This document shows positions 1 through 53,987 of a DNA stretch of 53,987 nt, in pieces; positions within the stretch are counted from its first letter, which is position 1, and the number at the start of each line of letters is the position of its first letter. The stretch is taken from positions 1 through 53,987 of the forward strand of contig NZ_JAOART010000100.1 of assembly GCF_025210435.1 (NCBI RefSeq). Reading direction: 5' to 3'. Source of the stretch: Anaeromicrobium sp. Its GTDB lineage: Bacteria > Bacillota > Clostridia > Peptostreptococcales > Thermotaleaceae. The translations under genes were made by a program, and so were the position numbers. The notes beneath the pieces were generated by a model, which saw only the letters and a list, made by a program, of their open reading frames with translations, searched no databases and was not told where the DNA came from.

Positions 1-136
1 GCTTAAAATATATTGTTCAAAACTCGTAATGCGGATGGAAGAAGAACATCGGAAAGCCGTATGAGGGAGAACCTCACGTACGGTTTGATGAGGAGATGGT
101 GGAAGAGAATAAATCAAATCCACCATTTTACTCTAC
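1..136 (+). mobile_element. 3' end of a group II intron (domains V and VI)
   Basis: The stretch around 51-86 reads as the catalytic domain V hairpin: AAAGCCGTATGAGG pairs through a short loop with CCTCACGTACGGTTT, the AGCCGTAT/GTACGGTT signature typical of bacterial group II introns. Downstream, GGTGGA (93-98) pairs with TCCACC (119-124) as domain VI, and the intron probably ends at the CTCTAC at 131-136. The reverse-transcriptase ORF and 5' domains lie outside the window. Sequence after 136 matches a dispersed repeat, so the intron sits at or inside that repeat. The exact 3' splice point is inferred. Confidence 0.8.
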
Positions 137-291
137 AATTATAAATTTTTGAAAACTGTGGATAAGTAAAAAATAAGGGGGTGTGGGGGAAGAATTCCCC
201 TGCCTTTTCAAAGGAGGGTGTTCAGCAACGTTAGTATACGCCTGCGGGAACCATAGGGTTCCGTAGCGAATCGTACGAAGTACGATTTTTT
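137..291 (+). repeat. ~150-bp structured repeat, copy 1 (inverted partner at 3190-3341)
   Basis: Nearly the same sequence recurs in reverse complement at 3190-3341. It contains three perfect short hairpins: GGGGAA/TTCCCC, GGAACC/GGTTCC and AATCGTAC/GTACGATT. The last is followed by a run of T and looks like a rho-independent terminator reading toward spoVS. Several differences between the copies fall in hairpin loops (GAA versus AAA). No ORF is evident. It may be a small non-autonomous mobile repeat or an RNA-level structure. Confidence 0.85.
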
Positions 292-410
292 ATATTATTT
301 TAATATTATCCCATTATCATTTGAAGTCAAATACCTTGAAGTTACACGTTTTTTTGAGTTTTCTTGTAAATAAAAATTTTTTGTAATTTTTTAATATTAT
401 TTATAAAAAA

Positions 411-439
411 GAAGGAATTAGACCTGAAACGTAGAATAT
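411..439 (+). promoter_or_regulatory. sigma-H promoter of spoVS
   Basis: GAAGGAATT (411-419) and GTAGAATAT (431-439) are separated by 11 bp. This fits the Bacillus/Clostridium sigma-H consensus RNAGGAWWW-N11/12-RNNGAATWW at every fixed position. spoVS is known to be a sigma-H target in Bacillus subtilis, which supports the assignment. Confidence 0.8.
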
Positions 440-500
440 ATATAAAGAGCAAATGTTAAAAAAAACCAAAATCAAAGGAAAACTATAGGGGGGCGTAATC

Positions 501-761
501 ATGGAAGTATTAAAAGTATCAGCAAAATCAAGTCCAAATTCTGTTGCAGGAGCATTAGCAGGAGTTTTACGAGAGTGTGGAGGCGCTGAAATTCAAGCAA
601 TAGGGGCTGGGGCTCTAAATCAAGCAGTAAAGGCTGTAGCAATTGCTAGAGGATTTGTTGCTCCAAGTGGTGTAGACTTGATATGCATCCCAGCATTTAC
701 TGATATAATGATTGACGGGGAAGAAAGAACGGCAATTAAGTTAATTGTTGAACCAAGATAG
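501..761 (+). CDS. spoVS: Stage V sporulation protein S
   Basis: This 86-residue protein has the full length and sequence character of SpoVS, starting MEVLKVSAKSSPNSVAGALA. SpoVS is a small Alba-like, probably nucleic-acid-binding protein that promotes sporulation and coat assembly in Bacillus. The start is preceded by a strong GGGGGG ribosome-binding site and a sigma-H promoter lies about 60 bp upstream, so expression is expected at the onset of sporulation. A terminator follows, so it is monocistronic. Family identity is clear; the biochemical role is poorly known. Confidence 0.95.
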   Translation: MEVLKVSAKSSPNSVAGALAGVLRECGGAEIQAIGAGALNQAVKAVAIARGFVAPSGVDLICIPAFTDIMIDGEERTAIKLIVEPR

Positions 762-776
762 TTGGATATAGTAATG

Positions 777-804
777 AAAAAACCTGCTTAAAAGCAGGTT
801 TTTT
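777..804 (+). terminator. Rho-independent terminator after spoVS
   Basis: AAAACCTGCTT and AAGCAGGTTTT form a hairpin followed by T residues, directly after spoVS. The A-rich left arm makes it potentially bidirectional. Confidence 0.85.
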
Positions 805-874
805 CATTTCATCAATTAGGTAAATAATAAAAAAGAAATTAAAGGTAATAATAATTAATCAAGAAGGTGATGGA

Positions 875-1693
875 ATGGAAAAGATAGATATGCATGTACA
901 TACTACTGCATCAGATGGGATTTTTACTCCAAAAGAAATAATAGAATGGGCTTTAAAATTAAATCTTGCAGGAATTGCTATAACTGATCATGATACGGTA
1001 GAGGGAATAAAGGAGGCAATTGAAACATTAAAAGATAATACTGATTTTTTGTTAATTCCTGGTATTGAATTTAGCTGTTTACATGAGGGTAGTGAAGTAC
1101 ACATACTAGGCTATTTTATAGATTATGAAAATGAAGAATTAAACAAAATTTGTAGAAATATAAAGGAAGCAAGAAAAAGTAGAGCATTAAAAATAATAGA
1201 AAAGTTAAGGAATAAAGGTATGGATATAACTAAAGATGATCTTGTGAAAATAGGTCATGTTGAGTCTATTGGAAGACCTCATATTGCTAGGATCATGGTG
1301 GCAAAAGGCTATGTAAAGGATATGGAAGAGGCCTTCACTAAATGGATTGGAAGGAATAGACCTGCCTATGTGGAACGATACAAAATTTCAATCAAAGAGG
1401 CAGTTTATTATATTAGAAAAGCTGGGGGAGTTGCCGTATTAGCCCATCCTGGATTATTAGAGGAACATATAGATGTATTAGATATTATAAATTTAGGTAT
1501 TGACGGGATAGAGGTTTATCACACTAAACACACAAAGGAAAAATGCGAACAATTTGAAAAAATGGCCAAAGAAAATGACAAACTGGTAACAGGGGGTACT
1601 GACTTTCATGAACCAGTATATGCATGTGAGCCTCATTTGGGAAAAATACATATAAAAAAACAGGAAATAGAAAAAATGTTAAGAAAACTATAG
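875..1693 (+). CDS. PHP-domain metal-dependent phosphoesterase (YciV/RNase AM-like)
   Basis: The 272-residue protein has the PHP metal-site motifs: HVH at residues 7-9, TDHDT near 37, an acidic Glu in GIEFS near 67, AHPG near 191 and TDFHE near 242. It matches the YciV/TrpH branch, members of which act as 5'-3' exoribonuclease or 3',5'-nucleotide phosphatase on short RNA or pAp. The start has a good AAGGTG ribosome-binding site. It lies 65 bp upstream of purB and probably shares its transcript. The family is secure; the substrate is inferred. Confidence 0.85.
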   Translation: MEKIDMHVHTTASDGIFTPKEIIEWALKLNLAGIAITDHDTVEGIKEAIETLKDNTDFLLIPGIEFSCLHEGSEVHILGYFIDYENEELNKICRNIKEARKSRALKIIEKLRNKGMDITKDDLVKIGHVESIGRPHIARIMVAKGYVKDMEEAFTKWIGRNRPAYVERYKISIKEAVYYIRKAGGVAVLAHPGLLEEHIDVLDIINLGIDGIEVYHTKHTKEKCEQFEKMAKENDKLVTGGTDFHEPVYACEPHLGKIHIKKQEIEKMLRKL

Positions 1694-1758
1694 AAAAATA
1701 GAAAATATATAGTATAATTGATAGGGTAAAAAGTTTTAATTGAGAGGAGTACAAAAAA

Positions 1759-3189
1759 TTGTCAAATTTATATAATAATCCTTTAATCAGCAGATATGCA
1801 AGCAAAGAAATGGCAGAAAATTTTTCAAATGATAAAAAGTTTAGTACTTGGAGAAAATTGTGGATAGCATTAGCAGAGGCACAAAGGGAACTAGGATTAA
1901 ACATTGCACAAGAACAAATTGATGAAATGAAGAAATTTTGCGAAAACATAAATTATCATGTGGCAAAAGAAAGGGAAAGGGAGACTAGGCATGATGTCAT
2001 GTCCCATGTATATGCATTTGGAGTACAGTGTCCAAAGGCTAAGCCAATTATTCATCTAGGAGCTACTAGTGCTTATGTGGGAGATAATACGGATGTAATA
2101 GCAATTAAAAAGGCATTAATCCTAATTAAAGATAAACTTGTAAACTTAATAAATGAATTAAGTAAATTTGCATTTGAATATAGAGAGGTTCCTACCCTTG
2201 GATTTACTCATTTTCAGCCAGCTCAATTGACTACAGTTGGTAAAAGAGCAACCCTATGGATTATGGAATTAATAATGGATTATGAAGATCTAATATATAC
2301 TATTGATAGCATAATGTTTAGAGGTGTAAAAGGTACTACAGGTACACAGGCAAGCTATTTGAATTTATTTAATAATGATCATGAGAAAGTAGAGGCCTTA
2401 GACAAATTAGTTGCTAAGAAAATGGGATTTGAAAGGGTATTTCCTGTTACTGGCCAAACCTACAGTAGAAAACTTGATTATAAAGTTTTATCTGTCCTAA
2501 GTGGAATTGCCCAGTCACTACATAAAATGACTAATGATATAAGATTGTTACAGCATTTAAAGGAAGTAGAAGAACCCTTTGAGAAAAAACAAATAGGTTC
2601 GTCGGCTATGGCATATAAAAGAAATCCTATGAGAAGTGAGAGAGTTGCATCTTTAGCAAGGTATGTAATGTCTAGTGTGGGAAATACAGCTATGACTAGT
2701 TCAACCCAGTGGTTTGAAAGAACTCTAGATGATTCCGCTAATAGAAGAATTAGCATACCACAAAGTTTCTTAGCTACAGATGCCATATTAAAGATAGCCA
2801 TTAATATTAGTCAAGGTATGGTAGTAAATGATAAGGTCATAAGAAAACACATAATGGAAGAACTACCTTTTATGACAACTGAAAATATTATAATGGAAGC
2901 AGTAAAAAGAGGTGGAGATAGACAAGAACTCCATGAAAAAATAAGAGAATATTCCATGGAAGCAGCTAGGGAAGTAAAAGAAAAGGGAAATAGAAACAAT
3001 CTACTAGATATGATTGTGAATGATCAAGAGTTTGGATTGTCAAAGGATGATATTGATAAATTAATGGATCCGAAACTATACATAGGAAGGTCAAAAGAGC
3101 AAGTAGAAGAGTTTATAAAAACTAATGTAGCTCCAATTGTAGAAGAAAATCAAGGGGCATTAGGAATTAAGGTGACTTTAGAAGTATAA
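1759..3189 (+). CDS. purB: Adenylosuccinate lyase
   Basis: This 476-residue enzyme of the fumarase/aspartase superfamily splits SAICAR to AICAR and adenylosuccinate to AMP in purine synthesis. The superfamily signature GSSAMAYKRNP is at about residues 280-290, and the catalytic-base region TRHDVMSHVYAFG lies near residue 75. The start is TTG, chosen because GAGAGGAG lies 9 bp upstream and the reading begins SNLYNNPL as in clostridial PurB. It is isolated from other pur genes. The second copy of the structured repeat begins at its stop codon. Confidence 0.95.
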   Translation: MSNLYNNPLISRYASKEMAENFSNDKKFSTWRKLWIALAEAQRELGLNIAQEQIDEMKKFCENINYHVAKERERETRHDVMSHVYAFGVQCPKAKPIIHLGATSAYVGDNTDVIAIKKALILIKDKLVNLINELSKFAFEYREVPTLGFTHFQPAQLTTVGKRATLWIMELIMDYEDLIYTIDSIMFRGVKGTTGTQASYLNLFNNDHEKVEALDKLVAKKMGFERVFPVTGQTYSRKLDYKVLSVLSGIAQSLHKMTNDIRLLQHLKEVEEPFEKKQIGSSAMAYKRNPMRSERVASLARYVMSSVGNTAMTSSTQWFERTLDDSANRRISIPQSFLATDAILKIAINISQGMVVNDKVIRKHIMEELPFMTTENIIMEAVKRGGDRQELHEKIREYSMEAAREVKEKGNRNNLLDMIVNDQEFGLSKDDIDKLMDPKLYIGRSKEQVEEFIKTNVAPIVEENQGALGIKVTLEV

Positions 3190-3341
3190 AAAATCGTACT
3201 TTGTACGATTCGCTATGGAACCCTATGGTTCCCGCAGGCGTATACTAACGTTGCTGAGCACCATCCTTTACAGAGGCAGGGGAATTTTTCCCCCACACCC
3301 CCTTATTTTTTACTTATCTAAAGTTTTAAAAAATTATAATT
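3190..3341 (-). repeat. ~150-bp structured repeat, copy 2 (inverted relative to 137-291)
   Basis: The reverse complement matches 137-291 almost throughout and keeps all three hairpins. On the minus strand it ends with AATCGTAC/GTACGATT followed by Ts, a terminator facing purB. On the plus strand the same hairpin, without a T tract, lies at the purB stop codon. The two copies bracket spoVS, the PHP gene and purB as convergent inverted repeats. Confidence 0.85.
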
Positions 3342-3352
3342 TCTTATAGCGT

Positions 3353-3395
3353 AAAAAATAAAAGTCAATTTGAAAAAATTGACTTTTATTTTTTA
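3353..3395. terminator. Bidirectional terminator-like hairpin
   Basis: AAAATAAAAGTCAATT pairs with AATTGACTTTTATTTT around a short TGAAAA loop. It is flanked by A and T runs, so it could stop transcription from either side, between the repeat and the next gene. Confidence 0.75.
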
Positions 3396-3468
3396 ATGCC
3401 CATTTGGATAGTAATAATTAGGCTTTTATTTGAATACATATGTATAAGTAATTGGTGGAGGTGTTACT

Positions 3469-3867
3469 ATGTCATATAAAAATAAAATGAAAATTGGTGG
3501 AGAAAAAATTTTTTGGACTTACGTAAAGGGAATTTTCACAGCTTGTACTTTAATGTTAGTAATGTTCATATTTTTGGCCTTATTAATTACATATACTAAT
3601 GTATCTGAAAGTATAATTCCCATGGCATCTACCATATGTTTAGTAATAACAGCTATAATAAATGGTATGTATGTGGCTGGCAAAAGAAAAAAGAAGGGCT
3701 GGCTAAATGGTATAATTGCAGGAATTATATATATGTTAGTAATAATATTTTTAAGTTGGGTATTTATGAAAGAATTTAAACTAAGCATTTCCATATTATA
3801 CAAGAGCATTATGGTTTTAGCATCTTCAATTGTAGGAGGGATGATAGGGGTTAATTTAAACAAATGA
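3469..3867 (+). CDS. TIGR04086 family membrane protein
   Basis: This small integral membrane protein of 132 residues has four predicted hydrophobic helices (about 18-42, 48-68, 80-100 and 110-130) joined by a basic loop, AGKRKKKGW. Its size, topology and position immediately upstream of the SCIFF gene match TIGR04086, a family of unknown function in clostridia usually found near scfA or secDF. It has its own GGAGG ribosome-binding site. No function is proposed. Confidence 0.75.
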   Translation: MSYKNKMKIGGEKIFWTYVKGIFTACTLMLVMFIFLALLITYTNVSESIIPMASTICLVITAIINGMYVAGKRKKKGWLNGIIAGIIYMLVIIFLSWVFMKEFKLSISILYKSIMVLASSIVGGMIGVNLNK

Positions 3868-3869
3868 CT

Positions 3870-3897
3870 TTGACATAATTTATCTTTGTGTTATAAT
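3870..3897 (+). promoter_or_regulatory. sigma-A promoter of scfA
   Basis: TTGACA at 3870-3875, a 16-bp spacer and TATAAT at 3892-3897, 35 bp upstream of the scfA start. Both hexamers are consensus. Confidence 0.75.
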
Positions 3898-3931
3898 TTA
3901 GTGGAAAGTCTTTTAAGGGAGGAATATTAAA

Positions 3932-4072
3932 ATGAAGCACATAAAAACTTTAAGTAAAGCTACTTTAAAGGATAGCGCTCATAAGGGTGGATGTGGCGAA
4001 TGTCAAACATCTTGTCAATCGGCATGTAAAACTTCATGTACTGTTGCGAACCAAGAGTGTGAAAATAGATAG
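3932..4072 (+). CDS. scfA: SCIFF ranthipeptide precursor (six cysteines in forty-five)
   Basis: This 46-residue ORF starts MKHIKTLSKATLKD and carries six cysteines at positions 21, 24, 28, 32, 36 and 43, the hallmark of SCIFF. SCIFF is a near-universal clostridial ribosomal peptide modified by the radical SAM enzyme encoded next door, which installs a thioether to a threonine. It has a GGGAGGAA ribosome-binding site, a consensus promoter and a strong terminator between it and scfB. The terminator should give more peptide than enzyme. The function of the mature peptide is unknown. Confidence 0.95.
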   Translation: MKHIKTLSKATLKDSAHKGGCGECQTSCQSACKTSCTVANQECENR

Positions 4073-4082
4073 TACATACTAG

Positions 4083-4115
4083 AAAAACAGTAATATGATC
4101 ATATTACTGTTTTTT
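4083..4115 (+). terminator. Terminator/attenuator between scfA and scfB
   Basis: AAACAGTAATATG and CATATTACTGTTTTTT form a strong hairpin with a T tract right after scfA. Partial read-through would set the peptide-to-maturase ratio. Confidence 0.85.
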
Positions 4116-4245
4116 AAATACTTTATATAAATAATATACCTTTAGGGAGTTATATATAGATAGTAGTTAAAATCTTGGTTAATATATAGACATAAAAATT
4201 AGCTAATAATAAGAATCAGACGCATAACATTAGGAGGTTTATTTA

Positions 4246-5595
4246 ATGATACATAAGTTTCAGTATAAGGATACAAAAATAGTTTTAGATGTGAATAGTG
4301 GATCTGTTCATGTGGTTGATAAAATAATATATGATATATTAGATTGGTATAAGAAAAATAGTGATGATGAGATTTTGGACAAGCTTAAGGACAAATATCC
4401 TGTAGCTGATTTAAAGGAAGCTATAGAAGAGCTTCACATATTAGAAAAAGAAGGATTTATTTATTCAGAAGATAATTATTCTAATCATCCAACCTTTATA
4501 AATAGAAAACCTGTAGTTAAAGCTCTTTGCCTTCACGTGGCCCATGATTGCAATATAAGATGCAAATATTGTTTTGCCTCCCAAGGGGATTTTAAAGGAA
4601 ATAGATTATTAATGAGTGAAGAAGTAGGGATGAAAGCTTTAGATTTACTAATAGAAAAATCAGGAAATAGAAGGAATCTTGAAGTAGATTTCTTTGGAGG
4701 GGAACCTCTTATGAACTTTGAGGTGGTAAAGAATCTTGTTGAATATGGAAGAAAAAGAGAAAAGGAATTTAACAAGAAATTTAGATTTACCATAACTACA
4801 AACGGTCTATTGCTAGATGATGAAAAAATGGAATATATAAATGAACACATGGACAATGTGGTTTTAAGCATAGATGGAAGAAAAGATGTTAATGATAACA
4901 TGAGATACACTATAAATGGTAATGGAACTTATGATATTATAGTTCCTAAATTTAAAAAGTTTGCCAATATTAGAGGTAATAAAAATTATTATGTAAGAGG
5001 GACTTTTACAAGAGAAAATTTAAATTTTTCTAAGGATGTACTTCATCTAGCCGATTTAGGATTCAAACAAACATCTGTGGAGCCTGTAGTAGATAGTGAA
5101 GAGAACGACTATGCCATAAGAGAAGAAGACTTAGATATAATATTCAAAGAGTATGAACTATTGGCGGATGAATATGTGAGAAGAACAAATGAAGGTGAAG
5201 GTTTTAACTTTTTTCATTTCATGATAGATTTAAATCAAGGTCCTTGTGTTATAAAGAGACTATCTGGATGTGGGGCTGGGTCAGAATATCTTGCAGTTAC
5301 TCCAGAAGGGGATATATATCCATGTCATCAATTTGTAGGAAACGATAAGTTTAAGATGGGAGATGTATTTACGAAAAATGTAAATGCAGAGTTAGGAAAT
5401 GTATTTAAAAATGCCCATGTATATAATAAAGAAAAATGCAACGATTGTTGGGCCAAGTTTTATTGTAGTGGGGGATGTCATGCTAATGCATTTAATTTTA
5501 ATAATGACATAAATGTACCTTATGATATGGGATGTGAGATGGAGAAGAAAAGGATTGAATGTGCATTAGGAATACATGCTAATTTATCTAAATAG
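4246..5595 (+). CDS. scfB: SCIFF radical SAM maturase (thioether-forming, SPASM domain)
   Basis: This 449-residue enzyme has an N-terminal peptide-recognition region (about 1-90), then the radical SAM core with CNIRCKYC near residue 104 binding the SAM [4Fe-4S] cluster. The C-terminal SPASM region carries auxiliary-cluster cysteines in CGAGSEYLAV, YPCHQF and CNDCWAKFYCSGGC. It modifies the SCIFF peptide in the cytoplasm using S-adenosylmethionine. It starts with ATG 11 bp after AGGAGG. The adjacent precursor gene makes the assignment firm. Confidence 0.95.
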   Translation: MIHKFQYKDTKIVLDVNSGSVHVVDKIIYDILDWYKKNSDDEILDKLKDKYPVADLKEAIEELHILEKEGFIYSEDNYSNHPTFINRKPVVKALCLHVAHDCNIRCKYCFASQGDFKGNRLLMSEEVGMKALDLLIEKSGNRRNLEVDFFGGEPLMNFEVVKNLVEYGRKREKEFNKKFRFTITTNGLLLDDEKMEYINEHMDNVVLSIDGRKDVNDNMRYTINGNGTYDIIVPKFKKFANIRGNKNYYVRGTFTRENLNFSKDVLHLADLGFKQTSVEPVVDSEENDYAIREEDLDIIFKEYELLADEYVRRTNEGEGFNFFHFMIDLNQGPCVIKRLSGCGAGSEYLAVTPEGDIYPCHQFVGNDKFKMGDVFTKNVNAELGNVFKNAHVYNKEKCNDCWAKFYCSGGCHANAFNFNNDINVPYDMGCEMEKKRIECALGIHANLSK

Positions 5596-5607
5596 GGGGA
5601 AGATTAA

Positions 5608-6120
5608 ATGATAATACCTTATGAGGGACATGAACCAAATATTCATGAAAGTTGCTATATATCAAGGAATGCCATAATCGTAGGGAGAGCTATACTTAAA
5701 GAAAATGTAAATATATGGTATGGCACCGTTGTTAGGGCTGATGATAATTATGTAACTATTGGAGAAAATACTAATATACAGGATAATTCTACTATTCACA
5801 TATCAAGGGAATATGAAACCATTATAGGTAAGGATGTTACAGTAGGTCATGGAGCCATAGTACATGCTTGTACTGTTGGCAATAATGTATTGGTAGGTAT
5901 GGGATCAATAATTTTAAATGGAGCTAAAATAGGAGACAATGTAATAATAGGGGCAGGGTCATTAGTACCTCCTAGAAAGGTAATACCATCTAATACATTG
6001 GTTATGGGATCTCCTGCAAAGGTAGTTAGAGAATTAACACAGGAAGATGTAGAAAGAATAAAAAAATCAGCTCAAGATTATATCCATTTAGCTAATAGAC
6101 ATAAGAAAGCTGATAAATAA
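5608..6120 (+). CDS. Gamma-class carbonic anhydrase family protein
   Basis: The 170-residue protein is a left-handed beta-helix of hexapeptide repeats from about residue 10 to 140, with a helical tail. Putative zinc histidines appear in NSTIHIS and VGHGAIVHAC. Homologues (PaaY/YrdA/CaiE type) are trimeric zinc proteins, some with carbonic anhydrase activity. It starts 12 bp after scfB, so it is co-transcribed. Actual catalytic activity is not assured, because many relatives have other or no measured activity. Confidence 0.85.
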   Translation: MIIPYEGHEPNIHESCYISRNAIIVGRAILKENVNIWYGTVVRADDNYVTIGENTNIQDNSTIHISREYETIIGKDVTVGHGAIVHACTVGNNVLVGMGSIILNGAKIGDNVIIGAGSLVPPRKVIPSNTLVMGSPAKVVRELTQEDVERIKKSAQDYIHLANRHKKADK

Positions 6121-6148
6121 AAAATAGGGAGAGTTAGGAGGGCAAACT

Positions 6149-7396
6149 ATGAACTTAAAAAATGCCGTTATACTTATATTACTTATATGTTTAACAGTAA
6201 CGGGAGCAGTGGCCGGTTTTAAGGGACTTGAAGCTGGAAATGTAAAAATAAAACCTGTTAAGGATATGATAGAATTAGGATTAGACTTAAAAGGTGGAGT
6301 ATATGTGGTACTTGAAGCACAAACAGATGCTAAGGGTAATGAACTAGATAAAATTATGAATCAAACAAAAGAAGTGTTAGAACGTAGAATTGATGCAATG
6401 GGACTAACACAACCTAATGTAAACAGAGAAGGGGATAGACGAATTAGGGTAGAACTTCCTGGAGTTTCAGATTCTAATGAAGCTATTAAGGCTATAGGTA
6501 AAACAGCCCAGTTACAATTTGTTGATAAAGAGGGAAAAGTAATATTAACAGGAAACGATGTGAAAAATGCAGAACTAATGTTTCTAACTGATAAAGGGAA
6601 TGTACCTGTAGTTTCTTTAGAATTTAAATCTGATGGAGCAGATAAATTTAGGGAAGCTACAAAAGAAGCATCTATTAATAGGGACCCAATCTTAATAGTA
6701 TTAGATAACGCTGTAATATCAGCTCCTAGAGTTAATAGTGAAATTCCAAATGGAAAGGCCACTATAGAGGGGAATTTTACAAGGGAAGGAGCAGCTAATT
6801 TAGCAGCTCTAATTAGAGGTGGAGCATTACCTGTAGAATTAAAGGAAGTGCAATCATCAGTAATAGGACCTACTTTAGGGTTAGATTCTCTTAATCAAAG
6901 TGTAAAGGCTGCCTTATTTGGCATAATAGGTGTCTTTTTATTCATGTTAATCGTATATAGATTACCAGGGTTAATAGCTAATTTAGCTTTAGTAATATAT
7001 ATATTAATAGTATTATGGTCACTAATAGGATTTAATGCTGTTTTAACATTACCAGGTATTGCTGGATTGATACTTTCAATAGGTATGGCTGTAGATGCTA
7101 ATGTAATCATATTTGAAAGAATTAAAGAAGAAATAAGAAATGGTAAAAGTATTAGAGCGTCCATTTCATCTGGTTTCTCAAGAGCCTTTAAAACCATACT
7201 AGACTCAAATGTTACTACACTAATAGCAGGTGTTGTATTGTATCAATTTGGTTCAGGTCCAATTAAGGGATTTGCAGTAACTCTAATGATAGGTATATTT
7301 GCAAGTATGATTACTGCGTTAGGAGTGACAAGACTAGTATTAAATATTGTAGCCAATGCTAAAGGATTAAAGAATCCTAAATTTTATGGGGCATAG
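6149..7396 (+). CDS. secD: Protein translocase subunit SecD
   Basis: This RND-family membrane protein of 415 residues has an N-terminal helix, the SecD motif LGLDLKGG (residues 43-50), an extracytoplasmic P1 domain, and five C-terminal helices containing GMAVDANVIIFERIKEE. With SecF it uses the proton or sodium gradient to help proteins out of the SecYEG channel. It is short relative to E. coli SecD, as is normal in clostridia. It starts 13 bp after GGAGGG and lies 17 bp upstream of secF. Confidence 0.95.
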   Translation: MNLKNAVILILLICLTVTGAVAGFKGLEAGNVKIKPVKDMIELGLDLKGGVYVVLEAQTDAKGNELDKIMNQTKEVLERRIDAMGLTQPNVNREGDRRIRVELPGVSDSNEAIKAIGKTAQLQFVDKEGKVILTGNDVKNAELMFLTDKGNVPVVSLEFKSDGADKFREATKEASINRDPILIVLDNAVISAPRVNSEIPNGKATIEGNFTREGAANLAALIRGGALPVELKEVQSSVIGPTLGLDSLNQSVKAALFGIIGVFLFMLIVYRLPGLIANLALVIYILIVLWSLIGFNAVLTLPGIAGLILSIGMAVDANVIIFERIKEEIRNGKSIRASISSGFSRAFKTILDSNVTTLIAGVVLYQFGSGPIKGFAVTLMIGIFASMITALGVTRLVLNIVANAKGLKNPKFYGA

Positions 7397-7413
7397 AAAG
7401 GAGTGAGAGACAA

Positions 7414-8295
7414 ATGAAAGTTATTGAAAAATCAAAAGTTTGGTTTGGACTTTCTACTGCCATTATTGTATTAGGTTTAATAATGGGAATGATAAGTGGA
7501 TTTAATTTAGGAATTGACTTTACTGGTGGAACAATGATGCAGATACATATGGGAAAAACTGTACCAGTAGATGAAGTGAAAAATACCATAAAAGAATTTG
7601 AATTAGATGCAGACGTAATTCATGCAGGAATGGATAAAGAAGAAATAATTTTAAAGACTAAAAAGGATTTAAACAGTGAAAGTAGACAAGAAGTATTTAA
7701 CAAGATAAAGAAAGACTACAATTTAAAGGATGAAGATTTTAGGCAAGCAGAACAATTTGGACCAAGTATAGGTAAAGAAATTCAGGCAAAGGCCATTAAA
7801 TCTATTTTAATTGCATCCATATTAATGCTTATATATATTAGTTTTAGATTTGAACTGAAATTTGGTGTGGCAGCCATATTAACATTAATACATGATATTC
7901 TAGTGGTATTATCATTATTTGCCATATTTAAAATACCTATTAATAATTCCTTTGTGGCAGCCATGTTAACTATAGTAGGTTATTCTATAAATGATACAAT
8001 AGTTGTATTTGATAGGATACGTGAAAATATAAGATTCTTAAAGAAGAAAAATTATGGGTTATTAGTAAATGAAAGTATTAGTCAAACAATTGTAAGATCA
8101 ATAAATACTTCCGTAACCACCTTAATGACCATAACTTTCTTATATATCCTAGGAGTAGAATCTATAAAAGAATTTGCATTACCTCTAGTACTTGGGGTAG
8201 GTGTTGGAACATATTCTTCCATATTCGTTGCTAGTCCGATATGGGTAGGATGGAAAAATTATGAAGTTAGAAAAAAGGGCTATGGAGGAAGATAG
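7414..8295 (+). CDS. secF: Protein translocase subunit SecF
   Basis: The 293-residue protein has six predicted membrane helices and the SecF motif GIDFTGG at residues 33-39. The conserved transmembrane-4 motif is SINDTIVVFDRIREN. It forms the SecDF complex with the product of the preceding gene and acts in the cytoplasmic membrane after SecA-driven translocation. It is the last gene of the scf-secDF run. A hairpin follows. Confidence 0.95.
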   Translation: MKVIEKSKVWFGLSTAIIVLGLIMGMISGFNLGIDFTGGTMMQIHMGKTVPVDEVKNTIKEFELDADVIHAGMDKEEIILKTKKDLNSESRQEVFNKIKKDYNLKDEDFRQAEQFGPSIGKEIQAKAIKSILIASILMLIYISFRFELKFGVAAILTLIHDILVVLSLFAIFKIPINNSFVAAMLTIVGYSINDTIVVFDRIRENIRFLKKKNYGLLVNESISQTIVRSINTSVTTLMTITFLYILGVESIKEFALPLVLGVGVGTYSSIFVASPIWVGWKNYEVRKKGYGGR

Positions 8296-8310
8296 ATAAT
8301 AGTTAATTTG

Positions 8311-8343
8311 AAAGTGGTGATTAATACAAATTATCACCATTTT
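8311..8343 (+). terminator. Hairpin terminator after secF
   Basis: GTGGTGAT and ATCACCAT arms enclose an A+T-rich loop and are followed by TTTTCT. The T run is short, so termination may be incomplete. Confidence 0.6.
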
Positions 8344-8378
8344 CTCCGTTAATATAATATTTATTCTCAAGGATAGTA

Positions 8379-8407
8379 TTGAATGAACAAAACATATATT
8401 TTATAAT
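8379..8407 (+). promoter_or_regulatory. sigma-A promoter of apt
   Basis: TTGAAT at 8379-8384, a 17-bp spacer and TATAAT at 8402-8407, about 45 bp upstream of apt. Confidence 0.65.
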
Positions 8408-8452
8408 GAATTATACGCAATATTAAAAGAAGTATATTTAGGGAGGAAAAAT

Positions 8453-8965
8453 ATGAATTTAAAAGAAAAAATAAGGGAAATCGAAAATTTTCCACAAGAG
8501 GGAATTAGTTTTAAAGATATAACTACTCTGTTAAAGGATGGGGAGAGTTTTAGATATACTATAGATAAATTTGTAGAAGAATTAGAGGATATTGAGTTTG
8601 ATCTCATAGTAGGACCAGAATCAAGAGGGTTTATAGTAGGAACACCCCTTTCTTATGCTACAAAAAAAGGCTTTGTTCCTGTAAGAAAACCAGGTAAATT
8701 ACCAGGTGAAACTGTAAAATATGAATATGATTTAGAATACGGAAGTGATTCATTAGAAATACATAAAGATGCAATACAAAAGGGACAGAAGGTTGTTATA
8801 GCAGATGACCTATTAGCTACAGGTGGTACATTACTTTCAACTATTAAATTAATAGAAGAATTAGGTGGAGAAGTAGTAGGAGTATTATGTTTAATTGAGT
8901 TATGTCACTTAAACGGTAGAAAACGATTAAGTGATTACAATGTTAAATCATTAATTCAATATTAG
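8453..8965 (+). CDS. apt: Adenine phosphoribosyltransferase
   Basis: The 170-residue type I phosphoribosyltransferase joins adenine to PRPP to give AMP. The PRPP-binding motif [13 protein letters not shown] lies near residues 111-123, and the N-terminal hood contains [12 protein letters not shown]. Length is typical of the family. A GGGAGG ribosome-binding site decides the start. It stands directly upstream of the (p)ppGpp synthetase gene, a conserved Firmicute order linking purine salvage with the stringent response. Confidence 0.95.
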
Positions 8966-8992
8966 TGGTGGAATTTTACCACCACTAATTCT
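8963..8992 (+). terminator. Hairpin between apt and rel
   Basis: TTAGTGGTGG and CCACCACTAA form a perfect 10-bp stem overlapping the apt stop codon, with only a weak T tract. It may be a leaky terminator or an mRNA-processing/stability hairpin. Confidence 0.5.
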
Positions 8993-9035
8993 CTATTCAC
9001 TATGTTAAAGATAGGTATAACTTAAGGGTGATGAT

Positions 9036-11207
9036 ATGATAGAAAAATTGCTAGCACAAATACAACAATATAATTCACTTTGTGACAGACGATTAATTAT
9101 AAAGGCATATAATTTTGCAGAAGCGGCTCACGAGGGACAAGTTAGAAAATCTGGGGAAAAGTATTTTATTCATCCTGTTGAGGTGGCCAAAATACTTGCT
9201 GAGTTACACATGGATGATGCCACCATTGTGGCAGGCCTTATGCATGATGTTATTGAGGATACTAAATATACTTATGATCAGATAAAAGATGACTTTAGTG
9301 AAGAAGTGGCTATTTTAGTGGAAGGTGTTACAAAGTTAGGTAGATTTACATATGAAACAAAAGAAGAAAGACAGGCAGAGAGTCTTAGAAAAATGTTTTT
9401 GGCAATGGCGAAGGATATAAGAGTAATAATTATTAAATTAGCTGACAGACTTCATAATATGCGAACTTTGAAATATATGACTGAGAATAAAAAGAAGGAA
9501 AAAGCTAGAGAGACCCTAGAAATTTATGCTGCCATAGCCCATCGATTAGGTATATCTAAAATAAAATCTGAATTAGAAGATTTATCTCTCAGATATTTAG
9601 ACCCAGAAGGATATTATGATTTAGTTGAAAAGGTTTCTAAGAAGAAGAGAGAAAGAGAGGCTTACATTAATCAAGTAATAAGCCAATTAGATACTACTCT
9701 ATCAAGAAGTTTAGATTTTAAATATGAAATAAGTGGTAGATCTAAGCATTTTTATTCTATATACAGAAAAATGGTATATAGACATAAGTTATTTGAAGAA
9801 ATTTTTGATTTGACTGCCATAAGAGTATTAGTAGATAAGGTTAGAGATTGTTATGGAGTACTAGGTATCGTACATACTATGTGGAAGCCAATTCCAGGTA
9901 GGTTTAAAGATTATATAGCAATGCCTAAGCCTAATATGTATCAATCACTACATACTACAGTTATAGGTCCTGATGGTGAACCACTAGAAATTCAAATAAG
10001 AACATGGGAAATGCATAGGATAGCAGAATATGGTATTGCTGCCCATTGGAAATATAAAGAAGGACAGTCTGTAGATGCCTCTAATGATGACAAATTAAGA
10101 TGGTTAAGACAATTATTAGAATGGCAAAGGGACATGAATGACCCTAAAGAGTTTATGGAATCTTTAAAAATTGATTTGTTTACTAACGAGGTATTTGTAT
10201 TTACTCCTAAAGGGGATGTAATTGATCTGCCAGCAGGATCAACACCCATTGATTTTGCCTATAAAATCCATTCTGCCATAGGTAATAGTTGTATAGGGGC
10301 TAAAATAGATGGTAGAATAGTGCCCATTGACTATAAACTTAAAAATGGTAATATAGTACAAGTTCTTACATCAAAAAATTCTAATGGACCAAGCAGAGAC
10401 TGGCTGAAGTTTGTTAAAAGTACTCAGGCTAAAAATAAAATAAAACAATGGTTCAAAAAGGAACGTAAAGAAGAAAATACAATAAAAGGCAAAGAAATGC
10501 TAGAAAAGGAAATTAAGAGATATGGCTATGAACCACATGAACTCTTAAGAACAAAATGGCTAAATAGTTTAGTTAAAAAATTGAGTTTACATTCCATTGA
10601 AGATTTATATGCTGCCATAGGTTATGGTGGAATATTGCTTAGTCAAGTAGTCCCTAGATTGAAGGAAAAACATAAGGAAACTAAAACGGAAGAAAAATCC
10701 AATGAAGAGATAGCTGAAAATATTAATAAACAACCTAAGAAAAGGTATGATAAAAGAAGTACACAAGGTATTCGTGTAAAGGGAATAGATAGCATTTTAG
10801 TAAGATTTTCTAAGTGCTGTAGCCCTGTGCCAGGAGATGAAATTGTAGGATTTATAACAAGGGGAAGAGGCGTATCCATACATAGGAAAGATTGTATTAA
10901 CATAACCAATGGAAATGAAGATCTAGACAGATTTATAGAAGTGGAATGGATTGAAGATAGACAAAAGTCCTATCAAACTGAAATACAAATCATATCTGCA
11001 GATAGAAAAGGACTTTTATCTGAGGTTACAAGTGTACTTGCTGATATTAAATTGACTGTAACTGCAATCAATGCAAGAAGTACAAAGGATAAGGTTGCCA
11101 TAGTAAATTTAACTATAGAAATTAACAATGTGGCTCAATTAGATAAATTAATTAACAAAATAAGGAGTATGGATGGTGTAATAGAGGTAAAACGTGTAAA
11201 TTCATAA
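9036..11207 (+). CDS. rel: Bifunctional (p)ppGpp synthetase/hydrolase
   Basis: This 723-residue long RSH protein has an HD hydrolase domain (about 25-180; His46, His70-Asp71) and a synthetase domain (about 230-345). A TGS domain (about 395-455), a zinc-finger/helical region with [10 protein letters not shown] near 597, and a C-terminal ACT domain (about 650-723) follow. RFKD in PGRFKDYIA is the charged motif of bifunctional enzymes, rather than the EXDD of synthetase-only E. coli RelA. It makes and degrades the stringent alarmone on ribosomes during amino-acid starvation. Confidence 0.95.
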
Positions 11208-11220
11208 TAGGAGGGATATT

Positions 11221-11670
11221 ATGCGTGCAGTAGTACAAAGGGTAAGTAGTGCTAGTGTGGATGTGGATAATGAAAGAGTTGGAGCCATAGAAAAGGGTTT
11301 ATTAGTATTACTTGGAGTAGAAGAAACGGATACTTCGAAGGATTTACAGTATATGGTTGATAAAATTTTAAATTTAAGAATATTTGAAGATGAAAATGAG
11401 AAGATGAATTTATCACTAAAGGATGTGGGTGGTCAATTAATGGTAGTTTCTCAATTTACTCTCTTAGGCGATTGCAGAAAGGGAAGAAGACCTAGCTTTG
11501 TGGAAGCTGCAAAACCTCATAAGGCAAACGAACTATATGAAGAATTTGTTATGAAATGTAGAAATGAAGATATAAAAGTAGAAACAGGAAAATTTCAAAC
11601 TCATATGCATGTGAACTTATGTAATGATGGTCCTGTTACCATATTAGTAGATAGTCATAAAAAGTTCTAG
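11221..11670 (+). CDS. dtd: D-aminoacyl-tRNA deacylase
   Basis: This 149-residue DTD-fold enzyme hydrolyses D-aminoacyl-tRNA and Gly-tRNAAla, protecting translation fidelity. The two signature motifs are present: SQFTLLGD near residue 78 and the cis-Gly-Pro motif as [11 protein letters not shown] near 136. It follows rel by 13 bp with its own GGAGGG ribosome-binding site, the conserved rel-dtd order of Firmicutes. Confidence 0.95.
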
Positions 11671-11680
11671 GAGTGATTAG

Positions 11681-12301
11681 ATGATAATTGAAAGAATACC
11701 AGCAGGCATATATGCCACAAATTGCTACATATTAGCATGTGAAGAAACTTATGAATGTGTAATCATTGATCCTGCAGGAAGTGAGGAAAATATACTTAAT
11801 TATATTGAAGAAAATGATTTTACACCTAAATATATAATATTAACTCATGGTCATGGAGATCACATTGGAGCAGTAGAAGGATTAAGAGAAAAATTTAATT
11901 TAAAAGTATTAATTCATAAAGATGATGAGTATATGCTTAAAAATGCAAATCACAATTTATCTGCCCTTATGAGTGGTCCGAGTATTGAATTTAATAGTGA
12001 TGAGGCCTTTGAAGATGGACAGGTTATTAAAGTGGGGAATTTAGAGTTACTTTTAATCCATTCACCAGGCCATACAAGGGGAAGCAGTTGTATATTAGTT
12101 GAAAATGTACTGTTTACTGGAGATACCTTATTTGCTAATTCTATAGGAAGAACGGATTTAGAAGGTGGATCCTTTGAAGATATTATAAAGTCAATAAAAG
12201 AAAAACTTATAATATTAGATGAAAATGTAAAGGTATTACCTGGACATGGTCCCGCATCAACTATAGGAATAGAAAAAGCCACAAATCCATATGTAAGATA
12301 A
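11681..12301 (+). CDS. Metallo-beta-lactamase-fold hydrolase (glyoxalase II-like)
   Basis: The 206-residue protein shows the binuclear metal motifs of the family: THGHGDHIGA near residue 56, SPGHTRGSS near 130, TGDTLF near 148 and PGHGP near 190. It belongs to the YqgX/GloB-like group of small cytosolic hydrolases. These often act on thioesters such as S-lactoylglutathione or related bacillithiol-type conjugates. The substrate here is unknown. It starts 10 bp after dtd in the same operon. Confidence 0.85.
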   Translation: MIIERIPAGIYATNCYILACEETYECVIIDPAGSEENILNYIEENDFTPKYIILTHGHGDHIGAVEGLREKFNLKVLIHKDDEYMLKNANHNLSALMSGPSIEFNSDEAFEDGQVIKVGNLELLLIHSPGHTRGSSCILVENVLFTGDTLFANSIGRTDLEGGSFEDIIKSIKEKLIILDENVKVLPGHGPASTIGIEKATNPYVR

Positions 12302-12365
12302 CCATGAATATCCTCCAAATTTTATGTTAAGAATATTACTATCATAAGATTTAGGAGGGTTAACT

Positions 12366-12545
12366 ATGAAAAACAAAAAAAACAAATCATTCAGATACAG
12401 AAGTGAGAAAATTGTGGATATGAATTTTCATGATTTCATGGATATGGTAGATTATGGTATGAACGATGAGGAAATAGCTTATGAATTAGGAGTTACAAAG
12501 GGAGAGGTAATGAAGCTCAAAAGTGAAATTCATAAGGAACTTTAG
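12366..12545 (+). CDS. Small protein with a helix-turn-helix-like C-terminus
   Basis: A 59-residue ORF with a strong TAGGAGGG ribosome-binding site lies between the MBL gene and hemZ. The basic N-terminus (MKNKKNKSFRYRS) is followed by NDEEIAYELGVTKGEVMKL, which reads as a helix-turn-helix similar to those in sigma-factor-like or transposase DNA-binding domains. I do not recognise a named family. The position, ribosome-binding site and coding character make it a credible gene, perhaps a small regulator. Confidence 0.7.
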   Translation: MKNKKNKSFRYRSEKIVDMNFHDFMDMVDYGMNDEEIAYELGVTKGEVMKLKSEIHKEL

Positions 12546-12559
12546 TTAGGAGTTTATTG

Positions 12560-14041
12560 ATGATACATGTGAAATTAGAAGGCCATGATTATGAATATGA
12601 AATTGGCGAATTGATTAAGGTATTTTATAATGTTGATGAATTTCAATTTGCAGATGAAATCACAAATGATAGAGTAGGAATTATAAATAAACTATATTAT
12701 GAGAACGAAAAGAAATTTTCAATATCTAGCCTTTATGATAAGGGCAAAATAATAATGGAAATAAAAGAAGAATTTAATATAGAAGATAGGAATCCATTAA
12801 AAGAGAGAAAACTAGTTAAGCAAAAGTTAAAGTTGACTCTATTTGAATTGCTAGCCCAATATAGGAAAAGAAGACCTAAGTGGGGGATTTTGACAGGAAT
12901 ACGTCCTACTAAAATTGTATATGAACTCATGAATGAGGGTTTTACAGAGGAAGAAATTAAAAATATATTAAAAGTCCAATATAGATTAAATGAAGAAAAA
13001 ATCCAATTATTAATTAATATAGTTAACATTGAAAAAAATCTAATGAACAATAAAGAAGATTATGTGAGTATATATATAGGCATTCCCTTTTGTCCTACAA
13101 AGTGTTTATATTGTTCCTTTCCATCTAATAGCATATGTAAAAAGAATGATAAAAGAGAAGCTTATATAGAGAGCTTAGTCTATGAAATAAAAGAAGTGTC
13201 GATTATCCTAAGGGAAGGTAATAAAAAAATAGATACCATATACATAGGTGGTGGAACACCTACTTCCCTTACGAATGATCAACTAGATAAATTATTTGTA
13301 ACTATTAAAGAAGAACTTGATTTAAGTGAAGTAAGAGAGTTTACAGTAGAAGCAGGAAGGCCAGATACTATTACCATTGAAAAATTAGAAACAATTAAAA
13401 AACATGGGATAGAAAGAATCAGCATAAATCCTCAAACTATGAATGATCCTACTCTAAAACTAATTAAAAGGGATCACACTGTAGAGGATATAAAGAGTAC
13501 ATATAAATTGGCAAAACAAATTGGGTTTAAAACTATAAATATGGATTTAATAATAGGGTTACCTAATGAGGGTATAGATGAGTTTGAGAATACAATGAAG
13601 GAAATGATCAAATTAGATCCAGAAAATATAACTGTCCATACTTTAGCTATTAAAAAGAGCTCTATTTTAAAGGCCAACAAAGAAAAATATAAACTATGCC
13701 ATGAAAATAGTGCTGAAAAAATGATAGAATTAGCTAACAAGTATTGCAAAAAAATGGGTATGTCTCCTTATTATATGTACAGACAAAAGTATATGGTTGG
13801 AAATCTAGAAAACATAGGATATGGGAAGGTTAATCATGAATGTATTTATAATATTGAAATTATAGAGGAAAAACAAACTATAATAGCATTAGGAGCTGGA
13901 GCCGTGTCCAAGATATATTATCCTGAAGAAAATAGACTTGAAAGGGTACCTAATGTGACTAGTTTAGACCATTACATAAACAGAACTAAGGAAATGGTGG
14001 AAAGAAAGAAGAAAGAATTATTAGGTAAAAATATGAAATAA
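12560..14041 (+). CDS. hemZ: HemZ-type oxygen-independent coproporphyrinogen oxidase-like radical SAM protein
   Basis: This radical SAM protein of 493 residues has CPTKCLYCSF near residue 178 binding the [4Fe-4S] cluster, GGGTPTS downstream and a HemN-like C-terminus. An N-terminal extension of about 160 residues precedes the core, as in Bacillus and clostridial HemZ. It is predicted to convert coproporphyrinogen III anaerobically, or to act as a HemW-like haem chaperone; no other haem gene is nearby. ATG at 12560 is preferred over TTG at 12557 because AGGAG lies 8 bp upstream. Confidence 0.85.
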   Translation: MIHVKLEGHDYEYEIGELIKVFYNVDEFQFADEITNDRVGIINKLYYENEKKFSISSLYDKGKIIMEIKEEFNIEDRNPLKERKLVKQKLKLTLFELLAQYRKRRPKWGILTGIRPTKIVYELMNEGFTEEEIKNILKVQYRLNEEKIQLLINIVNIEKNLMNNKEDYVSIYIGIPFCPTKCLYCSFPSNSICKKNDKREAYIESLVYEIKEVSIILREGNKKIDTIYIGGGTPTSLTNDQLDKLFVTIKEELDLSEVREFTVEAGRPDTITIEKLETIKKHGIERISINPQTMNDPTLKLIKRDHTVEDIKSTYKLAKQIGFKTINMDLIIGLPNEGIDEFENTMKEMIKLDPENITVHTLAIKKSSILKANKEKYKLCHENSAEKMIELANKYCKKMGMSPYYMYRQKYMVGNLENIGYGKVNHECIYNIEIIEEKQTIIALGAGAVSKIYYPEENRLERVPNVTSLDHYINRTKEMVERKKKELLGKNMK

Positions 14042-14043
14042 TA

Positions 14044-14073
14044 TTGACATAATTTGTTTTAATTATATATAAT
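14044..14073 (+). promoter_or_regulatory. sigma-A promoter of the hisS leader
   Basis: TTGACA at 14044-14049 and TATAAT at 14068-14073 with an 18-bp spacer, just upstream of the T-box leader. Confidence 0.7.
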
Positions 14074-14094
14074 TAATTTAAAAGTTTAAATGCT

Positions 14095-14328
14095 TTGATA
14101 AAGATTAGTAGGTATGATACTATTTGCAGCGAGTTGAGGAAGGTGAGAGCTCAATAATAAAAGGTTATACTAAAGACACTTTTGAGCACATTATTTGAAT
14201 AAAGTAGGATAATGCGTAATTCGGCGTTAACGAATTTAAGTGGAGGAATTCAATTAAGGGTGGCACCGCGGGATTAAACTTCTCGTCCCTTTATATGTTT
14301 ATATATGGGATAGGGGGGTTTTTTTATT
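14095..14328 (+). ncRNA. T-box leader (predicted tRNA-His) upstream of hisS-aspS
   Basis: The T-box core AAGGGTGGCACCGCGG lies at 14256-14271, followed by the complementary CGTCCCTTT arm and a run of seven T after a G-rich stem near 14310-14328. The upstream part contains the stem I-like GCAGCGAGTTGAGG element. A CAC in AAAGACACTTTT near 14180 is a candidate histidine specifier. Uncharged tRNA should stabilise the antiterminator and switch on hisS and aspS. The specifier assignment is tentative. Confidence 0.9.
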
Positions 14329-14421
14329 TGAAAAATTTTCTACTAAGTAAAATTTTCATCAAGTGGTAAAAATACAAACTTTATTTAATCTAAAGAATTA
14401 TGTTTATAAAGGAGGATAAGA

Positions 14422-15678
14422 ATGAAAGCACCAAGAGGTACTAAGGATGTGCTACCTAAAGAGGTATATAAATGGCATTATCTTGAGGATACATTCAGAG
14501 AAACTTGTAAAAATTTCGGATATAATGAAATTAGAACCCCCATATTTGAGCACACAGAATTATTTAAAAGAGGAGTAGGTGAGACTACAGATATTGTTCA
14601 AAAGGAAATGTATTCTTTCCAAGATAATGGAGGAAGGGATATAACTTTAAAACCAGAGGGCACAGCCCCTGTTGTAAGATCCTTTATTGAGCATAAATTA
14701 TATGCAGACGCTCAACCAACAAAATTATATTATGCAACTCCATCTTTTAGATATGAAAGACCACAAGCGGGTAGACTAAGAGCTTTTCATCAGTTTGGTA
14801 TAGAAGTTTTTGGAACTACAAATCCTCAAATTGATGCAGAAATAATTGGAGTTGCCATGGACTTTTTTAGCAGACTACATATTAAAAATTTAGAACTTAG
14901 AATAAATAGTGTTGGATGTAAAAAATGTAGAAGTGAGTATAATGAAATTTTGAAAAAATATTTATCTACTAAAGTTGAGAATTTATGCAATACTTGCAAT
15001 GATAGATATGAAAGAAACCCAATGAGAATAATAGATTGTAAAAATGAAAAATGCAAAGAAGAAGTAATTGATATACCACTTATGATAGATCATTTGTGTG
15101 AAGAGTGTAATAATGATTTTAATCAATTAAAAGAAAGTTTAAATTTGATGGATATAGATTTTATTGTAGATCCTAAAATTGTTAGAGGATTAGATTATTA
15201 TACAAAAACTGCCTTTGAAATAATATCCAATGAAATAGGTTCTCAAAGTACCGTATGTGGAGGAGGTCGATATGATGGCCTTATTGAACAATTAGGTGGC
15301 CCATCCACACCGGGAATTGGATTTGGAATGGGTATTGAAAGACTCTTATTAACCCTTGAGAACAACAATATTAACATACCAAAGCCAGATAATCTAGATG
15401 TATTTATAGTAAGTTTAGGTGAAAAAAGTAATAGAGAATCTGTTAAAATACTAAAGAGTATAAGAAAAGAAAGACTTTCTGCAGATAAAGACTATTTAGA
15501 AAGAAGCATGAAGGCACAATTTAAATATGCAAATAAGAGAAATGCAAGATTTTGTATTGTAATTGGAGAAAACGAAATAGAAAAGGGTGTTGTAACTCTA
15601 AAAAATATGGAAACTGGAGAGCAAAGGGAGCTTTCAATCCATCATATAGGACAAGAGATAAAAAATATATGTAAATAG
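14422..15678 (+). CDS. hisS: Histidyl-tRNA synthetase
   Basis: This class II synthetase of 418 residues charges tRNA-His. Motifs visible include APRGTKDVLP at the N-terminus, the motif 2 region ATPSFRYERPQAGRLRAFHQ, the histidine-binding RGLDYYTKTAFE and GGGRYDGL, motif 3 GFGMGIERLL, and a C-terminal anticodon-binding domain. The start has an AAGGAGG site. It is controlled by the T-box leader and followed 11 bp later by aspS, a common Firmicute pairing. Confidence 0.97.
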   Translation: MKAPRGTKDVLPKEVYKWHYLEDTFRETCKNFGYNEIRTPIFEHTELFKRGVGETTDIVQKEMYSFQDNGGRDITLKPEGTAPVVRSFIEHKLYADAQPTKLYYATPSFRYERPQAGRLRAFHQFGIEVFGTTNPQIDAEIIGVAMDFFSRLHIKNLELRINSVGCKKCRSEYNEILKKYLSTKVENLCNTCNDRYERNPMRIIDCKNEKCKEEVIDIPLMIDHLCEECNNDFNQLKESLNLMDIDFIVDPKIVRGLDYYTKTAFEIISNEIGSQSTVCGGGRYDGLIEQLGGPSTPGIGFGMGIERLLLTLENNNINIPKPDNLDVFIVSLGEKSNRESVKILKSIRKERLSADKDYLERSMKAQFKYANKRNARFCIVIGENEIEKGVVTLKNMETGEQRELSIHHIGQEIKNICK

Positions 15679-15689
15679 GAGGTAAAGTT

Positions 15690-17468
15690 ATGGCTGATGT
15701 AATAGGTAATATGAAAAGAAATAATATGTGTGGTAACCTTACTACAGACAATATAGGGCAAGAGGTTACTTTAATGGGATGGGTTCAAAAAAGAAGGAAT
15801 TTAGGTGGCCTTGTATTTGTAGATCTAAGGGATAGAACAGGTATATGTCAGGTGATATTTGACAAAGATGTATCAGAGGAGGCCTTTAATAAGGCAGAAG
15901 AAATAAGAAGTGAATTTGTAATAGGCATTAGAGGAATTGTTAGAAAAAGACAATCTGTAAATCCGAATATGCCAACGGGAGAAATAGAAATTTTTGTTGA
16001 AGAATTAAAAATATTTTCACAAGCTCAAACTCCTCCAATCTATATAGAAGATGATGATGATGTTTCTGAAAACTTAAGATTAAAGTATAGATACTTAGAT
16101 TTAAGAAAACCTAAGATGCAAAAGAATTTAATGTTTAGACATAAGATTACTAAAATAGTTAGGGACTTTTTTGATGAAAATGGATTTGTGGAAGTTGAAA
16201 CTCCAATGTTAACTAAGCCAACTCCAGAAGGAGCTAGAGACTATTTAGTACCAAGTAGAGTTAATCCAGGAAAATTCTATGCCCTACCTCAATCACCACA
16301 ATTATTTAAACAATTATTAATGGTATCAGGAATGGATAGATATTTCCAAATAGTAAAGTGCTTTAGAGATGAGGATTTAAGAGCAGATAGACAGCCAGAA
16401 TTTACTCAAATAGATGTGGAGATGTCCTTTGTTGATATAGATAATGTATTATCTATTAATGAAGAATTAATTAATAAAATATTTAAAGAGACTTTAGATG
16501 TAGATATTCATTTACCTATTGAAAGAATGCCTTATAAGGAGGCTATGGAAAGATTTGGTTCGGATAAGCCAGATACAAGATTTGGATTTGAATTGAAGTC
16601 TTTAAATGACATAATAGAGAACTCTGAATTTAAGGTATTTAGTGGTACTGTTAAGAAGGGTGGAGATGTTAGAGGTATCAACATAGATGGATATGGAGAT
16701 AGTTTTAGTAGAAAAAACATTTCTAAACTAGAAGATTTTGCAAAAACATATGGAGCCAAAGGTCTTGCATGGATAAAAATTACTGAAGAAGGTATAAATT
16801 CTCCAATAAGTAAATTTTTAAGTGAAGATGAATTAAGTGGCATAGTGAATCGTTTTAATGCTAAGGCAGGGGATCTAATACTAATTGTGGCAGACGAATC
16901 AGATGTGGTATTTGATTCATTAGGCCATTTAAGGGTAGAAATAGCAAAGAGATTAGATATCTTAAATAAAGATGAATACAAGTTGCTGTGGGTGACAGAA
17001 TTCCCTCTATTTGAATATGACAAGGAAGAAGATAGATACGTGGCTAAACACCATCCTTTCACATGTCCAATGGATGAAGATATACATTTACTTGAAACAG
17101 AACCTCATAAAGTTAGAGCTAAGGCTTATGATATTGTATTAAACGGAGTTGAAATTGGTGGTGGAAGTATAAGAATTCATAGTTCTGAACTTCAACAAAA
17201 GATGTTTAAGGCATTAGGATTTAGTGAAGAACAGGCCTGGGAAAAGTTTGGATTCCTATTAGAAGCTTTTAAATATGGAACACCGCCTCATGGAGGAATT
17301 GCATATGGATTAGATAGATTAGTAATGCTACTTACTGGCAATGACAGCATTCGAGAAGTAATAGCATTCCCTAAGACTCAAAATGCATCTTCTCCAATGA
17401 CAGAAGCTCCAACCCATGTAGAAGTGAAGCAATTAGAGGAATTACACATAGAATCTGTAGTAGAATAA
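15690..17468 (+). CDS. aspS: Aspartyl-tRNA synthetase
   Basis: The 592-residue bacterial-type AspRS has an N-terminal OB-fold anticodon domain (about 15-105) and a class II core with FRDEDLRADRQPEFTQID as motif 2. A GAD insertion occupies about residues 290-420, and motif 3 is GIAYGLDRLVMLL. It charges tRNA-Asp, and in species lacking AsnRS also tRNA-Asn. Discrimination cannot be judged here. It shares the T-box transcript with hisS and ends in a terminator. Confidence 0.97.
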   Translation: MADVIGNMKRNNMCGNLTTDNIGQEVTLMGWVQKRRNLGGLVFVDLRDRTGICQVIFDKDVSEEAFNKAEEIRSEFVIGIRGIVRKRQSVNPNMPTGEIEIFVEELKIFSQAQTPPIYIEDDDDVSENLRLKYRYLDLRKPKMQKNLMFRHKITKIVRDFFDENGFVEVETPMLTKPTPEGARDYLVPSRVNPGKFYALPQSPQLFKQLLMVSGMDRYFQIVKCFRDEDLRADRQPEFTQIDVEMSFVDIDNVLSINEELINKIFKETLDVDIHLPIERMPYKEAMERFGSDKPDTRFGFELKSLNDIIENSEFKVFSGTVKKGGDVRGINIDGYGDSFSRKNISKLEDFAKTYGAKGLAWIKITEEGINSPISKFLSEDELSGIVNRFNAKAGDLILIVADESDVVFDSLGHLRVEIAKRLDILNKDEYKLLWVTEFPLFEYDKEEDRYVAKHHPFTCPMDEDIHLLETEPHKVRAKAYDIVLNGVEIGGGSIRIHSSELQQKMFKALGFSEEQAWEKFGFLLEAFKYGTPPHGGIAYGLDRLVMLLTGNDSIREVIAFPKTQNASSPMTEAPTHVEVKQLEELHIESVVE

Positions 17469-17472
17469 ATAT

Positions 17473-17502
17473 TAGGGTAACCATTTTGGTTGCCCTTTTT
17501 CC
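17473..17502 (+). terminator. Terminator after aspS
   Basis: GGGTAACCA and TGGTTGCCC form a stem followed by TTTTTCCTT. Confidence 0.8.
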
Positions 17503-17601
17503 TTAGATAATTTATAATGAATTAGAGATATATTTATGGATAAAATATTGGAAAAATAGGGTATAATGTAATTGTACTAGAATTGAAGTAGGGGTGAAGA
17601 T

Positions 17602-18030
17602 ATGAATCAAGTAGGGTTTGTTACTAAAATTTTACCAAATAACAGGGCAGAGGTTAGTATGAAAAAACACGCTGCATGTGGTGAATGTGGTGCATGTCAG
17701 CATGGTCATGAAAATATGAGTTTGAATATTATAGCATTAAATAAGATAAAATCTATAGAAGGAGACAAAGTGGAAGTAGATCTAGAAACCTCAAATGTAT
17801 TAGGAGCAGCTTTCATAATGTATGTGATTCCATTATTAACTATGGTAATTAGCATTTTTATAAGTAGACATGTCTTTGGAAATATGATAAAAATGGACAA
17901 CTCTGAAATATATTCCATTTTAACAGGTTTCATATTTTTAGCTATAACTTTTTTTGGAATAAGATTAAATGAAAAGAAGTTTGAAGATAGTAAGAGGTAT
18001 ATACCTACTATAACTAGAATTATAGAATAA
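17602..18030 (+). CDS. RseC/MucC-like (SoxR-reducing system) membrane protein
   Basis: The 142-residue protein starts with a cytosolic region bearing CGECGACQ near residues 26-33, a probable Fe-S or redox cysteine cluster, then two membrane helices at about 70-92 and 102-122. This layout matches the RseC/MucC family, linked in other bacteria to reduction of SoxR or modulation of anti-sigma RseA. Neither partner is seen here, so the role is open. TATAAT at 17562-17567 probably marks its own promoter. Confidence 0.8.
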   Translation: MNQVGFVTKILPNNRAEVSMKKHAACGECGACQHGHENMSLNIIALNKIKSIEGDKVEVDLETSNVLGAAFIMYVIPLLTMVISIFISRHVFGNMIKMDNSEIYSILTGFIFLAITFFGIRLNEKKFEDSKRYIPTITRIIE

Positions 18031-18130
18031 GGGCACAAGGATTATTAAGACACAATTACATATGTGAATGTAGAAGTTATAGTCACTTTAAGCTATATAA
18101 TATTCTAAATATATTAAGGAGGGGTTATCT

Positions 18131-19360
18131 ATGGACTTTAATAACTTAAAGGTTGTGGATGAAAAGGTACATGAGGCAATTTGTAATGAAATTGGTAGAC
18201 AGAGAGAAAAAATTGAATTAATAGCTTCTGAGAACTTTGTAAGTGAAGCTGTTATGGAAGCTATGGGAAGTCAGCTTACTAATAAATACGCAGAAGGATA
18301 TCCAGCTAAAAGATACTATGGCGGATGTGAACATGTAGATGTGGTAGAAGACCTAGCTAGGGACAGACTAAAGAAGTTATTCAATGCGGATCATGTAAAT
18401 GTACAACCCCATTCAGGTGCCAATGCTAATATGGGAGTATATTTTGCCATATTAAAACCAGGAGATGTGGTTTTAGGTATGAATTTATCCCATGGTGGCC
18501 ATTTAACCCATGGAAGTCCTGTTAATATTTCTGGAACATATTACAAATTTATTGATTATGGTGTAAATAAGGAAACAGAAACTATAGATTATGAAGAAGT
18601 TAGAAGAATTGCAATAGAAAATAAACCTAAGTTAATTGTAGCAGGTGCTAGTGCTTATCCTCGTACTATTGACTTTAAGAAATTTAGAGAAATAGCCGAT
18701 GAAGTAGGGGCTTATTTAATGGTAGATATGGCACATATAGCAGGATTAGTGGCTGCTGGACTTCATGAAAATCCGTGCGAATATGCTCAATTTGTTACTA
18801 CGACTACTCATAAGACACTAAGAGGTCCTAGGGGAGGAGCTATCCTATGCAAAGAAGAATTTGCTAAAAGAATTGATAAGGCCATTTTTCCAGGTACCCA
18901 AGGTGGACCTTTAATGCATGTTATTGCAGCTAAAGCAGTAAGCTTCAAAGAGGCCCTTGAAGATGAATTTATTACATATCAAAAACAAATTATTAAAAAT
19001 GCAAAGAAACTTGGAGAAGAACTTGTAAAAAGAGGATTCAGACTAGTATCAGGTGGAACTGATAATCATTTAATATTAATAGATCTTAGAAATAAGAATA
19101 TTACAGGTAAAGAGGCAGAGAAATTATTAGACGAAGCTGGAGTTACAGTAAATAAAAATACAATACCATATGATCCGGAAAGTCCTTTTGTAACTAGTGG
19201 AATACGTATAGGAACACCTGCAGTAACTACTAGAGGAATGAAGGAAAATGATATGGAAACAATAGCAGAGATTATGAGTATTATAATAGACAAAAAAGAT
19301 ACTATAGATGAAGCTAAAGTAATGGTTAAGGATTTGTGTGAAAAGTTCCCATTATATTAA
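18131..19360 (+). CDS. glyA: Serine hydroxymethyltransferase
   Basis: This PLP enzyme of 409 residues interconverts serine and glycine with tetrahydrofolate and supplies one-carbon units. The PLP-binding lysine is Lys228 in [14 protein letters not shown]. The HGGHLTHG and NLIASENF-type (ELIASENF) motifs are present. The start lies after AGGAGGGG. It is monocistronic, with a terminator after it. Confidence 0.97.
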
Positions 19361-19367
19361 ATAAAAT

Positions 19368-19413
19368 ATAAAAAGGAAGGAAATTAGTGATTTAATTTCC
19401 TTCCTTTTTATAT
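19368..19413. terminator. Terminator after glyA
   Basis: AAAAAGGAAGGAAATTA and TAATTTCCTTCCTTTTTA form a long stem with A and T flanks. Confidence 0.85.
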
Positions 19414-19545
19414 TTTGTAGACCCTTCTATTGCCTATCTTATTTCTACATCTTTTTGAATCGAAAAGCCTAATTTCTCTGAAGATTGTTTACCATATAAT
19501 AAATTCATGAATATAATGATGTAAAAGAAAAATGGAGCTGATGAG

Positions 19546-19815
19546 ATGTTATATCACAATGAAAAATATGTGATAGTATTTTCTTCTACCTATCATGGAT
19601 ACTATGTAGAAGAACTTCTTAGAAGAAATTTAATTCCTAATACCTTTAAAAAAGCCCCAAGAGCCATAGCACCATCATGTTATACGGCCATATATATACA
19701 AAAAAAGGATTTAGATGAAGCCATTGACCTAATAAGTCAGGCTAAAGTGTCTATTAAGGGAATTTATGAATTGATACAAATAGGAAGCATGCTGGATTAT
19801 AAAAAAATACAATAG
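19546..19815 (+). CDS. DUF3343 small protein (putative Se/S carrier-like)
   Basis: The 89-residue protein matches DUF3343: a VIVFSSTYHGYYVEELLR start, a single cysteine in APSCYTA near residue 46 and a charged helical end. The family is annotated as putative selenium- or sulfur-carrier proteins and sits near cysteine desulfurases in some anaerobes, but activity is unproven. The ATG follows GGAGCTG. It converges with the following minus-strand gene and shares a bidirectional terminator. Confidence 0.75.
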   Translation: MLYHNEKYVIVFSSTYHGYYVEELLRRNLIPNTFKKAPRAIAPSCYTAIYIQKKDLDEAIDLISQAKVSIKGIYELIQIGSMLDYKKIQ

Positions 19816-19832
19816 GATTAGGGACAAGTATG

Positions 19833-19872
19833 AAAGAGGGGAAAAAACTAATGTTTTAGATCCCCTCTTTTA
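19833..19872. terminator. Bidirectional terminator between convergent genes
   Basis: AAAGAGGGGA and TCCCCTCTTT flank an A+T-rich loop; A and T runs on both sides serve both strands. Confidence 0.8.
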
Positions 19873-19883
19873 ATCATTACCTA

Positions 19884-21281
19884 CTATTTGAAAATACGTT
19901 TAAGAATCCCACCTTTATTTATTTTATCAATTTCTTCCTTCAATTTCTGATTTTCATTGTATGAATTTTCAAGGAGTTTACTCATATCATGGAGACGTTT
20001 TTCATAGATTTTAATGGAATTTTGTAAAGATAAATTTTCTTCATTAGTGGAATTGTAATCATTTTGAATTTTTTTATGTTTGTTATTTAATATATTAATG
20101 TAATTCTTATTTTCCTTATCTAATTTTTTAAGTTCATCTCCCATGAGTTTTATTTTACCTTCTAAGGAATGGAGCAAATTTGTCTTTGCATAAAGTTCTT
20201 GTTCCTTTTTATATAGTGCTAATTTAAGAGATTTATAATTATCCTCATTAGATAAACTGTTTTTAAGGGGGAGATTCTTTTCTTTTGTTATTATTTCTGT
20301 AATGTCCATGGGAGATGGATTGGTAATATTATTACATATAATAAAATTTGATATATGAGAAAATACATTTTTATTGTGTTTATATACTCTTATTAAATGT
20401 AAGTTATGAAGGTCTAAACTATGAGGATGATTAAATGGGCCATTACTTGTCTTTTCTGTATAATAAACCATTTCATTAGAAAAAAAGTAGCATATTATGT
20501 TTGATTTTCCAATAGATAAAAAATGCCCCATAATGGGTGTAGATATTTCTAAGCTAATAGATGGGTTATTAATTATTTTATTTTCATATAGGGTTAAATA
20601 TTTTATACAATAATTATTTTTATGCTTATCTGAATAGGCGATATGATGAGTATTATCTTCATCTACTACAGCGTCTATGGAAAAATTTTTAGCATATATG
20701 CAAGTGGATATTTTAATAGGAGCAGTCCAATTACTATTCATTAGCTTTGTATACATTAAGTTAAAAATCATATTATTATTGCTAAGATAAATTAAAGCTA
20801 AATTTTTATTGTGATCCTTATAGAAAAAATATGGAGTAGTTGAATTTTTCCCATGAAGACGGATTCTATTAAACACTTTTTTTCTCCAGGAAGAGTCTTC
20901 TATATAATAGGATAGTATGGAAAAAAATAAAGAAGAAGATTTACCTTTCCAACAAAAAACAATATGTGGTGAATTATGACAACAAATAATAGAAATATTT
21001 TTTATGGTTTCTTCCTGTTCTGAAATTTCATATAGTAAGTGATCACTCAAAATGTATTCGTGCCACTTATAATATATTAATTTTTTACATTTAGAATATA
21101 GAACTATATGTATACTACCTTCTTCATCCATGTCCAAATTATATTCATCCACTTCATAAGGACTTATTTGAATAATAGAATCTTTTAATTTATATTTTAA
21201 ATAATTGCTTTCGTCAACGTATATATTAAAAATTTTATTATTGACATATAAAATCCTAGGAAGTTTTTTATTGTCTATCAT
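19884..21281 (-). CDS. Beta-propeller-like protein with C-terminal coiled coil (pair A, copy 1)
   Basis: I do not recognise a named family for this 465-residue protein. Residues 1-330 show repeated units such as GSIHIVLYSK...LIYYKW, NSPHIVFCW and NTHHIAYSD. They recur about every 45-60 residues, as in beta-propellers of the BNR/sialidase-like type. Residues 355-455 form a lysine/glutamate-rich coiled coil with long heptad stretches, and the protein ends in the amphipathic GGILKRIFK. No signal peptide is present. It is divergent from the gene at 21470 and paralogous to 22346-23662. A spore-surface or scaffold role is inferred from context only. Confidence 0.75.
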   Translation of the reverse strand: MIDNKKLPRILYVNNKIFNIYVDESNYLKYKLKDSIIQISPYEVDEYNLDMDEEGSIHIVLYSKCKKLIYYKWHEYILSDHLLYEISEQEETIKNISIICCHNSPHIVFCWKGKSSSLFFSILSYYIEDSSWRKKVFNRIRLHGKNSTTPYFFYKDHNKNLALIYLSNNNMIFNLMYTKLMNSNWTAPIKISTCIYAKNFSIDAVVDEDNTHHIAYSDKHKNNYCIKYLTLYENKIINNPSISLEISTPIMGHFLSIGKSNIICYFFSNEMVYYTEKTSNGPFNHPHSLDLHNLHLIRVYKHNKNVFSHISNFIICNNITNPSPMDITEIITKEKNLPLKNSLSNEDNYKSLKLALYKKEQELYAKTNLLHSLEGKIKLMGDELKKLDKENKNYINILNNKHKKIQNDYNSTNEENLSLQNSIKIYEKRLHDMSKLLENSYNENQKLKEEIDKINKGGILKRIFK

Positions 21282-21320
21282 ACTACCACCTACCTTAATA
21301 AAATATATTACAGATTTTAT

Positions 21321-21329
21321 TACAATATG
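21321..21329 (-). promoter_or_regulatory. Candidate mother-cell (sigma-K/E-like) -10 element for 19884-21281
   Basis: On the minus strand this reads CATATTGTA, fitting the sigma-K -10 form CATANNNTA, about 40 bp upstream of the start. No clear AC-type -35 is seen, so this is tentative. Confidence 0.35.
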
Positions 21330-21364
21330 AGGAGATTTTAATGAGGAATTTCAAAAGTTTTATC

Positions 21365-21392
21365 ACCAAATAGGATAGAAATACATAATATA
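21365..21392 (+). promoter_or_regulatory. Candidate sigma-K promoter for 21470-22261
   Basis: AC at 21365-21366, a 17-bp gap and CATAATATA at 21384-21392 fit the Bacillus sigma-K pattern AC-N16/17-CATANNNTA. It lies about 78 bp upstream of the start. Such short A+T-rich matches arise by chance, hence modest confidence. Confidence 0.45.
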
Positions 21393-21469
21393 CAATTAGA
21401 ACAGGAGATTTATTTACTACTTACAGATAAGAATGTTTATCTTTAAATATTAAAAGAGGGGGAGAATAT

Positions 21470-22261
21470 ATGTACAAACAAACATCCTGTGGAATTAGTA
21501 TGTATACTCCAGGTGTAATTCCAGAAGAGTTAAGAGAGCAATTTGGAAATGCATGTGAGCTAGTTTGCGTACAGATTCCTAAGGTATACGATTCTTGTCT
21601 TTTGAGATTATGTTTAGTAGGAGATCCAGATAAGGCCAATGAAGCAGAAGGCATTTTCTTTGATGCAGACTTGAGACTTAGAATTCCATGTAGTGTAGAT
21701 GGAATAGTAAATGCAAGAGTTGTAGGCTTATTACCAAATTCCTTTAAGATAATCGATAAAAGAGAAGTTCCAGGAGATCCTAACAAAAAGATAATTAGCT
21801 ATACCTATGCACTAGAAATAAAGTATACTGTTGTTAACGATGAAGGAATACCACAACCTGAAGACACATTAATTTTAAGAAGAAGTGAAACTGTAGGTCC
21901 ATTATACTGTCCAGACTCAGAAACAATTATAAGAGAAACACCATATACAAATTATCCTGTAGATGAAGATATTATCAAATTAGAAATAATAGCCAAAGTT
22001 TTAGATGTACAGATAGATAAGGAAGAGTGCCCATGTACAGATCCATATCAAGACGTATGCTTTGCAGTATTTACAGTAGGAATTTATAATATAGTTAAGT
22101 GCGAATTAGTAGTTCAATTAGTAATGCCTGCATTTGGATTCTGTCCACCACCAAGACCATGTGAAAAAACGGGAGATCCATGTGAAATTTTTAACTCCCA
22201 ATTACCACCTGCTTTCTTCCCACCACAACTAGATGATTTTATAACTGGTCCTTGTGTATAA
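21470..22261 (+). CDS. Cys-containing DKVY-motif structural-type protein (pair B, copy 1)
   Basis: The 263-residue protein has PKVYDSCLLRLCLV near residues 39-52, a beta-rich middle and a Pro/Cys-rich end with CPPPRPCEKTGDPCE followed by NSQLPPAFFP. It has 14 cysteines, no signal peptide and no membrane helix. Clostridia encode many proteins with a KVYDSC-type motif, some resembling DUF3794/SPOCS spore-coat domains; I infer kinship but cannot prove it. It is a paralogue of 23792-24517 and diverges from the propeller-like gene. The ribosome-binding site is GAGGGGGAG. Confidence 0.75.
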   Translation: MYKQTSCGISMYTPGVIPEELREQFGNACELVCVQIPKVYDSCLLRLCLVGDPDKANEAEGIFFDADLRLRIPCSVDGIVNARVVGLLPNSFKIIDKREVPGDPNKKIISYTYALEIKYTVVNDEGIPQPEDTLILRRSETVGPLYCPDSETIIRETPYTNYPVDEDIIKLEIIAKVLDVQIDKEECPCTDPYQDVCFAVFTVGIYNIVKCELVVQLVMPAFGFCPPPRPCEKTGDPCEIFNSQLPPAFFPPQLDDFITGPCV

Positions 22262-22263
22262 AT

Positions 22264-22304
22264 AAATTGAGATGTTCTAACCTAGAACATCTCAATTTAT
22301 TTTT
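22264..22304. terminator. Bidirectional terminator between convergent genes
   Basis: AAATTGAGATGTTCTA and TAGAACATCTCAATTT form a near-perfect stem followed by ATTTTT, between the B1 and A2 genes. Confidence 0.85.
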
Positions 22305-22345
22305 AAGGAGAAATTTGAATTATTTTTTTCATATGCCTTACTTTA

Positions 22346-23662
22346 TTATTTGAATAGGCTTAGTAGTTTAGAAAAAAAATTTTTATTATCATTTTTGAGA
22401 TTTTCATTTAACATATTACATTGATTTGTCAAAAATTCAATTTTTTCCTTAGTAAGTTCCTGTCTTTTAGTTAATAAGTTTAACAAGTTGTTTATATTCT
22501 CTTGTTTCTTTTTCATATCTTCCATAAGTAATAAAAAATTATTAAGATCATTGAAGCTTTCCTGTTTAATGCTATTAGGAATTGGTTCATCTAGTGGAAC
22601 TATTTGGGGTGGAGTATTTTCTTTTTTATTATAATCTATAAGGTTTATACCTAAGATATATAATCTATTCTTTAAGATTGCGTAGGTAAAAGGTATCTTT
22701 AATAATTCATAATTAATATAATTATTTCCTAACAAGGTAGAGGGGACAAGTTCCTCATAATCGTATCCCATATTTTCAAATTCATCATTCCACAAATCTG
22801 TTAATACGCTTCTTGACTTAGATATAAATTGTCCATTTTCATTCCATAACACCTTTATAAAGTTAGATATTTTTATTATTATGGGATTGGTATTGTTAGT
22901 ACTTTCCCTAGAAATTTTTTGTGCTTTAGCCCAAGTTCCCTTTGAGGAATTTAAATTTTCATTGCAAGTATAATAAATTCCTAGATTGTTGTTTTCTAGT
23001 TTAGACCAAACCATATGACCCTTGTTTAAGTTATCGCATAGTATAAAAGGGGTAGTATGAATGTTAAAGGTATTAAGTATTCTAGTTGGATGAGTCCAAA
23101 GGTCATAACTAGGGTTAAATTTACAATAATATATGAAGTATTTTCTATTATATAGAGATTTAAATACTATATGGATATTATTATGATAATCAACATCCAC
23201 ATTGAATGGATTGTTGTATTTTTCGGTGACTATATTACAAATTTTCCTAGTATACCATTTATGAATTTTATAGTAATGATGCTTTAGTGTCCAAAGTTCT
23301 GAGTTTAATATATTACATATACCTAATAATATATGTATTTCTTCATTTATGATGAAAATCTTTAAATTGGCCAAATTGTTGGAGTTGTGATCATATTTAG
23401 CTATAGACTTAAATTCATAATATCCGTTTTCATAGGTTGTGTATTTTAATTCTCCTAAGGATGATATGACTACTATATGAAATTTTTCATTTGAATCTAT
23501 ACCAATAGAATAATCTATAATATTTTTTACCAACTTTTTACTCATATAGACTTGATCGTCTTTTATTATGTCTAAATAAAGGTCTTTATCTTTTTTATAG
23601 AAAAAGTATATGAAATTAGTTTTGGAAAAATAAATATATTGATTTTTATAAACAGAGTTCAT
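22346..23662 (-). CDS. Beta-propeller-like protein with C-terminal coiled coil (pair A, copy 2)
   Basis: The 438-residue protein is a diverged paralogue of 19884-21281. It has the same N-terminal units (KFHIVVISS...ELKYTTY, NIHIVFKSLY, GHMVWSKL) spaced like propeller blades over about 1-320. A coiled-coil segment at about 375-425 follows, with an amphipathic end, FFSKLLSLFK. It lacks a signal peptide. AAAGGAGGT precedes the start. It diverges from 23792, repeating the arrangement of the first pair. Function unknown. Confidence 0.75.
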   Translation of the reverse strand: MNSVYKNQYIYFSKTNFIYFFYKKDKDLYLDIIKDDQVYMSKKLVKNIIDYSIGIDSNEKFHIVVISSLGELKYTTYENGYYEFKSIAKYDHNSNNLANLKIFIINEEIHILLGICNILNSELWTLKHHYYKIHKWYTRKICNIVTEKYNNPFNVDVDYHNNIHIVFKSLYNRKYFIYYCKFNPSYDLWTHPTRILNTFNIHTTPFILCDNLNKGHMVWSKLENNNLGIYYTCNENLNSSKGTWAKAQKISRESTNNTNPIIIKISNFIKVLWNENGQFISKSRSVLTDLWNDEFENMGYDYEELVPSTLLGNNYINYELLKIPFTYAILKNRLYILGINLIDYNKKENTPPQIVPLDEPIPNSIKQESFNDLNNFLLLMEDMKKKQENINNLLNLLTKRQELTKEKIEFLTNQCNMLNENLKNDNKNFFSKLLSLFK

Positions 23663-23743
23663 ATAATATACCTCCTTTCATAAATTGTCCCATTATAATA
23701 TATATTTTTTTATAAAAAAAAATTACAAATTAATTAAAAAATT

Positions 23744-23773
23744 TGATATTCAAAAGAATAAGGTCATATATAT
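23744..23773 (+). promoter_or_regulatory. Candidate sigma-E-like promoter for 23792-24517
   Basis: TGATATT at 23744-23750, a 14-bp spacer and CATATATAT at 23765-23773 resemble the sigma-E form KMATATT-N14-CATAYAHT. It is very close to the start codon and A+T-rich, so it is weak evidence. Confidence 0.3.
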
Positions 23774-23791
23774 TATTTAAGGGGGGATAGT

Positions 23792-24517
23792 ATGGAAGCT
23801 AGTTTTTCTAATAAGGGTAAAATATTAGAGGATAAAATATTAGAGCCCAACCCATATACATCAAATGATAAGAAGAAAGAATATAATGTAGAATTAATTG
23901 AAAATGAAAACTTCCTAAATGAAGTGGAATCTGTAGGGGTATTATTGGATAAAGTTTATTCATTTTGCCAACTTAGGGATTGTTTTCCAAAATTCAAAAT
24001 AGATATACATGATTTTAGTAGAAAAACGGAATTTGTGAATATTATATTTCAAGAAGGCTATATTGAGAGGGGAACTTTAGAAATAAATTCTGTAGGAAAG
24101 AAAAGACCAAATTTTTCTAGGATAAAATTCACTCTAAAAATACCATTTACATTAAGTCTAAGAAACTTGACAACTAAAGAATTAATAAGTATGAATGGGA
24201 TTTTACCAGAATTACAAAAGGATATTATAATGTATATACCAGAGGCAAGAAATGAATTTGATTTTAGAGTGGTTGCAGAAACTAGAACAGAAATATTATC
24301 TTCACCTGAAATCATAAATAATCAAATTGAAATTCCAATAGGCATATTTTCAATAATAAGAGTAGTTGGAAGAGTACAATTACTTGTACCAGCATATAAA
24401 GTAACACCAGAACCTCCAGATGCAGAAACATATGAGGATATGGAAGGAGCCATATGTGAAGCCTTTGATTCAAGAAACTTTCCAAAGGATTTTTTTCCAA
24501 TAAAGGATAATCTATAA
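23792..24517 (+). CDS. DKVY-motif structural-type protein (pair B, copy 2)
   Basis: The 241-residue protein shares with 21470-22261 the motif DKVYSFCQLRDCF (near 52-64), a beta-rich middle with repeated basic/hydrophobic strands, and a conserved end CEAFDSRNFPKDFFP matching CEIFNSQLPPAFFP. It lacks the Cys-rich tail of the first copy. An extra charged stretch of about 40 residues precedes the motif. No export signal is visible. A GGGGGG ribosome-binding site precedes it. The following glycosyltransferase starts 28 bp downstream and probably shares the transcript. Function unknown; a spore-layer protein is the best guess. Confidence 0.7.
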   Translation: MEASFSNKGKILEDKILEPNPYTSNDKKKEYNVELIENENFLNEVESVGVLLDKVYSFCQLRDCFPKFKIDIHDFSRKTEFVNIIFQEGYIERGTLEINSVGKKRPNFSRIKFTLKIPFTLSLRNLTTKELISMNGILPELQKDIIMYIPEARNEFDFRVVAETRTEILSSPEIINNQIEIPIGIFSIIRVVGRVQLLVPAYKVTPEPPDAETYEDMEGAICEAFDSRNFPKDFFPIKDNL

Positions 24518-24544
24518 TATAGGGGCTTTTAAGGAGGAATTAGG

Positions 24545-25537
24545 TTGCGCATATTATTTCAAATAAGAAAGGATTATAAAAAAAATCCAGCTGGCGACGC
24601 AGTAATATTTAATAATATGGTTAAAGGTCTGAGGAAATTAAATGTTTCTGTAGATGTCTACAATGATCATAGGATTTCAGTAAAAAAATACGATGTAGTT
24701 CATATTTTTAATACTATAAGGGTTTATGAAAGTTATAAATTTTTTAAAAATGCTGAAAATAGTGGGAAAAGAATTGTTGTAACGCCCATATATTGGAATT
24801 TAAGAGACTTTTACAAAAAAAGCAATAATATGGAATTAGTTAGGATATGGGAGAGCAATGAGAGTAAGAGAAAAGAAATGTTAGATAAATGTGACATTAT
24901 ACTAGTTCATGCACAAAGAGAATTAGATGAAATAGAAAAATTTTATGGAAAAAAGACAAATTATAAAATACTTCCCTATGGAGTTGACAATAAGTATATA
25001 AATGGGAAAAAGAATTATCTATCAAATAAATATAATATAGATAATTATATATTGTGCGTTGGTAGAATCCATAAACAAAAAAATCAAATATCTCTTCTAG
25101 AAGCTTTAAAAAAAGAAACAATTCCAATAGTTATAGCAGGGGATATTAATGATAAAGAGTACTTAAAAACATGTCTTAAAATAAGAAATAAAAATGTATT
25201 TATACTTAATGATAAAAGTAAATATGAGTTACCTTCTTTGTACAAAAGTGCTAAAGTTCATGTTCTTCCAAGTTTCTTTGAATATCCAGGATTAGCTAGC
25301 ATGGAAGCAGGATTAGCAGGATGCAATGTGGTAACTACCCAAATAGGAACAACAAAAGAAATATTTAAGGATTATGCAAAATATTGTAATCCCTATGATG
25401 TAAATTCCATAAAGGAAAATATTATGGAGGCCTTTTGGGAAGAAAGAGATAGTAAATTAAGAGAAGATATATATGAAAACAACAATTGGGAAAAAATTTG
25501 CCTTAAACTAAAAAACATATATAGATCTTTAATATAA
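24545..25537 (+). CDS. GT4-family glycosyltransferase
   Basis: The 330-residue GT-B enzyme shows the donor-side motifs CVGRIHKQKNQISLLEAL (near 170) and EYPGLASME (near 240), the E-x7-E signature of family GT4. It probably transfers a sugar from a nucleotide donor to a glycan or protein. TTG start chosen for the AAGGAGG 7-10 bp upstream. It follows the DKVY-motif gene closely and precedes CDP-sugar genes, suggesting glycosylation of a surface or spore-coat component. Donor and acceptor are unknown. Confidence 0.85.
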   Translation: MRILFQIRKDYKKNPAGDAVIFNNMVKGLRKLNVSVDVYNDHRISVKKYDVVHIFNTIRVYESYKFFKNAENSGKRIVVTPIYWNLRDFYKKSNNMELVRIWESNESKRKEMLDKCDIILVHAQRELDEIEKFYGKKTNYKILPYGVDNKYINGKKNYLSNKYNIDNYILCVGRIHKQKNQISLLEALKKETIPIVIAGDINDKEYLKTCLKIRNKNVFILNDKSKYELPSLYKSAKVHVLPSFFEYPGLASMEAGLAGCNVVTTQIGTTKEIFKDYAKYCNPYDVNSIKENIMEAFWEERDSKLREDIYENNNWEKICLKLKNIYRSLI

Positions 25538-25550
25538 AATAATAGAAAAT

Positions 25551-25578
25551 GTTTAGGTAGAAGGCCTAGGCATTTTTT
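25551..25578 (+). terminator. Terminator after the glycosyltransferase gene
   Basis: TTTAGG and CCTAGG arms with flanking pairs, followed by CATTTTTT. Confidence 0.65.
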
Positions 25579-25579
25579 A

Positions 25580-25736
25580 AGGCATATGAAAGAAATAAAC
25601 TAGTAAGTTCTCTGAGGGATTTGGATTATTTTCAAGGCATGGTGAGCGAGCATATTAAACATATGTAAGGGATCCATAACGAAGAAAAGAATTCAAATAA
25701 CCAGTGAAATGACTAATTTATTTTTTGAATATGCCT
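25580..25736. repeat. 157-bp imperfect inverted-repeat element (MITE-like or structured RNA)
   Basis: The ends AGGCATATGAAAGAAATAAA (25580-) and TTTATTTTTTGAATATGCCT (-25736) are complementary at about 21 of 25 positions through the TAGT/ACTA. The complementarity continues inward more loosely, giving one long hairpin with a central loop region. No ORF lies inside. Within it and just beyond are two identical 13-mers, ATTAAACATATGT, at 25654-25666 and 25738-25750. Nature unknown. Confidence 0.6.
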
Positions 25737-25831
25737 AATTAAACATATGTGAATAAAATGAAGGAAAATTAACTTAAAAATTTTAAGTTAAGGAAAAAGT
25801 CTGCTAGGGGTATTTGTTAAGGGGGTCAAGT

Positions 25832-26599
25832 ATGCAAGTAGTAATTTTGTGTGGTGGAAAAGGAGCAAGAATGAAAAAAATCACAGAGGACATACCAAAA
25901 CCAATGGCTACTATAGGGGATAAACCAATTCTTTGGCATATTATGAAGACTTACATGTATTATGGTTTTAATGATTTTATTTTGTTATTAGGATATAAGG
26001 GAGATAAAATTAAGGAATATTTTTTAGATTATAAGTGGAGAAATTCAGATTTTACTATAGATGCTAGGAGTGGGGAAAAAAGATTAAGTTATATAAATGA
26101 GGGGGAAAAATGGAAAATAACTTTTATAGATACGGGCCTTCAGACTATGACAGGTGGAAGAGTTAAACAAATTAAAAAGTATGTAAAAGGTACTTTTTTC
26201 TTAACATATGGAGATGGTTTATCCAACGTAAATATAAAAGAACTTTTAGATTACCATAAAAAAATGAGAAAAATTGGAACTGTTACGGGCATAAATAGAA
26301 ATAGCCAATACGGCATACTAGATGTAGAAAAGGGTATGGCAAGAAATTTTAAAGAAAAACCAAATAATAAAGAAATAATAAACGGTGGATTCTTTGTTTT
26401 TGAACCAGAAATTTTTTCTTATATAGAAGATGAAAAAAAATCCATATTAGAAAGAAAGCCTTTAATGACTTTAGCTAATCACAATGAATTAGCAGTGTAT
26501 GAACATAAGGGGTTTTGGATGGCAATGGATACGTATAAGGATGTATTAGAAGTAAATAAAATGTGGAATGAGAACAGGGCAAAGTGGAAGGTGTGGTAA
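25832..26599 (+). CDS. Sugar-1-phosphate nucleotidyltransferase (RfbF-like)
   Basis: The 255-residue protein has the nucleotidyltransferase signature CGGKGARM near residues 7-14, followed by PKPMATIGDKPILWHIM, and resembles glucose-1-phosphate cytidylyltransferase. It should make a CDP-sugar from CTP and a sugar phosphate. ATG at 25832 is preferred over an upstream in-frame TTG (25814) because AAGGGGG lies 6-7 bp before it and the protein then starts MQVVILCGG as in relatives. The next gene follows after 3 bp. Confidence 0.85.
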   Translation: MQVVILCGGKGARMKKITEDIPKPMATIGDKPILWHIMKTYMYYGFNDFILLLGYKGDKIKEYFLDYKWRNSDFTIDARSGEKRLSYINEGEKWKITFIDTGLQTMTGGRVKQIKKYVKGTFFLTYGDGLSNVNIKELLDYHKKMRKIGTVTGINRNSQYGILDVEKGMARNFKEKPNNKEIINGGFFVFEPEIFSYIEDEKKSILERKPLMTLANHNELAVYEHKGFWMAMDTYKDVLEVNKMWNENRAKWKVW

Positions 26600-26602
26600 A
26601 TT

Positions 26603-27577
26603 ATGGGTAACAAATTTTGGGGAAATAAGAATGTTTTCATAACTGGAGCTACTGGTTTTTTAGGAAAGCATCTATGGGAAGAGTTACTAAATAAAGGTGC
26701 TAATATAACCATATTGGTTAGAGATAAATTAAAGGGTATGGATATATGTGAATATAAGGATGTAAATGTTGTCTACGGAGAAATAGAAGATCTAAAGCTG
26801 ATAGAAAGAATATTAGGAGAGTACCAAATAGATACTATATTTCACTTAGCTGCCCAGGCCATTGTAGGAGTAGCTAACATAAATCCCATATCAACATTTG
26901 AGAGTAATATACTAGGTACGTGGAATATATTAGAAGGTTCTAGGAGAAATTCTTTAATAAAAAGAGTAGTAGTAGCATCTAGTGATAAGGCCTATGGACA
27001 ACAAGAGAGATTACCCTATGATGAAAACATGTGCCTTAAGGGGAGATATCCTTATGATGTGTCAAAAACCTGTGCCGACCTAATAAGTCAATCCTATTAT
27101 TACACATATAATTTACCCGTATGTGTAACAAGATGCGGTAACTTATACGGAGAGGGAGATTTTAATTTTAATAGAATAATTCCTCAGACTATTAGATCTG
27201 TATACTATAAGGAATCCCCTATTATTAGAAGTGATGGAACTTTCGTTCGAGACTATTTTTATGTTAAAGATGCAGTTGAAGCATATATTTTGCTGGCTGA
27301 AAATATGGATGATAAATCAATATGGGGAGAAGCCTTTAATTTTAGTAATGAAGTACAATTAACTGTACTAGAATTAGTGAATAAAATATTGAAAATTATG
27401 AATAGCGAATTGAAACCTGTTTTATTAAATAAGGGAATTAATGAAATTAAACATCAATATTTATCTGCAAATAAGGCTAAAAAACTATTAAACTGGAATT
27501 CTACATATAGTATGGAAGAAGGATTAAGGGAAACGGTTAAATGGTATGTTAAATATTTTAATAAATTGGAGAAATAA
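26603..27577 (+). CDS. NAD-dependent epimerase/dehydratase (CDP-glucose 4,6-dehydratase-like)
   Basis: This short-chain dehydrogenase of 324 residues has the Rossmann motif [13 protein letters not shown] near residue 15 and the [11 protein letters not shown] active-site Tyr-x3-Lys near residue 150. It resembles RfbG, which turns CDP-glucose into CDP-4-keto-6-deoxyglucose. Tight coupling to the cytidylyltransferase supports that step. No further deoxysugar genes follow, so the pathway is completed elsewhere or the keto sugar is used directly. Confidence 0.85.
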
Positions 27578-27631
27578 AAGATTATTTTATTAAGGAAATT
27601 TAGAAAAGGTAATTATATATTAGTGTAAATG

Positions 27632-27664
27632 TAAAAAACTTTAGGCCATCCTAAAGTTTTTACA
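27632..27664. terminator. Terminator after the dehydratase gene
   Basis: GTAAAAAACTTTAGG and CCTAAAGTTTTTAC form a long perfect stem around a short loop. Confidence 0.85.
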
Positions 27665-27723
27665 TTTTACAGGTACTTATTCCTATTAACATTAATTATA
27701 TTAAAAAATAATTTTTGTGAATG

Positions 27724-27752
27724 TTGACATATTTAGTAGGGTATAATATACT
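27724..27752 (+). promoter_or_regulatory. iscR promoter with possible operator
   Basis: TTGACA at 27724-27729, a 17-bp spacer and TATACT at 27747-27752. Downstream, ACTTAG (27750-) with CTGAGT and a second ACTTAGGAT before the start could be an Rrf2-type operator for autoregulation. The operator is inferred. Confidence 0.6.
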
Positions 27753-27801
27753 TAGATATGAATTCTGAGTAATTTACTTAGGATTTAGAGGGAGTGGTTA
27801 A

Positions 27802-28257
27802 ATGAAATTATCAACTAAGGGAAGATATGGAGTAAAAGCCATGTTTGAGCTTGCACTTGCCCATGGAAATGGTCCAACGTCCCTAAATATAATTGCAGAG
27901 AAGCAAAACCTTTCCAACCATTATTTAGAACAGTTATTTTCAACTTTAAGAAAAGCTGAATTAGTTAGAAGTATCAGAGGAGCACAAGGTGGATATGTAT
28001 TAGCTAGAAATCCTGATGAAATAACTGTAGGAGAAATTATTCGTACGCTAGAAGGGCCACTGGCACCATCTGATTGTGTTATAGAAAATGAGGATAAAGG
28101 CCATGATTGTAACAGAGCTGGTTGTTGTGTTACAAGAACAATATGGGAAAAAATTAGGGATAGTATTAATGATGTAGTAGATAATATTACCTTACAAGAT
28201 ATGATTGATGACCATGATAAAATGACTTCTGATGAAGGATATATGTATTATATATAG
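27802..28257 (+). CDS. iscR: Rrf2-family regulator IscR
   Basis: The 151-residue winged-helix protein starts MKLSTKGRYGVKAMFELA, typical of Rrf2 regulators, with a recognition helix around NLSNHYLEQLFSTLRKAELV. Cluster-ligand-like cysteines lie in SDCVI, HDCNRAGCC and nearby. In Rrf2 proteins an Fe-S cluster there senses iron-sulfur supply and sets DNA binding. It lies 17 bp upstream of iscS and iscU, so it most likely controls this operon. CymR-like control of cysteine metabolism is a less likely alternative. Confidence 0.9.
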   Translation: MKLSTKGRYGVKAMFELALAHGNGPTSLNIIAEKQNLSNHYLEQLFSTLRKAELVRSIRGAQGGYVLARNPDEITVGEIIRTLEGPLAPSDCVIENEDKGHDCNRAGCCVTRTIWEKIRDSINDVVDNITLQDMIDDHDKMTSDEGYMYYI

Positions 28258-28274
28258 CTAGGGGGCTTATAAAA

Positions 28275-29459
28275 ATGAACAAAAGAATTTATTTAGATTA
28301 TGCTGCCACAACACCAGTTAAAGAGGAGATTTTTCAGGCTATGAAGCCTTATTTTACAGAATCTTTTGGGAATCCATCTAGTGTGTATTCTTATGGTAGA
28401 GAAGGTAAACAAGCTATTGACACTGCTAGAGGTCAGATAGCTAAGGCGATTGGAGCTAAAACTGATGAAATATTTTTCACAGGGGGAGGTTCAGAAGCTG
28501 ATAACTGGGCAATAAAAGGAATTGCATATGCTAATAAAAACAAGGGCAAACATATAATAACAAGTAATATTGAACACCATGCAGTATTACATACTTGTGA
28601 ATATCTAGAAAAAGAAGGATTTAAGGTGACTTATCTAGATGTGGATGAGTATGGACAAATAAGAATAGAAGATTTAAAGAAAGCTATAACAGATGAAACT
28701 ATTCTTATAACTATTATGTTTGCTAATAATGAAATAGGAACTATACAACCTATTAAAGAAATTGGAGAAATTGCTAAGGAACATAAAATATATTTTCATA
28801 CGGATGCAGTACAGGCCCTTGGAAATGTAGATATAGATGTAAATGAATTGAATATAGATCTACTTAGTGTATCTGCTCATAAGATATATGGTCCAAAAGG
28901 CGTGGGAGCCCTATATGTAAGAAAAGGTACAAAGTTATTTTCTTTCATACATGGTGGAGCTCAAGAAAGACGAAGAAGGGCAGGTACTGAAAATGTTGCA
29001 GGTATCGTAGGTTTTGGAAAAGCTGCTGAAATGGCTACTGAAAACTTAGACGAACACGTGGCCAAAATCAAGGGGTTAAGAGATAAGCTTATAGATGGTA
29101 TAAGGGAAAAAATAAAATATGTAAGACTAAATGGTCATCCTATAGATAGACTACCTGGAAATGTGAATTTTGTATTTGAGTTCATAGAGGGAGAATCCTT
29201 ATTGTTAAGCTTAGATTTAATTGGAGTGGCTGGTTCAAGTGGTTCTGCTTGCACATCTGGGTCTTTAGATCCATCCCATGTACTTATGGCTATAGGGTTA
29301 CCCCATGAAATTGCACACGGTTCACTTAGATTAAGTATAGGTGATTTTACTACTGAACAAGACGTTGATTATGTCTTAGAAAACTTACCTAAAATAGTGG
29401 ATAGATTAAGAATGATGTCACCATTATATGAAGATGTTTTAAAAGGAGGACAAAAGTAA
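28275..29459 (+). CDS. iscS: Cysteine desulfurase
   Basis: The 394-residue PLP enzyme of the IscS/NifS group takes sulfur from cysteine for Fe-S clusters and tRNA thiolation. The PLP lysine is in SVSAHKIYGPKG near residue 203 and the active-site cysteine in GSACTSGSLDPSH near 325. Its stop codon overlaps the iscU start by one base (TAATG), implying translational coupling. mnmA, which uses its persulfide sulfur, lies just downstream. Confidence 0.95.
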   Translation: MNKRIYLDYAATTPVKEEIFQAMKPYFTESFGNPSSVYSYGREGKQAIDTARGQIAKAIGAKTDEIFFTGGGSEADNWAIKGIAYANKNKGKHIITSNIEHHAVLHTCEYLEKEGFKVTYLDVDEYGQIRIEDLKKAITDETILITIMFANNEIGTIQPIKEIGEIAKEHKIYFHTDAVQALGNVDIDVNELNIDLLSVSAHKIYGPKGVGALYVRKGTKLFSFIHGGAQERRRRAGTENVAGIVGFGKAAEMATENLDEHVAKIKGLRDKLIDGIREKIKYVRLNGHPIDRLPGNVNFVFEFIEGESLLLSLDLIGVAGSSGSACTSGSLDPSHVLMAIGLPHEIAHGSLRLSIGDFTTEQDVDYVLENLPKIVDRLRMMSPLYEDVLKGGQK

Positions 29460-29896
29460 TGTATACAGAAAAGGTTATGGATCATTTTATGAATCCTAGA
29501 AATGTGGGAGAAATAGACAATGCCTCAGGAGTAGGACAAGTTGGAAATGCTAAATGTGGAGACATAATGAAAATTTATTTAGATATCAAAGATGGAATTA
29601 TTGAAGATGTTAAGTTTAAAACATTTGGATGTGGATCTGCTATAGCAAGTTCTAGTGTGGCTACAGAAATGATTAAGGGCAAAAGTGTAGAGGAAGCTTT
29701 AAAACTTACAAATAGACAGGTTGTAAGTGAACTAGATGGTCTTCCAGCACCGAAGATACACTGTTCTGTTTTAGCAGAACAGGCCATAAAAAGTGCCATA
29801 TTAAATTATGCTCAAGAAAATGGATTAGAATTTGATGAATTAAAAGATTTTAATCCAGATGAAGATCACCATGATCATGGACATGATCATGAGTAA
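29459..29896 (+). CDS. iscU: Fe-S cluster scaffold protein IscU with His-rich tail
   Basis: This NifU-N/IscU scaffold of 145 residues has three cluster cysteines, in GNAKCGD, FGCGSA and KIHCSV. The usual IscU core is about 125 residues. Here it is followed by an acidic, histidine-rich end, DEDHHDHGHDHE, which could bind Fe, Zn or Ni. It is translationally coupled to iscS. The tail is seen directly; its role is inferred. Confidence 0.93.
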   Translation: MYTEKVMDHFMNPRNVGEIDNASGVGQVGNAKCGDIMKIYLDIKDGIIEDVKFKTFGCGSAIASSSVATEMIKGKSVEEALKLTNRQVVSELDGLPAPKIHCSVLAEQAIKSAILNYAQENGLEFDELKDFNPDEDHHDHGHDHE

Positions 29897-29909
29897 AATT
29901 AATAAAAAG

Positions 29910-29957
29910 CTATAAAAATTAAAAGCTCAGAGAATACTGAGCTTTTAATTTTTATTG
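29910..29957. terminator. Terminator after iscU
   Basis: AAAAATTAAAAGCTCAG and CTGAGCTTTTAATTTTT form a long perfect stem. Confidence 0.85.
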
Positions 29958-30014
29958 TATATGTTAGAATAATATAGAAACAAGAGATAAAACTAAAAAT
30001 AGTAGGTGATTAAG

Positions 30015-31115
30015 ATGGAAAATTTAGATAAAAAAAGAGTTATAATAGGAATGAGTGGCGGTGTAGATAGTTCGGTAGCTGCATATCTATTAAAAAAACA
30101 AGGATATGATGTAATTGGAATAATGATGAACGTGTGGCCAGAAAAGGGAGAGGATTTTCAGGAAAAAGAAGGGGGATGTTGTGGCTTATCAGCAGTTGAC
30201 GATGCAAGAAGGGTTGCTAATAAATTAGATATTCCCTTTTACGTTGTGAATTTTAAAGAAGTTTTTGAAAAAAAAGTAATAGACTATTTTGTGGATGAAT
30301 ATATGAATGGTAGAACACCAAATCCATGTATTGCTTGTAATAAATATTTAAAATTTGAGGAATTACTAAAGAAAGCCCATCAATTAGGAGCATACTATGT
30401 GGCTACAGGTCATTATGCTAAAATTTATCATGATGAAAAAATAAATAAATCTATAATTAAAAAATCTAATTCTGTTAAAAAAGATCAAACTTATGCATTG
30501 TATAATCTGACTCAAGATCAAGTAAAGCATATATTAATGCCCTTAGGAGAATTTTCATCAAAGCAAGAGGTTAGAAAAATAGCAATTGATCTAGGATTAG
30601 ATACGGCAGCAAAACCTGATAGTCAAGAAATATGTTTTGTTGAAGATGACAATTATGGAAGATTCATAGAAGAAGAGCGTGGAGAAAAGATTAAAAAGGG
30701 AAAATTCGTAGATATAGAAGGAAATGTAGTAGGAGAACACAAAGGAATTGTTCATTATACCGTAGGCCAAAGAAAGGGTCTTGGCATTGCTTTAGGAAAA
30801 CCCACTTATGTGGTTAAAATAGATTCAGTTAAAAATGAAGTGGTATTAGGAGATAACAAGGATGTATTTAATAAGGGATTAATTGCAGAAAATGTAAATT
30901 TCATACATTTACATGAATTTGTAGATGGTTTAGAAGTTGAGTGCCAAATAAGATACAATTCAAACCCATCAAAAGCAAAGTTATATCATCATAGTAATGA
31001 TTTTGTGAAAGTTTTATTTGAGGAAGATCAAAGGGCCATAACACCGGGCCAAGCTGTAGTGTTTTATGATGGGGATTTATTATTAGGTGGGGGAACTATA
31101 ACCAAAGCAATATAA
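30015..31115 (+). CDS. mnmA: tRNA-specific 2-thiouridylase
   Basis: The protein of about 366 residues has the N-type ATP pyrophosphatase PP-loop [15 protein letters not shown] near residue 12 and catalytic cysteines in NPCIACN and QEICFVED. The C-terminal beta-barrel carries [12 protein letters not shown]. It thiolates U34 of tRNA for Lys, Glu and Gln using sulfur from IscS, whose gene is just upstream. ATG at 30015 fits the GTGATT-type site (AGTAGGTGATTAAG); an earlier in-frame start at 30006 is less likely. Confidence 0.93.
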
Positions 31116-31218
31116 TATATCAAATATTTTCTAGTGTACTTGTTGAATTTTTTAAATTTTAAAGTGGAAAAATAACAACACTATATAAAAAAATTAAATT
31201 ATAAAAAGGAGTATAACT

Positions 31219-31413
31219 ATGAGAAATAAATTTATGTATGGAATTATTGCTGGTGGTATGATAGGAATGGCTACAAGTGCTTATATGGCTAATAATATAA
31301 GCCCCCGTCAAAGAAGAAAGCTAATGAGAAGGGGCCATAAATTAATGAAAAGAAGCCATAATGCAATGAACAAGGCAAATGATATGATGGGCATAGTAAG
31401 AAGCATTCTGTAA
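31219..31413 (+). CDS. Small membrane-anchored protein (YtxH/DUF3918-like)
   Basis: The 64-residue protein has one hydrophobic helix at about 6-24 (FMYGIIAGGMIGMATSAYM) and a strongly basic amphipathic remainder with the RRKLMRRGHKLMKRSH repeat. This plan resembles small Firmicute envelope proteins of the YtxH or DUF3918 type. The ribosome-binding site AAAGGAG precedes it. Function unknown. Confidence 0.7.
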   Translation: MRNKFMYGIIAGGMIGMATSAYMANNISPRQRRKLMRRGHKLMKRSHNAMNKANDMMGIVRSIL

Positions 31414-31422
31414 GAATATGCG

Positions 31423-31451
31423 TTGACAAATAGTTCTAATTTTTATATAAT
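31423..31451 (+). promoter_or_regulatory. sigma-A promoter of the alaS leader
   Basis: TTGACA at 31423-31428, a 17-bp spacer and TATAAT at 31446-31451. A fully consensus promoter just before the T-box leader. Confidence 0.85.
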
Positions 31452-31484
31452 CTACTAAAGTTAAATTTAAAATATAAAAAATAC

Positions 31485-31724
31485 TATGAAAAAGAAGAGT
31501 ATACTTTATTTCAATTCACAGAGAAGAGATTCATGGCTGAGAAATCTCCATTCGGATAAGGTAGAAGCAGCTTTGGAGTATTAACTTTGAAAATAAAAGT
31601 AGAGGTTAACGAGTAGCATACGTTATAATGCTCTTACTAAGAGATTACAATAAATGTGTAATAAGTAGGGTGGTACCGCGAGATATTCTCGTCCCTATCC
31701 CAGGGGATGAGAGTATCTTTTTTT
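31485..31724 (+). ncRNA. T-box leader (predicted tRNA-Ala) upstream of alaS
   Basis: The T-box core AGGGTGGTACCGCGAG lies at 31667-31682. The terminator is explicit: GATATTCTC pairs with GAGAGTATC (31682-31717), followed by eight Ts. GCAGCT near 31567-31572 in the distal part of stem I provides GCA/GCT alanine codons as candidate specifier. Binding of uncharged tRNA-Ala would favour the antiterminator and expression of alaS. Confidence 0.92.
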
Positions 31725-31745
31725 TGAAAAAAGGAGAGTGTGAAA

Positions 31746-34385
31746 ATGGAAAAAATGGGTTTAAATGAAATAAGAAAAAAGTTCTTGGATTTTTTTGAAA
31801 GCAAAGATCATTATGCAAGGGAAAGCTATTCTTTAGTTCCTCAAGGAGATAAAAGTTTACTACTTATTAGTGCAGGAATGGCTCCTTTAAAGAAATATTT
31901 CATGGGAGTAGAAACTCCTCCTAAAAACAGAATGGCCACATGCCAAAAGTGTATAAGAACAGGAGATATTGAAAATGTAGGAAAGACTGCCCGTCATGCA
32001 ACTTTCTTTGAAATGTTAGGAAATTTCTCTTTTGGAGATTATTTTAAAAGAGAGTCCATAGGTTGGGGATGGGAATTTGTAACAAAACATTTAAATATGC
32101 CTGTAGAAAAATTGTGGGTGAGTGTGTACTTAGATGATGATGAATCTTATGAAATATGGAGTGAAGAAATTGGTGTATCTAAAGATAGGATAGTAAGATT
32201 AGGAAAAGAAGATAACTTTTGGGAAATAGGAGTAGGTCCTTGTGGTCCATGTTCTGAAATCTATTATGATAGAGGGGAAAAGTATGGATGTGGCTGTGTA
32301 GATTGTAAACCAGGATGTGACTGTGATAGATATGTAGAGTTTTGGAACCACGTATTTACTCAATACAACAAAGATGAAGCAGGTACTTATAATCCACTAC
32401 CTAATCCTAATATCGATACGGGAATGGGTTTAGAGAGAGTAGCATGTATAATGCAAGATGTGGATTCCATATTTGAAGTAGATACTATAAGGGCCATTTT
32501 AGATGCTGTATTAGATATAAGTAAAGCAGAATATGGTAGGGATGAAAAAACTGATACTTCAATTAGAATAATAACAGATCACATTAGATCCGTGTCATTT
32601 ATGGTATGTGATGGAATAATGCCAAGTAATGAGGGCCGTGGCTATGTACTGAGAAGACTACTAAGACGTGCGGCTAGACATGGAAAATTACTAGGTATTA
32701 AAGGAGCCTTCTTAAACGATTTAGTTGATAAGGTAATAGAAGTTTCAAAGGTAGCATATGGCCAATTAGAAGAAAGACAAGATTACATTAAGAAGGTAAT
32801 TTCTATAGAAGAAGAAAGGTTTCAAGAGACTATAGATCAAGGCAGTGAAATATTAAAAGAATACATAGAAGATCTTAGAAAAGAAAAAAATAAAGTATTA
32901 TCAGGAGAGAAAGCATTTAAACTATATGATACTTATGGATTCCCCCTTGAATTAACTAAAGAAATATTAGAAGAAGAAGGTCTTGAAGTTGATGAAGAAA
33001 AATTTAAAGAGGAAATGGAACTTCAAAGACAGAGAGCTAGATCTGCTAGAACGGATGATAGTTTAGAAGCTTGGAAAGAAGATGTATTTTCAAAAATAGA
33101 TGATAGTATGAAAACGGAATTTGTTGGATATGACAACTATGAAGTGGAAGTTCAATTGCTAAATATAGTAAAGGATAATGAATTAGTGGATAAAGCTCAA
33201 GCTTCTGATAAGGTTACATTAATATTAGATAAAACCCCATTTTATCCAGAAGGTGGAGGTCAGCTAGGAGATAAGGGAATAATTGAAACTGATTCATGTA
33301 AAATAGAAATTTATGATTGTAAAAAAGGTAATAATGAATTGATTTTACATGTGGGAGAAATTAAAGAAGGTTCAGTGAGTAAAAATGACAAAGTAATGGC
33401 TAAAATACATATGAATAACAGATTAAACTCTGCAAGAAACCACAGTGCTACCCATTTAATACACAAGGCTTTAAAAGAAGTGCTAGGTAGTCACGTAGAA
33501 CAATCGGGTTCATTAGTATCTGCAGATAGACTTAGATTTGACTTCTCACATTTCACATCTTTAACTAAGGATGAAGTTGAAACTGTTGAAAGGATAGTCA
33601 ATGAAAGAATATTAGATGGTTTAAAGGTAGAAACTGAAGAAATGTCCATAAGCGAAGCAAGAGAAAAGGGTGCAACAGCATTGTTTGGTGAAAAATATGG
33701 AGAAAAGGTACGTGTAGTCTCAATGGACAAATATAGTATCGAATTGTGTGGTGGGACCCATGTATCAAATGTGGGACAAATTGGATTATTCAAAATAGTA
33801 AGTGAAGGTGGAGTTGCAGCAGGTATTAGAAGAATAGAAGCTATAACTGGATTTGGTGCATATGAGTATACAAGAGATAAAGAGATTCAATTAAATGAGA
33901 TTGCAAAGATTACTAAATCTAACCCAAAGGATGTAAACAAAAAAGTAGAACAATTAGTAAATGAATTAAAATCCTATGAAAAGGAAATAAATGACCTAAA
34001 GAATAAATTAGCATCGTCTTCTTTAGATGATATTATTAATAGTGTAGAAGTAATAGAAGGAATTAATGTTATATCTAATAAGATTATGGGATTAGATATG
34101 AATGCATTAAGAACTATAGGAGATAAGCTAAAGGACAAATTGGGATCTGGATTAGTTGTATTAGCTACTGAAAATGAAGGCAAAGTAAGTTTTGTAGCCA
34201 TGGCCACAAAGGATGCAGTGGACAAGGGTATACATGCAGGTAATGTTATTAAGACTATTGCAAAAATTGCTGGCGGTGGCGGTGGAGGAAGACCAAACAT
34301 GGCTCAAGCCGGAGCAAAGGACCCATCTAAAATCCGTGAAGCTTTAGATAAGGTTAAAGAAGTAGTAAAGGAACAAATAAAATAG
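31746..34385 (+). CDS. alaS: Alanyl-tRNA synthetase
   Basis: The 879-residue class II enzyme has a catalytic core, the editing domain (HSATHLIHKAL near 575 and ELCGGTHV near 670 provide its zinc ligands) and a C-terminal DHHA1 domain with AGGGGGGRPNMAQ near 850. It charges tRNA-Ala and clears mischarged Ser or Gly. ATG at 31746 is preferred over GTG at 31740, which lies too close to GGAG. It is T-box controlled and followed by a terminator. Confidence 0.96.
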   Translation: MEKMGLNEIRKKFLDFFESKDHYARESYSLVPQGDKSLLLISAGMAPLKKYFMGVETPPKNRMATCQKCIRTGDIENVGKTARHATFFEMLGNFSFGDYFKRESIGWGWEFVTKHLNMPVEKLWVSVYLDDDESYEIWSEEIGVSKDRIVRLGKEDNFWEIGVGPCGPCSEIYYDRGEKYGCGCVDCKPGCDCDRYVEFWNHVFTQYNKDEAGTYNPLPNPNIDTGMGLERVACIMQDVDSIFEVDTIRAILDAVLDISKAEYGRDEKTDTSIRIITDHIRSVSFMVCDGIMPSNEGRGYVLRRLLRRAARHGKLLGIKGAFLNDLVDKVIEVSKVAYGQLEERQDYIKKVISIEEERFQETIDQGSEILKEYIEDLRKEKNKVLSGEKAFKLYDTYGFPLELTKEILEEEGLEVDEEKFKEEMELQRQRARSARTDDSLEAWKEDVFSKIDDSMKTEFVGYDNYEVEVQLLNIVKDNELVDKAQASDKVTLILDKTPFYPEGGGQLGDKGIIETDSCKIEIYDCKKGNNELILHVGEIKEGSVSKNDKVMAKIHMNNRLNSARNHSATHLIHKALKEVLGSHVEQSGSLVSADRLRFDFSHFTSLTKDEVETVERIVNERILDGLKVETEEMSISEAREKGATALFGEKYGEKVRVVSMDKYSIELCGGTHVSNVGQIGLFKIVSEGGVAAGIRRIEAITGFGAYEYTRDKEIQLNEIAKITKSNPKDVNKKVEQLVNELKSYEKEINDLKNKLASSSLDDIINSVEVIEGINVISNKIMGLDMNALRTIGDKLKDKLGSGLVVLATENEGKVSFVAMATKDAVDKGIHAGNVIKTIAKIAGGGGGGRPNMAQAGAKDPSKIREALDKVKEVVKEQIK

Positions 34386-34408
34386 AAAAATCTTTTTAAA
34401 TAAAAACA

Positions 34409-34444
34409 AATTTTAGTGGGCTAGGGTAGTCCACTAAAATTTAT
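34409..34444. terminator. Terminator after alaS
   Basis: AATTTTAGTGG and CCACTAAAATT form a strong stem with T-rich flanks. Confidence 0.85.
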
Positions 34445-34498
34445 ATATGATATAATATGGTTAAATGGACATATCCGATTATAAAAGGAGTGGTATAT

Positions 34499-34762
34499 GT
34501 GAGTGAAAAAAACATGAACTATACAATGAAATTAGATGAGGTACAAAAGGAACAAATTAATGAAGCTGAAGAAATAATAAAGAGCGTGTACAAGGCTTTG
34601 AAAGAAAAAGGATACAATCCCATAAACCAATTAGTTGGATATATACTGTCTGGAGATCCAACTTACATAACTAGCCATAATAATGCTAGAAGTTTGATAA
34701 GAAAATTGGAAAGAGATGAATTGTTAGAGGAAATATTAAATACTTACCTAGAAAAGGAGTAG
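34499..34762 (+). CDS. ireB: IreB family regulatory protein (UPF0297)
   Basis: The 87-residue protein matches IreB/UPF0297, with [18 protein letters not shown] and [20 protein letters not shown] being characteristic. In Enterococcus IreB is a small substrate of the IreK kinase influencing cephalosporin tolerance. GTG at 34499 is chosen because AAAAGGAG lies 7-8 bp upstream; a longer reading from 34457 would place the ribosome-binding site inside the gene. Its genomic block with ruvX, DUF1292 and fur genes is the usual one in Firmicutes. Confidence 0.9.
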
Positions 34763-34771
34763 AAGTAGTAG

Positions 34772-36931
34772 TTGAAAAATAAAATTTTGATAAGTTGCCT
34801 ACTAGTATTTATGCTTGTTCTTTTTAATACGGCTTATGGAGAGGCAAATAAGGATAAAAAAGTAGTCATGTTTGTAACTACTTATATGAATTTTGATGAT
34901 TTAAAGAGTATGGATAGTACTAATGAATTAATAAACACAGGATCTATTGGTCTTATGAATTCTAAATCAGCTGGTGGCTATAGTTTATATAAATCTTACT
35001 TAACTATTGGAACGGGAACTAGGGCAGATGCATCATCTGGAAGTTTTAAATTTGAAAAATTAGACGAGGATTTAAAAAAAATCTATAAATTTAGAACAGG
35101 TCGTTCACTTAAAAAAGATGGTGGCATCATAAACTTAGACCAGGCAAGGTTAGAAAAAATAAATGAATATGGAGATTTTGGGGCCCAGCCAGGAGCATTA
35201 GGTGAAGCATTACATGGGATTAATAAAAAAACTGCTGTCATAGGAAATTTAGATATTAGCAATCAATTAAGAATTGCGCCAAGTATAACTATGGATAAGG
35301 ATGGATATACGGATTTTGGGACAATTGATGAAAGTATATTTAAACAGGATCTATATTATGCCTTTGGTATAAGAGAAGACTATGAATATATGAAATTAAA
35401 ATTTAAAGATTATTATCAAAAGGCTGATTTTATAGTTGTTGAAATTGGAGACTTATACAGATTAGAAGATTATAAGTCAAATATGACTAATGAAGCTTAC
35501 ATAAGTAAAAGAGAAATAGTTTTAGAAAATATAGACAATTTCATAAAGGAATGTATGACCCAAATGGACTTGAAAAATGATGAAGTCATAATATTAAACC
35601 CATACCCATCTAAAGGGCATATGAAGAAGGGGGAAAAACTTACACCTATAATTTTAGCAGGAAATAATATAGAAAAAGGAATAGTATACTCCAATACTAC
35701 TAGGAGAAAAGCTATAGTAGGAAATATAGATGTGGCTGCCCATATATTAAGCAGTTTTAAGTTAGAAGCTGAAAATATGAGTGGTAAGGATTTAATATCC
35801 ATTCCTAAAGATAAGAATATGGAATATGTTGAAAAACTATATAAAGATACAGTTTTAGTATCAAAGAATAGATATCCAGTATTATCTACCTTTGCTATTT
35901 TTGAAATAGTTATATCTTTAGTAGGCTTAATCTTAATCTTATTTAAAGATAAAATTAGTAGTAAAGGAATTAAATATTATACTAATGTATTGCTTAGTAC
36001 TATGGCTGTACCAGTAGTATTATTGATCATACCTCTATTTGGCATATATAACATTTATATTACCTATGGACTAGTAATAGGCGGAACTATACTACTTACC
36101 ATGGTAGCTAAGAAAATGGAGAAAAAACCATTAGATGGTATTTTAATATTATCAGGTGTCACTACTATATCTCTTATGGTGGATATATGCACAGGGGCTA
36201 CCCTAATAAAGAAATCATTGTTAGGATATGATCCTATAATAGGTGCTAGATATTATGGTATAGGAAATGAATTTATGGGAGTTCTAATTGGAGCTAGTTT
36301 AGTTTTTGCCACGGCTCTATTAGATAGATTTTCCATTAAAAGAATAAATACTATAACTTTATTTACTATACTAATCATAATTATGGGTTTTCCTAAATTA
36401 GGTGCTAATGTGGGAGGTACTATTACGGCCATATGTGCATTTATATTTGTTACCCTTAGACTTTATAATGTGAAGATAAGATTAAAGCATTTTGTTATTA
36501 TAGGTGTTAGTGTGGTAGTTATTGTGGGTATATTGGCATATATAGATATAAAAGTATTAAACGGAGGGTCACATTTAGGAAGAGCTGTTATGAAGATCAT
36601 AAAAGAGGGGCCTATTGAAGTTATAAGAATAATAAATAGAAAAATTAGCATGAATTTAAGATTAATTAGAATTACCGTATGGAGTAAGGTTTTAATTAGT
36701 ACAATCCTAATCATAGGAGTTCTATTTTATAAGCCAACAGGAACCATATCTAGATTATCTAATAAATATCCAAATCTAGCTAAGGGATTTTCAGGTATAC
36801 TTTGTGCCTGCATGGTTGCCTTTTTAGTAAACGATTCTGGAGTAGTAGCAGCAGCTACTGGAATAATATTTTTAGGTATGAGTATCTTATATTTGATATT
36901 CTATATGGAAGAAGATAGATTACGGGAGTAA
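34772..36931 (+). CDS. Large membrane protein with exported N-terminal domain
   Basis: The 719-residue protein has a signal peptide (KILISCLLVFMLVLFNTAYG), then an extracellular domain of about 330 residues. Its VVMFVTTYMNFDDL start, TAVIGNLD and FIVVEIGDLYRLEDY are reminiscent of alkaline-phosphatase-superfamily folds, but no metal site is obvious. About nine membrane helices follow from residue 365 on. It is a recurrent neighbour of ireB in clostridia, of unknown function. TTG start, 10 bp after ireB. I propose no activity. Confidence 0.7.
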   Translation: MKNKILISCLLVFMLVLFNTAYGEANKDKKVVMFVTTYMNFDDLKSMDSTNELINTGSIGLMNSKSAGGYSLYKSYLTIGTGTRADASSGSFKFEKLDEDLKKIYKFRTGRSLKKDGGIINLDQARLEKINEYGDFGAQPGALGEALHGINKKTAVIGNLDISNQLRIAPSITMDKDGYTDFGTIDESIFKQDLYYAFGIREDYEYMKLKFKDYYQKADFIVVEIGDLYRLEDYKSNMTNEAYISKREIVLENIDNFIKECMTQMDLKNDEVIILNPYPSKGHMKKGEKLTPIILAGNNIEKGIVYSNTTRRKAIVGNIDVAAHILSSFKLEAENMSGKDLISIPKDKNMEYVEKLYKDTVLVSKNRYPVLSTFAIFEIVISLVGLILILFKDKISSKGIKYYTNVLLSTMAVPVVLLIIPLFGIYNIYITYGLVIGGTILLTMVAKKMEKKPLDGILILSGVTTISLMVDICTGATLIKKSLLGYDPIIGARYYGIGNEFMGVLIGASLVFATALLDRFSIKRINTITLFTILIIIMGFPKLGANVGGTITAICAFIFVTLRLYNVKIRLKHFVIIGVSVVVIVGILAYIDIKVLNGGSHLGRAVMKIIKEGPIEVIRIINRKISMNLRLIRITVWSKVLISTILIIGVLFYKPTGTISRLSNKYPNLAKGFSGILCACMVAFLVNDSGVVAAATGIIFLGMSILYLIFYMEEDRLRE

Positions 36932-36934
36932 ACA

Positions 36935-37885
36935 ATGGAATATAAAAAATTAGGAAATACGGATTTAATAGTATCTAGATTGTGCTTTGGAGGCCTAACA
37001 GTAGGTCCTCTTCAAGCCAATCTATCCATTAATGAAGGTGCTAATGTAATGGTGGAAGCCTTTAAACGTGGAGTAAACTTTATTGATACGGCTGAATTGT
37101 ATGAAACTTATTCATATATAAGAGAAGCATTAAAAATTTACAAGGAAAATCATATTATAATAGGAAGTAAATCATATGCTTATGATAAGGTGACAGCTAA
37201 AAATAGTATAGAAAAGGCCCGTAGAGAACTTGATAGGGATGTATTAGATATTTTTTTATTGCATGAACAAGAAAGTGAGCACACTATAAGGGGCCATTAT
37301 GAAGCCTTAGAATACTATTTAAATTTAAAAGAAAAGGGGATTATAAAAGCTGTGGGCCTATCTACTCATACGGTTAGAGCTGTAGAAGTGGCAAGTAAAA
37401 TGGATGAGATTGACATTATTCATCCAATCATAAATAAGGCTGGTGTAGGGATTCAAGATGGAACAGTAAAAGATATGTTAGAAGCCATAAAAAAGGCATA
37501 TACTAATGGTAAAGGCATCTATGGTATGAAACCCATTGGAGGAGGAAATCTTATAAAGGATGTACCTGCTTCATTAGATTATGTTTTAAACATAGAAGAA
37601 TTACATTCTATTGCTGTGGGAATGCAAACGGTTGAAGAAGTAATATATAATGTAAATAAATTTGAAAACAAGGAAATCCCTAAGGAAATAGTAAATAGGA
37701 TTTCTACCAAAGAAAGAAAGTTACATATAGACTTTTGGTGTGAAGCCTGTGGTGAATGTGTAAAACATTGTAATCACAAGGCACTAGGGATTGTAGAAGG
37801 AAAGCTTATGGTGAAAAAAGAAAAATGTGTTTTATGCGGATATTGTAGTAAATATTGTCCACAATTTTGCATAAAAATAGTCTAG
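36935..37885 (+). CDS. Aldo/keto reductase with C-terminal 2x[4Fe-4S] ferredoxin domain
   Basis: This 316-residue fusion begins with an AKR barrel: LGNTDLIVSRLCFGGL at the N-terminus, FIDTAELYETY with the catalytic Asp/Tyr, and HEQES in the His position. It ends in two Cys motifs, CEACGECVKHC and CVLCGYCSKYC, each binding a [4Fe-4S] cluster. Such fusions are common in anaerobes and imply electron transfer between ferredoxin and the reductase. The substrate is unknown. It starts 3 bp after the previous stop. Confidence 0.88.
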   Translation: MEYKKLGNTDLIVSRLCFGGLTVGPLQANLSINEGANVMVEAFKRGVNFIDTAELYETYSYIREALKIYKENHIIIGSKSYAYDKVTAKNSIEKARRELDRDVLDIFLLHEQESEHTIRGHYEALEYYLNLKEKGIIKAVGLSTHTVRAVEVASKMDEIDIIHPIINKAGVGIQDGTVKDMLEAIKKAYTNGKGIYGMKPIGGGNLIKDVPASLDYVLNIEELHSIAVGMQTVEEVIYNVNKFENKEIPKEIVNRISTKERKLHIDFWCEACGECVKHCNHKALGIVEGKLMVKKEKCVLCGYCSKYCPQFCIKIV

Positions 37886-37900
37886 AGATGAGGTATAAAA

Positions 37901-38311
37901 ATGAGAACAATGGGATTAGACGTAGGAGATAAAACTATTGGAATATCAGTAAGTGATCTTATGGGATGGACTGCACAAGGTGTGGAGACCATTAGAAGAA
38001 CCAACTTGAAATCAGATTATAAAAGATTGGGAGAGCTTATAAAAGAAAAAGAAGTGTCCAAATTAGTAGTTGGTTTACCCAAGAATATGAACGGAACCTT
38101 AGGACCACAGGGTGAAAAAGTATTAGAGTTTGTAGAAGGTATAAAAAGAAGGTTTAAAGTTGAAATCATAATGTGGGATGAGAGACTTACTACTGTATCG
38201 GCAGAAAAAATGCTTATTGGAGCAGATGTAAGTAGAAAGAAGAGAAAAAAAGTAATTGATATGGTGGCTGCTAACTACATATTACAAGGATACTTGGATG
38301 CACAAAAATAG
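37901..38311 (+). CDS. ruvX: Holliday junction resolvase-like protein RuvX/YqgF
   Basis: The 136-residue RNase H-fold protein has [16 protein letters not shown] at the start, [10 protein letters not shown] near 66 and WDERLTT near 92, the acidic active site of YqgF. It is implicated in 16S rRNA 5'-end processing and/or Holliday junction cleavage. It is part of the ireB-ruvX-DUF1292-fur run. Confidence 0.93.
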
Positions 38312-38329
38312 AAAATAGAGGTGAATATG

Positions 38330-38560
38330 ATGAAAAATGGATATATAAGCTTAGTAGATGAAAATGACAAAGAAATAAAATTTCAGATAATAGATATGGT
38401 TGAAATGGAAAATGATACTTATGCCATATTAATGCCTTTAGATGACAATGAAGAAGAAGGGATATTAGTATTTAAGGTATTAAATATTGAAAATCAAATT
38501 CTTGAATTAGTTACTGATGAATCAATTATTATGAGAGTAATTGATGATTTTAATGAATAA
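38330..38560 (+). CDS. DUF1292 protein
   Basis: The 76-residue acidic protein, with SLVDENDKEIKFQIIDMVEM and YAILMPLDDNEEEGILVFKV, matches DUF1292, a conserved Firmicute family of unknown function always near ruvX. ATG at 38330 gives the best spacing (6 bp) from GAGGTG; GTG 38321 and ATG 38327 are too close. It lies 18 bp after ruvX. Confidence 0.9.
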   Translation: MKNGYISLVDENDKEIKFQIIDMVEMENDTYAILMPLDDNEEEGILVFKVLNIENQILELVTDESIIMRVIDDFNE

Positions 38561-38609
38561 GTTAATAAAGATAATAGGAACTATATATTAATAATAAAGA
38601 GGTGTAAAT

Positions 38610-39056
38610 GTGAATGAGATAATGGATACTGTTAAAGATAGGCTTAAGGAAAAGGGGTATAAGTTAACTCCTCAACGTAGAGCCACCTTAGATACTGTTA
38701 TAGAAAACAAGGGAAAACATTTGAGTACGGAAGAAATATATGATATAGTTAAAGAGAAGTGTCCAGAAATTGGATTGGCTACGGTATATAGAACTTTACA
38801 ATTATTAGATGAGTTAGATATAATTTCAAAAATAAATTTAGATGATGGATGTAGTAGATATGAGTTAAATAACGATGACGACAATCATCAACATCATCAT
38901 TTGATATGCACAAAATGTGGGGCTATAATAGAAGTGGGAGTAGATCTATTAGATGAATTAGAATCAGAAATTGAAAGAAATTACAATTTCACAATAAGTG
39001 ATCACAAAGTTAAGTTTTTTGGTCATTGTTCTAAATGTAATAAATCCTGTAGCTAA
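38610..39056 (+). CDS. Fur-family transcriptional regulator
   Basis: The 148-residue protein has a winged helix (YKLTPQRRATLDTVIENKGKH and IGLATVYRTLQLLDEL) and a metal-binding dimer domain. Visible ligands are the DDDNHQHHHLICTKCG histidine/cysteine cluster and CSKCNKSC. It could be Fur, PerR or Zur; sequence alone does not settle this. GTG start follows AGAGGTG. A terminator overlaps the stop codon. Confidence 0.9.
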   Translation: MNEIMDTVKDRLKEKGYKLTPQRRATLDTVIENKGKHLSTEEIYDIVKEKCPEIGLATVYRTLQLLDELDIISKINLDDGCSRYELNNDDDNHQHHHLICTKCGAIIEVGVDLLDELESEIERNYNFTISDHKVKFFGHCSKCNKSCS

Positions 39057-39072
39057 AAGTTACAGGATTTTA
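39042..39072 (+). terminator. Terminator overlapping the fur-family stop codon
   Basis: AAATCCTGTA and TACAGGATTTTA form the stem; the last codons of the gene lie in the left arm. Confidence 0.75.
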
Positions 39073-39316
39073 TTGTTTGAATATAAGGGCTTTATGTATA
39101 GAATTGGATTTTTTATAATAAATAATATTCATAATTTAATCATAGGGTTTACATATGATTAAAGTGAGCAATAATAATATATAGTAAGAGAGTTTAAAAC
39201 ATTGCTAACATATTCCAAATCAAGTATAATTAAATAAGTGTTAAAGTGTACGGCTCAATTTAGACTTTATAATAATTAAAATATAGATACACCAAAATAT
39301 AAGGAGAGTGATAATT

Positions 39317-40984
39317 GTGGCAAGGAGAACAGCAAAAGTTAAAGTAATTCCTCTTGGCGGATTGAATGAAATTGGTAAAAATATGATGGCCTTTGAATAT
39401 AAGGATGACATTATAGTGGTAGACTGTGGAATGAGTTTTCCTGAAGACGACATGCTAGGAATCGATATTGTTATACCGGATATAACTTATCTAATTAAGA
39501 ATAAAGATAAGGTTAGAGGGATTGTTTTAACTCATGGACATGAAGATCATATTGGAGCATTGCCTTATGTTCTAAAGCGATTGAATGTACCAATCTATGG
39601 AACTAAATTAACTTTAGGACTAGTTGAGAATAAATTAAAAGAACATAAACTCATATCTAGTGTTCAGACTAATATAGTAAAACCAGGAGATACTATCAAA
39701 TTAGGAAATTATAAGGTTGAATTCATGAAGACAAGCCATTCTATTGCAGACGCAGTATGTTTAGCTATTCATACGCCAGTTGGGGTTATTGTACATACGG
39801 GAGACTTTAAAATAGATTTTACCCCAATAGATGGTGAACCAATAGATTTCCATAGGTTAGCAGAACTTGGAAAAAAAGGAGTACTCTTATTATTGGCAGA
39901 TTCTACAAATGTGGAAAGGCCTGGATATACCATGTCAGAGAGAACTGTTGGAGTAACTTTTGAAAACATATTTAGAAATGCAACTCAAAGGATAATAGTA
40001 GCTACTTTTGCCTCTAATGTTCATAGGGTTCAGCAAATTTTTGATGCAGCCCATAAATTCAATAGAAAAGTATCTGTATCAGGAAGAAGTATGGTAAATG
40101 TGGTAAACGTGGCTATGGAACTAGGATACTTGAAAGTTGCAGATGATATATTAATTGATATAAATGATATTAATAAATATCCAGATAATGAAATTGTGGT
40201 CATAACTACAGGCAGTCAAGGAGAGCCTATGTCAGCATTATCACGAATGGCTTCATCTGAACACAGGAAGTTAGAGATACATCCAGGTGATTTAGTAATA
40301 TTATCAGCCACTCCGATTCCAGGAAATGAAAAAACCGTAGCTAGAGTTATAAACCAATTATTCGAAAAGGGAGCCAATGTAATATATGAAGCCCTAGCAG
40401 ATGTACATGTATCAGGCCATGCATGTCAAGAAGAATTAAAAATTATGCATGCTTTAGTTAAACCTAAATTTTTTATACCAGTTCATGGAGAATACAGACA
40501 TTTGAGACAGCACGGAAAATTGGCTGAAAGTCTTGGAATGCCAAAAGAAAATATCTTCACTATAGAAACAGGGCAGGTTGTGGAGATTTCAAAGGATCAT
40601 GCACGAATTGCAGGAAGTGTAACTGCTGGAAAAATACTAGTAGATGGACTTGGCGTTGGAGATGTGGGAAATATAGTATTAAGGGACAGAAAACACTTGT
40701 CAGAAGATGGGTTAATGGTGGTTGTAGTCACTATAACAAAGGAAAATGGACATGTAGTTTCAGGCCCAGATATTATTTCTAGAGGATTTGTATATGTTAG
40801 GGAATCTGAGGTTCTTATGGAAGAAGCTAGAAATGTGGTTAAAAATGCACTACAAATATGTGAAAGTAATGGTACAAGGGAATGGGCCGTACTAAAATCA
40901 TCCATAAAAGATAGCTTAAGAGGTTTCTTATACGAAAAAACAAAGAGAAGTCCAATGATATTACCTATTATTATGGAAGTATAA
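39317..40984 (+). CDS. rnj: Ribonuclease J
   Basis: The 555-residue beta-CASP metallo-beta-lactamase RNase has the zinc motif THGHEDHIGALPY near residue 75, HTGDFK near 160, the beta-CASP region, and PVHGEYRHL plus a C-terminal domain. It is both an endonuclease and a 5'-3' exonuclease for mRNA turnover and rRNA maturation. GTG at 39317 is preferred because GGAG lies about 10 bp upstream; GTG at 39308 is too close. The roughly 240 bp before it is A+T-rich with no recognised element. Confidence 0.95.
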   Translation: MARRTAKVKVIPLGGLNEIGKNMMAFEYKDDIIVVDCGMSFPEDDMLGIDIVIPDITYLIKNKDKVRGIVLTHGHEDHIGALPYVLKRLNVPIYGTKLTLGLVENKLKEHKLISSVQTNIVKPGDTIKLGNYKVEFMKTSHSIADAVCLAIHTPVGVIVHTGDFKIDFTPIDGEPIDFHRLAELGKKGVLLLLADSTNVERPGYTMSERTVGVTFENIFRNATQRIIVATFASNVHRVQQIFDAAHKFNRKVSVSGRSMVNVVNVAMELGYLKVADDILIDINDINKYPDNEIVVITTGSQGEPMSALSRMASSEHRKLEIHPGDLVILSATPIPGNEKTVARVINQLFEKGANVIYEALADVHVSGHACQEELKIMHALVKPKFFIPVHGEYRHLRQHGKLAESLGMPKENIFTIETGQVVEISKDHARIAGSVTAGKILVDGLGVGDVGNIVLRDRKHLSEDGLMVVVVTITKENGHVVSGPDIISRGFVYVRESEVLMEEARNVVKNALQICESNGTREWAVLKSSIKDSLRGFLYEKTKRSPMILPIIMEV

Positions 40985-41041
40985 TACATATACAATAATA
41001 GGCAAAGAAATAAAAACAAAAGAATAGTATTAGACAATATT

Positions 41042-41080
41042 AAAAAAACTATTAAAGAATCCTCTTTAATAGTTTTTTTA
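41042..41080. terminator. Terminator after rnj
   Basis: AAAAAAACTATTAAAGA and TCTTTAATAGTTTTTTT form a near-perfect stem. Confidence 0.85.
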
Positions 41081-41163
41081 CTTAATTAATATAAAATCTT
41101 GTAAATACATGTAGATAAATGTATAATAGATTAGATAGGATTTGAGTCGTTGGAGGCGTTAGA

Positions 41164-42168
41164 ATGAAAAACAAAAAAGGAATTTTTATTTTAGGCATAG
41201 TGATATGTGTTATATTTACCTTAACTATATACTACAAAATTCAAATAGGTCCAGTAAATCCTAATGACAATAGTAAGATATTAGTCAGTATTCCTAAAGG
41301 TGTATCAACAGGGCAGATTGGGAACATACTAAAAGATGAAGAATTAATTAAGAATACTACTGCTTTTAGAGTATTAAATAAATTATCACATACTAATGGC
41401 AAATTAAAAGCAGGGAAATATATATTGTCTAAAAATATGAATGTAAAAGAAATTATTGGGGAAATGGTACAAGGAAATGTAGTAAAAAATACTGTGAAAT
41501 TTACAATACCAGAAGGATTTGAATTAAGGCAAATTGCAGATAGACTTGTAAGTATGAATTTAATAGATAAAGAAAAATTTTATAAATTGGTTAATGAGGG
41601 GAATTTTGAGTACGAATTTCTAAAGGATATTCCAAAGGGTGAGAATAGACTTGAAGGTTTTTTATTTCCAGATACCTATGAAGTATATGAGGGTGCTAGT
41701 GAATATGAAATTATTACAAAGATGCTTGAAAGATTTGATGATGTTTTCTATGAAGAGTATAAAAATAAAAGTATAGACAGAAATATGACAATTAGAGAAC
41801 TAATTACAATAGGCTCTGTCATAGAAAGGGAAGCTAAATACGATGAGGAGAGACCCTTAGTTGCAAGTGTGTTTTATAATAGGATAGATAAAAATATGAA
41901 ATTACAATCTTGTGCTACAGTACAATATATTTTAAAAGAAAGAAAACCTAAATTATCAATAAAGGATACTCAAATAGATTCTAAATATAACACATATCTT
42001 TATGCTGGGTTACCACAGGGACCTATAGCTTCACCAGGAAGGGTATCCATTAGAGCTGCTTTAAATCCTGCTGATACGGAATATTTATATTTTGTGGTTG
42101 GAAAAAATGGACAACATTATTTTAACAAAACCTATAAGGGTCATTTAAAGGATAAAAATAGAAGCTAA
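41164..42168 (+). CDS. mltG: Endolytic murein transglycosylase MltG
   Basis: The 334-residue protein has an N-terminal membrane anchor (GIFILGIVICVIFTLTIYY), a LysM-like region and the YceG/MltG domain. The catalytic Glu lies in TIGSVIEREAKYDEER near residue 220, with QSCATVQYIL downstream. It cleaves nascent glycan strands at the outer face of the membrane. It is the first gene of a short group leading toward udk. Confidence 0.93.
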   Translation: MKNKKGIFILGIVICVIFTLTIYYKIQIGPVNPNDNSKILVSIPKGVSTGQIGNILKDEELIKNTTAFRVLNKLSHTNGKLKAGKYILSKNMNVKEIIGEMVQGNVVKNTVKFTIPEGFELRQIADRLVSMNLIDKEKFYKLVNEGNFEYEFLKDIPKGENRLEGFLFPDTYEVYEGASEYEIITKMLERFDDVFYEEYKNKSIDRNMTIRELITIGSVIEREAKYDEERPLVASVFYNRIDKNMKLQSCATVQYILKERKPKLSIKDTQIDSKYNTYLYAGLPQGPIASPGRVSIRAALNPADTEYLYFVVGKNGQHYFNKTYKGHLKDKNRS

Positions 42169-42170
42169 CA

Positions 42171-42203
42171 TAAAAACTAATACGTTGACGTATTAGTTTT
42201 TAT
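42171..42203. terminator. Terminator after mltG
   Basis: AAAAACTAATACG and CGTATTAGTTTTT form a perfect stem around TTGA. Confidence 0.85.
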
Positions 42204-42228
42204 AAAGTGCAAGGAGGATTAATACATT

Positions 42229-42870
42229 TTGAGTAATATAGTTAACGAAGTAGTAGAAGAATACATAAGAAATAATATAAAAAGATATGATGGTCTTTTG
42301 AAGGAAATGGAAATCTATGCTGAAGAAAACCATGTGCCCATTGTACAACCGGAAGTAGCTAAGTTGTTAGAAGTACTTGTGAAAATTCATAAGCCTAAAA
42401 GGATATTAGAAGTTGGAACGGCAATTGGATATTCTTCAATAGTATTATGCAAGGATGATGATGATAGGCAAATAGTTACAATAGAAAGGCGAGCAGATCG
42501 AGTAAGTGAGGCTACTAATTATATAGATAAGGCTGGATTAAAAGAGAGAATAAAAATCATAGAAGGTAGTGCAGAGGAAGTTTTAGAACATGTGGATGGA
42601 CAATTTGACATGATTTTTTTAGATGCGGCAAAGGGACAGTACATGAATTTTTTGGAATTGAGCATAGACAAATTAAAATCTGGAGGAGTTCTAATTTCTG
42701 ATAATGTACTATACAAGGGAATGATAGCCACTGATGAATATGTAGTGAGAAGAAAAAAAACTATAGTAAAAAGAATGAGAACTTATATTGATTATATCAA
42801 CAAAAAGGATGAATTAACCACATGTGTAATACCAATTGGTGATGGTGTTGCCATAAGTTATAAAGGCTAG
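42229..42870 (+). CDS. SAM-dependent O-methyltransferase (YrrM-like)
   Basis: The 213-residue Rossmann methyltransferase has the SAM motif ILEVGTAIGYSS near residue 65 and DMIFLDAAKGQY near 126. It belongs to the class of divalent-metal O-methyltransferases. Bacillus YrrM/TrmR methylates 5-hydroxyuridine at tRNA position 34, and the neighbouring U32 peptidase gene supports that tRNA hydroxylation/methylation role. TTG start after AAGGAGG. Confidence 0.88.
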   Translation: MSNIVNEVVEEYIRNNIKRYDGLLKEMEIYAEENHVPIVQPEVAKLLEVLVKIHKPKRILEVGTAIGYSSIVLCKDDDDRQIVTIERRADRVSEATNYIDKAGLKERIKIIEGSAEEVLEHVDGQFDMIFLDAAKGQYMNFLELSIDKLKSGGVLISDNVLYKGMIATDEYVVRRKKTIVKRMRTYIDYINKKDELTTCVIPIGDGVAISYKG

Positions 42871-42881
42871 GAGGAAAATTT

Positions 42882-44114
42882 ATGAAAAAAGTAGAATTGT
42901 TAGCTCCAGCAGGTGATTTAGAGAGATTAAAAATGGCAATTGTATATGGAGCAGATGCCGTTTATATAGGAGGACAGATATTTGGCCTAAGAGCTAGTGC
43001 GAAGAACTTTTCACTAGAAGATATGAAGGCTGGAATTGAATTTGCCCATGAAAGGGGTAAAAAAGTATATGTTACCTTAAATATTATTCCCCATAATGAC
43101 GATCTTAATGAACTCCCTGACTATTTAAGCAAGTTAGAAGAAATAGGCGTAGATGCAGTAATATTATCAGATCCAGGTACTTTAATGTACGTAAAAGAGT
43201 ATATTCCTAATATGGAGGTTCACTTAAGTACTCAAGCTAATAATACTAACTATATGAGTGCTAACTTCTGGCATAAACAAGGAATAAAGAGGGTAGTTTT
43301 AGCCAGAGAATTATCATTAAAGGAAATGAAAGAGATTAGGGAAAAGACAGATGATGATTTAGAGTTTGAGGCCTTTATCCATGGTGCCATGTGTATCTCT
43401 TATTCTGGAAGATGCTTACTTAGCAATTATATGACAAATAGGGATGCTAATAAGGGAGACTGCGCTCAATCATGTAGATGGAATTATTATTTAGTAGAAG
43501 AGAAAAGGCCAGGAGAATATTACAAGGTTGAAGAGAATGAAAAGGGAACATACTTCTTCAACTCTAAGGACCTGTGTATGATAGAGCATTTAGATAAAGT
43601 AATAGAATCAGGTATATACAGTCTTAAAATTGAAGGAAGAATGAAAAGTGCCTATTATGTGGCTAACATAGTTTCTGTATATAGGAAGGCTATAGATACA
43701 TATTATAGAGATAAAGAAAATTTCAAGTTTAATCCAAAGTGGCTAGATGAAATCAAAAAAGCTAGTCATAGAGATTTTTCAACAGGTTTTTATTTTCAGA
43801 GGCCAACCCATACAGAGCAGCATTATGGAAGTAGTTCCTATGTGCGTGATTATGACTTCATCGGAGTTGTTCTAGATTATGATAGTGAAACTAAACTTGC
43901 AACTGTAGAACAACGAAATAGAATTTTCAGAGGAGAAGAAGTAGAGATAATGGGTCCTAGCATAGAAAATTTCAACCAAACTATTGAAGTAATGTTAAAT
44001 GACAAGAATGAGGCAATCCAAGTGGCACCTCATGCAAAACAGATTATAAAGATTAAGATGGATACACCTGTGGAAAAATATTATATATTTAGAAGACCTA
44101 GAAAGGATGATTAA
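42882..44114 (+). CDS. Peptidase U32 family protein (tRNA/rRNA hydroxylation type)
   Basis: The 410-residue protein begins [17 protein letters not shown] and contains LKIEGRMKS (family signature) with cysteines in [11 protein letters not shown] and DCAQSCRW for an Fe-S cluster. U32 proteins such as TrhP hydroxylate uridine 34 of tRNA using prephenate; the upstream methyltransferase would complete the modification. Proteolytic activity is an older assignment for relatives. It starts 11 bp after the methyltransferase. Confidence 0.9.
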
Positions 44115-44115
44115 A

Positions 44116-44766
44116 TTGAGTAGACCCATAGTAATAGGAATTACAGGAGGAACAGGATCAGGAAAAAGTACAGTTGCAAAGGCTGTATTTGAAAGTCTTC
44201 CTCAAACAAACATATCAATAATAGAACAAGATTCATACTATAAGGATCAAACTCATATATCTATGGAGGAAAGAGTTAAGACTAATTATGATCATCCTCT
44301 GGCTTTTGATACGGATTTATTAAATAAGCATTTAGTAGATTTACTTAACAATAAGCCTATAGAAAAGCCCATATATAATTTTTCTAAGCATACTAGAGAA
44401 ACTAAAACTGTTACAGTGTATCCTAAAGATATTATTATTTTAGAAGGAATTATGATTTTAGAAGATGAAAAATTAAGAGAACTTATGGATATTAAAATAT
44501 TTGTAGATACAGATGCAGATGTGAGAATCGTTAGAAGGATAACAAGAGATATAAATGAAAGGGGAAGAACATTAGAATCAGTGATTAGTCAATATTTGTC
44601 CACTGTAAGACCAGCCCATCTTCAATTTATAGAACCTAGCAAAAGATATGCTGATATTATTATTCCAGAGGGTGGATATAATAAGGTAGCTATAGATATT
44701 ATGGTATCAAAAGTAAAATCTATAATTTATGAGAAACAACATGGTGAAGAATATAAAATAAAATAA
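44116..44766 (+). CDS. udk: Uridine kinase
   Basis: The enzyme of 216 residues phosphorylates uridine and cytidine. The P-loop [12 protein letters not shown] is near residue 10 and the nucleoside-binding region contains EQDSYYKDQ and [11 protein letters not shown] at 44116 is preferred, since AAAGG is 9 bp upstream and the overlapping ATG at 44107 has no room for a ribosome-binding site; both give the same core. It belongs to the U32 operon. Confidence 0.93.
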
Positions 44767-44832
44767 AGTATAGTATAGCCCCTCCTTTATATGGATAAAA
44801 TTAAAATGTGTCATATGAAGGAGGGATTTTAT

Positions 44833-46479
44833 ATGGGTAGAAGAGAAAATAAAAAAAAGAGAGAATATAATAGGGTTAAAATAGTTGCCACAGTATTTAG
44901 TTTTATGATGATGGGACTAATGGTAAGATTATTTTATATACAAGTTATAGTAGGTAAAACCTATGAATCCTTAGCTAATAGTCAAAGAGTCAAGGAAATA
45001 CCAATAGGCATTAAAAGAGGTACTATATATGATACTAATATGAATCCCTTAACTAATAGGGTAAGAAGTCAACATATGATTATATATCCAGAAATTTTTT
45101 TGCCTGACAAAGAAAATCTTAGTAAAATTGAGGAAATTACTGGTATTAACATAAAAAACAAATTAACCTTAAAGAGAATATTAGATTTAAAAATTAAGGA
45201 TTATAATACGGATATAATTAAAATATTAGAAAGGGAGAAGGGTTTATTTATTGTAGCTTACGAAGAGAGGTATGAAGAAAATCAAAGGGCAGCACATTTA
45301 ATCGGGTATATAAATATGGCAGATAATAAGGGTCAATATGGATTAGAGAGAAAATATAATAATATCTTAACAGAGGGCCAAGAAAAGAAAATGGAAGTAG
45401 TTGTAGATGCACAAAAGAGAAGAATATTAGGTATTGAAAAATCAAAAGAACTGAAGGATAAAGGTGGAAAAGATATTATAACTACTATAGATGGAAAAAT
45501 CCAAGGAATAGTAGAAGAAAAGCTGGATGATAAATTTAACAAAGGTAGTGTAGTTGTCTTAGATACTAAAACAGGAAATGTATTAGCTATGGCCAGTAGA
45601 CCTAATTTTAATCCATTAGACATAGCTTCATATTTGTGTAAAAAAGATAAAGAGTTTTATAATAGGGCTATACAGGTTTCTTATCCACCTGGGTCCATAT
45701 TCAAGATTGTGGTAACAGCAGCAGCCCTAGAGGCTAGGGTAGATATGGATAAATCTTATTTTTGTGATGGATATGAAGAAATAGATGAGATAGTAATTAA
45801 GTGTCATAGCTATAAGTCTGGAGGCCATGGACATATCCATATGAAAGAGGCTTTTAGTAAATCTTGTAATTCATATTTTATAAAGTTAGGACAAGAAATA
45901 GGTGGAGAAAATATATTGAATATGGCAAGAAAATTAGGATTTGGAAAAAAAACTGAAATTGAATTAGATGAAGAGAGCCAAGGAATTCTTCCTAATATTG
46001 ATTATATTAAGGGATCTGGCATAGGTAATATATCAATAGGTCAAGGGCCAATTGAAAGTACTTTAATACAAGTTGCAAAGATGACTAATATAGTAGCAAA
46101 TGATGGTATTGATAGGGGGGTACACCTGTTAAAAGAAATTGTTGATCAAAATAATAGGCAAATTATAGAAAAATATCCTAGCAATGTAGTAATAGATAAA
46201 TCCATAGCAGTAAAGTTAAAGAAAATGATGAAAGAGGTCGTTGTAAATGGCACAGCAAAAAATATATATGACAAAAATATAAGTATTGCAGGAAAAACTG
46301 GTTCTGCTCAATCCACTGTAAATGGCAAAGATGTGGTACATGCCTGGTTTACAGGGTTTTATCCTTATAATAACCCCAAATATGTCGTGAGTATATGTAT
46401 AGAGGATGGTGGATCAGGAGGTCAAGTGGCAGCGCCCTTATTCAAAGATATAGTAGATGAAATAGAAAAAATACATTAA
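44833..46479 (+). CDS. Class B penicillin-binding protein (transpeptidase)
   Basis: The 548-residue protein has an N-terminal membrane anchor (about 15-38), a dimerisation region and a transpeptidase domain with all three motifs: Ser288 in PGSIFK, SCN at 344-346 and KTG at 488-490. It cross-links peptidoglycan at the outer membrane face. ATG at 44833 follows GAAGGAGGG. Its neighbour is sigK, and a SpoVD-like sporulation role is possible. It lacks a PASTA domain. Confidence 0.9.
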   Translation: MGRRENKKKREYNRVKIVATVFSFMMMGLMVRLFYIQVIVGKTYESLANSQRVKEIPIGIKRGTIYDTNMNPLTNRVRSQHMIIYPEIFLPDKENLSKIEEITGINIKNKLTLKRILDLKIKDYNTDIIKILEREKGLFIVAYEERYEENQRAAHLIGYINMADNKGQYGLERKYNNILTEGQEKKMEVVVDAQKRRILGIEKSKELKDKGGKDIITTIDGKIQGIVEEKLDDKFNKGSVVVLDTKTGNVLAMASRPNFNPLDIASYLCKKDKEFYNRAIQVSYPPGSIFKIVVTAAALEARVDMDKSYFCDGYEEIDEIVIKCHSYKSGGHGHIHMKEAFSKSCNSYFIKLGQEIGGENILNMARKLGFGKKTEIELDEESQGILPNIDYIKGSGIGNISIGQGPIESTLIQVAKMTNIVANDGIDRGVHLLKEIVDQNNRQIIEKYPSNVVIDKSIAVKLKKMMKEVVVNGTAKNIYDKNISIAGKTGSAQSTVNGKDVVHAWFTGFYPYNNPKYVVSICIEDGGSGGQVAAPLFKDIVDEIEKIH

Positions 46480-46506
46480 AGACATGCACAAAATCTTATT
46501 TTTCTA

Positions 46507-46514
46507 CATATAAT
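46507..46514 (+). promoter_or_regulatory. Possible sigma-E -10 element of sigK
   Basis: CATATAAT at 46507-46514 resembles the sigma-E -10 CATAYAHT, 36 bp before sigK. No good -35 is seen. Confidence 0.35.
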
Positions 46515-46549
46515 TTAAAAGTGATGGGTTTTAGGAGGTGTGCATAGGA

Positions 46550-46915
46550 ATGTTGAGTTTATTTACTACTGTATCTATTGTTATGATTAAACCACTGTAT
46601 ATGCTTGTTTCATATGTATCAAGTAATAATTCTTTTCCTACTCCACTTACATCAGAAGAAGAAAATGAATATTTACAAAAATACGAAGAAGGAGATGAAG
46701 AGGCAAAAAATGTTTTAGTGGAAAGGAACTTAAGGTTAGTTGCACACATTGTGAAAAAATACCACAATACGGGACGAGAAATGGATGATCTTATTTCTAT
46801 TGGTACTATTGGTTTGATAAAAGCTATAACTTCTTTTGATAGGAATAAGGGTACTAGATTGGCTACTTATGCTGCTAGATGTATAGAAAATGCTATACTT
46901 ATTTAATGGAAACAT
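46550..46915 (+). CDS. sigK: Sigma-K, N-terminal part (gene split by an intervening element)
   Basis: Residues 1-114 are clearly sigma-K: a hydrophobic pro-sequence-like N-terminus, [35 protein letters not shown] (region 2.2-2.3) and [14 protein letters not shown]. After codon 114 the homology ends abruptly. The frame runs only AILI before a stop inside foreign sequence. The continuation EILM starts at 49465, 2,576 bp away. ATG at 46550 fits AGGAGG 11 bp upstream. The product as it stands would be inactive. Confidence 0.93.
46880..46905. other. Left attachment junction (sigK N-half / element)
   Basis: sigK TGTATAGA-AATG-CTATACTTATTTAA element. ATACT here is the complement of AGTAT at the other end of the element. 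Confidence 0.75.
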
Positions 46916-46928
46916 TAAGAAGAAATAT

Positions 46929-46964
46929 AAAAAAGGATTGGAGATTTTATTTCCAATCCTTTTT
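46929..46964. terminator. Bidirectional terminator at the recombinase 3' end
   Basis: AAAAAGGATTGGA and TCCAATCCTTTTT form the stem. It serves the recombinase on the minus strand and stops sigK transcripts on the plus strand. Confidence 0.85.
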
Positions 46965-46965
46965 A

Positions 46966-48597
46966 CATGAACCTTTTTTTTTTAGTAGAGCCTACAAAAA
47001 CTACTTCTACCGTATTTCCGTCCCAAATTACTTTTTCTATTAAACTATTGATCAAGTCAGTTTTTTCCACATTACTCAATAAATCTATTAATTTATGAAA
47101 ATTTCCTAGGGTATTTACTAAATGGCCAATATTAAATTTACTCGATTGCGTATTTAATTTGTTGTATAAGATTTTATACTTACATTCTAATTCATTCAGG
47201 TCTTCCTCCAAAGTTTTTATTTCTTTAAAAATATATTTTTTAATGGATTCTTCTTCAGTGTAGGATATGGATTGGACTAATTGTTGTATTTGGAACTTCT
47301 TTTTTTCTATAATTTTTTTTAATAGATTTAAATTAGAATTCTTTTTTGTCCTAGTAAAGGTAAAGTCACTTTTGCCCACTGCATCCATGAAGATTGGATT
47401 TTCTCGGAAATTATTTTTTATATTTTCTAATAAAGCTTTATCAAGTTCGTTACCTTGAATGTTTTTTATAGAACAATTGGACTTTTTACTTTTGATCTTA
47501 TTTTCACATATATAATAAAATGTTTTAAATCCATTTTTATTAGTTCTTCCAATCTTTGGTCTCATACGTGAACCACAGGTTTTGCAATATAAAATCCCAG
47601 ACAAAAGGGCCTGTGAAGATTTTCTACGTCTGAAGGATTTAAAAGTATTTTTAGAGAGTATATTTTGTACAGTGATCCATTTTTGACTAGGAATAATTCC
47701 ATCATGGGAACCTACCGTTATTACCCATTGGGACGGGTCTCTCAATTTAGGTCCATAATTTTTCTTTTGAATAGTTTTATTATAGGCCATAATACCGTGT
47801 TTGTTATTAAAGAGATTTCTAGATCCATAGACAGAATATTTATTTGTAATAAAATAAGCATAAATATTTGAGTCGGCCACAGCATAAACAGGATTAGATA
47901 ATATATTTCGCAAAGTTATGGGAGAAAAATTAATATTATTTTTACTTTTTATATTTTTGTCTATACAATATATTTCTAATTGGGTTAGAGACTTTAAATC
48001 TAAAAATTTATTAAAGATTAATCTTACAGTATAAATTTCCTTTGGAATAGATTCTAGAATATGAATTTTTCTTGTTTTATCTTTTTCATCTCTTATTGTT
48101 ACACATGTAGATTTAAATCCTGTTGGACATATTCCCCCTAACCAATGACCATCTTTGGCAAGTTGAAGCATATTATCTCTTATACGTTCACCTATAGTTT
48201 CCCGTTCTAGTTGGGCGAAAACACTGGCTATATACATCATTGCACGTCCCATTGGTGTAGAGGTATCAAAATTTTCTTTAATGGATATGAAGGATATATT
48301 ATAATTACTTAACTCTTCAATGAGAAATGAAAAGTCAGCTACATTTCTACTGATTCGATCTAGTCTATAGCATATTATCATATTAAATGATTTTAATTTA
48401 GCATCCAATAGCATTTTTTGAAATTCAGGCCTATCCATGGAACCACCTGAAAAACCTTCATCCTCATATATTATAAAATCCCTATTAGATAGATGGAAAG
48501 TGTTAATAGCATATTCTTTACATAGTTGTATTTGATTCTCTACAGAATCGCCTATACCTGTAAATTTAGACTTCCTTGAATATATGGCACACTTCAT
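46966..48597 (-). CDS. Large serine recombinase of the sigK element (SpoIVCA-like)
   Basis: This large serine recombinase has about 544 residues. The N-terminal resolvase domain begins MKCAIYSRKS (catalytic Ser10 by alignment with the RVS motif of SpoIVCA) and has YRLDRISRN plus the long GRAMMYIASVFAQLERET helix. A recombinase domain, a zinc ribbon (CKTCGSRMRP with a later CENK...C pair) and a coiled-coil motif follow. It is predicted to excise the element during sporulation. Its 3' end lies about 75 bp from the left junction. Start after AAAGGTG. Confidence 0.92.
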
Positions 48598-48721
48598 AAT
48601 ATCACCTTTAATTATAAGTATTAAGTAATATATGGATTTATTATTATTTTAGATAATTAGTCCAAGTCATATTGAATAAATTTAAAATAGAGGGAAGATT
48701 TTTTTAGAAGGAGGATGGGAA

Positions 48722-48907
48722 ATGATTGTAAAAATCCATATACCAAGGGATCATGAAGGAATAGATATATTAAAGACATGTATTACTACTACTCACAAAA
48801 GGATAATTAGAAATTATATAGATGAATTGGAAATTAGTGAAGATAAAAAGGAAATGATATGTGAAAAATTGAGAGAAAATAAGAAAGGGGAAAAATATTC
48901 ATATTAA
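48722..48907 (+). CDS. Small charged protein in the sigK element, divergent from the recombinase
   Basis: The 61-residue acidic/basic protein (MIVKIHIPRDHEGIDILKTC start) has a strong GAAGGAGG ribosome-binding site. It is read divergently from the recombinase across 124 bp. No family is recognised. Its position makes it a candidate recombination directionality factor, like SkrA or CD1234 in other skin elements, but no homology was seen. Confidence 0.65.
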   Translation: MIVKIHIPRDHEGIDILKTCITTTHKRIIRNYIDELEISEDKKEMICEKLRENKKGEKYSY

Positions 48908-48999
48908 AAAAAGTATAATTACTATTATAAAACTCGCATATAAGATATAAGTCATACATACAATGATATTAACTATCTATTAATTAGGGAAGGTGAATT

Positions 49000-49131
49000 A
49001 TGATGGACAAGTATATTGTGGAAATTACTAATGGAGTAATAGAAATGAGCCTAAATACAGATATGGTTGCTTCTGAATTAATAATTCAAGGAAAAGAGAT
49101 AATGGAAGATGTGATAGATGATAGAAATTAG
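49000..49131 (+). CDS. Small acidic protein in the sigK element
   Basis: The 43-residue ORF (MMDKYIVEITNGVIEMSLNT) is preceded by GGGAAGGTG with proper spacing and two adjacent ATGs. Acidic with no recognised domain. It is a credible short gene and a second candidate directionality factor. Confidence 0.55.
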   Translation: MMDKYIVEITNGVIEMSLNTDMVASELIIQGKEIMEDVIDDRN

Positions 49132-49219
49132 AATATGATTAAAGCATATTTTTCTTTACTTATTAGTTTTTTCAAAGTAATATATTTTATATAGTACTTT
49201 GGAAAAAGGGAGGAAAAAT

Positions 49220-49432
49220 ATGTTTTTTTATTTTAGAAACAAAAATAAAAAAATAAGTTATCTTAGAAAAAATATGTCATACACTGTAAAGGAGTTGGCA
49301 TTAAAATTAAAGGTCGATGATTGTATAGTATTTAGGATAGATAACTTAAAATTAAAAGAAGTGGATAAGAAATTAAGAGAAAGATTAATTCCTATTTTTA
49401 GGGGTGATATGTACGATAACATACCATGGTAA
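49220..49432 (+). CDS. Small helix-turn-helix-like protein at the element's right end
   Basis: The 70-residue basic protein has SYTVKELALKLKVDDCIVFR, which reads as a helix-turn-helix, and a conserved-looking end FRGDMYDNIPW. ATG at 49220 follows GGGAGG; a TTG at 49199 is rejected as it includes the ribosome-binding site. It may regulate the recombinase or excision. It ends 32 bp before the right junction. Confidence 0.65.
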   Translation: MFFYFRNKNKKISYLRKNMSYTVKELALKLKVDDCIVFRIDNLKLKEVDKKLRERLIPIFRGDMYDNIPW

Positions 49433-49446
49433 TTTTATAAAGTAGC

Positions 49447-49470
49447 ATTAAGTTTAGTATTCCTAATGAA
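49447..49470. other. Right attachment junction (element / sigK C-half)
   Basis: Element ATTAAGTTTAGTATTCCT, then AATG, then sigK AAATATTAATG. AGTAT (49456-49460) mirrors ATACT at the left end. Confidence 0.75.
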
Positions 49471-49584
49471 ATATTAATGACAATAAGGTCTGGTAAGAAA
49501 ACTAAAAGTGAGGTATCACTACAAGACCCTATAGGAATTGATAAAGAGGGCAACGAATTATCATTAACTATTTATCAAAATTAA
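49465..49584 (+). pseudogene. sigK: Sigma-K internal fragment (codons following the split), truncated
   Basis: The reading [12 protein letters not shown] then [20 protein letters not shown] matches the part of sigma-K just after CIEN (the B. subtilis equivalent is EILMHLRA...VSLHDPIG...GNEISLID). After NELSL the homology stops and the frame ends TIYQN. Regions 3.1-4, needed for promoter -35 binding, are missing here. Rejoined to the 5' part it gives only about 152 residues versus about 230 in sigma-K. A second insertion at this point or a deletion explains it. Confidence 0.85.
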
Positions 49585-49625
49585 AGGGGTGATTATTTAT
49601 TAATAAAAAAACTATAAGAGATGTT

Positions 49626-50948
49626 TTGAACCTAGCACTACCAGCTGTAGGAGAAATGATCTTATACATGTTAATATGGATATGTGATACTATGATGATC
49701 GGAAAATATGGAGGCAAACTTACCGTAACAGCAGTTGGGCTCAGTGCTCAAATAATATATACTTTTATAGGTATATTTGTTGGCAATGGAATAAGTGTTG
49801 GGGTTACATCCCTAGTAGCTAGAAATGTGGGGGCCAAGAATTATAAAAGAGCTGAGGAATATGCATCTGTAAGTTTGCATATAACCTTATTTTTAAGTAT
49901 TGTAGTGTCCATATTATTTTTTGTTTTTGCGAAGGAAATCCTCCTAATAGCTGGAGCAACTGGAGAAGTTGTAATCTTAGGGACAAGCTATATAAAAATA
50001 TGTTCTGTACAAATATTTTTTTATATGATGAGAAATAATTTAAATGGAGTTTTAAGAGGTCAGGGAGATACGAAGACACCCTTGTATTCATCTATTATAA
50101 TAAATGTGATAAATATAGGATTAGACTGGATTTTAATTTTTGGAAGATTTGGTTTCAAAGAAATGGGAGTAGAGGGTGCAGCTGTGGCCACTTCAGTAGC
50201 CAGTGTCATTGGCTTTGTATTTACATTACTACATATTAGAAATAAAGAATACATAAAACCGGAAATTAATTCAATATTAAAGATGAATTTAAAGAGAGGT
50301 AAAGAGTTGATGAAACTATCAATTCCTGCCAGCTTACAAGAGGCAAGTTTTAGTATTGCTAGATTAATAAATACTTTTATGATAATGATTTTAGGGAATG
50401 TGGCATTTTCGGCTAATGAAATTACAGTAAGCATAGAATCACTATCTTTCATGCCAGGGTGGGGATTTGCTGTAGCCTCTACTACTTTAGTAGGACAAAA
50501 AATAGGTGAAAATAGATATGATAAAGCAAGAGAATACGCCAATACATCTATTATACTAAGTGCAGGGGTAATGGGAGTATGTTCCTGTATATTCATTTTA
50601 TTTCCAAGTAATCTTATACAGATGTTTATTAAAAGCTCAGAAACAGAAGTCATAAGATTAGGAACCATATGTTTAATGATTGCTTCAATAGAACAGATTC
50701 CAATGGCCATATCAATGACTACTGAAGGAATTCTAAAGGGAATAGGTGATACGAAGAATCCATTTATAGTGGCATTAATTACCAATTGGTTAATAAGATT
50801 GCCTTTAATGTATTATTTTATAGCTATAAAGAAAAGTTCAATAACTTATGTTTGGTGGATAACATCTATTCAATGGATACTTCAAGGGGGGATTATTTAT
50901 ATGATATATAAGTATAAATTTGACAAGATGCTAAAAAAATCTAAGTAG
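49626..50948 (+). CDS. MATE-family efflux transporter
   Basis: The MATE protein of about 440 residues has twelve predicted membrane helices, with LPAVGEMILYMLIWICDTM at the start and the repeated GxGxx(T/S)xxxQ-type motifs (VGVTSLVARNVG, VASTTLVGQKIG). It exports cations or drugs against a sodium or proton gradient. TTG at 49626 is the nearest classical start, but the frame continues upstream to an ATT at 49599 (INKKTIRDVL) placed 7 bp after GGGGTG, which may be the real start. It lies directly after the broken sigK piece. Confidence 0.88.
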   Translation: MNLALPAVGEMILYMLIWICDTMMIGKYGGKLTVTAVGLSAQIIYTFIGIFVGNGISVGVTSLVARNVGAKNYKRAEEYASVSLHITLFLSIVVSILFFVFAKEILLIAGATGEVVILGTSYIKICSVQIFFYMMRNNLNGVLRGQGDTKTPLYSSIIINVINIGLDWILIFGRFGFKEMGVEGAAVATSVASVIGFVFTLLHIRNKEYIKPEINSILKMNLKRGKELMKLSIPASLQEASFSIARLINTFMIMILGNVAFSANEITVSIESLSFMPGWGFAVASTTLVGQKIGENRYDKAREYANTSIILSAGVMGVCSCIFILFPSNLIQMFIKSSETEVIRLGTICLMIASIEQIPMAISMTTEGILKGIGDTKNPFIVALITNWLIRLPLMYYFIAIKKSSITYVWWITSIQWILQGGIIYMIYKYKFDKMLKKSK

Positions 50949-50954
50949 ACATAT

Positions 50955-52475
50955 CTAGCATCTTATCTTAGGATAGATTTTTAAAGTCACATTTTTTTTA
51001 TTAGGTTTGTAATAAGTGACCCTATACAAAAGGCTTTTAATAAATCTATTTTGTGATTCTATACTATTGGATAAAAAATAGTGGTCTATTAAATCTCTGT
51101 TGATAGATAAGTTGGTTTTTAGAGTATCCTTTAGTTTAATATATTCTTCTAGATGCATTTTACTTTTTGAAATTACATCCTTAATATGGAATTCTTTATT
51201 TTCTAAGAAGACCATTCTTTCTTCATATAATTGTTTATTATATATGTTTTTCTCAAAATAATCGTAAACTTTATTTTTCTGTAAATGGAGCTCTCTTAAT
51301 AGGCGTTTATTAATATTAATTGAGTTAGTGTAAAGGGAAATAGATGAATTTAGATCATCTAATAAATCCTTTTCCATATGAATGTTTATATGATAATTTG
51401 AAAAGTATTTTTTTAAATTATCAATTAGAGATTTTTCAACTAATTTAAATTTGCTACTTTTATTACCACATTTATTAGTACAGATTAGTTGAGATTCTCT
51501 ATCCTTATATGGTCTTAGTACCATTTTTTTATTACATACTTCACAAAATATTATACCTGCTAAGGGATTTTTCAAATGCCTTTTCCCGGGAACAGGTGAG
51601 TTTCTTCTGTTAACTAATATGGATTGAGCCTTTTTATATATTTCCTCTGTTATTATGGCATCATGCTTTCCATCAACAATCATCCAACTAGTTTTATCTT
51701 GAGAAACAACGTGCTTATTTCCAAGGGAATCTTTGTAAGTTCGAGTTTTCTTCCAAGTTATTTTACCTGTATATATGGGATTTTTCAGTATATTTAATAC
51801 GGAATAGTTATTCCAAGGCTTATTAGTGTTAGTTATATGACCTAGATCGTTCAGTCGTTGAGCTATTTTACTAGAACCTATAGATTCTGTAGTATACCAG
51901 TGAAATATTTTTTCTACAATTAAGGCTTCATTAGTTTTAGGAATTAAAAATCTATTCTCATCCTTTTCTTTTATAAAATAACCAAAGGGAGGATTTGGAG
52001 AAATATAATTACCCTCTAAAATAGATCGAATTCTACCTCGTTGCAATCTCCTAGTAATTAATTTTAACTCTTTTCTGGCCATGAAGGCTTCAAATTCACT
52101 ATATTCTTCATCAAATTCATTATTTAAATCATAGATTTTTCTTGGAGTAATTATTTTAGTATGGGATTTTTTAAATGTATCTAATATTAGACCTTGTTCT
52201 CTCATATTTCCTCTTCCTAAGCGATCGATGTCCATGCATAGTACTCCATAGTATATTTTCCTTTCTACTTCCTTTAAAAGATATAACATTTCAGTTCTAC
52301 TTACTAAACTATCCCCAGATACGATTTCTCTTTTTATGGATGTTACCATGTAATTCCCTTTATCAGCTAAATCAAGCAAAGTACTTTCATGTTTTCTTAA
52401 GGTTTCATTAGAAAGATTTTGTTCTAAATTTTCATCTGCTCTTGATTTTCTTAAATAGATACATACTTTTTTCAA
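50955..52475 (-). CDS. Second large serine recombinase
   Basis: This large serine recombinase has about 506 residues, starting LKKVCIYLRKS (catalytic Ser in RKS). It has CMDIDRLGRGNMREQG, the FEAFMARKELKLITRRL helix, a recombinase domain (NPPFGY...), a zinc ribbon (CEVCNKKM with CTNKCGNK) and a coiled coil. It is only distantly like the first one. The TTG start (52475) is chosen because GGGTG lies 6 bp upstream; GTG at 52484 lacks a site. Its attachment sites are not identified in the window. Confidence 0.9.
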   Translation of the reverse strand: MKKVCIYLRKSRADENLEQNLSNETLRKHESTLLDLADKGNYMVTSIKREIVSGDSLVSRTEMLYLLKEVERKIYYGVLCMDIDRLGRGNMREQGLILDTFKKSHTKIITPRKIYDLNNEFDEEYSEFEAFMARKELKLITRRLQRGRIRSILEGNYISPNPPFGYFIKEKDENRFLIPKTNEALIVEKIFHWYTTESIGSSKIAQRLNDLGHITNTNKPWNNYSVLNILKNPIYTGKITWKKTRTYKDSLGNKHVVSQDKTSWMIVDGKHDAIITEEIYKKAQSILVNRRNSPVPGKRHLKNPLAGIIFCEVCNKKMVLRPYKDRESQLICTNKCGNKSSKFKLVEKSLIDNLKKYFSNYHINIHMEKDLLDDLNSSISLYTNSININKRLLRELHLQKNKVYDYFEKNIYNKQLYEERMVFLENKEFHIKDVISKSKMHLEEYIKLKDTLKTNLSINRDLIDHYFLSNSIESQNRFIKSLLYRVTYYKPNKKNVTLKIYPKIRC

Positions 52476-52525
52476 TATAATCACCCATTTGAGTTTTGTT
52501 ATTAGAGTATATTTAATAGAAAGTG

Positions 52526-52559
52526 AATTTATTATTAACTATGAAAAATTTATTATTAA
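52526..52559. repeat. Pair of 13-bp direct repeats upstream of recombinase 2
   Basis: AATTTATTATTAA occurs at 52526-52538 and 52547-52559, start to start 21 bp, i.e. two helical turns. It lies between the divergent recombinase and small ORF, so it could be a regulator- or recombinase-binding site. A+T-rich sequence weakens it. Confidence 0.5.
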
Positions 52560-52603
52560 AATGAGTGTCTATGCATATTAAGTAATAAGGGGATGATACG
52601 TAT

Positions 52604-52735
52604 ATGAGCGAAAAGGTGAATATAATAATAGTTAAGCCTGTACTAAAAGATGATGAAATGGAGGAAATTGAAGGAGAAATTAAGAAAAGTATTATATCTA
52701 TTTTAAAAAAAGAGATAATTAATAAAAATAAATAA
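52604..52735 (+). CDS. Small charged protein divergent from recombinase 2
   Basis: The 43-residue ORF (MSEKVNIIIVKPVLKDDEME) has an AAGGGGATG-type site upstream. It stands divergent to the recombinase as the 61-residue ORF does to recombinase 1. Mixed-charge helix, no known family. Candidate accessory factor for the second recombinase. Confidence 0.55.
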   Translation: MSEKVNIIIVKPVLKDDEMEEIEGEIKKSIISILKKEIINKNK

Positions 52736-52791
52736 TTAAATTTATTAGCACATAGATGATATAAATAATATTATATAGCAGGGGTGGCAAA

Positions 52792-53700
52792 ATGCCAGAG
52801 AAAATAAAGAAAAAGTTAATTTATGGGCTAGTAGTGGTGTTTGTTGCTGTGACTGCATTTGGTACAAGCTTTTTCTATAAGAGTATTAGTGAAGAACAAA
52901 TACTAGATACTACTACTAAAACATTATATACAATTGGTAAGGATCAAGAAAATAGAATTTTAGAATTCTATGATAATGTTTTATATAATTTAAATTTAAT
53001 TGCACAGGGCTATTCTATATCAGGAATGAAATGTGACGATGTAAATAGAATTATAGAATATATTAATTTCAAAAACAGAGATATTTTTATGGATATATTT
53101 GTTATAGATAAGGAGTTTAATTTAATATATGGAAATAATTATGGACAAGAAAACTTTCATAATAATGAATGTATAAAGCATGCCTTAGGTGGAGATCTAA
53201 TTTTTGGAGAAATATTAAAAATAAAAAATAGCATATATACGGATGTGGCAATTCCAGTATATAGAGATGAAGAAGTAATTGGTACTATATATGCTAAGGT
53301 AGATTTAACATATCTGAATGATATAATGGCAAATTCTAAACTAATAGGAGAAGATGCAGAGAGTTTTATGTTAGATAGTGAAGGAATATTTGTTACTGAA
53401 TCCAGGTTTATTCCTAATGCTGTAGGGAAACAGAGTGCAAATATTGGAAAGATAAAATCATCAATAGATTATTCTAATAAGTTACCTTATAAAAATTATA
53501 GGGATGAGGAAGTTTATGGTATATATTTTACTATTCCTTACAACAAATTGACTTTAGTATTAGAGTACAATAATTTAAATATGAATGAGAAGAATAAGGA
53601 ACAAATAGAAAAGATTGGTGAATTGGCTGCCTTAGCAGAAGTGCTGGTTTTGGCAATTAGTAAGGTAGTTTACGAAAAGTTATATAAAAATGAAGAATAA
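52792..53700 (+). CDS. Orphan dCache-type extracellular sensor protein
   Basis: The 302-residue protein has an N-terminal membrane helix (about 9-30), a dCache/PAS-like outside domain (about 45-260, with DIFVIDKEFNLIYGN and MLDSEGIFVTES typical of Cache halves) and a second, weaker helix near 275-295. It lacks any kinase, HAMP, GGDEF or chemoreceptor signalling part. The stop and a terminator follow directly. It may be a stand-alone sensor or a truncated receptor. GGGGTGG ribosome-binding site. Confidence 0.75.
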   Translation: MPEKIKKKLIYGLVVVFVAVTAFGTSFFYKSISEEQILDTTTKTLYTIGKDQENRILEFYDNVLYNLNLIAQGYSISGMKCDDVNRIIEYINFKNRDIFMDIFVIDKEFNLIYGNNYGQENFHNNECIKHALGGDLIFGEILKIKNSIYTDVAIPVYRDEEVIGTIYAKVDLTYLNDIMANSKLIGEDAESFMLDSEGIFVTESRFIPNAVGKQSANIGKIKSSIDYSNKLPYKNYRDEEVYGIYFTIPYNKLTLVLEYNNLNMNEKNKEQIEKIGELAALAEVLVLAISKVVYEKLYKNEE

Positions 53701-53717
53701 TAGAAAATAGTTTTGGT

Positions 53718-53752
53718 GCAAGGTGGTTCTAAAAAATAGAACCACCTTAATT
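53718..53752. terminator. Terminator after the dCache gene
   Basis: CAAGGTGGTTCTA and TAGAACCACCTTAA form a stem, with TTTAATT after it. Confidence 0.8.
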
Positions 53753-53753
53753 T

Positions 53754-53987
53754 AATTCTTTTGAGTTATAGGTACATTATCTTTAAAAGTAATGCTAAAA
53801 ATACAAAAGAAAAGATAGAAAGTTTGAAGTTTTTTTGTTTCATCTTTTTCCGTTACCAAAAATCTATAAAAATCTACAAATTAAAGATTTTGTTTCTTTC
53901 CTACTTCATAATGTCCCATTTTGCCGAAGCTACTTTGGTTTGCTATAACACTCCATAGGCTTTGCTACTTTTCAGTAGTGGGTTGTA
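53754..53987. other. Unassigned right edge with hairpin
   Basis: No convincing gene is seen. The last 60 bases are less A+T-rich than the surroundings and contain CTACT-TTTC-AGTAG plus two CTACTTT units (GAAGCTACTTTGG and TTGCTACTTTTC). This resembles the edge of another dispersed repeat or mobile element cut by the window end. Confidence 0.3.

Follow-up and report, generated by a model that had tools for sequence, protein, structure and literature searches.

A sigK gene divided by two recombinase-bearing elements in Anaeromicrobium sp. and its relatives

Elements that interrupt sporulation genes

It has long been asked whether skin elements are parasites or act as timing devices. Several elements excised from sporulation genes have been described. 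In Bacillus subtilis, the skin element carries SpoIVCA together with Skr, a 64-aa recombination directionality factor (RDF), and its excision is controlled by sporulation (PMC6957869). The skinCd element of C. difficile (CD1231 and CD1234) combines a serine recombinase with an RDF controlled by sigma-E and SpoIIID, and the 5' piece of sigK ends there 404 bp past the start codon (PMC5025042). In Bacillus cereus biovar anthracis, a 22-kb island is excised from sigK in sporulation (PMC10745906). Related arrangements occur in other genes: the gin element in Bacillus cereus gerE (GirC/GirX) is small and non-prophage, and uses a recombinase and a 6.5-kDa RDF to rebuild a mother-cell gene (PMC5595907), and the SPbeta integrase SprA/YokA acts with SprB in developmental excision from spsM (PMC4191935).

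Here, we describe a sigK gene in Anaeromicrobium sp. that is broken at two sites 29 codons apart, in a 53,987-nucleotide stretch of DNA (the window) that is an entire contig (Table 1). Site 1 lies at IEN|EIL in sigma-K and is presumably the skin site of B. subtilis; site 2 lies at GN|EISL. As in B. subtilis, a large serine recombinase (LSR) element sits inside sigK and an RDF candidate adjoins the recombinase; however, skin is a single interruption whose Skr overlaps the start of spoIVCA, whereas the RDF1 candidates of the window are separate ORFs (PMC6957869). By our arithmetic from PMC5025042, the position of skinCd corresponds to site 2 rather than site 1, a likeness of position and description, but skinCd is described as a single interruption, whereas a site-2 element is combined here with a site-1 element. 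The B. cereus biovar anthracis island is likewise presented as a single interruption, at nucleotide 195 and thus at yet another site (PMC10745906), and gin as a single interruption of a different gene, gerE (PMC5595907). The SPbeta integrase YokA is the nearest solved structure to the recombinase of site 2, LSR2 (E 1.1e-36), but SPbeta is a full prophage with a different att site. Each sigK site alone was probably known before; what is new is that both are occupied at once. Among the matches listed in searches of the open full-text literature, which takes in neither subscription journals nor bioRxiv, no earlier account was found of a sigK gene interrupted twice or inverted.

Table 1. Features of the split sigK locus (positions in the window)
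Feature	Position	Strand	Remarks
sigK piece 1	46550..46891	+	through codon 114 of sigma-K of a relative (G006); TIGR02846 sigma-K, E 6.2e-53
Site-1 left att core AATG	46889..46892	+	same as 49465-49468; same place in relatives
Element 1	46893..49464		~2.58 kb between cores; G001 counterpart collinear, 2.66 kb
LSR1, large serine recombinase, site-1 type	46963..48597	-	544 aa; PF00239, PF07508, PF13408
Candidate RDF1	48722..48907	+	61 aa; HMM homology
Sigma-E-like promoter GCATATA-N14-CATACAAT	48936..48964	+	11.5/12
43-aa ORF, rival RDF1 candidate	49000..49131	+	downstream of sigma-E-like promoter; dN/dS 0.44
70-aa ORF of element 1	49220..49432	+	90% identity to G001, dN/dS 0.083
Site-1 right att core AATG	49465..49468	+	same as 46889-46892
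sigK piece 2 (middle piece)	49468..49554	+	29 codons
Site-2 left att core block GAATTATCATTAA	49555..49567	+	12/13 bases common with G001 C-terminal piece
Element 2, portion in window	49568..53846		right end broken by insertion sequence; homologous to G001 up to ~53851
Element-side att arm TTTATCAA	49571..49578	+	recurs in site-2 elements
MATE-family transporter, element-2 cargo	49626..50948	+	PF01554, E 9.9e-64; dN/dS 0.097
LSR2, large serine recombinase, site-2 type	50955..52484	-	509 aa; PF07508, PF00239
Candidate RDF2, weak	52604..52735	+	43 aa; 76% aa identity to G001, dN/dS 0.25
dCache sensor without output domain, element-2 cargo	52792..53700	+	PF02743, E 5.7e-16; dN/dS 0.115
End of TnpB-type insertion sequence	53847..53987		at six places in genome; contig stops inside

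The sigK pieces of the window and of its relatives

An earlier note on this DNA had suggested that sigK is interrupted a second time, or truncated, after GNELSL, and the pieces, the stop codon and an identical layout in a congeneric relative (G001) confirm the second break. Rejoining 46891 to 49468 does give sigma-K through GNELSL, as the note had read, with an AATG core at both ends and a TIGR02846 match; the middle piece matches query residues 112-147 at 86%, and the frame then runs through TIYQN to a stop. The MATE transporter, second large serine recombinase, small ORF and sensor that it had placed downstream of the break are all present, and, again in agreement with it, no C-terminal sigK sequence was found in the following 4.4 kb (49568-53987). 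Sigma-K sequence flanks element 1 on both sides inside the window, and the right sigK flank of element 2 lies beyond the window and is complete in G001.

Between the window's own genome (G000) and G001, piece 1 is 95% identical in amino acids (dN/dS 0.076) and piece 2 shows six synonymous and no non-synonymous changes (31 codons compared); thus, both pieces are under purifying selection. Judged from these comparisons, the split is more than chance, because the same layout occurs in a second genome of the genus and the middle piece has no non-synonymous change.

On one contig, G001 carries the N-terminal piece, element 1, the 29-codon middle piece, element 2 and the C-terminal piece, and the same full collinear layout stands on single contigs in G016 (a 4.59-Mb contig) and G043, so that the proposed pair of tandem elements, with one recombinase apiece, can be seen directly in three relatives. 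G011 is doubly split as well. Both breaks occur in at least seven of 30 mapped genomes, in three families, among genomes picked mostly for being broken, and the numbers are not frequencies. Seven is a lower bound, because genomes with the middle piece only escape the best matches listed for our 118-aa C-terminal query, which matched 165 of the 394 genomes searched. When joined, the pieces form an open frame of 232-245 aa in all six doubly split relatives tried, from three families (the G001 length is counted from residue 7). Other relatives are broken at site 1 alone or at site 2 alone. In G112, site 2 is rejoined on one contig, and on a second contig the element remains attached to the C-terminal piece, an indirect sign of excision; excision was not seen in any doubly split genome. 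The sigK pieces of G021 face each other, and inversion would thus be needed there besides excision. Apparent fourth breaks near codon 184 (G046, G112) or 154 (G308) were rejected because these positions are contig ends, and extra C-terminal copies in G013 and G119, with no LSR2 found between, were left out of the site-2 breaks.

The window stops ~115 bp before sigma-K would be expected to resume. Matches to its last ~140 bases occur at five further places in the genome, and the contig C15 copy continues into the coding end of a TnpB-like zinc finger. The expectation of C-terminal sigK downstream held only in part: there is none on the window's contig, and the last 28 codons lie on contig C107, separated from the rest by a third insertion near the 3' end of the gene, an ICE-like element. 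The window strain might be without functional sigma-K, because ~210 bp of the gene (estimated by comparison with G001) are missing from the assembly and the third insertion cuts off these last codons. An uninterrupted sigK elsewhere, which would have told against the proposal of two tandem elements, was not found in this 93%-complete genome, nor was any other sigma-K-like match. This search used the Sigma70_r2 and Sigma70_r4 domains together with a C-terminal protein query; proteins on C143, C49, C109 and C17 were inspected, and other region-2 and region-4 matches were judged by identities alone.

Recombinases and candidate directionality factors

Recombinase type matches site in 17/17 full-length site-1 and 15/15 site-2 cases (best match among five seeds), counts that exclude a 214-aa fragment from G004, also kept out of the tree; no LSR occurs within the stretches covered for G078 and G103, and the N-terminal piece lies outside those stretches. 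Among 80 named loci the type matches in six of eight site-1 breaks, the other two having no LSR in the DNA covered, and in 4/4 site-2 breaks, but these counts are not fully independent since L125 and L128 are probably duplicates of G011 and G078. In a tree that excludes L125 and carries a long-branch warning, site-1 and site-2 recombinases form two separate groups; LSR1 clusters with the former and LSR2 falls in the site-2 clade (support 100/100), which it shares with site-2 recombinases from family f4 genomes. The element-side att arms also differ between the sites, and the inverted arms of element 1 in the window are weak (19/45). The integrase of phage THSA-485A is 47% identical to LSR2 and a palindrome surrounds AATGAG at the ends of the phage record; the TTGATAA arms are absent, and use of sigK site 2 by this phage is not supported. 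Only recombinase, small ORFs, MATE and sensor genes were found in the window elements, no phage structural genes being found in element 1 or the window portion of element 2, and the sensor has no Pfam domain besides dCache. An ORF similar to the 70-aa ORF is present in the site-1 element of G131.

Most elements of both site types appear to carry their own small candidate directionality protein. Among 630 window frames, candidate RDF1 scored best with an HMM from which G000 and G001 had been left out (E 2.6e-5; 1.7e-8 with more members), and it has a dN/dS of ~1 despite solid homology. Candidate RDF2 was also the best window frame, but at E 0.2, and its G001 counterpart is absent from the matches listed. 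All 16 RDF1-type matches (E < 0.01) fall beside site-1 breaks, on the side of the element, and the 16 RDF2-type matches fall likewise beside site-2 breaks, with one adjoining the leftover 3' copy in G013; the RDF1 and recombinase of G119 are near-copies of those of G050. At E < 0.01, RDF1 was not found in G021, G032, G043, G131, L141 or L148, and at the same threshold RDF2 was not found in G066, G116 or G112.

A sigma-E/SpoIIID-like promoter module, common to these small genes in many relatives, gave 20 matches in 527 kb, where five shuffles gave 0-3, and 19 of the 20 lie just 5' of RDF-type small ORFs; in G016 and G050 it precedes both RDF genes. The shared module is absent from G000 and G001; SpoIIID is present in the window's genome. 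Among the RDF candidates of the window, only the 43-aa ORF has a good sigma-E-like promoter (0/300 shuffles as good), whose counterpart in G001 scores 10.5/12 with a shuffle fraction of 0.043. Good sigma-E-like promoters before window RDF1 (48722) and RDF2 (52604) are not supported, the fractions of shuffles as good being 0.97 and 0.81. The pieces, the shared cores, the in-frame joins in relatives, the site-specific families of recombinases and small ORFs, and purifying selection on the sigK pieces are all legible in the DNA itself.

Two excisions, one or none

We consider it likely that this sigK consists of three exons and two independent intervening elements, both of which are excised to rebuild sigma-K. 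In the mother cell, each recombinase and its partner factor would act on the attL and attR of their own element. An open sigma-K frame would be restored once both excisions had taken place, whichever came first, so that sigma-K would be gated by two recombination events in the manner of an AND gate. Each element probably has its own small directionality factor, and one sigma-E/SpoIIID-like promoter before both directionality genes in relatives would synchronise the excisions; we infer the timing in the mother cell, the roles of the RDFs and the requirement that both elements be excised. We lean, with more reserve, towards the fuller account that this recombination gate with a common mother-cell promoter arose in at least three families of the order to which the window belongs, through the filling of both sigK att sites, with a third, ICE-borne break in the window strain.

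An unlikely alternative is that the elements were inserted by mobile-element accident, and that sigK has lost its function, either throughout these lineages or in the window strain, with sporulation not completed. In the window genome, the ICE-like insertion and the insertion sequence within element 2 would fit, as would the lack of a sigK match in G002 and G014, but these two genomes are incomplete (68% and 91%), both sigK pieces are under purifying selection between G000 and G001, and the joined frames are open in every other doubly split genome tried, with conserved recombinases. Slightly less likely is that only one element is excised in sporulation, the other being recent, still mobile and able to restore sigK only by permanent loss. 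Differing element sizes and cargo, relatives with either site alone and related integrases in phages are consistent with this; yet the doubly split state is common to two congeneric species, whose recombinases (window genome against G001) are 83% and 82% identical with dN/dS of 0.14-0.18, and one promoter module stands before the RDF genes of both sites in G016 and G050. A single composite excision, in which the left end of site 1 recombines with the right end of site 2 and both elements and the middle piece are removed, is very improbable, for although AATGA-like cores lie at both att sites in the same frame, the middle piece has no amino-acid change between G000 and G001, and element-side arms and recombinases differ by site.

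Each site-specific recombinase with its RDF forms a candidate orthogonal module for recombination, and directionality factors, which are poorly recognisable by homology, could be sought by the sequence signature that the shared promoter offers. A doubly split sigK beside relatives with one element or none would further provide a natural series for the value of each excision step.

The split sigK locus and its 3' end

The earlier note had suggested that sigK of the window genome (G000) is broken twice, by two tandem elements that each carry a recombinase. Piece 1 of the gene breaks at site 1 (IEN|EIL), beyond which lies element 1, ~2.58 kb from core to core (the core being the short block common to both element ends), with a minus-strand large serine recombinase (LSR1) and three small ORFs. 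The sigK match then restarts in a middle piece and is lost again at site 2 (GN|EISL), followed by element 2, with a MATE transporter, a second recombinase (LSR2), a small ORF, and a dCache sensor. The complete order is provided by G001, the sole other genome of the genus among those compared, in which one 590-kb contig carries the N-terminal piece, element 1, the middle piece, element 2, and the C-terminal piece, with the common block GAA(T/A)TATCATTAA at site 2. Because the window can be aligned to G001 until ~115 bases before the start of the C-terminal piece, its contig breaks just short of that piece. The contig end (53987) lies inside sequence that has matches at five other places in the genome, and the copy on contig C15 continues into a TnpB-like zinc-finger coding end.

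A protein search of the G000 genome recovered no C-terminal piece; a nucleotide search, with the right flank of G001 as query, placed the last 28 sigK codons on contig C107. The gene after them corresponds to G001 from L098:10859 onward, and no ortholog of the gene lying between in G001 was found in G000. Upstream of these codons lies an element carrying a tandem run of three serine recombinases (C107:11144–16004), and the same element occurs at the same codon in G010 (same family, other genus), where sigK is open to GISRSY and then runs into element genes; the right end of this copy is on a separate contig, and its recombinases are ~91% identical to those of C107. A third insertion site lies in sigK region 4 (GISRS|YVSRIEK), occupied by one ICE-like element in two genera. 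The remaining sigK stretch, ~210 bp as judged from G001, is absent from the G000 assembly.

Coordinates of sigK pieces, small ORFs, and associated features
Feature	Location	Remark
sigK piece 1	window 46550-46891	ends at IEN; frame continues into element 1
sigK middle piece	window, from 49468	breaks off after GNELSL
RDF1 candidate	window 48722-48907	top-ranked among 630 frames (E 2.6e-5)
43-aa ORF	window 49000	
70-aa ORF	window 49220-49432	in element 1
RDF2 candidate	window 52604-52735	E 0.2
Segment alignable to G001	window 53601-53851	
Last 28 sigK codons	G000 C107, 18497	
ICE-like element, three tandem serine recombinases	G000 C107:11144-18496 (L209)	
ICE-like element, three tandem serine recombinases	G010 C24/C32 (L233, L245)	
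Head-to-head sigK pieces	G032, L116 3484-6189	
Head-to-head sigK pieces	G021, L115 1717-11498	
Extra sigK 3' copy	G013, L104 12367-12639	site-2 right-end sequence
Extra sigK 3' copy	G119, L222 18045-18278	site-2 right-end sequence; decayed
Look-alike of 70-aa ORF	G131, L228 3385-5425	in site-1 element; opposite orientation

Distribution of sigK breaks

Within the window's family, sigK was found in 15 of 17 genomes examined (G000–G016): one intact (G006), seven broken at site 1 only (G004, G005, G008, G009, G012, G013, and G015), two at site 2 only (G003 and G007), four at both (G000, G001, G011, and G016), and one at the third site only (G010). No sigK match was obtained from G002 or G014; for G014, which is 91% complete, N-terminal, C-terminal, and pattern searches were all negative, reflecting either loss or an assembly gap. 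Three genomes from other families, two in f6 (G021 and G043) and one in f3 (G050), have both breaks as well, so that the doubly broken gene occurs in 7/30 genomes mapped, a set chosen mostly for being broken. The pieces of G011 and G050 are split over two contigs. Among 80 named loci, 68 were intact, eight were broken at site 1, and four at site 2, counting under site 2 a match that ends at residue 159 (L127); Peribacillus and Pelosinus are among those broken at site 2.

In G032 and G021, members of one family, the downstream pieces lie head to head with the N-terminal piece, and the site-1 recombinase sits between them. Their sigK would need DNA inversion, not excision, with one excision in addition in G021. 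Extra 3' copies in G013 and G119, 22–35 kb downstream of an already complete middle and C-terminal piece, resemble remnants of an earlier doubly split state.

Site 1 is presumably the site used by the B. subtilis element. The 5' sigK piece of C. difficile, reported as 404 bp, agrees in position with site 2. Published work assigns the elements of B. subtilis and C. difficile to different sigK sites (Serrano 2016; a 2019 iScience paper, PMC6957869), and a Bacillus cereus biovar anthracis island is reported at sigK nucleotide 195, a further site (PMC10745906). Full-text literature searches turned up no description of a sigK interrupted by two elements.

Selection on sigK and a possible sign of excision

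Comparison of G000 with G001 by a custom counting script gave a dN/dS of 0.076 for sigK piece 1 and 0.14–0.18 for both recombinases, and the middle piece (31 codons compared) showed six synonymous changes and no others. Strong constraint on the candidate directionality factor of element 1 (RDF1) is disfavoured, since its dN/dS is near 1. When the pieces are joined at codons 114/115 and 143/144, the reading frame stays open in all six other doubly split genomes. In G112, from another family, a rejoined site 2 occurs at one contig end (C220), and a recombinase lies beside the C-terminal piece on C332 (L237/L238). These two forms in the assembly may be a natural trace of excision, limited to one site; the presence of two sigK copies, or of a mixed culture, would give the same picture.

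Candidate directionality factors, attachment sites, and recombinases

The 2.2-kb site-1 element of G009 contains, besides the recombinase, a sole ORF of at least 32 aa with a ribosome-binding site. An HMM built from four such ORFs, leaving out G000 and G001, identified the RDF1 candidate of the window. Site-2 elements come with a second family of small ORFs, present in f1, f3, f4, and f6, four families of the order to which the window belongs, as well as in named loci from Anaeromonas, Tepidimicrobium, Peribacillus, and Pelosinus; its top match in the window (RDF2 candidate) is weak. With E < 0.01 as threshold, the 16 RDF1-type matches are without exception on the side of a site-1 break that faces the element, and the 16 RDF2-type matches are likewise on the element side of a site-2 break; one of the latter, in G013, lies near the leftover C-terminal copy. 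No RDF1-type match at this threshold was found in G021, G032, G043, G131, L141, or L148, and no RDF2-type match in G066, G116, or G112. A 58-aa ORF (..FPLWIAQNKHKILIYD..) occurs in element 1 of L105 (G015) and L100 (G016) and in element 2 of L099 (G007), as if cargo had been exchanged between the two element types. The 70-aa ORF of the window has, by eye, a look-alike in G131.

Regions upstream of the candidate directionality ORFs yielded the motif ATA(G/A)(T/G)ACAAA-N8-13-CATA, which resembles a sigma-E promoter whose two boxes enclose a SpoIIID-like site. It has 20 matches in 41 loci (527,175 bp, both strands) versus 0–3 in five Markov shuffles. Nineteen of the 20 lie 26–61 nt upstream of a 54–77-aa ORF of either family (10 RDF1-type and nine RDF2-type), eight of which had given rise to the pattern and 11 of which are new, including G119, a near-copy of G050. 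The doubly split G016 and G050 carry the motif before both candidate genes. No match was found in G000 or G001, and among the small ORFs of the window a near-perfect sigma-E-like promoter precedes only the 43-aa ORF. In C. difficile, CD1234 is reported to be under sigma-E and SpoIIID control (PMC5025042).

The element-side att (recombination attachment) arm at site 1 is GGAAACAT, with the matching inverted arm clearest in G050; the inverted arms of window element 1 are weak (19/45 positions). Those at site 2 are TTATCAA / TTGATAA, and AATGA or a near form lies within the cores of both sites. In phage THSA-485A of Thermoanaerobacterium (L246/L247, record ends), an AATGAG-centred inverted repeat adjoins an integrase 47% identical to LSR2.

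When full-length recombinases were compared with five seeds, LSR1 of the window was the best match in 17/17 site-1 elements and LSR2 in 15/15 site-2 elements. In a recombinase tree of 48 rows, in which long branches were flagged, 19 site-2 recombinases form one group (support 100/100), and 22 site-1 recombinases fall together (100/99) with two further recombinases from inside the site-1 elements of G005 and G012. There is separate machinery for each sigK site.
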